Positions 1 through 32,700 of a stretch of DNA of 32,700 nucleotides are shown piece by piece. Both the position numbers and the translations under genes were made by a program. The stretch comes from Janibacter limosus NBRC 16128. Lineage in GTDB: Bacteria > Actinomycetota > Actinomycetes > Actinomycetales > Dermatophilaceae. Below the pieces are notes generated by a model. That model did not search any database and was not told the DNA's origin. It saw only the letters and a program-made list of their open reading frames with translations. Position 1 is the first letter of the stretch; every line of letters begins with the position of its first letter. Location of the stretch: the NCBI RefSeq assembly GCF_001570985.1, contig NZ_BCSS01000041.1, positions 1 through 32,700 of the forward strand, in the 5' to 3' direction.

Positions 1-1046
1 CCCTCCTCCACGGCTCGCACGAGCCGGTCCGGCTCCATCCCGGCACCGTTGTCGCGGATGACGACCTCGATCCCCCGGTCGTCCGCGTCGAGCAGCACCC
101 AGGCCTTGGCGCCGGGGCCGGCGTGGCGCGCGACATTGTCGAGCGCGGCGGCGACGGCGGCCTCGACCTCCCTGGCGGCGTGGGCCGGCAGGCGCACCGA
201 GCCGGCGGGGAGGACCACGTCGACGTCCGCGGAGCGCATGGCAGCCAGCCCGGCCGTCAGGTCGCGGACCTCGTCACGACCACCCGAGGAGGCCTCGCCC
301 GCGGCCGGCTCGAAGCGGGTGATGAGGGTGCGCAGAGAACGCTCCTGGTCGGCGGCGAGGTCGGCCAGGACCCTCCCTTCGTCCCCGAGGTCGCGTCCGC
401 GGCGGTTGATCATCGCGAGCGCCTGCAGGACCCCGTCGTGCACCTCGCGCCCGATGCGCTCACGCTCGGCGAGCCGCTCGCTGATGGAGAGTGCCTGCTC
501 GAGCCTCTTCTGGCTCTCACGGGCCAGCTGGACCGCGAGGCCGACGAGGATCCCGACGATGAAGAGCAAAAAGATGTTGTGCCAGGTCAGCTGGCTGGCC
601 TGCTCGGCCTGGACGAGGTTGGCGACCGAGATGACCGTCGCGGCGACGATGCCGCCGGGGATGCCGCTGAGGAGCGCGCCGGCCATGACCGGCGCGGCCG
701 ACCAGACCCCGGGGATCGTCGAGATGCCGGCGCTGACCTCCGCCGCCGAGTAGACCTCGCTGGTGAGGAAGATCCCGATGCAGGCGATGACGAGTTCGAT
801 GCCGATCGCCGTCCGCGTCGGGCGAGGAAGCAGCGGGGCGGCGATCGACCAGGCGAGCGCGACGAGCCCCCACAGCACGATGGGCCACCACAGGACGACG
901 TGCTCGCTGTGCACGCCGACGAGGATGCCTGCGTACAGGAGAGCGATGAAGCGGTAGAGCGCGAGACCGCGTCCGCCGGCGGAGTCGATCAGGGGCGAGG
1001 GGTTGTAGTGCCGACGCAGCGAGCTCTCCCCCGGGTCCAGCAGCAT
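1..1046 (-). CDS. MacS-like sensor histidine kinase (3' end outside window)
   Basis: Read on the minus strand from the ATG at 1046, about 348 codons are open to the window edge. The first 170 or so residues hold several hydrophobic segments, so this is a membrane sensor. They are followed by a coiled linker and a phospho-acceptor box, REVHDGVLQALAMI, of the NarL-type (HisKA_3-like) histidine kinases. The C-terminal part shows the HATPase N-box (ALDNVARHAGPGAKAW) and G1 box (IRDNGAGM), after which the window ends. The gene begins 4 bp after the acyltransferase stop at 1051, so the two are probably co-transcribed. In this family a LuxR-type response regulator gene usually follows, which here would lie to the left of the window. 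The ligand is unknown. The MacS-like label is from overall architecture; the HK-family call is much firmer. Confidence 0.85.
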   Translation of the reverse strand, partial: MLLDPGESSLRRHYNPSPLIDSAGGRGLALYRFIALLYAGILVGVHSEHVVLWWPIVLWGLVALAWSIAAPLLPRPTRTAIGIELVIACIGIFLTSEVYSAAEVSAGISTIPGVWSAAPVMAGALLSGIPGGIVAATVISVANLVQAEQASQLTWHNIFLLFIVGILVGLAVQLARESQKRLEQALSISERLAERERIGREVHDGVLQALAMINRRGRDLGDEGRVLADLAADQERSLRTLITRFEPAAGEASSGGRDEVRDLTAGLAAMRSADVDVVLPAGSVRLPAHAAREVEAAVAAALDNVARHAGPGAKAWVLLDADDRGIEVVIRDNGAGMEPDRLVRAVEE

Positions 1047-1050
1047 GGGC

Positions 1051-1869
1051 CTACAGCCCGTCCTTGCTCTCCTCGGACCAGGGGTTGTTGTCCCCGGGCC
1101 GGTCGCCCTGCTCGATGATGTCCTCGAGCTCGGGGGCAGCACGCCCCGGACGGGCCGCCTCCTGCAGCTCGCGAGCGCGACGCTTGGCCTTGGTGAGCAG
1201 TTTTTCCTTCATCGACGTCGCGTACATGTCGACGTACTCCTGGTCGGACAGCTGCATCAGCTCGTACATGATCTCGTCGGTGATCGAGCGCAGGACGAAT
1301 CGGTCGCCCTCCATGCCCTCGTACCGGGAGAAGTCCAAGGGCTTGCCGATCTTGATGCCGATGCGGCGGATGTTGGGGATCAGCTGACCGGTCGGCTGGG
1401 CCTTGTCGGTGTCGATCATCGCGACGGGGATGACGGGCACCCCTGCGGTCAGTGCCATCCGGGCGACGCCGGTGCGTCCTCGGTAGAGGCGTGCGTCGGG
1501 CGAACGGGTGCCCTCGGGGTAGAGGCCGAGGAGGTCCCCCTGGTCGAGCACGCTGAGGCCGGCCCGCAGCGCCGCCTCGCTCGCCTTGCCGCCGCTGCGG
1601 TCGATGGGCAGCTGGCCCAGACCGCCCATGATCCGTGCGGTGAGCCATCCCTTGATGCCTGACCCGGTGAAGTAGTCGGACTTGGCCAAGAAGGTCAGTC
1701 GACGCTCCATCACCAGGGGAAGGAAGACTGAGTCCGAGAAGGACAGGTGGTTGCTGGCGAGGATCGCCGCCCCATCGGCGGGGATGTGCTCAAGACCCTC
1801 CACCCGGGGTCGAAAGAGCACCTTGAGCAGTGGTCCGAGGACCACACTCTTGAGAAACCAGTACAGCAC
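1051..1869 (-). CDS. 1-acyl-sn-glycerol-3-phosphate acyltransferase family protein (PlsC-like)
   Basis: A 272-aa membrane-associated acyltransferase expected to transfer an acyl chain to a lysophospholipid in phospholipid synthesis. The catalytic HX4D motif is at residues 41-46 (H-L-S-F-S-D, preceded by N40). The substrate-binding motif YPEGTRS is at 117-123, and a GGLGQLPIDRSGG block lies near 82-94. A hydrophobic N-terminus (residues 1-20) can anchor it to the membrane. The C-terminal ~60 residues are charged and rich in Lys/Arg/Glu. The start is GTG at 1869, because a strong GGAGGTGAGG ribosome-binding site lies just upstream. It precedes the sensor kinase by 4 bp. The acyl acceptor cannot be told from sequence; the family call is firm. 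Confidence 0.93.
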   Translation of the reverse strand: MLYWFLKSVVLGPLLKVLFRPRVEGLEHIPADGAAILASNHLSFSDSVFLPLVMERRLTFLAKSDYFTGSGIKGWLTARIMGGLGQLPIDRSGGKASEAALRAGLSVLDQGDLLGLYPEGTRSPDARLYRGRTGVARMALTAGVPVIPVAMIDTDKAQPTGQLIPNIRRIGIKIGKPLDFSRYEGMEGDRFVLRSITDEIMYELMQLSDQEYVDMYATSMKEKLLTKAKRRARELQEAARPGRAAPELEDIIEQGDRPGDNNPWSEESKDGL

Positions 1870-1896
1870 CGTCGCCTCACCTCCAGATCGCAGCGA

Positions 1897-1906
1897 ACTC
1901 TACGGT
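1897..1906. promoter_or_regulatory. Overlapping divergent -10 boxes (acyltransferase / small membrane protein)
   Basis: The 10 bases ACTCTACGGT read TAGAGT on the minus strand (1902-1897) and TACGGT on the plus strand (1901-1906), sharing the central TA. Each matches the actinobacterial -10 form TANNNT and faces one of the two divergent genes. Convincing -35 boxes are not visible. This is inference from sequence only. Confidence 0.35.
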
Positions 1907-1978
1907 AAGGAGCGACCCGACGGTACGTGCGAGGATGTCCATGAGGCGTGGACGACATCCAGATGGGTGGATCAGCAG

Positions 1979-2521
1979 ATGAGCGAACGACAGCACCCCG
2001 ACGAGCGTGACGTCGACGCGGCCTTCGAGGCGATCGTGGCCCGGTGGGACGACGAGGGCCCCGACGCGCAGGCCCCCGAGCACGACCGTCTCCCCGCTCC
2101 CTTGGACGCCCCACCGCGCCGTCCCCAGCAGACCACTGCTGGTGTGCGCGGCGCCCTCCCCCGACCCCGACCGGCCGACCCCCGTCGCCATGACGTGCCC
2201 TGGCGGGTCGACCCCACCAACTCGGTGGCGGACGCGCTGATGAGCTCGGACGACGACCCGGGCTCCGCTGATGACGACGAGGGCTTCACCCCGTCACCGC
2301 CTGCTCCGCTACCGCCGTCGACCGACCGACTCTTCTGGGGTGCCCTGCTCGGTCTGGGCCTGGGCATCCTCGGTCTGCTGTGGCTGGCGATCGCCCGGCC
2401 CTATGTGGGCAGCTGGGTGACCTTCCTCGTCGTCGCCTCGATCATCGGTGGCTTCACCTGCCTCGTGGTGCGTCAGCCGCGGGACCGCGACGAGGACCCC
2501 ACCAACGGCGCCCGCGTCTGA
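1979..2521 (+). CDS. Hypothetical two-helix membrane protein
   Basis: A 180-aa protein that I do not recognise. The N-terminal ~115 residues are polar and Pro/Asp-rich, with no clear fold. Two hydrophobic segments follow (about residues 118-140 and 145-163: LFWGALLGLGLGILGLLWLA and FLVVASIIGGFTCLVV) with a short loop between them. The tail is short and charged. This suggests a large cytoplasmic N-terminus and a hairpin in the membrane. The ATG at 1979 is chosen because the frame upstream runs into the divergent acyltransferase gene; a GTG at 1967 is an alternative. The ribosome-binding site is weak. It converges on the nuclease gene at 2534 with only 12 bp between stops. Confidence 0.7.
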   Translation: MSERQHPDERDVDAAFEAIVARWDDEGPDAQAPEHDRLPAPLDAPPRRPQQTTAGVRGALPRPRPADPRRHDVPWRVDPTNSVADALMSSDDDPGSADDDEGFTPSPPAPLPPSTDRLFWGALLGLGLGILGLLWLAIARPYVGSWVTFLVVASIIGGFTCLVVRQPRDRDEDPTNGARV

Positions 2522-2533
2522 CCCCGGCGCCCG

Positions 2534-3241
2534 TCACTCCCCAGAGCGTGGGACTGACGGGTCGGCCAGTGGCGAGGTCTCGATGTCGACCCACACGGGC
2601 CGGTGGTCGGTCGCAGCCTTGAGGTCCTCCCACACCCACGGCACCTCGCGGTGCGGCAGCACCGACACGTCCGGCGTGGCGAAGACGACGTCGAGCACCC
2701 GGTCAGGCATCGCCGACGGATAGGTGGGGACCAGTGGGCTGATCGGCCGCATCGACGAGCCGAAGAACTGCCACGCCTCGCCGTCGGACTGCTCGTTGAG
2801 GTCGCCCGCGAGCAGTGCCGGGCCCGGGACCGCCGTGAGCTGCTCCATGATCCGGCGGGCGTGGAGCAGCCTCTCCCCGGCGTCGAGGCTGAGGTGCACG
2901 CTGGCGATCGAGACGGACGTGCGGCCGAAGGGGGCGACCCGGGTCACCGCGAAACCTCGCCTGTCGCGCCACGAGTGAGCAGGCAGTCGGTGGTGCGTCA
3001 CCGACTGGACATTGGTGCGCAGGTTGGTCAGGACGCTCGTCTGGCCGGCGCGCTGGCTGCGGCCGGACCACACGAGACCGCAGCGCTGGGCGAAGTCGGC
3101 GATGCGGTGGTTGGTGGGACCGATCCAGGGCACCTCCTGCAGGCAGAGCACGTCCGGGTCGATGGCGCGCACCGTGCGAGCCAGCGCCGCGACATCGTCC
3201 TGCAGGGCCCTGAGGTTGTAGGACGCGATGCGCAGGGTCAC
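2534..3241 (-). CDS. Endonuclease/exonuclease/phosphatase (EEP) family protein
   Basis: A 235-aa single-domain EEP hydrolase, a metal-dependent phosphodiesterase fold that includes DNases and phosphatases. The family residues are all present: N9 (ASYNLR), E36 (CLQEVP), H116 (SVHLSL), D147 and N149 (AGDLNE), D184 near DRVLDVVF, and the terminal D212-H213 pair (ATDHRP). No signal peptide is visible, so it is likely cytoplasmic. The GTG start at 3241 overlaps the glucokinase stop in a GTGA, so it is translated from the end of the same operon. The substrate cannot be assigned. Confidence 0.88.
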   Translation of the reverse strand: MTLRIASYNLRALQDDVAALARTVRAIDPDVLCLQEVPWIGPTNHRIADFAQRCGLVWSGRSQRAGQTSVLTNLRTNVQSVTHHRLPAHSWRDRRGFAVTRVAPFGRTSVSIASVHLSLDAGERLLHARRIMEQLTAVPGPALLAGDLNEQSDGEAWQFFGSSMRPISPLVPTYPSAMPDRVLDVVFATPDVSVLPHREVPWVWEDLKAATDHRPVWVDIETSPLADPSVPRSGE

Positions 3242-4212
3242 ATCTGCTCCTCGGCCCCCAGCGCGGCCGCACCGATGAGACCGGCGTCCGGGCCGAATCG
3301 CGCAGCGACGATGGTGGCTGCCGGCCGGTAGCCACGACCGGGCAGCTGACGGGCGAAGGTGTCCCGGGCCGGCCCGAGGAGCAGGTCACCGGCGGCGCTC
3401 ACTCCGCCGCCGATGACGAAGACCTCGGGGTCGAGGGCCGCGGCGAGGTTGGCGATGCCGACCCCCAGCCAGTGGCCGATCTCGGCGAGCAGCTCGGTGG
3501 CCGTGGCGTCCCCGTGACGAGCGGCCTCGGTGATCATCGGGCCCGTGAGGGAGGCCGGGTCGCCGCCGACGTGGGCGAGCAGGTCGGTCGCCATCGGTGA
3601 GTTGGCCATCGCCAGCCCGCGCGCCTCGCGCACGAGGGCATTGCCCGAGGAGTACTGCTCCCAGCAGCCGCGGTTGCCGCACTCGCAGCGCTGCCCGCCG
3701 GGCACGACCTGCATGTGCCCGAACTCGCCGGCGATGCCGTACCGGCCGCGCACCAGCTGGCCGCCGACGAGGATCGCTCCCCCGATGCCGGTCCCGAGCG
3801 TGATCATCACGGCGTGGCTGGCGCCGCGCGCGGCACCGAAACGGTGCTCCGCCCACAGCGCGGCGTTGGCGTCGTTGTCGATGGAGATCGGGAGGTCGAC
3901 CCGACGACCGAGGGCCTCGCGCAGCGGCTCGTTGCGCCACGACAGGTGTGGGGCGAAGACGACGGTCGAGCGGTCTGCAGCGACGAAGCCGGCCGCGCCG
4001 ACACCCACCGTGGCGGGACGCTCGACTCCTGCGTCGTCGGCCTGGACGAGCAGCTCCTCGATGACCTCCACGATCGTGTCCTCGACGACCCGGGGTGCGT
4101 TGGACCGGTCAGGCGTGTCGCAGCGCGTGCGCACGAGGATGCGCCCGTCCTCGTCGAGCACGCCCCCGGAGACCTTGGTCCCGCCGATGTCGATGCCGAT
4201 GCTCGTGCTCAT
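3238..4212 (-). CDS. glkA: ROK family glucokinase
   Basis: A 324-aa ATP-dependent sugar kinase expected to phosphorylate glucose to glucose-6-phosphate in the cytoplasm. The phosphate-binding DIGGTK is at residues 8-13 and the likely catalytic Asp at 114 in DNDANAALWAE. EFGH is at 163-166, and the ROK zinc cysteines C176, C178 and C183 lie in CECGNRGCWEQY. The stretch GEFGHMQVVPGGQRCECG resembles the Streptomyces GlkA type as I remember it. There is no N-terminal helix-turn-helix, so this is a kinase and not a ROK repressor. The start overlaps the preceding ROK gene's stop by 4 bp (ATGA). In Streptomyces GlkA carries out glucose repression. That role is not shown here. Confidence 0.9.
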   Translation of the reverse strand: MSTSIGIDIGGTKVSGGVLDEDGRILVRTRCDTPDRSNAPRVVEDTIVEVIEELLVQADDAGVERPATVGVGAAGFVAADRSTVVFAPHLSWRNEPLREALGRRVDLPISIDNDANAALWAEHRFGAARGASHAVMITLGTGIGGAILVGGQLVRGRYGIAGEFGHMQVVPGGQRCECGNRGCWEQYSSGNALVREARGLAMANSPMATDLLAHVGGDPASLTGPMITEAARHGDATATELLAEIGHWLGVGIANLAAALDPEVFVIGGGVSAAGDLLLGPARDTFARQLPGRGYRPAATIVAARFGPDAGLIGAAALGAEEQM

Positions 4213-5180
4213 GCGCGGCCCTCCCGGGCGAGAGTTGCGGCGCCGACGATCCCTGCGTCGTTGCCGAGGGTGGCGTGGACCAGCTCGGGCGAAGGGCGGT
4301 GCCCCCGGCCGATGAGGTGCCTGGCAAAGGCGGTCCTGGTCGGCCCGATGAGCAGGTCACCGGCGTCCGCGACGCCTCCGCCGATGGCGATGCGGCCCGG
4401 GTCCAGCACTGCGCAGATCGAGGCGATGCCTTGTCCCAGACGGGTGCCCAGCTCGTCGAGGAGCTCGACGGCGGCGCCGTCGCCCGCTCGGGCGAGCTCG
4501 GTGATGTCCTGGCCGGTCAGGACGTCCGGGTCACCGCCGCAGCGTTCGCGCAGGGCCTCCCCGAGGGGCGACGGCGAGGTGACGAGCTCGCGGGCATTGC
4601 GCACGAGCGCCGTGCCGGAGGCGAAGACCTCGAGGCAGCCCGAGTTGCCACAGCCGCAGCGCGGACCGCTGGGATCGAGCACCACGTGGCCGATCTCGCC
4701 GCCGATCCCGAAGGCACCGCGGATCAGCCGGTCATCGTTGATGCAGCCTCCGCCGACACCGGTGCCGACCGTGACGAGCAGCATGTCGTCGCAGTCGCTG
4801 CCGGCTCCGAAGCGGTACTCGCCCCAGGCCGCGGCATTGGCATCGTTTTCGACGACGACGTCACGACCCACCCGTGAGCCGACCTCGGCCGCGAGGTCGA
4901 GGTCGCGCCAGGGCAGGTTGGGGGCGAACCACACGTGCCCTGCTCGGGCGTCGACGAAGGCGGCGCAGGCGATCCCGACTCCCGCGACCTCACCGTCGGC
5001 AGCCTCGGTCAGGGTCGTGATGAGTTGTGCGGTCGCGTCGATGATCGCCGTCGTGTCGTCAGCCGGGGTCGCCACGCGCTCGCTGTGCGTGATCCGACCC
5101 TCTCCGTCGACGAGGGCACCGGCGATCTTGGTGCCTCCGATGTCGATGCCGATGGCCGGTGTCCGAGTGTCTGTCTGCAT
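4209..5180 (-). CDS. Second ROK family sugar kinase (tandem paralogue)
   Basis: A 323-aa kinase from the ATG at 5180. It carries the same motif set as its downstream neighbour at the same spacing to within one residue: DIGGTK near 13-18, DANAAAWGE with the catalytic Asp near 113, EIGH near 162-165, and the zinc motif CGCGNSGCLEVF with Cys near 175, 177 and 182. The two proteins differ enough to be old paralogues and not a recent duplication. No DNA-binding domain is present. GAGG lies 5 nt before the ATG. A GTG at 5183 overlaps the preceding stop (GTGATG) and is the alternative start. Glucose, another hexose or N-acetylmannosamine are all possible substrates. Confidence 0.88.
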   Translation of the reverse strand: MQTDTRTPAIGIDIGGTKIAGALVDGEGRITHSERVATPADDTTAIIDATAQLITTLTEAADGEVAGVGIACAAFVDARAGHVWFAPNLPWRDLDLAAEVGSRVGRDVVVENDANAAAWGEYRFGAGSDCDDMLLVTVGTGVGGGCINDDRLIRGAFGIGGEIGHVVLDPSGPRCGCGNSGCLEVFASGTALVRNARELVTSPSPLGEALRERCGGDPDVLTGQDITELARAGDGAAVELLDELGTRLGQGIASICAVLDPGRIAIGGGVADAGDLLIGPTRTAFARHLIGRGHRPSPELVHATLGNDAGIVGAATLAREGRA

Positions 5181-5506
5181 CACGCCTCGCTCGCGCTGTC
5201 GGTGGCCGTCGTGGCCTCGTCGTCGTGGATCCGGATGTGCTCACCGCGCTCGCGGTGGGGCACGTGCTCGGGGGCCGTGTGGAACTCCGTCCCGAGCGCC
5301 TCGGCCACCGTGGCCGAGCCCAGGGTGGCGCGGGTCAGGGCTTCGGCGAGCAGGGTGGCACCGGTCATGGCCCGTCGGGTCGACGCCGAGTCCAACTGCC
5401 TCAGGTCCTCGCCGAGCGCTTCGATGTCGACCTCGGAGAGCACCCTCAGGAGCTGGATGACGATCTCCTCGGGGTCGGGGATCGGTGGGGTCGTGTCCTC
5501 AGCCAC
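5180..5506 (-). CDS. Small acidic hypothetical protein
   Basis: A protein of about 108 aa from the GTG at 5506. It is acidic, with a predicted helical core around EEIVIQLLRVLSEVDIEALGEDLRQL and a disordered His/Asp/Glu tail (HVPHRERGEHIRIHDDEA). I do not recognise a domain. The start overlaps the stop of the ArsA-like gene by 8 bp, and its stop overlaps the start of the ROK gene, so translation is probably coupled along the operon. An in-frame ATG at 5524 would add six residues. Its place between an ArsA-like protein and a glucokinase gives a guilt-by-association hint but no function. Confidence 0.72.
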   Translation of the reverse strand: MAEDTTPPIPDPEEIVIQLLRVLSEVDIEALGEDLRQLDSASTRRAMTGATLLAEALTRATLGSATVAEALGTEFHTAPEHVPHRERGEHIRIHDDEATTATDSASEA

Positions 5507-6410
5507 GCGGCCACACCGCCTCATTGGGCGCCATGGTCAGGGTGAGCACCCCGCCGGCGACGCCGGCTCGCTCGATCTCGCACCGACGCAGGACAGAAGG
5601 GAGCCGCACCCGCCGGGTGCGGCCGGCGCACCCCAGGACGAGCTCGTCGTCATGGCGCACCAGGTCCAGGTCGGCGGCATGCACACCGGGCACATCGATC
5701 CGCAGGAACCACCGGCCGTCCTGGTGCTCGACGCGAGAGTCCGGCCCCGATGGCGGCGCGGGCAGGTGCTCGACACCGGCACCACTCACGGGATGGACCG
5801 CGGTGAGCGTGCGTCCCATGAGGGCCAGCAGCACGTCGGCATCGGCCCGACGGACGGCACCGACGGGTCCGGCGGGGGCAGCCAGGTGCAGGCTCGTGGT
5901 CATCGGATCGGCAAGAGCGGTGTCGAGGCTCTCGAGCAGCTCGGCCCCCTCACGCAGCGCGGTCAGGACCGGGGTGTCCGGGGCGGGTAGTGCCCCGATG
6001 CCCTCCGGGGCGACGAGCACCTCCCACCGGGCGACGACGGGAACGAAGGCGGCGAAGGCCCGGGCCACCCGCTGCGGGACGTCGAGGAGCCGGGCGACCT
6101 CGATGTCGACGTCCACGACCAGCTCATGGCCCGTGGTCTCTGCCTGAGCGAGCTCCCTGGCCAGACGGAGCAGGGCCGGCAGCTCCGTGGGCAGGATGGT
6201 GGCGATCAGGTCCGCGACGACCGGTGCAGGCAGGTCGAGGGCGGCGAGCAGACGGTCGAGATGGGTCTCGATGGCCACGATCACCGGGTCCACCGGTCCG
6301 TCGAGCCTGCTGGCTCGCGCCGCACGATGGTGGGGAGTCAGCGCGGCCAGCACCGATGCGGTCACGGCGGAGCTGTGGTCGCCTCCGCCGACGACGAGGT
6401 GGGCTCGCAC
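5499..6410 (-). CDS. Degenerate ArsA/Get3-like protein with C-terminal HSP20-like domain
   Basis: A 303-aa protein starting at the GTG at 6410, 5 bp after the SRPBCC stop. The N-terminus looks like an ArsA/Get3 P-loop region (AHLVVGGGDHSSAVTASVLA), but the GKGGVGKT signature is gone: both lysines are replaced. The middle segment LARELAQAETTGHELVVDVD.. ARLLDVPQRVARAFAAFVP follows the Get3 pattern around the switch/CAPTG region, again without the functional residues. Residues 232-303 (FLRIDVPGVHAADLDLVRHD onward, ending LTMAPNEAVWPR) match the small HSP20-like domain found at the end of actinobacterial ArsA proteins. It is shorter than a usual ArsA (about 390 aa). It is therefore unlikely to hydrolyse ATP. 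The fold assignment is by eye. Confidence 0.7.
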   Translation of the reverse strand: MRAHLVVGGGDHSSAVTASVLAALTPHHRAARASRLDGPVDPVIVAIETHLDRLLAALDLPAPVVADLIATILPTELPALLRLARELAQAETTGHELVVDVDIEVARLLDVPQRVARAFAAFVPVVARWEVLVAPEGIGALPAPDTPVLTALREGAELLESLDTALADPMTTSLHLAAPAGPVGAVRRADADVLLALMGRTLTAVHPVSGAGVEHLPAPPSGPDSRVEHQDGRWFLRIDVPGVHAADLDLVRHDDELVLGCAGRTRRVRLPSVLRRCEIERAGVAGGVLTLTMAPNEAVWPRG

Positions 6411-6415
6411 GGTCC

Positions 6416-6859
6416 TCAGGCTTCGGCGTGCTTCTTGAGGTCGCGCAGCGCGGTGTCCACGATGACCTTTTCGGCCTTGCGCTTGAGCATGCCCAGCATC
6501 GGCACCTTGACGTCGACGGTGAGCTCGTAGGTCACCTCGGTGCCCTCGCCCTTGGCGGTGAGGGTGTAGGAGCCGTCCATCGCCTTGAGCATCGTGGCGC
6601 TGACGAGGGTCCACGATGCGACGCCGGTCCCGTCCTCATCGATGTCCCAGGCGTAGTCGAGCGTGTAGGTGTCCTTGATGGCCCCGGCGTCGAGGGTGAA
6701 GACCGCCTGGTCCGGCCACCCGTCACCGTCCTCGGAGAGGATCTCGACCTTCTTGATCTCCTTGGCCCACTCCGGGTAGGCCTCGAGGTCGGCGATGATG
6801 TCGAGGACCTCGCCGGGCGAGGCGTCGACGACGATGCTGGAGCGGGTGCTGTCGGCCAT
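6416..6859 (-). CDS. SRPBCC family protein (polyketide cyclase/START-like)
   Basis: A 147-aa protein with the hydrophobic-pocket SRPBCC fold. The N-terminal strand (STRSSIVVDASPGEVLDIIA) is followed by the hallmark LEAYPEWAKEI, alternating beta strands, and a C-terminal amphipathic helix (LKRKAEKVIVDTALRDLKKH). The ligand is unknown, probably a lipid or other hydrophobic molecule. The start is the ATG at 6859; the -10-like box TAGTGT sits 7 nt before it, so the mRNA may be leaderless. It is the first gene of the run SRPBCC, ArsA-like, small acidic protein, two ROK kinases, EEP nuclease. A second SRPBCC gene lies just upstream. Confidence 0.85.
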   Translation of the reverse strand: MADSTRSSIVVDASPGEVLDIIADLEAYPEWAKEIKKVEILSEDGDGWPDQAVFTLDAGAIKDTYTLDYAWDIDEDGTGVASWTLVSATMLKAMDGSYTLTAKGEGTEVTYELTVDVKVPMLGMLKRKAEKVIVDTALRDLKKHAEA

Positions 6860-6866
6860 GCGGGCG

Positions 6867-6872
6867 ACACTA
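6867..6872 (-). promoter_or_regulatory. -10 box TAGTGT, probable leaderless start of SRPBCC gene
   Basis: TAGTGT is separated by 7 nt from the ATG at 6859 and overlaps the TAG stop of the upstream SRPBCC gene. No ribosome-binding site is seen between the box and the ATG. If the box is used, transcription would begin at or next to the start codon. Confidence 0.45.
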
Positions 6873-7205
6873 TCGCGAACGACCCTCGAGACGATCCTTG
6901 ATCTCGTTGAGTCCCTGCTTCCACACGCGACGATGGGCCTGTGTCCACCGGGACGGCGAACCCTGACCACGACCATGGACGAAGTGGTGGACGATCGTTC
7001 CTCCGCCCGACGCCTCCAACCAGATTTCCAGTCGGCCGTCGACCTCGCCGGAGCACCGCCAGCGCACCCCCTTCGTCCCCCGGTCCTGCACGATCTCCCG
7101 CTGCAGCCCCGGCCACAGCCTGTCGAGCACCCCGGGCAGGTCGAGCTCGGCGCGCACGGTCTGCGGTTCGGCGCGCACGAAGGTCTCGTCGACGATGTCG
7201 ACCAT
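6870..7205 (-). CDS. SRPBCC-like protein (second copy)
   Basis: A protein of 111 aa from the ATG at 7205. It shows a strand-rich SRPBCC-type pattern (VDIVDETFVRAEPQTVRAEL, then EVDGRLEIWLEASGGGTIVH) and a Trp-containing C-terminal helix (RWTQAHRRVWKQGLNEIKDR). It is about 36 residues shorter than its downstream neighbour but seems complete. Its stop at 6870 overlaps the -10 box of the next gene. It diverges from the acyl-CoA synthetase gene, a pairing that suggests work on fatty acyl or other lipid ligands. That is inference. Confidence 0.72.
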   Translation of the reverse strand: MVDIVDETFVRAEPQTVRAELDLPGVLDRLWPGLQREIVQDRGTKGVRWRCSGEVDGRLEIWLEASGGGTIVHHFVHGRGQGSPSRWTQAHRRVWKQGLNEIKDRLEGRSR

Positions 7206-7260
7206 GGGGTGGCGATGACGCAGGAGCACGAGAACCTCTCGACGGGGTGGACGTCAGCGA

Positions 7261-7290
7261 AGAATATGGTCACCGTCACGAAATCGTCAG
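7261..7290 (-). promoter_or_regulatory. Candidate promoter of the second SRPBCC gene
   Basis: On the minus strand, CTGACG (7290-7285) and TATTCT (7266-7261) are spaced 18 bp apart, a reasonable -35/-10 pair. It would give a leader of about 50 nt before the ATG at 7205. The sites have not been tested. Confidence 0.4.
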
Positions 7291-7313
7291 GGTGAGGTGC
7301 GAAGTGCCACAGG

Positions 7314-7319
7314 TAGTCT
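7314..7319 (+). promoter_or_regulatory. Candidate -10 box of the acyl-CoA synthetase gene
   Basis: TAGTCT on the plus strand fits TANNNT and would start a leader of about 50 nt ending in a strong AAGGAG ribosome-binding site at 7365-7370. No clear -35 box is seen. Confidence 0.35.
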
Positions 7320-7376
7320 CGTGCACGGGCCAGCCTCCGGCTGAGGTTGGCTGGGACGGCGAACGAAGGAGATCCC

Positions 7377-9167
7377 GTGAACGACAGCGTGATGCCCCGA
7401 ATCATCGAGGGCGACCCCAACGACTCCCTGGCGGACCTGCCGGGTCGTAATGCGGGCAAGGACCCCCAGCGGGTGGCCTTCACCGTGAAGGAGCAGGACG
7501 CCTGGCGCGACATCACCGCTGCCCAGTTCGACAGCGATGTCCGCGCCCTCGCCAAGGGTCTGATCGCCCAGGGGCTCGGCGTCGGCGACCGGCTGGCGAT
7601 CATGGCCCGTACCCGCTACGAGTGGACCCTGCTCGACTTCGCCACGTGGGCCGCCGGTGGCGTGCCCGTCCCGATCTACGAGACGAGCTCCGTCGAGCAG
7701 GTCGAGTGGATCGTCAAGGACTCCGGCACCAAGTTCCTCGTCGTCGAGACCACCAAGCACGCTGCCGTCGCCGAGGAGGCCCGCGGCAACATCAGCAGCC
7801 TCGAGCAGGTCTTCGTCATCGACAACAGTGACCTCGAGACGATCTCCTCCTCCGGTTCCGCGGTCACCGACGAGCAGCTGCAGGAGCGCATCGACGGGCA
7901 GACGCGCGCGTCGATCGCCACGATCATCTACACCTCCGGCACCACGGGCCGTCCCAAGGGCTGCGAGCTGACGCACGACAACTTCCTCGGCCTGTCCGAG
8001 AACACCATCGCCAAGCTGGGCGAGGTGCTCAACAAGGAGGACGCCTCCACCCTCCTCTTCCTGCCGCTGGCGCACGTCTTCGCCCGCTTCATCCAGGTCC
8101 TGGCCATCACGGCCAATCGCCGCATGGGTCACAGCGCTGACATCGCCAACATCCTCGACGACTTCCAGGCCTTCCAGCCGACCTTCATCCTCGCCGTGCC
8201 GCGGGTCTTCGAAAAGATCTACAACAAGGCCAACGAGACCGCGACCGCCGACGGCAAGGGCAAGATCTTCGCTCGCGCCTCCGACGTCGCGATCGCCTGG
8301 TCCGAGGGTCAGGACACCGGCAAGCTCCCGCTGAAGATCAAGGCGCAGCACGCCGTCTTCGACAAGCTCGTCTACAGCAAGCTGCGGGCCAAGATGGGCA
8401 ACAAGGTCGAGTACGCCGTCTCCGGCGGTGCCCCGCTCGGCACCCGCCTGGGTCACTTCTTCCGCGGGATCGGCGTGACCATCCTCGAGGGCTACGGCCT
8501 CACCGAGACCACGGCCCCGGCGACCGTCAACATCCCGGCGAAGGTCAAGATCGGCACCGTCGGTCCCCCGCTGCCCGGCGTCTCCATCCGGATCGCCGAC
8601 GACGGCGAGATCCTCATCCAAGGCGTCAATGTCCTCAAGGGCTACCACGACAACGAGCAGGCCACCCTCGACGCGCTGCAGGACGGGTGGTTCAGCACCG
8701 GCGACCTCGGTGAGCTCGACCAGGACGGCTACCTGAAGATCACCGGCCGCAAGAAGGAGATCCTCGTGACCGCGGGCGGCAAGAATGTCGCGCCCGGCGT
8801 CCTCGAGGACCGACTGCGCGCCCACCCGATCATCAGCCAGTGCCTCGTCGTCGGTGACGGGAAGCCCTTCATCGCGGCCCTGGTCACCCTGGACGAGGAG
8901 ATGCTGCCGGGGTGGGCCGCCAACAACGGACTGGGCTCGCTCACGCTGGAGCAGGCACTCACCCACGAGACCGTCCTCACCGCGGTCCAGGGCGCAGTCG
9001 ACGAGGCCAACAAGGCCGTGTCCAAGGCCGAGTCGATCCGTAAGTTCGCGATCCTGGGTGAGGACTTCACCGAGGACAACGGGACGCTCACGCCCTCGAT
9101 GAAGCTCAAGCGCAACATCATCATGCGCGACTTCCAGGACGAGGTCGAAGCCCTCTACGGCAACTGA
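7377..9167 (+). CDS. Long-chain fatty acid--CoA ligase (FadD15-like)
   Basis: A 596-aa AMP-forming synthetase that activates fatty acids to acyl-CoA through an acyl-adenylate. The P-loop motif TIIYTSGTTGRPKG is near residues 181-194 and GYGLTET near 370. STGDLGELDQDGYLKITGRK lies near 440-460, followed by the C-terminal AAGGKNVAPG-type lid region with its catalytic Lys. It has the length and ILEGYGLTE / GGAPLG signatures of the bacterial long-chain ACS group like Mycobacterium FadD15. The GTG at 7377 is chosen because AAGGAG at 7365-7370 sits at ideal spacing; a TTG at 7347 upstream has no such site. It diverges from the SRPBCC genes. Confidence 0.92.
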   Translation: MNDSVMPRIIEGDPNDSLADLPGRNAGKDPQRVAFTVKEQDAWRDITAAQFDSDVRALAKGLIAQGLGVGDRLAIMARTRYEWTLLDFATWAAGGVPVPIYETSSVEQVEWIVKDSGTKFLVVETTKHAAVAEEARGNISSLEQVFVIDNSDLETISSSGSAVTDEQLQERIDGQTRASIATIIYTSGTTGRPKGCELTHDNFLGLSENTIAKLGEVLNKEDASTLLFLPLAHVFARFIQVLAITANRRMGHSADIANILDDFQAFQPTFILAVPRVFEKIYNKANETATADGKGKIFARASDVAIAWSEGQDTGKLPLKIKAQHAVFDKLVYSKLRAKMGNKVEYAVSGGAPLGTRLGHFFRGIGVTILEGYGLTETTAPATVNIPAKVKIGTVGPPLPGVSIRIADDGEILIQGVNVLKGYHDNEQATLDALQDGWFSTGDLGELDQDGYLKITGRKKEILVTAGGKNVAPGVLEDRLRAHPIISQCLVVGDGKPFIAALVTLDEEMLPGWAANNGLGSLTLEQALTHETVLTAVQGAVDEANKAVSKAESIRKFAILGEDFTEDNGTLTPSMKLKRNIIMRDFQDEVEALYGN

Positions 9168-9173
9168 TCCGGT

Positions 9174-9188
9174 GCGGGCTCAGCCCGC
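9174..9188. terminator. Short GC hairpin between converging genes
   Basis: GCGGGCT and AGCCCGC form a perfect 7-bp inverted repeat with a 1-nt centre. It lies just after the acyl-CoA synthetase stop and overlaps the stop of the opposing mini-protein gene. It lacks a T-run, so it could act as a bidirectional terminator or be coincidental. Confidence 0.3.
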
Positions 9189-9467
9189 GAACCTCCTCAG
9201 CTCGTCGTACCCCGAACGAGGCTCGTGCACCGCACGGGCCTCGTTCGCCGTCTGGGCGCTCACCAGGCCGGCGGCGACCAGACGCGAGACGACCTCGCGC
9301 TCGCGACGGTCCAGGGGCAGCTGCGCCTGCAGCGGCAGCGGCAGGTCGGGGTCAGCGAGGGTCGACAGCGGCCCCAGCGCGGTCACCATGCAGTCGGCAC
9401 AGCCGACGTGCTGGACCGGGCAGGTGCCGCAGTCGATCATCACGGGTGCTCCGGGTCGACGGGTCAT
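9180..9467 (-). CDS. Small CxxC-CxxC protein
   Basis: A 95-aa protein from the ATG at 9467, with GAGGAGG 7-8 nt upstream. Four cysteines at residues 13, 16, 23 and 26 (IDCGTCPVQHVGCADCMV) form CxxC-x6-CxxC, able to hold Zn or an Fe-S cluster. The rest is mostly helical (DRREREVVSRLVAAGLVS). I recall short actinobacterial proteins with the same 'IDC..C....CxDC(V/M)VT' start, but I know no function for them. A -10-like TAGCGT (9518-9513) could drive it as a single gene. Confidence 0.78.
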   Translation of the reverse strand: MTRRPGAPVMIDCGTCPVQHVGCADCMVTALGPLSTLADPDLPLPLQAQLPLDRREREVVSRLVAAGLVSAQTANEARAVHEPRSGYDELRRFAG

Positions 9468-9544
9468 GTCCGTCACCTCCTCGTCGTCACCGGGTCCATC
9501 CCGGCACCGACAACGCTAGGAGCCACCCCCGACAGCCCTCCCCC

Positions 9545-10579
9545 TCAGCACCAGCTGAGGTGCCTCCCGTGCCCGTGGGTCCACCCCACCGCGTGCCCGT
9601 CCAGGGCGAGGCAGAAGTCGGACCCGACCTGTGCGCACGCGGCGCTCGCGCTCACGCTCGGCAGCACCCGAGCGCCCTCGTTGCTGATCCAGTGGGCGCG
9701 GCCCCCGTCGTCGCGGACCTGCTGCACGACCGCGCCGACGATGCCGGGCCAGCGGTCGCGGCCCCCTTCGTCCAGGTAGGCGATGACGGCCGAGTGGAAG
9801 ATGACGACCGTCGCCTCGGGTGCTGCCGCGCGGGCCCGTGCCACGGCCTCGTCGAGGCCGGTGAGCAGGTCCCCACGGATGACGTCCACCGGTTCGTCGG
9901 CGACGACGCCGCACGCGGCTGCGAGACGGTCACGGCGGTCCTGGTGCTCCGGCCACACGAGCGTCTGCAACCAGTCCGCGGTGTCGCCGGACGACAGGTC
10001 GAGCGGGTTGAGGTCCACCCCGCCCCGGTGCACGACCTGCGGGAGCGAAGGGGGCAGCGGCGCGGGTCCTGCGACGGTGCAGTCCAGGACCACCGGCGAG
10101 GGGCCGTGTGCAGGGTCCAGCCGGGCCACCTCGGTGCCAGCGGGGTCGACGTAGCGGTAGGACCACCGGTCGGGGTGCAGGCACAGGCCGGCGCTGGCGC
10201 CGACCTCGACGAGGGCGAGCGGACCCTCGAGTCCTGCCAGCACGGGGAGCAGCGTCGCGCACCGTCCGACCTCGTTGGTCTGGGTGGAGCGAGCGAGGAT
10301 CGTCTCGCGGACGGCCGGCCACTCGTCGAGCAGGACGGTCCGTAGGTCGGCGTAGTCGGGGTCCGACGGCGTCGCCGCCCCGTGCCACCGTGCCGCGGCG
10401 AAGACGAGGTTGGGCTGGCGCTTGGGGACCGGGAGGCCGGAGAGCAGATCGAGGACCTCGGGGTCCTGCGCCACACCGGCCGCCCACCTCTCGAAGGTGA
10501 GGGACTCCCCCTTCGCCTCATGGTCGGCGAAGTCACGGTAGAAGTCGCGGACATCGGCCAGGTCGTCCATCGATCGCAT
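9545..10579 (-). CDS. DUF2332 family protein
   Basis: A 344-aa protein matching the DUF2332 pattern: an N-terminal helical part (DVRDFYRDFADHEAKGESLT), then WHGAATPSDPDYADLRTVLL, TNEVGRCATLLPVLAGL, a glycine-rich loop LVEVGASAGLCLHPDRWSY, and a late HSAVIAYLDEGGRDRW segment. The LVEVGASAGL loop resembles a SAM-binding motif I, so a methyltransferase-like fold is possible but not shown. The start is ATG 10579; ATG 10570 is an alternative. CAGCCT lies 6 nt before 10579, a weak match to the leaderless pattern seen elsewhere in the window. It diverges from the exonuclease gene. Confidence 0.82.
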   Translation of the reverse strand: MRSMDDLADVRDFYRDFADHEAKGESLTFERWAAGVAQDPEVLDLLSGLPVPKRQPNLVFAAARWHGAATPSDPDYADLRTVLLDEWPAVRETILARSTQTNEVGRCATLLPVLAGLEGPLALVEVGASAGLCLHPDRWSYRYVDPAGTEVARLDPAHGPSPVVLDCTVAGPAPLPPSLPQVVHRGGVDLNPLDLSSGDTADWLQTLVWPEHQDRRDRLAAACGVVADEPVDVIRGDLLTGLDEAVARARAAAPEATVVIFHSAVIAYLDEGGRDRWPGIVGAVVQQVRDDGGRAHWISNEGARVLPSVSASAACAQVGSDFCLALDGHAVGWTHGHGRHLSWC

Positions 10580-10629
10580 GGCCTCAGGCTGCCACGCCGC
10601 GCCTCCCGGTCGTTGTCGGTGGCCCCGCC

Positions 10630-10635
10630 TACGGT
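10630..10635 (+). promoter_or_regulatory. -10 box TACGGT, probable leaderless start of exonuclease gene
   Basis: TACGGT ends 7 nt before the ATG at 10643, and no ribosome-binding site is visible in between. Transcription would begin at or next to the start codon. Confidence 0.45.
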
Positions 10636-10642
10636 CATCGAC

Positions 10643-12334
10643 ATGGAGATCGTCCAGGACAGACTCGGGGATCTCGGCACACCACTGGCCGAGGTCACCT
10701 TCGTCGTGGTCGACCTCGAGACGACTGGTGGATCCGCACGCGACTGCGGCATCACCGAGATCGGCGCGGTCAAGGTGCGTGGCGGTGTCGAGCTCGGCGA
10801 GCTGCAGACCTTCGTCAATCCCGGTGAGCCGATCCCTGCCTTCATCCAGGCGCTCACCGGCATCACCGACTCGATGGTCGCCGACGCACCCCGCACCGGG
10901 GAGGCGGTGGCCAGCTTCCTCGAGTTCGCGCAGGGCGCGGTGCTCGTCGCGCACAATGCGGGATTCGACATCGGCTTCCTCAAGGCGGCGTGCACGGCGC
11001 ACGGCCTGCGCTGGCCCGGGGCCGCCGTCCTCGACACCGTGCGGCTGGCCCGTCAGGTCGTCTCCCGCGACGAGGTCGCCAACCACAAGCTGGGCACCCT
11101 CGCGCGGTACTTCGGCGCGGCGACGACCCCCGATCACCGGGCCCTGCACGACGCCCGGGCGACCGTCGACGTCCTGCACGGCCTGATCGGCCGGCTCGGG
11201 TCCGTCGGCGTCGACACGCTCGAGGAGCTGAGCTCCTACAGCTCGCGGGTCAGCGACGAGCTGCGCCGCAAGCGCCACCTGGCCGATGGGCTGCCCTCGG
11301 CCCCCGGGGTCTACGTCTTCAAGGACGAGCGCGGCGAGGCGCTCTACGTCGGCACCTCGGTCGACATCCGGGCGCGGGCGCGCAACTACTTCACGACGTC
11401 CGAGCAGCGACGTCGCATGGGCGAGATGGTGCGCCTGGCCACCGAGATCACCCCGATCGTGTGCGCGACCACTCTCGAGGCCCAGGTGCGCGAGCTGCGC
11501 CTGATCGCCCAGCACAAACCGCGCTACAACCGCCGCTCGCGCCATCCGGACAAGGTGTGGTGGCTCAAGCTCACCGACGAGGTCTTTCCCCGGCTGTCGA
11601 TCGTCCGCTCCCTCGGCCCCGACGACCTGGCCTACGCGGGCCCCTTCGGCACCCGGCGCTCGGCCGAGGACGCCTCGGCCGCGTTGTACGACGCGGTGCC
11701 GCTGCGGCAGTGCCTGCCCCGTCTGTCCCCCACCCGCCCGACCTCGGCCTGTGTGCTTGCCGACATGGGCCGGTGCGCGGCGCCGTGCACGGGTGCCGTG
11801 TCGGTCGAGGACTACGCCGTGACGGTGGCCGATGCCGTGCGGGTGCTCGTCGGCGACTCACGTCCGGCCGTGACCCTCGTCCGGGAGCGCCTGCGCACCC
11901 TCTCCGACGAGGAGCGTTATGAGGAGGCCGCGGCCCTGCGCGATCGGCTCAGCTCCCTCGTCCGGGCCACCTCGCGCAGCCAGCGGGCGACCCCGGTCCG
12001 CGAGGCGAGCGAGATCATTGCGGCTCGCCGCACGGCACGCGGCGGCTGGGACCTGGTCTGCGTGCGTCACGGACGGCTGGCCGGCAGCTCCCACTCCCCC
12101 GTGGGCGCCGACCCGATGCCCTATGTGGCAGCGCTGCGAGCCTGCGCCGAGGTCGTCGCTCCGCCGACCGGGCCGGGCACCAGCGCCCTTCCTGAGGAGA
12201 CCGAGCTCGTCCTGCGCTGGCTCGAGGCCGAGGGGACCCGGCTGGTCGACATCGAGGGCGAGTGGACCTGCCCCGTCGGAGGCGCTGCGGCCGCCCACAA
12301 GGAGCTGGCGCCTGCTCTAGGGTGGGCCTCGTGA
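10643..12334 (+). CDS. DEDD exonuclease - GIY-YIG - UVR fusion protein
   Basis: A 563-aa protein joining a DnaQ-type 3'-5' exonuclease to the front half of UvrC. The exonuclease residues are D24 and E26 (VDLETTG), D109 (AHNAGFDIGFL), and H166 with D170 (DHRALHDA), all present. A GIY-YIG domain starts near 222 (GVYVFKDERGEALYVGTSVDI) with the arginine-rich RARARNYF. A UVR-like helix pair (EERYEEAAALRDRL) is near residues 420-435. The UvrC C-terminal endonuclease domain is missing. Such fusions are widespread in actinobacteria and are thought to act in DNA repair; their exact role is unsettled. The ATG at 10643 is chosen; a GTG at 10619 is possible. Its end overlaps the Lrp-type gene by 4 bp. 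Confidence 0.9.
   Translation: MEIVQDRLGDLGTPLAEVTFVVVDLETTGGSARDCGITEIGAVKVRGGVELGELQTFVNPGEPIPAFIQALTGITDSMVADAPRTGEAVASFLEFAQGAVLVAHNAGFDIGFLKAACTAHGLRWPGAAVLDTVRLARQVVSRDEVANHKLGTLARYFGAATTPDHRALHDARATVDVLHGLIGRLGSVGVDTLEELSSYSSRVSDELRRKRHLADGLPSAPGVYVFKDERGEALYVGTSVDIRARARNYFTTSEQRRRMGEMVRLATEITPIVCATTLEAQVRELRLIAQHKPRYNRRSRHPDKVWWLKLTDEVFPRLSIVRSLGPDDLAYAGPFGTRRSAEDASAALYDAVPLRQCLPRLSPTRPTSACVLADMGRCAAPCTGAVSVEDYAVTVADAVRVLVGDSRPAVTLVRERLRTLSDEERYEEAAALRDRLSSLVRATSRSQRATPVREASEIIAARRTARGGWDLVCVRHGRLAGSSHSPVGADPMPYVAALRACAEVVAPPTGPGTSALPEETELVLRWLEAEGTRLVDIEGEWTCPVGGAAAAHKELAPALGWAS
12318..12323 (+). promoter_or_regulatory. -10 box TAGGGT inside the exonuclease 3' end
   Basis: TAGGGT ends 7 nt before the GTG at 12331. 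It could give the Lrp-type gene its own leaderless transcript in addition to read-through from the exonuclease gene. Confidence 0.42.
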
Positions 12335-12609
12335 TCACTGCCATCGTCCTCATCCACGCCGAGACCGCACGCATCCCCGAGGTGGCCGAGACCGTCGCCG
12401 GCATCGACGGCGTCAGCGAGGTCTACTCCGTCGCCGGGGATGCCGACCTGATCGCGATGGTGCGCGTGCACCAGCACGAGGACCTCGACGACGTCATCGC
12501 CGGCCGGCTCAACAAGGTCGAGGGCATCGTCGACACCTCGACCCAGATCGCCTTCCGCGCCTACAGCAAGCACGACCTCGACGCGGCCTTCAGCATCGGC
12601 CTGGAGTAA
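12331..12609 (+). CDS. Lrp/AsnC effector-binding (RAM) domain protein
   Basis: A 92-aa stand-alone ligand-binding domain of the Lrp/AsnC type, without the usual N-terminal helix-turn-helix. The pattern is clear: AIVLIHAETARIPEVAETVA, GVSEVYSVAGDADLIAMVRV, LNKVEGIVDTSTQIAFRAY. Such domains form octamers and bind amino acids. Single-domain forms may modulate full-length Lrp proteins. The GTG start at 12331 overlaps the exonuclease TGA (GTGA). Confidence 0.85.
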   Translation: MITAIVLIHAETARIPEVAETVAGIDGVSEVYSVAGDADLIAMVRVHQHEDLDDVIAGRLNKVEGIVDTSTQIAFRAYSKHDLDAAFSIGLE

Positions 12610-12643
12610 CCCGCACGCGTTGCTCGGGGCTGTTTCTCCTGAT

Positions 12644-12662
12644 GGGCACGACGCACGTGCCC
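12644..12662. terminator. Hairpin between the Lrp-type gene and trpD
   Basis: GGGCACG (12644-12650) and CGTGCCC (12656-12662) form a 7-bp stem with a 5-nt loop in the 60-bp gap between two converging genes. There is no T-run. It may serve both directions. Confidence 0.4.
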
Positions 12663-12669
12663 GATGGCT

Positions 12670-13734
12670 TCAGGAGGCCTGGGCCGCCCGGCTGGTCGCC
12701 TCGACCCAGCGGTCGAGCTGGTCGGCGGCACGACCGGAGTCGAGCACGGCCTCGACCGTGTCCATCCCGACGCGGATCGCCGCGATCGGGTCCGCAGGCT
12801 GCTGCGCTCCCGACTGCGACAGGGCAACGGCCGCGCCTGCGTTGAGGACCACGGCGTCACGCACCGGGCCGACCTGCCCCGCGAAGAGCTGCCTGGCCAC
12901 CCCGGCATTGAAGTCCGCGTCCCCACCCCGCAGGGAGTCGAGCGGGCTGCGCTCCAGGCCGACGTCCTCCGGCGTCAGGGTGAGCTCGCTGATCTGACCA
13001 CCCGCGACCCACCACACGTGGGAGGAGTCGGCGACCGTCAGCTCGTCGAGCCCGTCGTCGCCACGGAAGACCAGGGCATCCGTACCGCGATCGGCGAAGA
13101 CCCCCGCCATGAGGGGTGCCACGCGCTCGTCGGCGACCCCCACCACCGAATAGGTGGGACGGCTCGGGTTGGTCATCGGCCCCAGCACATTGAGTGCCGT
13201 CCCGACTCCCAGGTCCCTGCGAGGCACCGCGGTGTGACGGAAGGACGGGTGGAAGGTCTGGGCGAAGCAAAAGGTGATGCCCGAGACGTCGGCGACCTGC
13301 GCGACCGCCTCGGGGGGAAGGGAGAGATTGACTCCCAAGGACTCGAGGACGTCCGCAGAGCCGGACTTGGACGACGACGCTCGGTTGCCGTGCTTGACCA
13401 CCCGCACCCCGGTCGCCGCGATGCAGATGGAGGACATCGTCGAGATGTTGACCGTGCCGGCCATGTCCCCACCGGTCCCGACGATGTCCAGGGTCGGCCC
13501 GGACACGTCGATCGGCAGCGCGTGCTCGAGCATGACGTCAGCCAGCGCCCGCAGCTCGGTGACGGTCTCCCCCTTCGCTCGCAGTGCCACGAGGAAACCG
13601 GCGATCTGCGCGGGGGCGGCGTCGCCGGACATCATCTCGCGCATGGCCCACGACGTCTCGTCCGTCGACAGGTCGCTCTTCGACAGGAGCGTGGTGAGGA
13701 CACCGGGCCACGTGTGCGTGCCCGTCCCGGTCAT
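12670..13734 (-). CDS. trpD: Anthranilate phosphoribosyltransferase
   Basis: A 354-aa enzyme that joins anthranilate to PRPP in tryptophan synthesis. The PRPP-binding GTGGD is at residues 86-90. The second signature KHGNRASSSKSGSADVLESLG runs from 114, and the anthranilate-side HPSFRHTAVPRRDLG and GPMTNP segments follow. Length and motif order are typical. No other trp gene is in the window. trpD next to the bc1 locus is also, from memory, the arrangement in Streptomyces, so it is an old neighbourhood and not a stray gene. The ATG overlaps the upstream receiver gene's stop by 4 bp, which implies co-translation. Confidence 0.95.
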   Translation of the reverse strand: MTGTGTHTWPGVLTTLLSKSDLSTDETSWAMREMMSGDAAPAQIAGFLVALRAKGETVTELRALADVMLEHALPIDVSGPTLDIVGTGGDMAGTVNISTMSSICIAATGVRVVKHGNRASSSKSGSADVLESLGVNLSLPPEAVAQVADVSGITFCFAQTFHPSFRHTAVPRRDLGVGTALNVLGPMTNPSRPTYSVVGVADERVAPLMAGVFADRGTDALVFRGDDGLDELTVADSSHVWWVAGGQISELTLTPEDVGLERSPLDSLRGGDADFNAGVARQLFAGQVGPVRDAVVLNAGAAVALSQSGAQQPADPIAAIRVGMDTVEAVLDSGRAADQLDRWVEATSRAAQAS

Positions 13735-14195
13735 CGGGCGGCCACACCCCGGGCGAGGTCGGCGACCGCGTCAGCCAGGACGATCGGGTCGAGGGGGTGA
13801 GGCACCGCGGCGTCAGCCATCGACCACGTCGCGAGCCAGCCGTCCTGCGGACGTCCGGTCAGCACGAGCACCGGGGGGCAGCCGTGGATCTCGGACTTCA
13901 GCTGGCGGCACAGGCCCATCCCACCGAGCTTGGCGGACTCGCCATCGAGGACGAGCAGGTCGATGCCACCGGCCTCGACGGCCTCGATCACCGCGTCGGC
14001 GGTCGCGCACTCGCGCCAACCAGCGATCTCGACATCCTTGGCAGGCCGACGGCCCACGGCCGCACGCACGGCATCCCTGGTGGTGATGTTGTCGCTGTGC
14101 AGGAGCACCTGCACCGAGGTGACCTCGCCTGCTCCGGCCTCGACGGGCGCCGCGGACGCGAGGACGGAGGGGGTCTGCTGGGGGGAACCGGTCAT
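13731..14195 (-). CDS. Receiver-like protein with atypical active site
   Basis: A 154-aa protein from the ATG at 14195. After a ~30-residue disordered lead it has a CheY-like fold: [20 protein letters not shown], then [20 protein letters not shown] with the usual phospho-accepting Asp at VLD, then [13 protein letters not shown] with the conserved Thr. Where receivers have the invariant Lys (KP), this protein reads VPHPLDP, so the Lys is His. No output domain follows. Phosphorylation is therefore doubtful, and it may be a pseudo-receiver acting by contact. It sits head-to-head with ctaE (86-bp gap) and overlaps trpD. Confidence 0.75.
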
Positions 14196-14201
14196 GCCGA
14201 G

Positions 14202-14207
14202 ATCGTA
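14202..14207 (-). promoter_or_regulatory. -10 box TACGAT, probable leaderless start of receiver gene
   Basis: On the minus strand TACGAT ends exactly 6 nt before the ATG at 14195. No ribosome-binding site is present. This would drive the receiver-trpD pair. Confidence 0.5.
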
Positions 14208-14269
14208 GCGGTGAGGCGGCTCACGAGACTCGCGGAGGGGGGTGGCGCACAACTGCTCACGCTTATAGA

Positions 14270-14275
14270 CATAAT
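14270..14275 (+). promoter_or_regulatory. -10 box CATAAT of the ctaE-qcrCAB operon, probable leaderless start
   Basis: CATAAT, in the AT-rich TTATAGACATAAT, ends 6 nt before the GTG at 14282. No Shine-Dalgarno sequence precedes that start. TATAGA at 14264-14269 is an alternative -10. No good -35 was seen. Confidence 0.5.
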
Positions 14276-14281
14276 GGGCCC

Positions 14282-14944
14282 GTGGCCACTGCAACCTCTC
14301 TGCCTTCCAACGTGTCCGGGCACTCCACCGCAGACCCCTCCATGGGTCCGGTCAGCCGACCCAACATGGTGTCTGTCGGCACCATCGTCTGGCTGTCCAG
14401 CGAGTTGATGTTCTTCGCCGGGCTCTTCGCGATCTTCTTCACGGTCCGGTCGATGCGACCCGACCTGTGGGAGCACAACTACGAGATGCTCAATGTGCCC
14501 TTCGCGGCCGCCAACACCCTGATCCTCGTGGTCTCGTCGGTGTGGTGCCAGCTGGGTGTGCTCAAGGCGGAGCACGGGCAGAAGTCGCGCACCGGCTCCC
14601 TGCTGAACGTCGCCGGGTGGGGGATGCGTGAGTGGTACATCCTCACGTACATCTTCGGCGCGATCTTCGTCTCCGGTCAGATCCTCGAGTACGCCACTCT
14701 CGTCACCGAGGGCGTCACGGTCTCCACCGACGCCTGGGCCTCGATCTTCTACCTCACCACGGGTCTGCACGGCATCCACGTCACGGGTGGCCTCATCGCC
14801 TTCCTGCTGATCATCGGTCGCACGTACACCACCCGTAACTACAGCCACGCCCAGCAGACCGGTGCCGTCGTCACCTCGTACTACTGGCACTTCGTCGACG
14901 TCGTGTGGATCGCGCTCTTCGCGGCCATCTACCTCCTCGGCTGA
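14282..14944 (+). CDS. ctaE: Cytochrome c oxidase subunit III (aa3 type)
   Basis: A 220-aa membrane subunit of the aa3 oxidase with five predicted helices. The first is at about 35-55 ([20 protein letters not shown]) and the last ends [21 protein letters not shown]. The conserved E in [11 protein letters not shown], the [11 protein letters not shown] stretch and the terminal WHFVDVVW are family hallmarks. The subunit helps stabilise the catalytic subunit and proton uptake. The GTG start at 14282 has no ribosome-binding site but a -10 box 6 nt upstream. It is the first gene of ctaE-qcrC-qcrA-qcrB, the arrangement typical of actinobacteria, where bc1 and aa3 form a supercomplex. Confidence 0.94.
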
Positions 14945-15000
14945 TCCTGATGCGTCGTTCCCTGCCCAGTTCCCCCCGCCCCAAGAGGACAGGACTTTCC

Positions 15001-15783
15001 ATGCCCACCCTCTCTCGCCGCCACCCTGCGGCGATTGCCCTGCTGCTGATGCTCGGGCTCTTCGTCACCGGGACCGCCTATGCCGCGATCGCCCCCAAGC
15101 AGGCGCAGGCCTCCGTGGCGAGCTCCGACAGCGCGGCCAACGGCAAGAAGCTCTTCATCGCCAACTGCGCGACCTGCCACGGAGCCAACGGTCTCGGCAT
15201 CGACGAGGTCGGGCCCAGCCTGGCCGGAGTCGGCGCTGCTTCTGTCGACTTCCAGATGGGCACCGGCCGCATGCCGATGACCGAGCCCGGCGTGCAGGCC
15301 AAGGACGGCGGCCAGGTCAAGTTCTCCGACGAGGAGATCTCCGACATCGCCGCGTACGTCGCCACCTTGGGCCCCGGCCCGTCGGTCCCCGACGCCGAGT
15401 ACACCGATGGTTCCCAGGGCGACCCGGGCAAGGGTGGCCAGATCTTCCGCGTCAACTGCGCCATGTGCCACAACAGCGCCGGTTCCGGTGGTGCCCTGAC
15501 CCGCGGCAAGGACGCCCCGTCCGTCCAGGGCGTCTCGGGCAAGCACATCTACGAGGCCATGGAGACCGGACCGCAGAGCATGCCGGTCTTCAACGACACC
15601 AACCTCTCCCCGGACAACAAGCGCGACGTGATCGCCTACCTCGAGGCCCAGCACGAGGCCGGCAACCCCGGAGGCAACCCGCTCGGCGGCTTCGGCCCCG
15701 TGCCCGAGGGACTCTTTGTGTGGACTATCGGCCTGGGCCTCCTCGTGGGCATCGCCGTCTGGCTCGGCCAGAAGTCCGCCTGA
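15001..15783 (+). CDS. qcrC: Cytochrome bc1 complex di-heme cytochrome c subunit
   Basis: A 260-aa di-heme cytochrome cc. An N-terminal signal/anchor (AAIALLLMLGLFVTGTAYA) leads to two heme c sites, C56-A-T-C59-H60 and C153-A-M-C156-H157. A C-terminal helix (WTIGLGLLVGIAVWLGQ) holds it to the membrane. Two hemes on one chain are the actinobacterial form that passes electrons from bc1 straight to the aa3 oxidase without a soluble cytochrome c. The ATG at 15001 is preferred because AGAGGACAGGA precedes it; an ATG at 14950 would extend it by 17 residues. It lies 56 bp after ctaE. Confidence 0.94.
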   Translation: MPTLSRRHPAAIALLLMLGLFVTGTAYAAIAPKQAQASVASSDSAANGKKLFIANCATCHGANGLGIDEVGPSLAGVGAASVDFQMGTGRMPMTEPGVQAKDGGQVKFSDEEISDIAAYVATLGPGPSVPDAEYTDGSQGDPGKGGQIFRVNCAMCHNSAGSGGALTRGKDAPSVQGVSGKHIYEAMETGPQSMPVFNDTNLSPDNKRDVIAYLEAQHEAGNPGGNPLGGFGPVPEGLFVWTIGLGLLVGIAVWLGQKSA

Positions 15784-15821
15784 TCAACTGACCATCGCCA
15801 CACAGACAGGACCGACGACAG

Positions 15822-16946
15822 ATGAGTGAGCACACCCCGACAGGGGCACAGCCGGAGGAGCCCATGGGTTCCGACCCGGTGCGCCTCGACCAGGGCCACG
15901 TGCAGGGCTCCGGTGGCATTCCGGAGCGGTTCGCCAACCCCGGGCTTCCCCCCCACGTGCTGCGCAATGCCGATATGGACGACAAGGCCGCCAATCGCGC
16001 CGAGCGTCAGGTGGCGATTCTCTTCCTCCTGTCCATCCTCGGCACGGTGCTCTTCCTCGTCGCCTACTTCATGGTCGATGTCGACACTCAGGTCTGGGTG
16101 CCCTTCACCAACGAGATGAGCCTGTCCAACCTCCTGCTCGGGCTCGGACTGGCCTTCAGCCTGCTGGGCATCGGTCTGGGCGCGGTGCACTGGGCCAAGA
16201 CGCTCATGCCCGACACCGAGGTCGTCGAGATGCGTCACCCGATGCGCTCGAGCGACGAGGACCGTCAGGGCTTCGTCGACACGATGGTCGAGGGTGGCGA
16301 GACCTCGCAGCTGACGCGTCGTCCCCTCCTCAAGGCGACCTTCGGCGGCGCGATGGGTCTCTTCGCACTGCCGCTGCTCATCCAGCTCGGCGGCTCGCTG
16401 GGTCCGCTTCCGCGCAATGACCTCTCCGTCACCTTCTGGAACGGCGAAAAGGGCAAGGACGGCAAGTACGTCCCCAAGAAGCTGCGCCTGCACCGTGACC
16501 CCGAGGACACGCCGATCAAGCCCAGCGATGTCACGATCGGCTCGGTCTTCCACATCCAGCCCGAGGGCCTGCTCGAGCTGCACGCGGACAAGCTCAACGA
16601 GATGAGCAAGGCGTCCGTGCTCCTCATGCGCCTTGACCCCAAGGACTTCCAGGAGACCGACAAGGGCCGCAAGGCCCGCGAGTGGGGCTACCAGGGCATC
16701 GTCGCCTACTCCAAGGTGTGCACCCACGTCGGCTGCCCGGTCGGCCTCTACGAGCAGACCACGCACCACCTGCTGTGCCCCTGCCACCAGTCCACCTTCG
16801 ACGTGACCAACGACTGCGAGGTCATCTTCGGTCCTGCCGGCCACCCCCTGCCGCAGCTGAAGATCGCCGTTGACAGCGAGGGTTACCTCATCGCCGAGCA
16901 GCCCTTCCAGGAACCTGTCGGCCCGAGCTTCTGGGAGCGTGGCTGA
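15822..16946 (+). CDS. qcrA: Cytochrome bc1 complex Rieske iron-sulfur subunit
   Basis: A 374-aa Rieske protein of the long actinobacterial type. Three membrane helices lie at about 64-85, 101-124 and 172-190, and the 2Fe-2S domain follows them. Cluster ligands are C300 and H302 in CTHVGCP, and C319 and H322 in CPCHQS; C305 and C321 would form the disulfide. It accepts electrons from menaquinol at the outer face of the membrane. The gene starts 38 bp after qcrC with a weak AGGAC site, and ends 2 bp before qcrB. Confidence 0.95.
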   Translation: MSEHTPTGAQPEEPMGSDPVRLDQGHVQGSGGIPERFANPGLPPHVLRNADMDDKAANRAERQVAILFLLSILGTVLFLVAYFMVDVDTQVWVPFTNEMSLSNLLLGLGLAFSLLGIGLGAVHWAKTLMPDTEVVEMRHPMRSSDEDRQGFVDTMVEGGETSQLTRRPLLKATFGGAMGLFALPLLIQLGGSLGPLPRNDLSVTFWNGEKGKDGKYVPKKLRLHRDPEDTPIKPSDVTIGSVFHIQPEGLLELHADKLNEMSKASVLLMRLDPKDFQETDKGRKAREWGYQGIVAYSKVCTHVGCPVGLYEQTTHHLLCPCHQSTFDVTNDCEVIFGPAGHPLPQLKIAVDSEGYLIAEQPFQEPVGPSFWERG

Positions 16947-16948
16947 TC

Positions 16949-18655
16949 GTGACCACCAACACCCGTCCCGCTGACGCACTGCGTGCCGATGACGCACCGC
17001 CCGCTGCGCCCGTCTCCCCCGGTCTGAAGAAGGTCGGCGGCGTCGCCGGCTGGATCGACGACCGTACCGGCGCCGCCAAGGGCGTCGGGTACCTCATGAA
17101 GAAGGTCTTCCCCGACCACTGGTCCTTCATGCTCGGTGAGATCGCCATGTACTCGATGATCGTGTGCATGCTGACCGGGGTCTTCCTGACCTTCTGGTTC
17201 GACCCGTCGATGGCCCACACCACCTATGAGGGCAGCTACGCGCCCCTGCAGGGTGTGCAGATGTCCCGGGCCTACGCCTCGACTCTCGACATCTCCTTCG
17301 ACGTCAAGGGCGGACTGCTCATCCGGCAGATCCACCACTGGTCGGCACTGCTGTTCATCGTCGCCCTGTCGGTGCACATGCTCCGCGTGTTCTTCACCGG
17401 CGCCTTCCGCAAGCCACGCGAGCTCAACTGGGTCATCGGCTGCGTCCTGTCCCTCCTGGCGCTCGTCGAGGGCTTCGCCGGGTACTCCCTCCCGGACGAC
17501 CTCCTCTCCGGTACCGGTCTGCGCGCGGCGCAGGGCTTCATGGTGGCCGCCCCGGTCATCGGCAGCTACCTCAGCTACGGCCTCTTCGGTGGCACCTTCC
17601 CGGGCGACGACATCATCCCCCGCCTGTACTCCGTGCACATCCTGCTGCTGCCGGCGCTGCTCATCGCGCTCTTCACGGTGCACATCGTGCTGGTCGCGCT
17701 GCAGAAGCACACGCAGTACCCCGGGCCGGGCAAGACCAACGACAATGTCGTCGGCTTCCCCGTGATGCCGGTCTACGCGGCCAAGGCCGGTGGCTTCTTC
17801 TTCATCGTCTTCGGTGGCATCGCGCTCATGTCCGCGCTCGTCCAGATCAACGCGGTCTGGGTGCACGGTCCCTACGAGCCCAATGCCACGACCGCTGGGG
17901 CCCAGCCCGACTGGTACATGGGCTTCCCGGACGGCGCGCTGCGTCTCCTCCCCGGCTTCATGGAGTTCGAGACCTTCGGGGTCACCTGGGCCTTCCCGGT
18001 CATCATCGGTGCGCTCCTGGTCATCCCGGCGTTCTACGGCGGCATGATCGCCTACCCGTTCATCGAGGCCTGGATCACCGGTGACAAGCGCGAGCACCAC
18101 CTGCTCGACCGTCCGCGCAATGTTCCGACCCGCACCGGCCTCGGCATGGCGGCCCTGACGCTCTACGGCGTCCTGATGTTCGCTGCCAGCAACGACATCA
18201 TCGCGATCAAGTTCGGGATGTCGATCAACGACATCACGTTGATCCTGCGGGTGCTCACCTTCGTCGGACCCGTCATCGCCTTCTGGGCGACCAAGCGGAT
18301 CTGCCTGAGCCTGCAGCGTCACGATCGCGACCTCGTGCTGCACGGTCGTGAGACGGGGCGTCTGGAGCGAGGCCCGGCCGGTGACTTCCACGAGGTCCAC
18401 GAGCCGATCGATCCGCAGACGCGCTGGACCCTCGTCCAGCACGAGGAGACGCCGGCCTTGGAGCTTGCTCCGACCGTGGACGCCAACGGCGTCGAGGACA
18501 AGAAGGGCGCACGCAAGAACAAGCTGCGTGCACGGCTGCACTCCTTCTACTTCGACGGCGCTGTCCAGCCGGTCACCCCGGCCGAGCTCGAGGCAGCGCA
18601 CCACGACCACGCTCACGAGGCGATCGAGTCCGGAGACAAGATCTCCAGTCACTGA
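16949..18655 (+). CDS. qcrB: Cytochrome bc1 complex cytochrome b subunit
   Basis: A 568-aa membrane protein that carries the b hemes and quinol sites. Heme-ligand histidines sit in IHHWSALLFIVALSVHMLRV and HILLLPALLIALFTVHIVLV. The Qo motif reads PDWY (in AQPDWYMGF), as in other actinobacteria in place of PEWY. A soluble C-terminal extension of about 120 residues after the last helix is typical of this phylum. The GTG start at 16949 comes 2 bp after the qcrA stop, with GGGAG just upstream. A strong hairpin 19 bp after the stop closes the operon. QcrB is the target of bc1 inhibitors such as Q203 in mycobacteria. Confidence 0.95.
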   Translation: MTTNTRPADALRADDAPPAAPVSPGLKKVGGVAGWIDDRTGAAKGVGYLMKKVFPDHWSFMLGEIAMYSMIVCMLTGVFLTFWFDPSMAHTTYEGSYAPLQGVQMSRAYASTLDISFDVKGGLLIRQIHHWSALLFIVALSVHMLRVFFTGAFRKPRELNWVIGCVLSLLALVEGFAGYSLPDDLLSGTGLRAAQGFMVAAPVIGSYLSYGLFGGTFPGDDIIPRLYSVHILLLPALLIALFTVHIVLVALQKHTQYPGPGKTNDNVVGFPVMPVYAAKAGGFFFIVFGGIALMSALVQINAVWVHGPYEPNATTAGAQPDWYMGFPDGALRLLPGFMEFETFGVTWAFPVIIGALLVIPAFYGGMIAYPFIEAWITGDKREHHLLDRPRNVPTRTGLGMAALTLYGVLMFAASNDIIAIKFGMSINDITLILRVLTFVGPVIAFWATKRICLSLQRHDRDLVLHGRETGRLERGPAGDFHEVHEPIDPQTRWTLVQHEETPALELAPTVDANGVEDKKGARKNKLRARLHSFYFDGAVQPVTPAELEAAHHDHAHEAIESGDKISSH

Positions 18656-18674
18656 CCTCGGTCACCGCACCACC

Positions 18675-18716
18675 ATGACGCAGGCCCCGGAGGATCACCT
18701 CCGGGGCCTGCGTCAT
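18675..18716 (+). terminator. Strong terminator-like hairpin after qcrB
   Basis: A perfect 19-bp inverted repeat (18675-18693 and 18698-18716) with a 4-nt loop ATCA and a GC-rich core. There is no U-run, as is common for actinobacterial I-shaped terminators. It ends the ctaE-qcrCAB transcript and insulates the exporter gene downstream. Confidence 0.8.
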
Positions 18717-18750
18717 GCTCGGATCACGTCGGTGCGAGGATGTCTCGGAG

Positions 18751-20010
18751 ATGACTCGACGACCCCCAGCGGCCTCAGCCGTCACCACACCCCTCGCCGT
18801 GACCACCGTCCTCCTGGCGCTGCTCGGCATGTTCGGCCCCTTCTCCATCGACACCGCCTTCCCGGCGTTCCAGTCCATGGGCGAGGAGTTCGGGGCATCA
18901 GAGGCCTCCATGCAGCTGGTCGTCAGCGCCTACCTCGGCGCCTTCGCGCTGATGAGCCTCTTCCACGGCCCCCTGAGCGACGCGATCGGGCGCAAGCCCG
19001 TGATGGTGACAGGGGCAGCCGTCTACGCCCTGGCCTCGATCGGGTGCGCCCTCTCCCCCTCGTTGCCGGTCCTCTTGTCCTTCCGCGTCCTGCAGGGCAT
19101 GTCGGCCGGGGCAGGGACGATCGTCTCTCGCACCGTGGTCCGGGACCTCTTCGAGGGCGCTCGAGCACAGCGCCTGATGAGCACCATCGCGATGATCTTC
19201 GGGGTCGCACCAGCGATCGCCCCCATCATCGGCGGATGGCTCCTCCTCGCCGGGCCCTGGCCGCTCGTCTTCTGGTTCCTCTCCTGCTTCGGTGCGGTCA
19301 TCGCGATCGCTGTCCTCGTCCTCCTGCCGGAGAGCCACCCACCGCAGGACCGCACCCCGCTCCATGTCGGCTCCATCCTCAAGGGCGTGGCCACGGTCGG
19401 CAGGATGCGACAGTTCCAGATCCTCTCGGCCGCCTCAGCCTTTTCCTTCGCCGGGCAATTCCTCTACATCGGTGCCGCGCCGATCTTCGTCGTGACGCTC
19501 CTCGGCAAGGGCGCGCAGGACTTCTGGGTCTTCTTCGTGCCCATGGTGGCCGCCATGATCCTCGGCTCCTTCACCAACGGCCGGCTGGCCGAGAGGGTCA
19601 CGGGTGAGCGGCTCATCATCGGCGGCCAGGCTGTCGCGCTCAGCGGCGCTGTCCTCGGTCTGGCGCTCGCCCTGGCGCCCTCGACGGCCATGCTCCCGTG
19701 GGCCGTGGTCGGGCCGACCGCCATCGCCTTCGGTACCGGCATCTCCCTGCCCGTCTACCAGCTGGCCCTGCTTGACGCCGTCCCGCACGCCCGCGGCACC
19801 GCCGCGTCCGTCTCGACCTTTGTCATGCTCCTGCTCAACGCGACGCTGACGAGTGTCGTCGTGCCGGTCGCCGCCACCTCCTTGGCCCGTCTCGCCGCGA
19901 CCAGCCTCGGGCTCCTCGTCCTGGGCATCGCGCTGTTCCACCTGCACCGTCGAGGGGCGCGTCCCCCACGGTCCACCCCGGTCCAGCCACTCACCCCCGA
20001 GGTCGCCTGA
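18751..20010 (+). CDS. MFS exporter, Bcr/CflA type
   Basis: A 419-aa transporter with about 12 hydrophobic segments, expected to export small molecules using the proton gradient. It shows the MFS motif A (GPLSDAIGRKPVM) after helix 2, and the Bcr/CflA-like early stretch FGPFSIDTAFPAFQSMGEEF with the Asp of helix 1. LQGMSAGAGTIVSRTVVRDLF follows, as in multidrug transporters of this group. The ATG at 18751 is used; starts further upstream would lie inside the qcrB hairpin. It is 1 bp from the zincin gene that follows, so the two are likely co-transcribed. The substrate is unknown. Confidence 0.87.
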   Translation: MTRRPPAASAVTTPLAVTTVLLALLGMFGPFSIDTAFPAFQSMGEEFGASEASMQLVVSAYLGAFALMSLFHGPLSDAIGRKPVMVTGAAVYALASIGCALSPSLPVLLSFRVLQGMSAGAGTIVSRTVVRDLFEGARAQRLMSTIAMIFGVAPAIAPIIGGWLLLAGPWPLVFWFLSCFGAVIAIAVLVLLPESHPPQDRTPLHVGSILKGVATVGRMRQFQILSAASAFSFAGQFLYIGAAPIFVVTLLGKGAQDFWVFFVPMVAAMILGSFTNGRLAERVTGERLIIGGQAVALSGAVLGLALALAPSTAMLPWAVVGPTAIAFGTGISLPVYQLALLDAVPHARGTAASVSTFVMLLLNATLTSVVVPVAATSLARLAATSLGLLVLGIALFHLHRRGARPPRSTPVQPLTPEVA

Positions 20011-20011
20011 C

Positions 20012-20392
20012 ATGGTCGAGATCAGTGAAGACGAGTTCGAGCTGGCCGTGAGCGAGGCTCTCGACGAGGTTCCTCAGGCACTGCTCGAGATGCTCGACAA
20101 CGTGGCCTTCTTCGTCGAGGACGAGCCGGGTCCCGAGTACGACGATCCACAGCTCTCACCGGAGGACAACGCGGATCTGCTCGGGATCTACGTCGGCACT
20201 CCCCTGACCGAGCGTGACGGGTCCTGGGCGGGCGCCCTCCCGGACCGGATCGTGCTCTTCCGTGGGCCCCTGACGCGGATGTGCGTGGACCTGACCGAGC
20301 TGCGCGAGGAGATCGCGATCACCATCGTGCACGAGGCCGGCCACCACGTCGGGATTGACGAAGAGCGCCTGCACGAGCTCGGTTGGGGCTAG
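20012..20392 (+). CDS. Minimal zincin metallopeptidase family protein
   Basis: A 126-aa protein of the small bacterial zincin family (DUF1025-like). The helix ITIVHEAGHHVGIDEERLHELGW carries H107-E108-x-x-H111 and the downstream acidic residues, while the N-terminal half is acidic (VAFFVEDEPGPEYDD) as in the family. No signal peptide is present, so it is cytoplasmic. Substrates of the family are not known. It begins 1 bp after the exporter stop. Confidence 0.85.
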   Translation: MVEISEDEFELAVSEALDEVPQALLEMLDNVAFFVEDEPGPEYDDPQLSPEDNADLLGIYVGTPLTERDGSWAGALPDRIVLFRGPLTRMCVDLTELREEIAITIVHEAGHHVGIDEERLHELGWG

Positions 20393-20417
20393 ACGGGAGC
20401 AGCGACAGCCCAGAGGG

Positions 20418-21632
20418 TCAGGACAGGGCGCTCTGCTGCGTCCACTGCGCGTAGTCGTACTGCCACACGCCGATGCCCTCGGTCGGCAGGAACGTGCGCG
20501 ACGACCCGTCGAAGTCCACCGGGTCCCCCGGCAGTGAGTTGTCGTAGAACCACTCCGCTCCCGCGGGCGCCACGTTGACGCAGCCGTGCGAGACATTGCT
20601 CGTGCCCTGCGCTCCGACGGACCACGGCGCCGAGTGCACGAACTCACCCGTCCACGTCACGCGGACGTTGAAGTTGGTGTCGACCTTGTAGTACCCGGGC
20701 TCGCCCTTGTCGATACCGACGGTTGCGGAGTCCATCGTCATCTCACGCTGCTTGCCGATGACGACCTTCATGCCCGAGCGGGTCTCGGTCTCCTTGCCGG
20801 GCTTGCCGCTGCTCACGGGGAAGGTCTTGATCGTCTTACCGCCGCGGCTGACCGACATCGTGTGCTGGTCGATGTCGACGCGGGTCATCTGCTCGCGACC
20901 GATGGTCATGGATCCGGAGAGGTCCTCGGCCACCCACTTGTCCTCACCGGTCTGGAAGCCCGTGAGGGGCGCATCGATGGTGACCGTCGTGCCGGGGGCC
21001 CAGAACTCCTTGGGGCGCCACATCAGCTGACGGTTGTCGAGCCAGCCCCACGAACCCTCGGTCTGGGGGCTGGTCTTCACCGAGACTGCCTTCTCGATCT
21101 GCTGGCGGTACTTCTTGTCCGTGACCTGGCTGTCGAACTGGATGCTCGCCGGCATGGCGACACCGACGGTCTGCTGGTCGTAGACGATGCCGTACGTCGC
21201 GGTGACGGCCGGCTTGTGCGTGGTGAAGGTCGTGGACTGGGTGCTCTCGCCGCCCTCGGGCCCCTCGGCCGTGACGGCGACCGTGTAGGTGGTGTCGGGG
21301 GCCATCCGCGAGGTCGAGGACCACGTCTGTCCCTCGACGCTGCCGTCGAGCTCACCGCCGTCAGCAGACGTCACCGAGACATCAGTGAGGTTTCCGCGCA
21401 TGACCTGGACGTGGACGACATCGTCCGGCATGACCTCGGTGGCATCGTCGGCGGGATTGACCTTGACCTCGGCGGGCGGCTGGTCCTTGGTCGTCTGACC
21501 GCCCTTCGCCGTGGCGCCTGTGCCGCTGCCCGTGGAGGATCCGCCGTGGTCCCCGCCCCCGCAGGCGGCCAGCACGAACGCCAGGGCGAGCCCCAACGCG
21601 AGGAGCTTGGCACGACGCAGCACAACAACCAC
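20418..21632 (-). CDS. L,D-transpeptidase lipoprotein with Ig-like domains
   Basis: A 404-aa cell-wall enzyme that makes 3-3 cross-links in peptidoglycan. The N-terminus is a lipoprotein signal with the lipobox LAAC (C24), then a Gly/Ser/Thr linker. Bacterial Ig-like modules follow (about 55-270), then the YkuD catalytic domain. The active site is in HSAPWSVGAQGTSNVSHGCV, with C351 as nucleophile. The C-terminal tail contains the WQYDYAQW stretch. The architecture matches Mycobacterium LdtMt2-type enzymes. The GTG at 21632 is chosen because GGGGGA lies 7 nt upstream; a GTG at 21659 is possible. It converges on the zincin gene with a 25-bp gap. Confidence 0.92.
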   Translation of the reverse strand: MVVVLRRAKLLALGLALAFVLAACGGGDHGGSSTGSGTGATAKGGQTTKDQPPAEVKVNPADDATEVMPDDVVHVQVMRGNLTDVSVTSADGGELDGSVEGQTWSSTSRMAPDTTYTVAVTAEGPEGGESTQSTTFTTHKPAVTATYGIVYDQQTVGVAMPASIQFDSQVTDKKYRQQIEKAVSVKTSPQTEGSWGWLDNRQLMWRPKEFWAPGTTVTIDAPLTGFQTGEDKWVAEDLSGSMTIGREQMTRVDIDQHTMSVSRGGKTIKTFPVSSGKPGKETETRSGMKVVIGKQREMTMDSATVGIDKGEPGYYKVDTNFNVRVTWTGEFVHSAPWSVGAQGTSNVSHGCVNVAPAGAEWFYDNSLPGDPVDFDGSSRTFLPTEGIGVWQYDYAQWTQQSALS

Positions 21633-21696
21633 AGAAGATTCCCCCAGACGGATTGACACGGCGCTCGTGTCGGGTCGACCGACGCAGACACGCTGA

Positions 21697-21725
21697 AGGG
21701 GCCCGGACCGTGGTCCGTGGCCCCT
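21697..21725 (-). terminator. Hairpin after ctaF
   Basis: AGGGGCCCGGACC and GGTCCGTGGCCCCT form a 13-bp stem with one bulged A and a 2-nt loop. It lies 22 bp past the ctaF stop and is the likely end of the ctaCDF transcript. Confidence 0.7.
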
Positions 21726-21747
21726 CCAGGCGAGTGTACGCGCCGAA

Positions 21748-22149
21748 TCAGTGTGCGTGCTCACCCGAGAAGTACTCGAAGGTCCAGCCGCAGAGGGCCC
21801 AGACACCCAAGATCGCGCCGAAGGCGGAGATCCACAGTCCGGCCGCCACCCCGAGGAAGATGATCGCGGCTGCGAGTGCCAGCCACAGCGGCCACCAGGA
21901 GAACGGCGAGAACGCGCCGTATGCGCCCGCGATCTGATCGATCTCGCCGTCCTCGTCATCATCCGGTCGCAGCGGCAACTTGCGCGCGGTGAGCCAGAGG
22001 AAGAAGGCGATCATGAAACCGAGGCCAGCGCAGAGGCTGAGGGCGACCCAACCGACGGGCTCGACCCACCCGGTCCAGAAGCCGTAGAGCGCGGCCACGG
22101 CGGCGAAGAACGCGCCGATGACGCCGAAGAACTGGATTTCGGTCTTCAT
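21748..22149 (-). CDS. ctaF: Cytochrome c oxidase subunit IV
   Basis: A 133-aa protein with four predicted membrane helices. It starts [20 protein letters not shown] and ends [20 protein letters not shown], the actinobacterial-type subunit IV that wraps the aa3 core. The ATG overlaps the ctaD stop by 4 bp, so it is coupled to ctaD. Confidence 0.93.
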
Positions 22150-23891
22150 CGGGTGCCCTCACCGTCGGTCGTGGAGGTGACGGCGACCGTGTCCTGCGCG
22201 AAGCGGGAACGGATCGCAGCCGGTGCGTACTCGGGGTGGTTCATGTCGAAGACCGGGCGCTCGGAGCGGATCGGCGGGATCGACGTGAAATTGTGCCGCG
22301 GCGGCGGGCAGGAGGTCGCCCACTCGAGGCTGCCTCCGTAGCCCCACGGGTCGTCGACCTCGACCTTGGGTGCGCTGACCTGTGTCTTCCAGACGTTGTA
22401 GAAGAAGGGCAGGAAGCTGGCCGCGAGGATCAGCGAGCCGACCGTGGAGATCTGGTTGGCGAGCTGGAAGTTGTCCTCCGGCATGTAGTCCGCGTAGCGG
22501 CGTGGCATGCCCTCGACGCCCAGCCAGTGCTGGATGAGGAAGGTCATGTGGAAGCCGATGAACAGCAGCCAGAAGTGCAGCTTGCCCAGGCCCTCGTGGA
22601 GCATCTTGCCGGTGAGCTTGGGCCACCAGAAGTAGAGCCCGCCGAAGAAGGAGAAGACGATCGTGCCGAAGAGCACGTAGTGGAAGTGCGCGACGATGAA
22701 GTAGGTGTCGGTGATGTGGAAGTCCAGCGCGGGGCTGGCCATGATGACGCCCGTCAGACCACCGAAGAGGAAGGTCACGAGGAAGCCGATCGCCCACACC
22801 AGCGGCGTGGCGAAGACGAGCTTGCCGCCCCACATCGTGCCGATCCAGTTGAAGAACTTCACACCCGTCGGTACCGAGATCGCCATCGTCATGATCGCGA
22901 AGAAGGGCAGGAAGACCTGGCCGGTGCCGTACATGTGGTGTGCCCACACGGAGACGGACAGCGCGGCGATGGCGATGGTCGCGAAGACCAGCGTCTTGTA
23001 CCCGAAGATCGGCTTGCGGGAGAAGACCGGGAGGATCTCGGAGATCACGCCGAAGAACGGCAGCGCGAGGATGTAGACCTCAGGGTGTCCGAAGAACCAG
23101 AAGAGGTGTTGCCAGAGCAACGCCCCTCCGCTGGCGGAGTCGAAGATCTGCCCGCCGAACCTTCGATCCACGCCGAGACCGATCAGGGCAGCAGCCAGGA
23201 CGGGGAAGGCCATGAGGACCAGGACGGAGGTGATCAGGACGGTCCAGGTGAAGATCGGCATCCGGAACATCGTCATGCCGGGTGCGCGCATGCAGATGAT
23301 CGTGGTGATGAAGTTGACGGCACCGAGGATGGTTCCGAAGCCGCTGAGCGCCAGACCCCAGACCCACAGGTCGCCACCGATGCCGGGGCTGTAGGTCGGG
23401 TCGGACAGCGGGGTGTAGGCGGTCCAGCCGAAGGAGGCAGCGCCACCGGGGGTGAACAGGCCAGCGGCGGCGATGATGCCACCGAAGAGGTAGAGCCAGT
23501 AGGCGAACATGTTCAGTCGCGGGAAGGCGACATCAGGGGCACCGATCTGCAGCGGCATCAGTGCGTTGGCGAAGGCCGCGAAGGCCGGCGTCGCAAAGAG
23601 CAGCAGCATGATCGTGCCGTGCATGGTGAACATCTCGTTGAACTGCTCGGGGTTGTCCACCACCTGCAGGCCGGGGGCCCACAGCTCGAGCCGGATGACC
23701 AGCGCCATGAGACCTCCGAGGAGGAACCACACGAAGCTGGTGACCATGTACAGGTTGCCGATGACCTTGTGGTCGGTCGTCGTGATGTAGCGGAAGAACT
23801 GCGACCCTGCCTTCTCGCGGCGGGCGATCGTGCGCTCCGAGACCTCGGTCTCGGTCGTGTTCCTGGCGAGTGCGCCGGATACGGTCGACAT
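22146..23891 (-). CDS. ctaD: Cytochrome c oxidase subunit I (aa3)
   Basis: A 581-aa heme-copper oxidase catalytic subunit. Heme a ligands are H91 (MHGTIMLLL) and H404. CuB ligands are H269 (FGHPEVY), H318 and H319 (WAHHMYG). The heme a3 ligand is H402 in AHFHYVLFG, and Y273 of HPEVY is the cross-linked tyrosine of the A-type. Twelve hydrophobic helices fit the family. It reduces O2 to water with electrons coming from qcrCAB. The ATG overlaps the ctaC stop by 1 base (TGATG). Confidence 0.97.
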
Positions 23892-24805
23892 CAGTTCTCC
23901 TCGGAGGTGCGCGCGGAGTCGTCCTCACCCAGGAGGTGCTGGTCGCGCGGGTTGATCTTCTCGCGGTTGAGCCCGTTGTCGAGCAGACCAGTCTGGCCCT
24001 TGGCCTTCAGGTCGGCCATGTGCTTGTCGAACTCAGCCGGCTCGACGACCTTGACGTTGAACAGCATCTGCGAGTGGTAGGCGCCGCACAGCTCGGCGCA
24101 CTTGCCCTGGAAGGTGCCGGTCTGGGTGGGCGTCACCTGGAAGCGGTTGACGATGCCGGGGTTGACGTCCATCTTTTCCAAGAAGGCCGGGACCCAGAAG
24201 GAGTGGATGACGTCACGGGAGGTGAGCACGAACTCGACGCGCTCGCCCTTGGGCACGTAGAGGGTCGGCAGCTTTTCTTCCGCGCCCTCCTTGCCGTCGA
24301 GCTCGGCCATCTGGCCGGCCTCGTGGACGTCTTCGTCGATGTAGTTGAAGTCCCAGCTCCACTGCTTGCCGACGATGTTGATCGTCTGGTCGGGCTCCTG
24401 GGAGACGTCGTGCAACTGGGAGTACGCGTCATCCGTGTAGTAGAAGAGCGCACCCACCATGAGCATGGGGACGACCGTGTAGAGGATCTCCAGCGGGACG
24501 TTGTACTGCAGCTGCACGGGCAGCGAGCCGTCATCGTCCTTGCGGCGGCGGTAGGCCGCCATGCACCACAGGATCAGACCCCAGACCAGGACGCCGACAG
24601 CGAGCGCCGCGACCCAAGCCCAGATCCACAGGTTTTCAACGACCTGTGCCTCCTCGGTGACCCCCTCTGGGAGGTACCCGTTTTTGGGGTCGGTGTGGAC
24701 ACCGACCGCGCTGCAGGCCGACAGGGCCACGACGGTGATGGCGAGTCCGATAGCACCGACTCCGCGACGCGTACGCCGGGAGGTTGGGCTCGAAGGCACA
24801 GGCAA
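23891..24805 (-). CDS. ctaC: Cytochrome c oxidase subunit II (CuA, lipoprotein)
   Basis: A 304-aa subunit that receives electrons at the binuclear CuA site. It has a lipoprotein signal ([12 protein letters not shown]31), two helices at about 57-80 and 107-123, and a periplasmic cupredoxin domain. CuA ligands are H201, C236, E238, C240, H244 and M247 ([12 protein letters not shown]). WSWDF is the electron-entry patch. The start is uncertain: TTG at 24805 or GTG at 24799, both in frame. On the minus strand TAACGT (24854-24849) is a candidate -10. It is the first gene of ctaC-ctaD-ctaF. Confidence 0.94.
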
Positions 24806-24890
24806 GGGGCACCTACTACTGGTCCGAAGTTTTCAGAAGACGTAGGTCACGTTACCGCAGCACCAGCGCACTTCCGACGAAGGGGGGCAT

Positions 24891-24896
24891 TAGCCT
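24891..24896 (+). promoter_or_regulatory. -10 box TAGCCT, probable leaderless start of the desulfurase-like gene
   Basis: TAGCCT ends exactly 6 nt before the GTG at 24903 and there is no ribosome-binding site. A copy of the repeated 9-mer CGAAGGGGG (24878-24886) lies where the -10/-35 spacer would be. Confidence 0.48.
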
Positions 24897-24902
24897 CGAC
24901 AC

Positions 24903-26105
24903 GTGGCGCGACAGTGCGATTCGTCCCCTGAGGACACCCCCGACCCCATCCCTGCAGCAACCAACGCGCAGGGCCCCTCCGGCCTCCTCGACGCGGCCCC
25001 CGGGCCGGTCCTCCCGCAGGCTCTGCAGACCCTGCTCGGAGCGCACGAGGTGGCCTGGGCCGACCCGTCGGCTCGGCACGCTGACGGACGTCGCAGCCGA
25101 GCCCTGCTCGACCGCGCTCGCGAGGTTCTCGCGGACGGCCTGGGTGTGCGCCCTGACGAGGTGACCCTGCACGCCAGCGGCGATCAGGCAGCGCGCTCGG
25201 CGCTGGTCCTGCTCTCTCGTGGTCGACGGCGCCGGACGGGCCCTGTCGTCGCCTCGGCGGTCGAGCACTCCTCCCTCCTGCGGTGGCTGCGGGCCGGCGA
25301 GACTGCCCCGGTGTCCGTGCCGGTCTCCCTCACCGGCGCCGTCGACCTCGCGGCCTGGCGAGAGTCCATCGACGCCCAGACCCCCTTCGCGGTCCTGCAG
25401 TCCGCCAACCAGGAGGTCGGGACCCGCCAGCCCGTCGCGGCCGCACGCGCGGCGACCCGGGAGCACGGGGTCCCGCTCCTCGTCGATGCCCGCGCCGGAC
25501 TGGGCCGGGATCCCGTGCCCACCGACTTCGATGTCCTCGTCGGTGACGCGACCTCATGGGGCGGGCCCGGGCTCGGCGTGCTCGTCGTGCGCACCGGCAC
25601 CCGCGTCTCCCCGCACCACCCGCCGAGCCCGCACGAGGGCGGCTTCGCCCTCGACCCCGTCGACGTGCCCACGGCGCTGGCCGCAGCCGAGGCCTGGCAG
25701 CAGACGGCCGCCCGGCGCGATGACGAAGGGGGCGACGCCCGGCTCCTCGTCGAGCGGATCCGAGCCACGGCCGGCGCGATCGAGGACGTGGACGTCGTCG
25801 GCGACCCGCAGGACCGGCTGCCGCACGTGTGCACCTTCTCGGTGCTCTACGTCGACGGCGAGACGATCGTGGACGCGCTGGCCCAGCGCGGGCTCGCGGT
25901 GGCCTCGGGCTCGGCGTGCACCGCTGACACCCTCGAGCCGAGCCATGTGCTGGCGGCGATGGGCGCGCTCACGCAGGGCAATGTGCGCATCACCCTGCCG
26001 CTCGAGTCCGTCGCCCCGGGCCGCGCCGATGCGGTCGACCGGCTGTGCTCGCTTCTCGACGAGGTGGTCAGAGGGGCTCGGGCCCGGATCGCAGCGGGTC
26101 ACTGA
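24903..26105 (+). CDS. Cysteine-desulfurase-like (class V) protein without the PLP lysine
   Basis: A 400-aa protein with the class V/IscS fold. Kept features: H122 (ASAVEHSSLL), N169 in SANQEVGTRQP, D195 in LLVDARAG, the loop ASGSACTADTLEPSH with the sulfur-accepting C339, and R362 in NVRITLP. Where IscS has the SxHK motif whose lysine binds PLP, this protein has DATSWGGPGLGVLVV: T217 and S218 stand for His and Lys. The Gln that contacts PLP after D195 is also lost. It probably cannot form the normal PLP Schiff base. It starts at GTG 24903, diverges from ctaC, and overlaps aat tail-to-tail by 38 bp. Confidence 0.8.
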   Translation: MARQCDSSPEDTPDPIPAATNAQGPSGLLDAAPGPVLPQALQTLLGAHEVAWADPSARHADGRRSRALLDRAREVLADGLGVRPDEVTLHASGDQAARSALVLLSRGRRRRTGPVVASAVEHSSLLRWLRAGETAPVSVPVSLTGAVDLAAWRESIDAQTPFAVLQSANQEVGTRQPVAAARAATREHGVPLLVDARAGLGRDPVPTDFDVLVGDATSWGGPGLGVLVVRTGTRVSPHHPPSPHEGGFALDPVDVPTALAAAEAWQQTAARRDDEGGDARLLVERIRATAGAIEDVDVVGDPQDRLPHVCTFSVLYVDGETIVDALAQRGLAVASGSACTADTLEPSHVLAAMGALTQGNVRITLPLESVAPGRADAVDRLCSLLDEVVRGARARIAAGH

Positions 26106-26838
26106 CGGCCAGCGCTGCCCCGAGGTCGAGCGGAGGTGCCTGGAGCGCCCCGGCCAGCCGGGCGAGGTACTCCCGACGGTGGATCTCCTCGATGCCGAGC
26201 GTCTCCAGGTGCGGGGTGCGCCACTGGACATCGATGATCCGTCGCTGATCGCGGTCAGCGCCCACGAGGCGGTCCAGGGCGACCACGGCGGCCTTGGACG
26301 CGTCCGTGGCGTGGTGGAACATCGACTCGCCGGCGAAGAGCCCGCCCACGGCGATGCCGTACAGGCCCCCCACGAGGGCACCCGTGCCGTCCCGGACCTC
26401 GACGCTGTGCGCCCAGCCGAGGGTGTGCAGCTCGCTGTAGGCGGCGGCAACGTCGTCGGTGATCCAGTACCCCTCGCGGGTCGGATCCGCGCAGGCCGAC
26501 AGGACCGCCTCGAAGTCCTCGTCGACGGTCACCGTGAAGGCCCGCAGGGAGCGCCGCAGGGACCGGCTGATGTGCACGCGGCCGGGCCGGAGCACACCAC
26601 GCCAGGTCGGGCTCCACCATCCCATCGGTGGGGACCCCCCTTCGCCCAGTCCCATGGGGAAGACCCCGTGGCGGTAGGCGGTGAGGACCGAGGACGGGTC
26701 GAGCCGGCCACCAACCCCGACGACCTCGCCGACCTCACGGGGTGCGCCCTCGGCCGACTCGAGACCGGCGCGCAGGTAGCCGGCCCAGAGCGGCGACGCG
26801 CCCGTGGGCTCGATCGGGGGGAAGGGAGGCCGGGTCAC
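26068..26838 (-). CDS. aat: Leucyl/phenylalanyl-tRNA--protein transferase
   Basis: A 256-aa enzyme that adds Leu or Phe to the N-terminus of proteins starting with Arg or Lys, making them substrates for ClpS/ClpAP. Signatures: YRHGVFPMG, WWSPTWRGVLRPGRVHISRSLR, LFAGESMFHHATDASKAAVV and the closing IDVQWRTPHLETLGIEEI. The GTG at 26838 is used; frames upstream enter the adenosine kinase gene. It follows the kinase stop by 19 bp. Its last 38 bp overlap the 3' end of the desulfurase-like gene on the other strand. Confidence 0.93.
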   Translation of the reverse strand: MTRPPFPPIEPTGASPLWAGYLRAGLESAEGAPREVGEVVGVGGRLDPSSVLTAYRHGVFPMGLGEGGSPPMGWWSPTWRGVLRPGRVHISRSLRRSLRAFTVTVDEDFEAVLSACADPTREGYWITDDVAAAYSELHTLGWAHSVEVRDGTGALVGGLYGIAVGGLFAGESMFHHATDASKAAVVALDRLVGADRDQRRIIDVQWRTPHLETLGIEEIHRREYLARLAGALQAPPLDLGAALAVSDPLRSGPEPL

Positions 26839-26857
26839 GTCGACCGTCGGGCCGGGA

Positions 26858-27847
26858 TCAGGGACGCGGGCAGGTGATGTGCCCGGCGATGAGGTCGGCG
26901 CTCTCCCGGCCGTAGGCATCGGCGAGGCGCTCGAAGAAGCGGGCGGTGCCCAGCTCGTACTCCTGGGTGCCGACCGTCTCGATGACATACGTCGCGAGCA
27001 TCGAGCCGAGCTCGGCCGACTCGCGCAGGGGCAGACCTTCGCTGATCCCGGTGAGGAACCCGGCGCGGAAGGCGTCGCCGACCCCGGTCGGGTCCGCCTT
27101 GGTCACCTCGCGGGCGGTCCCGACGACGATCGGCTCGTCGAGGTCCTTGCCGGTGATGCGCACGCCCTCCTTGCCCAGGGTGGTCACGCGGTAGGTGACG
27201 CGGGAGTTGATCTCCTCCTGGGTCCAGCCGGTCTTCTGCTCCGTCAGGTGGGACTCGTACTCGTTGGTGATGAGGTACTCGGCGCCGTCGACGAGGTCCC
27301 GGATCAGCTCTCCGTCGCCGAAGGCCAGCTGCTGGCTGGGGTCGGCGACGAAGGGGATGTTGCGGGTGCGGCACTCACGGGTGTGGCGGCGCATGGCCTC
27401 CGGGTCGTCGGGCCCGACGAGCACGAGGTCGAGGCCACCGACGCGAGCCGCGATGGGTGCGAGCTCGATCTCGCGGGCCTCGCTCATGGCGCCGGCGTAG
27501 AAGGTCGCGATCTGCGCCATGTCGTCGTCGGTCGTGCAGACGAAGCGGGCAGTGTGCTGGGTCTCGGAGACCCGCACGGACTCGCAGTCGACGCCGTGGC
27601 GCTCCAGCCAGCTGCGGTAGTCGGCGAAGTCCTCACCGACCGAGCCGACGAGGACCGGGCGCTGGCCGAGGTTGGCCATGCCGAAGCAGATGTTGGCGGC
27701 GACTCCCCCGCGACGGATCTCCAGCTTGTGGGCCAGGAAGCTCACGGAGATCTTGTCGAGCTGGTCGACGACGAGCGAGTCGGCGAACCGACCCGAAAAG
27801 GTCATCAGGTGGTCGGTGGCGATGGATCCGGCGATGGCGATGGGCAC
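26858..27847 (-). CDS. adoK: Adenosine kinase (PfkB family, AdoK type)
   Basis: A 329-aa ribokinase-fold enzyme expected to phosphorylate adenosine to AMP. It reads very closely to Mycobacterium AdoK: AGSIATDHLMTFSGRF, RRGGVAANICFG, TARFVCTTDDDMAQIATFY, VADPSQQLA and the PfkB signature 2 DPTGVGDAFRAGF (252-264) with catalytic D258. This type is unlike eukaryotic adenosine kinase. Other PfkB substrates cannot be fully excluded. The start is a GTG at 27847, with TAGGGT exactly 6 nt upstream. aat follows with 19 bp between. Confidence 0.9.
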   Translation of the reverse strand: MPIAIAGSIATDHLMTFSGRFADSLVVDQLDKISVSFLAHKLEIRRGGVAANICFGMANLGQRPVLVGSVGEDFADYRSWLERHGVDCESVRVSETQHTARFVCTTDDDMAQIATFYAGAMSEAREIELAPIAARVGGLDLVLVGPDDPEAMRRHTRECRTRNIPFVADPSQQLAFGDGELIRDLVDGAEYLITNEYESHLTEQKTGWTQEEINSRVTYRVTTLGKEGVRITGKDLDEPIVVGTAREVTKADPTGVGDAFRAGFLTGISEGLPLRESAELGSMLATYVIETVGTQEYELGTARFFERLADAYGRESADLIAGHITCPRP

Positions 27848-27853
27848 CGGGCC

Positions 27854-27859
27854 ACCCTA
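27854..27859 (-). promoter_or_regulatory. -10 box TAGGGT, probable leaderless start of adoK
   Basis: On the minus strand TAGGGT is followed by GGCCCG and the GTG at 27847. No ribosome-binding site is seen. It would drive adoK-aat. Confidence 0.5.
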
Positions 27860-27877
27860 CAGAGGGATCGTCACGAC

Positions 27878-27915
27878 GAAGGGGGCGTCCTCACCGTGGT
27901 GAGGACGCCCCCTTC
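27878..27915 (-). terminator. Strong terminator hairpin after erpA
   Basis: An 18-bp inverted repeat (27878-27895 with 27898-27915) with a 2-nt centre, 18 bp past the erpA stop. Both outer ends of the stem are made of the window's over-represented 9-mer CGAAGGGGG and its complement (27877-27885 and 27908-27916). Confidence 0.8.
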
Positions 27916-27933
27916 GGGCTCGAGCCCTGTCGA

Positions 27934-28320
27934 TCAGCTGAAGCTGTCGCCGCAGGCGCAGGAGCTGCCCGCGTTGGGGTTGTCGATGGTGAAGCCCTGC
28001 TTCTCGATGGTGTCGGCGAAGTCGATCGTCGCGTCCGTGAGGTACGGGGCGCTCATGCGGTCGACGACGACCTGAACTCCACCGAAGTCACGCACGAGGT
28101 CACCGTCGAGCGAGCGCTCGTCGAAGTACAGCTGGTAGATCAGGCCGGAGCAACCGCCCGGCTGGACGCCGATGCGCAGGCGCAGGTCGTCGCGACCTTC
28201 CTGCTCGAGCAGCGACTTGACCTTGCCTGCGGCGACGTCGGTCAGGACGATGCCGTGGGTCTCGGTAGCCGTCTCGGCAGCGCTGTCGGGGGTGGTGGCC
28301 TGGGTGTCCTGGACGCTCAT
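27934..28320 (-). CDS. erpA: A-type iron-sulfur cluster insertion protein
   Basis: A 128-aa HesB/IscA-family carrier. The three cluster cysteines are C57 (QPGGCSGLIYQL), C121 and C123 (SSCACGDSF), and NPNAGSSCACG is intact. An acidic, Thr-rich N-terminal tail of about 22 residues precedes the domain. It delivers Fe-S clusters to apo-enzymes; quinolinate synthase, encoded nearby, needs one. GAGGA lies 7-8 nt before the ATG at 28320. A single-gene transcript is likely, between the promoter at 28413-28440 and the hairpin at 27878-27915. Confidence 0.93.
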   Translation of the reverse strand: MSVQDTQATTPDSAAETATETHGIVLTDVAAGKVKSLLEQEGRDDLRLRIGVQPGGCSGLIYQLYFDERSLDGDLVRDFGGVQVVVDRMSAPYLTDATIDFADTIEKQGFTIDNPNAGSSCACGDSFS

Positions 28321-28412
28321 GCGATGTCCTCACGACTCGGGGTTCTTGTCCGTGACGGAGCCCGCCACGACGGGGTCAACATGCGCGGTGCGCGGGTTGT
28401 TCCCGTCCATCC

Positions 28413-28440
28413 ACCATACGGCAGACAGCCGTGGGTCAGC
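28413..28440 (-). promoter_or_regulatory. Candidate promoter of erpA
   Basis: On the minus strand GCTGAC (28440-28435) and TATGGT (28418-28413) are spaced 16 bp apart. This gives a leader of about 85 nt. The -35 overlaps the end of the glycerate kinase gene. Confidence 0.4.
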
Positions 28441-29602
28441 GGCGGGGTGACCACGTCACGGCCACTCTCTCGGCGCGAGCGCGCAGGGTCCCGACCGGGT
28501 CGGCCATCGCAGCCTCGACGTCGGCCGCCCGATCGGCGACCGCATAGGTCCCGCTCAGTCCGAGCGCCATGGCCTCACGACGACCGATGAGGACCTGACC
28601 GGCGAGGGCGATCGCGGGGGTCGCGTGCCCTGCAGCCAGCTGGGCGACCCCTGCCACGACCTTGCCCTGCAGGCTCTGCCAGTCCAGCGCGCCCTCACCC
28701 GTGATGACGAGGTCAGCCGCTGCGACGAGGCCCGACATCCCGACGGCCTCCAGGACGATGTCCACGCCGCTCACCCGGCGGGCCCCGAGGAGCATCAGGC
28801 CGTACCCGACCCCGCCGGCGGCGCCCGCCCCGGGCTCCCGGTCGAGGCGTCGCTCGCGGCCGCTCAGCAGGTCCGTCCGCGGCGGGAGCACGCGACGCAC
28901 CTGGTCGGCGAAGTGCCCCACCGCACCCTCGAGCACCTGTGACTGCTCGGGCGAGGCTCCCTTCTGCTCCGAGAAGACCGCGCTGGCTCCCTGCAGCCCC
29001 AGCAACGGGGAGGCGACATCCGTCGCGGCGACCAGCTCGACCCCGGCGAAGCGCTCGCGGGTCGCAACCAGGTCGGCGAGGTCGCCCTCGCGGGTGGCGA
29101 TGAGCCCTGCTCCCCCGCCCCCCAGCACGTCGCGCGGACCGGCACCCAGGGCCGCGAGCATCCCTGCCCCGGCGTCATTGGTCGACGAGCCACCCAGACC
29201 GACCACGATGCGGTCGACACCCTGGGCGAGTGCGGTCTCGAGCAGCTCTCCGAGGCCCCACGTGCTGGTCAGGCCGGGGTCGCGCTCGGGGACCTCGAGC
29301 AGGTGCAGGCCGATCGCTTGGGCCGACTCCACCCAGGCGGTGCGTCGGCTCCCTTCGTCGGTGGTGATGTGCAGGGCCGCCGGGACGGGGCCACCACGCG
29401 GGCCTGCCACGGTCACGATCGAGGACTCGCCGGGCACGCTCGCGGTGAGGACGTCGAGGAATCCCGGTCCCCCGTCGGAGAGCGGGACCACGGTGAGCAG
29501 GTCGTCCGGCGCCCACCCGCGCCAGCCCTCGGCCATCGCCTCCGCCGCCTGGGTCGCGGTGAGGGTGCCGGTGAAGCAGTCAGGGGCGATGATCACGTGC
29601 AC
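28436..29602 (-). CDS. glxK: Glycerate kinase
   Basis: A 388-aa kinase of the bacterial GarK/GlxK family that phosphorylates glycerate, feeding glyoxylate-derived carbon into glycolysis. Family marks: VIIAPDCFTGTLTATQAAEAMAEG, LSDGGPGFLDVL, VGLGGSSTNDAGAGMLAALG, EQKGASPEQ, GAAGGVGYGLMLLGA and VITGEGALDWQSLQGKVV. The usual second residues APDSFKGT read APDCFTGT here. The GTG at 29602 lies exactly 6 nt after TAGAGT. It diverges from nadA with 49 bp between. Confidence 0.92.
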   Translation of the reverse strand: MHVIIAPDCFTGTLTATQAAEAMAEGWRGWAPDDLLTVVPLSDGGPGFLDVLTASVPGESSIVTVAGPRGGPVPAALHITTDEGSRRTAWVESAQAIGLHLLEVPERDPGLTSTWGLGELLETALAQGVDRIVVGLGGSSTNDAGAGMLAALGAGPRDVLGGGGAGLIATREGDLADLVATRERFAGVELVAATDVASPLLGLQGASAVFSEQKGASPEQSQVLEGAVGHFADQVRRVLPPRTDLLSGRERRLDREPGAGAAGGVGYGLMLLGARRVSGVDIVLEAVGMSGLVAAADLVITGEGALDWQSLQGKVVAGVAQLAAGHATPAIALAGQVLIGRREAMALGLSGTYAVADRAADVEAAMADPVGTLRARAERVAVTWSPRR

Positions 29603-29608
29603 ATGTGG

Positions 29609-29614
29609 ACTCTA
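29609..29614 (-). promoter_or_regulatory. -10 box TAGAGT, probable leaderless start of glycerate kinase
   Basis: On the minus strand TAGAGT, then CCACAT, then the GTG start at 29602. No ribosome-binding site fits in the 6-nt gap. Confidence 0.5.
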
Positions 29615-29627
29615 CCGAGCCGCTCGG
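29615..29627. promoter_or_regulatory. Inverted repeat CCGAGC-C-GCTCGG between divergent genes
   Basis: A perfect 6-bp-arm inverted repeat directly upstream of the glycerate kinase -10 box and 25-37 bp before the nadA start. It could be an operator for either gene. Confidence 0.3.
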
Positions 29628-29651
29628 GATGGCTGTGGGAGCATGCCACCC

Positions 29652-30854
29652 GTGAGCGCCACGACGCAGTCCTCGCCGAAGCCCCTGTCCCTGCTCGTCC
29701 TCGGACAAGGCACCGACCCGCACTCCGAACGGGGTGTGGAGTGTCCCGGCGACCTGCCGGCACCGTCCGACCCCGGTCTCGTCGCCCGCGCCCGCGCGGC
29801 CAAGGATGCGCTCGGCGACAAGGTCTTCGTCCTGGGGCACCACTACCAGCGCAACGAGGTCATCGAGTTCGCCGATGTCACCGGTGACTCCTTCAAGCTG
29901 GCCAAGGAGGCCGCGGCCCGGCCGGACGCGCCGTACATCGTCTTCTGCGGCGTGCACTTCATGGCCGAGTCGGCCGACATCCTGACCAACGACGAGCAGA
30001 CCGTGGTCCTGCCCGACCTCGCAGCCGGGTGCTCGATGGCCGACATGGCCGCGCTTCACCAGGTCGAGGACTGCTGGGACGAGCTCGTCGAGGCCGGCGT
30101 CGCCGACGTGACGGTCCCCGTCACCTACATGAACTCCTCCGCCGCGATCAAGGCCTTCACCGGTCGCCACGGCGGGACGATCTGCACCTCCTCCAATGCC
30201 AAGACCGCGCTGACCTGGGCCTTCGACGAGCAGGGCGGGGTTGAGGGCGAGGGCAAGGTCCTCTTCCTCCCCGACCAGCACCTCGGCCGCAACACCTGGG
30301 CGCGCGACCTCGGCCGCGACCTCGACGACTGCGTGGTCTGGGACCCGCACCAGCCGATGGGCGGCCTGACGATCGAGCAGATCCGCAACGCCCGGATGAT
30401 CCTGTGGCGCGGGCACTGCTCGGTGCACGGGCGCTTCTCGGTCGAGGCAGTGGAGACGGCGCGGAGGGAGATCCCCGACGTGCGCGTCATCGTGCACCCG
30501 GAATGCCGACACGAGGTCGTCTCCCTCGCTGACGAGGTCGGCTCGACGGAAAAGATCATCAAGACCGTCGCCGCCGCTCCCCCTGGCACCAAGTGGGTCG
30601 TCGGCACCGAGCTCAACCTCGTGCAGCGGCTCGGGCAGATGTTCCCGGAGCAGGAGATCAGCTTCCTGGAGAAGAACGTCTGCTACTGCTCGACGATGAA
30701 CCGCATCGACCTGCCCCACCTCGTCTGGGCACTCGAGTCCCTCGTCGAGGGGCGCGTGGTCAACCCGATCGTCGTCGACACCGAGGTCGCGCACTGGGCC
30801 AAGGTCGCGCTCGACCAGATGCTCGCGCTGCCGGGTGAGACCTCGAAGGACTGA
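29652..30854 (+). CDS. nadA: Quinolinate synthase
   Basis: A 400-aa 4Fe-4S enzyme that condenses iminoaspartate with DHAP to give quinolinate for NAD. It has HHY (LGHHYQRNEVIEFAD), VFCGVHFMAESADIL with cluster Cys C99, TICTSSNA, LWRGHCSVHGRF with C256, and NVCYCSTMN with C344/C346. The length fits the longer actinobacterial form. GTG 29652 is chosen because GGGAG (29637-29641) sits 10 nt upstream; ATG 29643 is possible. nadB and nadC do not follow; the repeat island begins about 20 bp after the stop. Confidence 0.94.
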   Translation: MSATTQSSPKPLSLLVLGQGTDPHSERGVECPGDLPAPSDPGLVARARAAKDALGDKVFVLGHHYQRNEVIEFADVTGDSFKLAKEAAARPDAPYIVFCGVHFMAESADILTNDEQTVVLPDLAAGCSMADMAALHQVEDCWDELVEAGVADVTVPVTYMNSSAAIKAFTGRHGGTICTSSNAKTALTWAFDEQGGVEGEGKVLFLPDQHLGRNTWARDLGRDLDDCVVWDPHQPMGGLTIEQIRNARMILWRGHCSVHGRFSVEAVETARREIPDVRVIVHPECRHEVVSLADEVGSTEKIIKTVAAAPPGTKWVVGTELNLVQRLGQMFPEQEISFLEKNVCYCSTMNRIDLPHLVWALESLVEGRVVNPIVVDTEVAHWAKVALDQMLALPGETSKD

Positions 30855-30874
30855 GTACGCGGCGGCCCACTGAT

Positions 30875-30914
30875 GAGGCCCCGACTGCTCGGTGGAGGCC
30901 CCGACCGCTCGGTG
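30875..30914 (+). repeat. Tandem 20-bp repeat after nadA
   Basis: Two adjacent copies of GAGGCCCCGACYGCTCGGTG (30875-30894 and 30895-30914) differ at one base. The second runs straight into the first long palindromic repeat, sharing its GGTG. Confidence 0.85.
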
Positions 30915-30957
30915 GAGGTAAGCGCGCGGACGATTCCTCGGCGAGTCGGCGTCCACT
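30911..30957 (+). repeat. Palindromic repeat, copy 1 (plus orientation)
   Basis: A 47-bp unit beginning GGTGGAGGTAAGCGCGCGG and ending GCGAGTCGGCGTCCACT. Its ends (GGTGGAGGT and the complement of ACnTCCACC) are inverted to one another, and CGCG/GCGAG form an inner imperfect pair. Copies 2, 3 and 4 are at 30975, 32090 and 32154. Confidence 0.88.
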
Positions 30958-30974
30958 CGTACCCCCCTCCCCTG

Positions 30975-31022
30975 AGTGGAGGTAACCGCGCGGGTGAATC
31001 GTGGGCGAGTCGACTGTCAACC
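30975..31022 (+). repeat. Palindromic repeat, copy 2 (plus orientation)
   Basis: AGTGGAGGTAACCGCGCGGG to CGAGTCGACTGTCAACC. It is the most diverged copy. Its last bases include the stop codon of the nuclease-like gene (31017-31019), so that gene ends inside the repeat. Confidence 0.85.
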
Positions 31023-31952
31023 AGCACGGCGCACACCGCCGGACAGCCGAGCGTGCGCGGTCACGACCTGCCGCATGAACTGCTCCTCGGCAATCCTCAG
31101 GCCGAGCAGATCGATGCGCAGCACTGTGTCCCCTTGGATCGAGAGGGCGTTCTGCCGCAAGTTGTCGTCCATGACCGCGAGCCCCCACCGGTGGCCCGCT
31201 CCGTCGATCTCGCCCACGAGGCCACACTCCCAGCGCACGTCGAGATAGATCCGTCCACGTGCGCCGTGCCGGATGACCTGACGGCTGGGCTCGGGCAGTC
31301 CGTACTGCCGGCACACCACGGCGAAGTCGAGCTCACCCAGCGCTTGCGCCCCAAGCGCGATGTCGCCTGCCACCCGCGCGATGAAAGCCCGCCGGGTCCG
31401 GCCCCTCACCATCTGGGGCGCCTCAAGAATCTCGGTCCCCATACACAGTCGCTGCTGCACCGGCATGACCATGACCAGTGCGGCCTGACGATCGGAGACG
31501 GCCCAGTGAGCTGCCCGGACCGCTGCCGGGGCGGGCCTGACAGTCGGTAGGTCGCCGCGCAGGGGCAAGGACTCCGGTCTCGAGCGCACCTTGTGCACGA
31601 CGACGCCATCGACTGGCCGGACGGCGGCCGTGTGAGGGACGGACACATGGATGGCGTCGTCCTTCCATCGCTCCAGTCCTGACTGTTGCAGCGCGGTCGG
31701 CCCATCGAGTACGGCGATACGCTCGCCGACCTCCCAGACCGCGCGCCATCGTCGAGCCAGTGTGCTCAACTCGCCGGTGTGCGTCGCTATGGTCCAGCGT
31801 CCGTGCGCAACCCAACGTCGCTGGCGCACCTGCAGCCGCACCTCGTCGCGGCTGATGCCGAGCTCGCGAAGCCGGCGACGGCTGAGGGCGCCGCCATACG
31901 AGGCTGCGGCGGCCATTGCGGTGTCGTGGATCCCCAGGATGCGTGCGTCCAT
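31017..31952 (-). CDS. AbiEi/DUF559-like protein with predicted Vsr-type nuclease domain
   Basis: A 311-aa protein. An N-terminal winged-helix-like part (GGALSRRRLRELGISRDEVR, then QVRQRRWVAHGRWTIA) resembles AbiEi-type antitoxin/regulator N-termini. The middle is variable (VSVPHTAAVRPVDGVVVHKV). The C-terminus fits DUF559/Vsr-like PD-(D/E)xK nucleases: E207, D238 (IYLDVRWE), E248 and D250 (LVGEIDGAGH), then DDNLRQNALSIQGDTVLRID. All expected acidic residues are kept, so it may be active. The ATG at 31952 is chosen because the frame upstream enters the repeats. No toxin partner is adjacent. Two repeats lie on each side, and an inverted repeat (31999-32017) lies upstream. Confidence 0.78.
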   Translation of the reverse strand: MDARILGIHDTAMAAAASYGGALSRRRLRELGISRDEVRLQVRQRRWVAHGRWTIATHTGELSTLARRWRAVWEVGERIAVLDGPTALQQSGLERWKDDAIHVSVPHTAAVRPVDGVVVHKVRSRPESLPLRGDLPTVRPAPAAVRAAHWAVSDRQAALVMVMPVQQRLCMGTEILEAPQMVRGRTRRAFIARVAGDIALGAQALGELDFAVVCRQYGLPEPSRQVIRHGARGRIYLDVRWECGLVGEIDGAGHRWGLAVMDDNLRQNALSIQGDTVLRIDLLGLRIAEEQFMRQVVTAHARLSGGVRRAG

Positions 31953-31998
31953 CGCCCCATCCCATGGCCACGACGGTGACGAAGGGAGGGACGTGGTC

Positions 31999-32017
31999 GG
32001 GTTGTGTATGACAACCC
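31999..32017 (-). promoter_or_regulatory. Candidate operator/promoter GGGTTGT-N5-ACAACCC
   Basis: A 7-bp perfect inverted repeat with 5-nt spacer, 47-65 bp before the nuclease-like gene. On the minus strand it contains TCATAC, a possible -10. AbiEi proteins bind inverted repeats in their own promoters, so autoregulation is plausible. That is inference. Confidence 0.45.
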
Positions 32018-32089
32018 ATGCCACGGCGAGCTTGGGGACGACGGCGCAGGAAGCAGCAGCCTCCCCCCTTCGCCGGTTGGAGGGCTGCC

Positions 32090-32135
32090 GGTGGATGTCG
32101 ACTCGCGGATCATTCCTCCGCGCGCTTACCTCCAA
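32090..32135 (-). repeat. Palindromic repeat, copy 3 (minus orientation)
   Basis: The reverse complement begins TTGGAGGTAAGCGCGCGGAG and ends GCGAGTCGACATCCACC. It is inverted relative to copies 1 and 2. Confidence 0.88.
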
Positions 32136-32153
32136 CGAGTCCTCGAGGCCGCG

Positions 32154-32200
32154 GGTGGATGTCGACTCGCGAAAGAATCGTCCGCGCGTTTACCTCCACC
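32154..32200 (-). repeat. Palindromic repeat, copy 4 (minus orientation)
   Basis: The reverse complement begins GGTGGAGGTAAACGCGCGGA and ends GCGAGTCGACATCCACC. It has the best terminal palindrome (GGTGGAGGT with ACATCCACC, one mismatch). It lies 44 bp after the hydroquinone reductase stop. Confidence 0.88.
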
Positions 32201-32243
32201 GGGCGTGCGCGTCAGGCGTCGCGCGAGGCACGTCGAGCGACAC

Positions 32244-32700
32244 TCAGGCCGAGCGGACCATCCCGGACTCGTCGAGCAGCGGGTTGTGCGCCACGGGGAC
32301 CCGCTCGGTCTCGCTCGGGGCGGTGGGGGCAGAGCCACTGCCGAAGGGGGACCCACCGAGCGACTCGCGGCCGTGCGGCTCCAACCAGTTGGAGTAGTCC
32401 GGGCCCGCGGGAACGATGGCCGTGGGATTGATGTCCGTGTGGACCTCGTAGTAGTGGCTCTTGATGTGCACGAAGTCGGTCGTGTCACCGAACCCCGGCG
32501 TGGTGAAGAGGTCACGGGCGTAGGCCCACAACACCGGCATCTCGGAGAGTTTCGACCGGTTCGCCTTGAAGTGCCCGTGGTAGACGGGGTCGAAGCGTGC
32601 CAGGGTGGTGAAGAGCCGGACGTCGGCCTCGGTGATGTGGTCACCCATCAGGTAGCGGCGGGTGGCGAGACGCTCCTCGAGCCAGTCCATCGCGGTCCAC
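32244..32700 (-). CDS. Glutathionyl-hydroquinone reductase-type protein (5' end outside window)
   Basis: The C-terminal ~152 codons of a Xi-class GST (YqjG/PcpF-like). The helical-domain signature is clear: WLEERLATRRYLMGDHITEA, DVRLFTTLARFDPVYHGHFK, YARDLFTTPGFGDTTDF, HYYEVHTDINPTAIVPAGPD. The catalytic Cys and thioredoxin-like domain lie beyond the right edge. Actinobacteria generally use mycothiol and not glutathione, so homologues here may be mycothiol-dependent. The tail after HGRESLGG is low-complexity (GSGSAPTAPSETERV). Confidence 0.85.
   Translation of the reverse strand, partial: WTAMDWLEERLATRRYLMGDHITEADVRLFTTLARFDPVYHGHFKANRSKLSEMPVLWAYARDLFTTPGFGDTTDFVHIKSHYYEVHTDINPTAIVPAGPDYSNWLEPHGRESLGGSPFGSGSAPTAPSETERVPVAHNPLLDESGMVRSA

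Follow-up and report, generated by a model that had tools for sequence, protein, structure and literature searches.

Palindromes matched to an AbiEi-like nuclease gene in Janibacter limosus point to an enzyme-repeat partnership resembling REP/RAYT

Insertion sequences of the IS200/IS605 type are short single-gene units with hairpins at both ends. In the REP/RAYT systems, or REPtrons, a palindrome found scattered through intergenic space also flanks, in inverted copies, the gene of a Y1 HUH protein (RAYT, also TnpAREP). The RAYT literature considered here is PMC3733652, PMC6006769 and PMC8266576. A section of one of these sources also describes REP-like palindromes that have no known enzyme (PMC3733652), and AbiEi antitoxins, of the AbiE type IV toxin-antitoxin systems, bind inverted repeats within their own promoters according to the portion of the AbiE literature considered here (PMC7319586). 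Our literature searches found no report linking the enzyme class described below, an AbiEi-like protein carrying a nuclease domain, to repeats.

The window, that is, the whole stretch of 32,700 nucleotides that was analysed, is an entire contig of the 3.38-Mb draft genome of J. limosus NBRC 16128, and holds four imperfect palindromes of 43 nt that stand two per side, inverted, around one gene of 311 amino acids. The features are as follows.

30913 to 30955, plus strand: palindrome unit 1, 43 nt; arm identities 1.00 outer and 0.71 inner, better arm outward
30977 to 31019, plus strand: palindrome unit 2, 43 nt; arms 0.88 outer and 0.65 inner; its end is the gene's stop codon
31017 to 31952, minus strand: nuclease gene encoding 311 aa, present once in its genome
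31074 to 31352, minus strand: DUF559/EDxHD-type nuclease domain, residues 201-293, with E207, D209, D238, E248, D250 and H254
31356 to 31946, minus strand: AbiEi-like part (winged helix and second domain), residues 3-199
32092 to 32134, minus strand: palindrome unit 3, 43 nt; arms 0.94 outer and 0.76 inner, better arm outward
32156 to 32198, minus strand: palindrome unit 4, 43 nt; arms 1.00 outer and 0.76 inner, better arm outward

This is the arrangement that the first-pass annotation had described: the two plus and two minus palindromes were found with starts at most 2 nt from those first given, and they enclose the one gene reported, whose stop codon (31017-31019) coincides with the end of unit 2. 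The units of each pair are spaced by 64 nt, and in all four the better arm faces outward. When as many as 3 mismatches are allowed, the 17-nt arm TGGAGGTAARCGCGCGG occurs four times in the window, where shuffles predict 0.20, and the two-arm pattern twice, where they predict 0.00; the stem shows pair co-variation, with 82% paired in comparison with 62.5% for shuffled controls and no more than 41.5% after sliding. Around the units, a 20-nt direct repeat, GAGGCCCCGACYGCTCGGTG, stands in two tandem copies just ahead of and into unit 1 (30875-30914), and CCCCCTTCGC / GCGAAGGGGG motifs recur near Janibacter palindromes (window 32064-32073; loci L002, L004, L007, L009, L011, L013 and L016).

The six nuclease residues listed above are invariant among 29 aligned proteins. 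A dN/dS of 0.13-0.22 among six Janibacter genes shows selection to retain the protein. The window protein has no Pfam or NCBIfam match at E <= 1 and matches the PADLOC AbiEi profile at E 3.3e-8; among the 29 members, PF04480 is found in 14 and PF13338 (AbiEi_4) in 8, and Y1_Tnp is not one of the six families matched, all at E <= 0.1. In the structure model, residues 3-199 match the AbiEi fold and the C-terminal domain, of the class named EDxHD, resembles I-Bth0305I with a moderate Z score; the model shows an AbiEi-like protein fused to an I-Bth0305I-like nuclease domain. A winged helix followed by a Vsr/DUF559 nuclease with intact acidic residues had been proposed at first: the residues and, as modelled, both folds bear this out, and it is the DUF559 label that is weak, because the window protein lacks a Pfam or NCBIfam match and PF04480 is detected in 14 of the 29 members. 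The search of its own genome returned a single match for the protein, and 72,556 plasmid records returned none. Low dN/dS, a single copy and the lack of plasmid matches are what one would expect of a genome-care enzyme, which would process cruciforms or replication problems at palindromes spread by other means, the match of gene and palindrome then being coadaptation; we regard this as very unlikely since it leaves the lineage-specific bracketing of the gene itself unexplained.

Relatives of the protein are encoded in 142 of 186 family genomes (E <= 1e-5) and in 99 of the 394 class genomes sampled (E <= 1e-20), and their genes, too, are bracketed by palindromes. Among 80 named loci, a palindrome of the T[CG]GANGT type lies near the gene in 34, on both sides in 25, with 2 matches elsewhere in the flanks examined; many of the remaining loci bear other palindromes, for instance in Kribbella, Aeromicrobium, Nocardioides and Ornithinimicrobium. 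In a motif-free comparison, the match of the 5' and 3' flanks exceeds the 99th percentile of the background from the same contig at 66 of 76 named loci, and that of other genes' flanks at 45 of 77, the latter control including loci that share one palindrome type. At 29 of 30 loci (the exception being L093) it exceeds every tested pairing with the flanks of a same-genome paralogue, with means of 40.9 and 18.4. Of 20 loci picked class-wide, 14 pass the 99th percentile set by 380 cross pairs. Two genomes offer observations of their own: in G196 the Ornithinimicrobium-type unit forms tandem arrays (C14:50885-51174 and C10:61887-62178) whose period of 62-63 nt nearly equals the distance of 63-65 nt at which paired units stand in other places, and in G057 a relative of the gene is included in a segmental duplication that spans 5.3 kb or more with 99.9% identity (C1:21955-28830 and 112633-119508; L159, L160).

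The palindrome is not confined to the locus. In the genome of the window, a DNA search gave 16 rows (window included, some palindromes being counted on both strands) and a covariance model built from 26 units gave at least 33 rows at E <= 0.01 on both strands. The dispersed copies come either singly, as 43-nt palindromes, or as doublets, and the eight doublets measured are all 107-108 nt long. Their outer arms are closer to the consensus than their inner arms (0.92 vs 0.77, p 0.005, n=8; L002 is reversed), and the same relation of outer to inner arms holds in REPINs.

The position of the copies bears on what they do. With genes called by a simple codon-position score, 27 dispersed copies from three genomes, singles or doublets, face 43 gene ends vs 8 gene starts; 16 lie where two genes converge and none where two diverge, a placement more in keeping with REP-like elements or terminators than with operators. 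The operator reading, raised at first as one possible role of the repeats, is weakened because of these counts. In its fuller form, the AbiEi-like part would bind the palindromes as the operators of a dispersed regulon, and the palindromes would also terminate transcription. The promoter binding of AbiEi antitoxins, the modelled fold of residues 3-199, the units upstream of the gene, which could permit autoregulation, and the terminator-like placement of copies behind genes all speak for such a regulator. Against it stand the scarcity of copies at gene starts, the units at the stop codon, the invariance of the nuclease residues, and the window neighbours of the gene, which are nadA and a GST gene (NadA, GST_C) with no AbiEii (DUF1814) toxin gene beside it. 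We therefore judge a regulator to be decidedly improbable.

Palindrome and gene co-vary between genomes. When 12 palindromes were searched in 12 genomes, seven of which we assign by name to other families, they were found at 86 places in their own genome, of which 63 are distant from the gene, and at 1 place elsewhere (one row spanning two joined units was scored as own). A second matrix of 11 palindromes and 10 family genomes is block-like among the matches listed, with cross matches between related palindromes within one genus; in both matrices, for the second among the matches listed, dispersal was found for some palindromes, though not for all. Within the genus, the window-type arm occurs 40, 18, 9, 60, 65, 20, 6 and 5 times in the eight carriers of the window-type gene and 6, 2, 0, 11, 0, 0, 0 and 9 times in the eight other genomes (p 0.005), the counts running from 9 to 65 in those six carriers that have the gene at the nadA site and being 5-6 in two more distant ones. 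Five of the eight other genomes hold other relatives of the gene, and the highest counts among the eight belong to G057 (11), which keeps a gene remnant, and G064 (9). Outside the genus, in 170 family genomes, the arm pattern stays at background, with a maximum of 6 that the reversed control also reaches. Gene relatives are carried by 51 of 53 family genomes with at least 5 model rows, vs 91 of 133 others (p 1e-5). The two exceptions, G046 and G152, have 12 and 9 palindrome-model rows with no gene detected; the gene may have been lost there, or another enzyme may be at work.

One could wonder whether the gene lies by chance among generic palindromes of the genome that some ordinary transposase moves, and REP-like palindromes without a known enzyme do exist. 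We find this hardly credible: paralogues within the same genome each have matched palindromes that differ from one another's (29 of 30 loci), the places found are 86 in the own genome vs 1 elsewhere, and PF01797 (Y1, RAYT), the sole transposase profile searched, is found in 0 of 12 genomes that bear the palindromes; as a control, it was detected in 5 of 14 reference genomes, including E. coli. The early remark that the layout recalls a REPtron built around a protein unrelated to RAYT agrees with this result, with the inverted bracketing and with the dispersal of the repeat. None of the outcomes named beforehand as refuting it was observed, these being repeats just as frequent where the gene is lacking, an absence of co-variation, or copies restricted to the locus with no empty-site polymorphism.

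Dispersed palindromes were examined at four sites in relatives, in a sample of one genome per species, and orthologous sites were seen in empty, palindrome-only and gene-filled states. The L005 site is empty in G056, holds a single unit in G054 and G064 and a doublet in G060, G062 and the window's genome, and shows a unit-gene-unit arrangement in G066 and G059. The L002 site has doublets in G060 and G062 but lacks one in G056, while the corresponding space of G066 contains an unrelated palindrome, and the L009 site has a unit in G065 and none of window type in G066, G064, G056 and G054. At L015, units are present in G065, G060 and G054 and lacking in G056, G064 and G066, and none of the seven genomes read has the gene. 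Unrelated palindrome-like sequence occupies intergenic spaces (L206 in G066, L204 in G056) that hold a window-type palindrome in another genome, as if these were shared landing places. The nadA-GST space measures 41 nt in G064, contains two units plus the final portion of the gene in G057, unrelated reading frames in six other genomes and 955 nt with no listed frame in G061. There, the gene points one way in the window's genome and G056 and the other way in G054, G060, G062 and G065. Since dS between the window and G065, G062 and G060 is 1.05, 1.02 and 0.95 for the gene and 0.12, 0.18 and 0.22 for nadA, the allele at the window site was replaced or arrived independently.

Another reading is a homing-type selfish gene, whose nuclease would cut at the palindrome so that repair copies the gene unit in, the palindromes being both targets and scars. 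Palindrome-only and filled states do occur at one site, yet the flanks of the filled allele keep their palindromes; because both flanks do so, the filled allele is unprotected, unlike the site of a homing gene. Moreover, palindromes outnumber the single gene in the window's genome, and the L015 site has palindromes and in no genome the gene. Homing seems unlikely to us.

We hold it rather probable, instead, that gene and palindromes form a system working like REP/RAYT with an unrelated enzyme, in which binding, cutting and movement are suggested by the co-variation and by the fold. An AbiEi-like DNA-binding protein with an EDxHD/PD-(D/E)XK-type nuclease would recognise one lineage-specific palindrome of about 42-52 nt, copies of which bracket the cognate gene and lie, solo or (in Janibacter) as 108-nt doublets, in intergenic spaces, mostly behind gene ends. 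The protein would bind this palindrome as duplex, cruciform or single-strand hairpin, and would nick or cut there; its action may copy palindromes, and occasionally the whole gene unit, to new places, and may keep the palindromes alike within one genome. It is tempting to go further and to regard AbiEi-nuclease fusions across Actinomycetes as a second, independently evolved REP system, each recognising and spreading its own long palindrome by non-HUH chemistry, with co-divergence of enzyme and palindrome; the case for this wider view seems to us evenly balanced. In many families of one bacterial class, an enzyme class is matched with its own long palindromes. If the protein acts on them, repeats would have a new means of spread, nature would have supplied a large collection of nuclease-palindrome pairs for specificity studies, and some of the DUF559 and AbiEi_4 families would gain a function.

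In comparison with known systems, our results point to an undescribed enzyme-repeat partnership that resembles REP/RAYT and is unrelated to it. As in REPtrons, the gene lies between inverted copies of a palindrome dispersed in intergenic space, the palindromes come as singles and inverted doublets (REPIN-like, of 107-108 nt, in the window's genome) and they vary by lineage; in contrast to the Y1 HUH protein of REP/RAYT, the enzyme here combines AbiEi and EDxHD-type nuclease parts, and the palindromes are 42-52 nt long, often near perfect, with no GTAG foot in window-type units (none in the 10 nt ahead of each unit listed, nor in the unit alignment). With IS200/IS605 the system shares the short single-gene unit with a hairpin at each end, whereas a Y1 transposase was found in none of the 12 genomes and, in the window's genome, solo hairpins outnumber gene units. 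The modelled AbiEi fold is held in common with the antitoxin of AbiE, which differs from our protein in that the latter has an extra C-terminal nuclease domain, no AbiEii among its window neighbours, and palindromes both on the two sides of its gene and dispersed. Finally, the C-terminal fold, at moderate Z, and the conserved acidic residues are those of EDxHD/Vsr-like nucleases including I-Bth0305I, from which the protein is set apart by its fusion to an AbiEi-like part and by its link to palindromes of its own.
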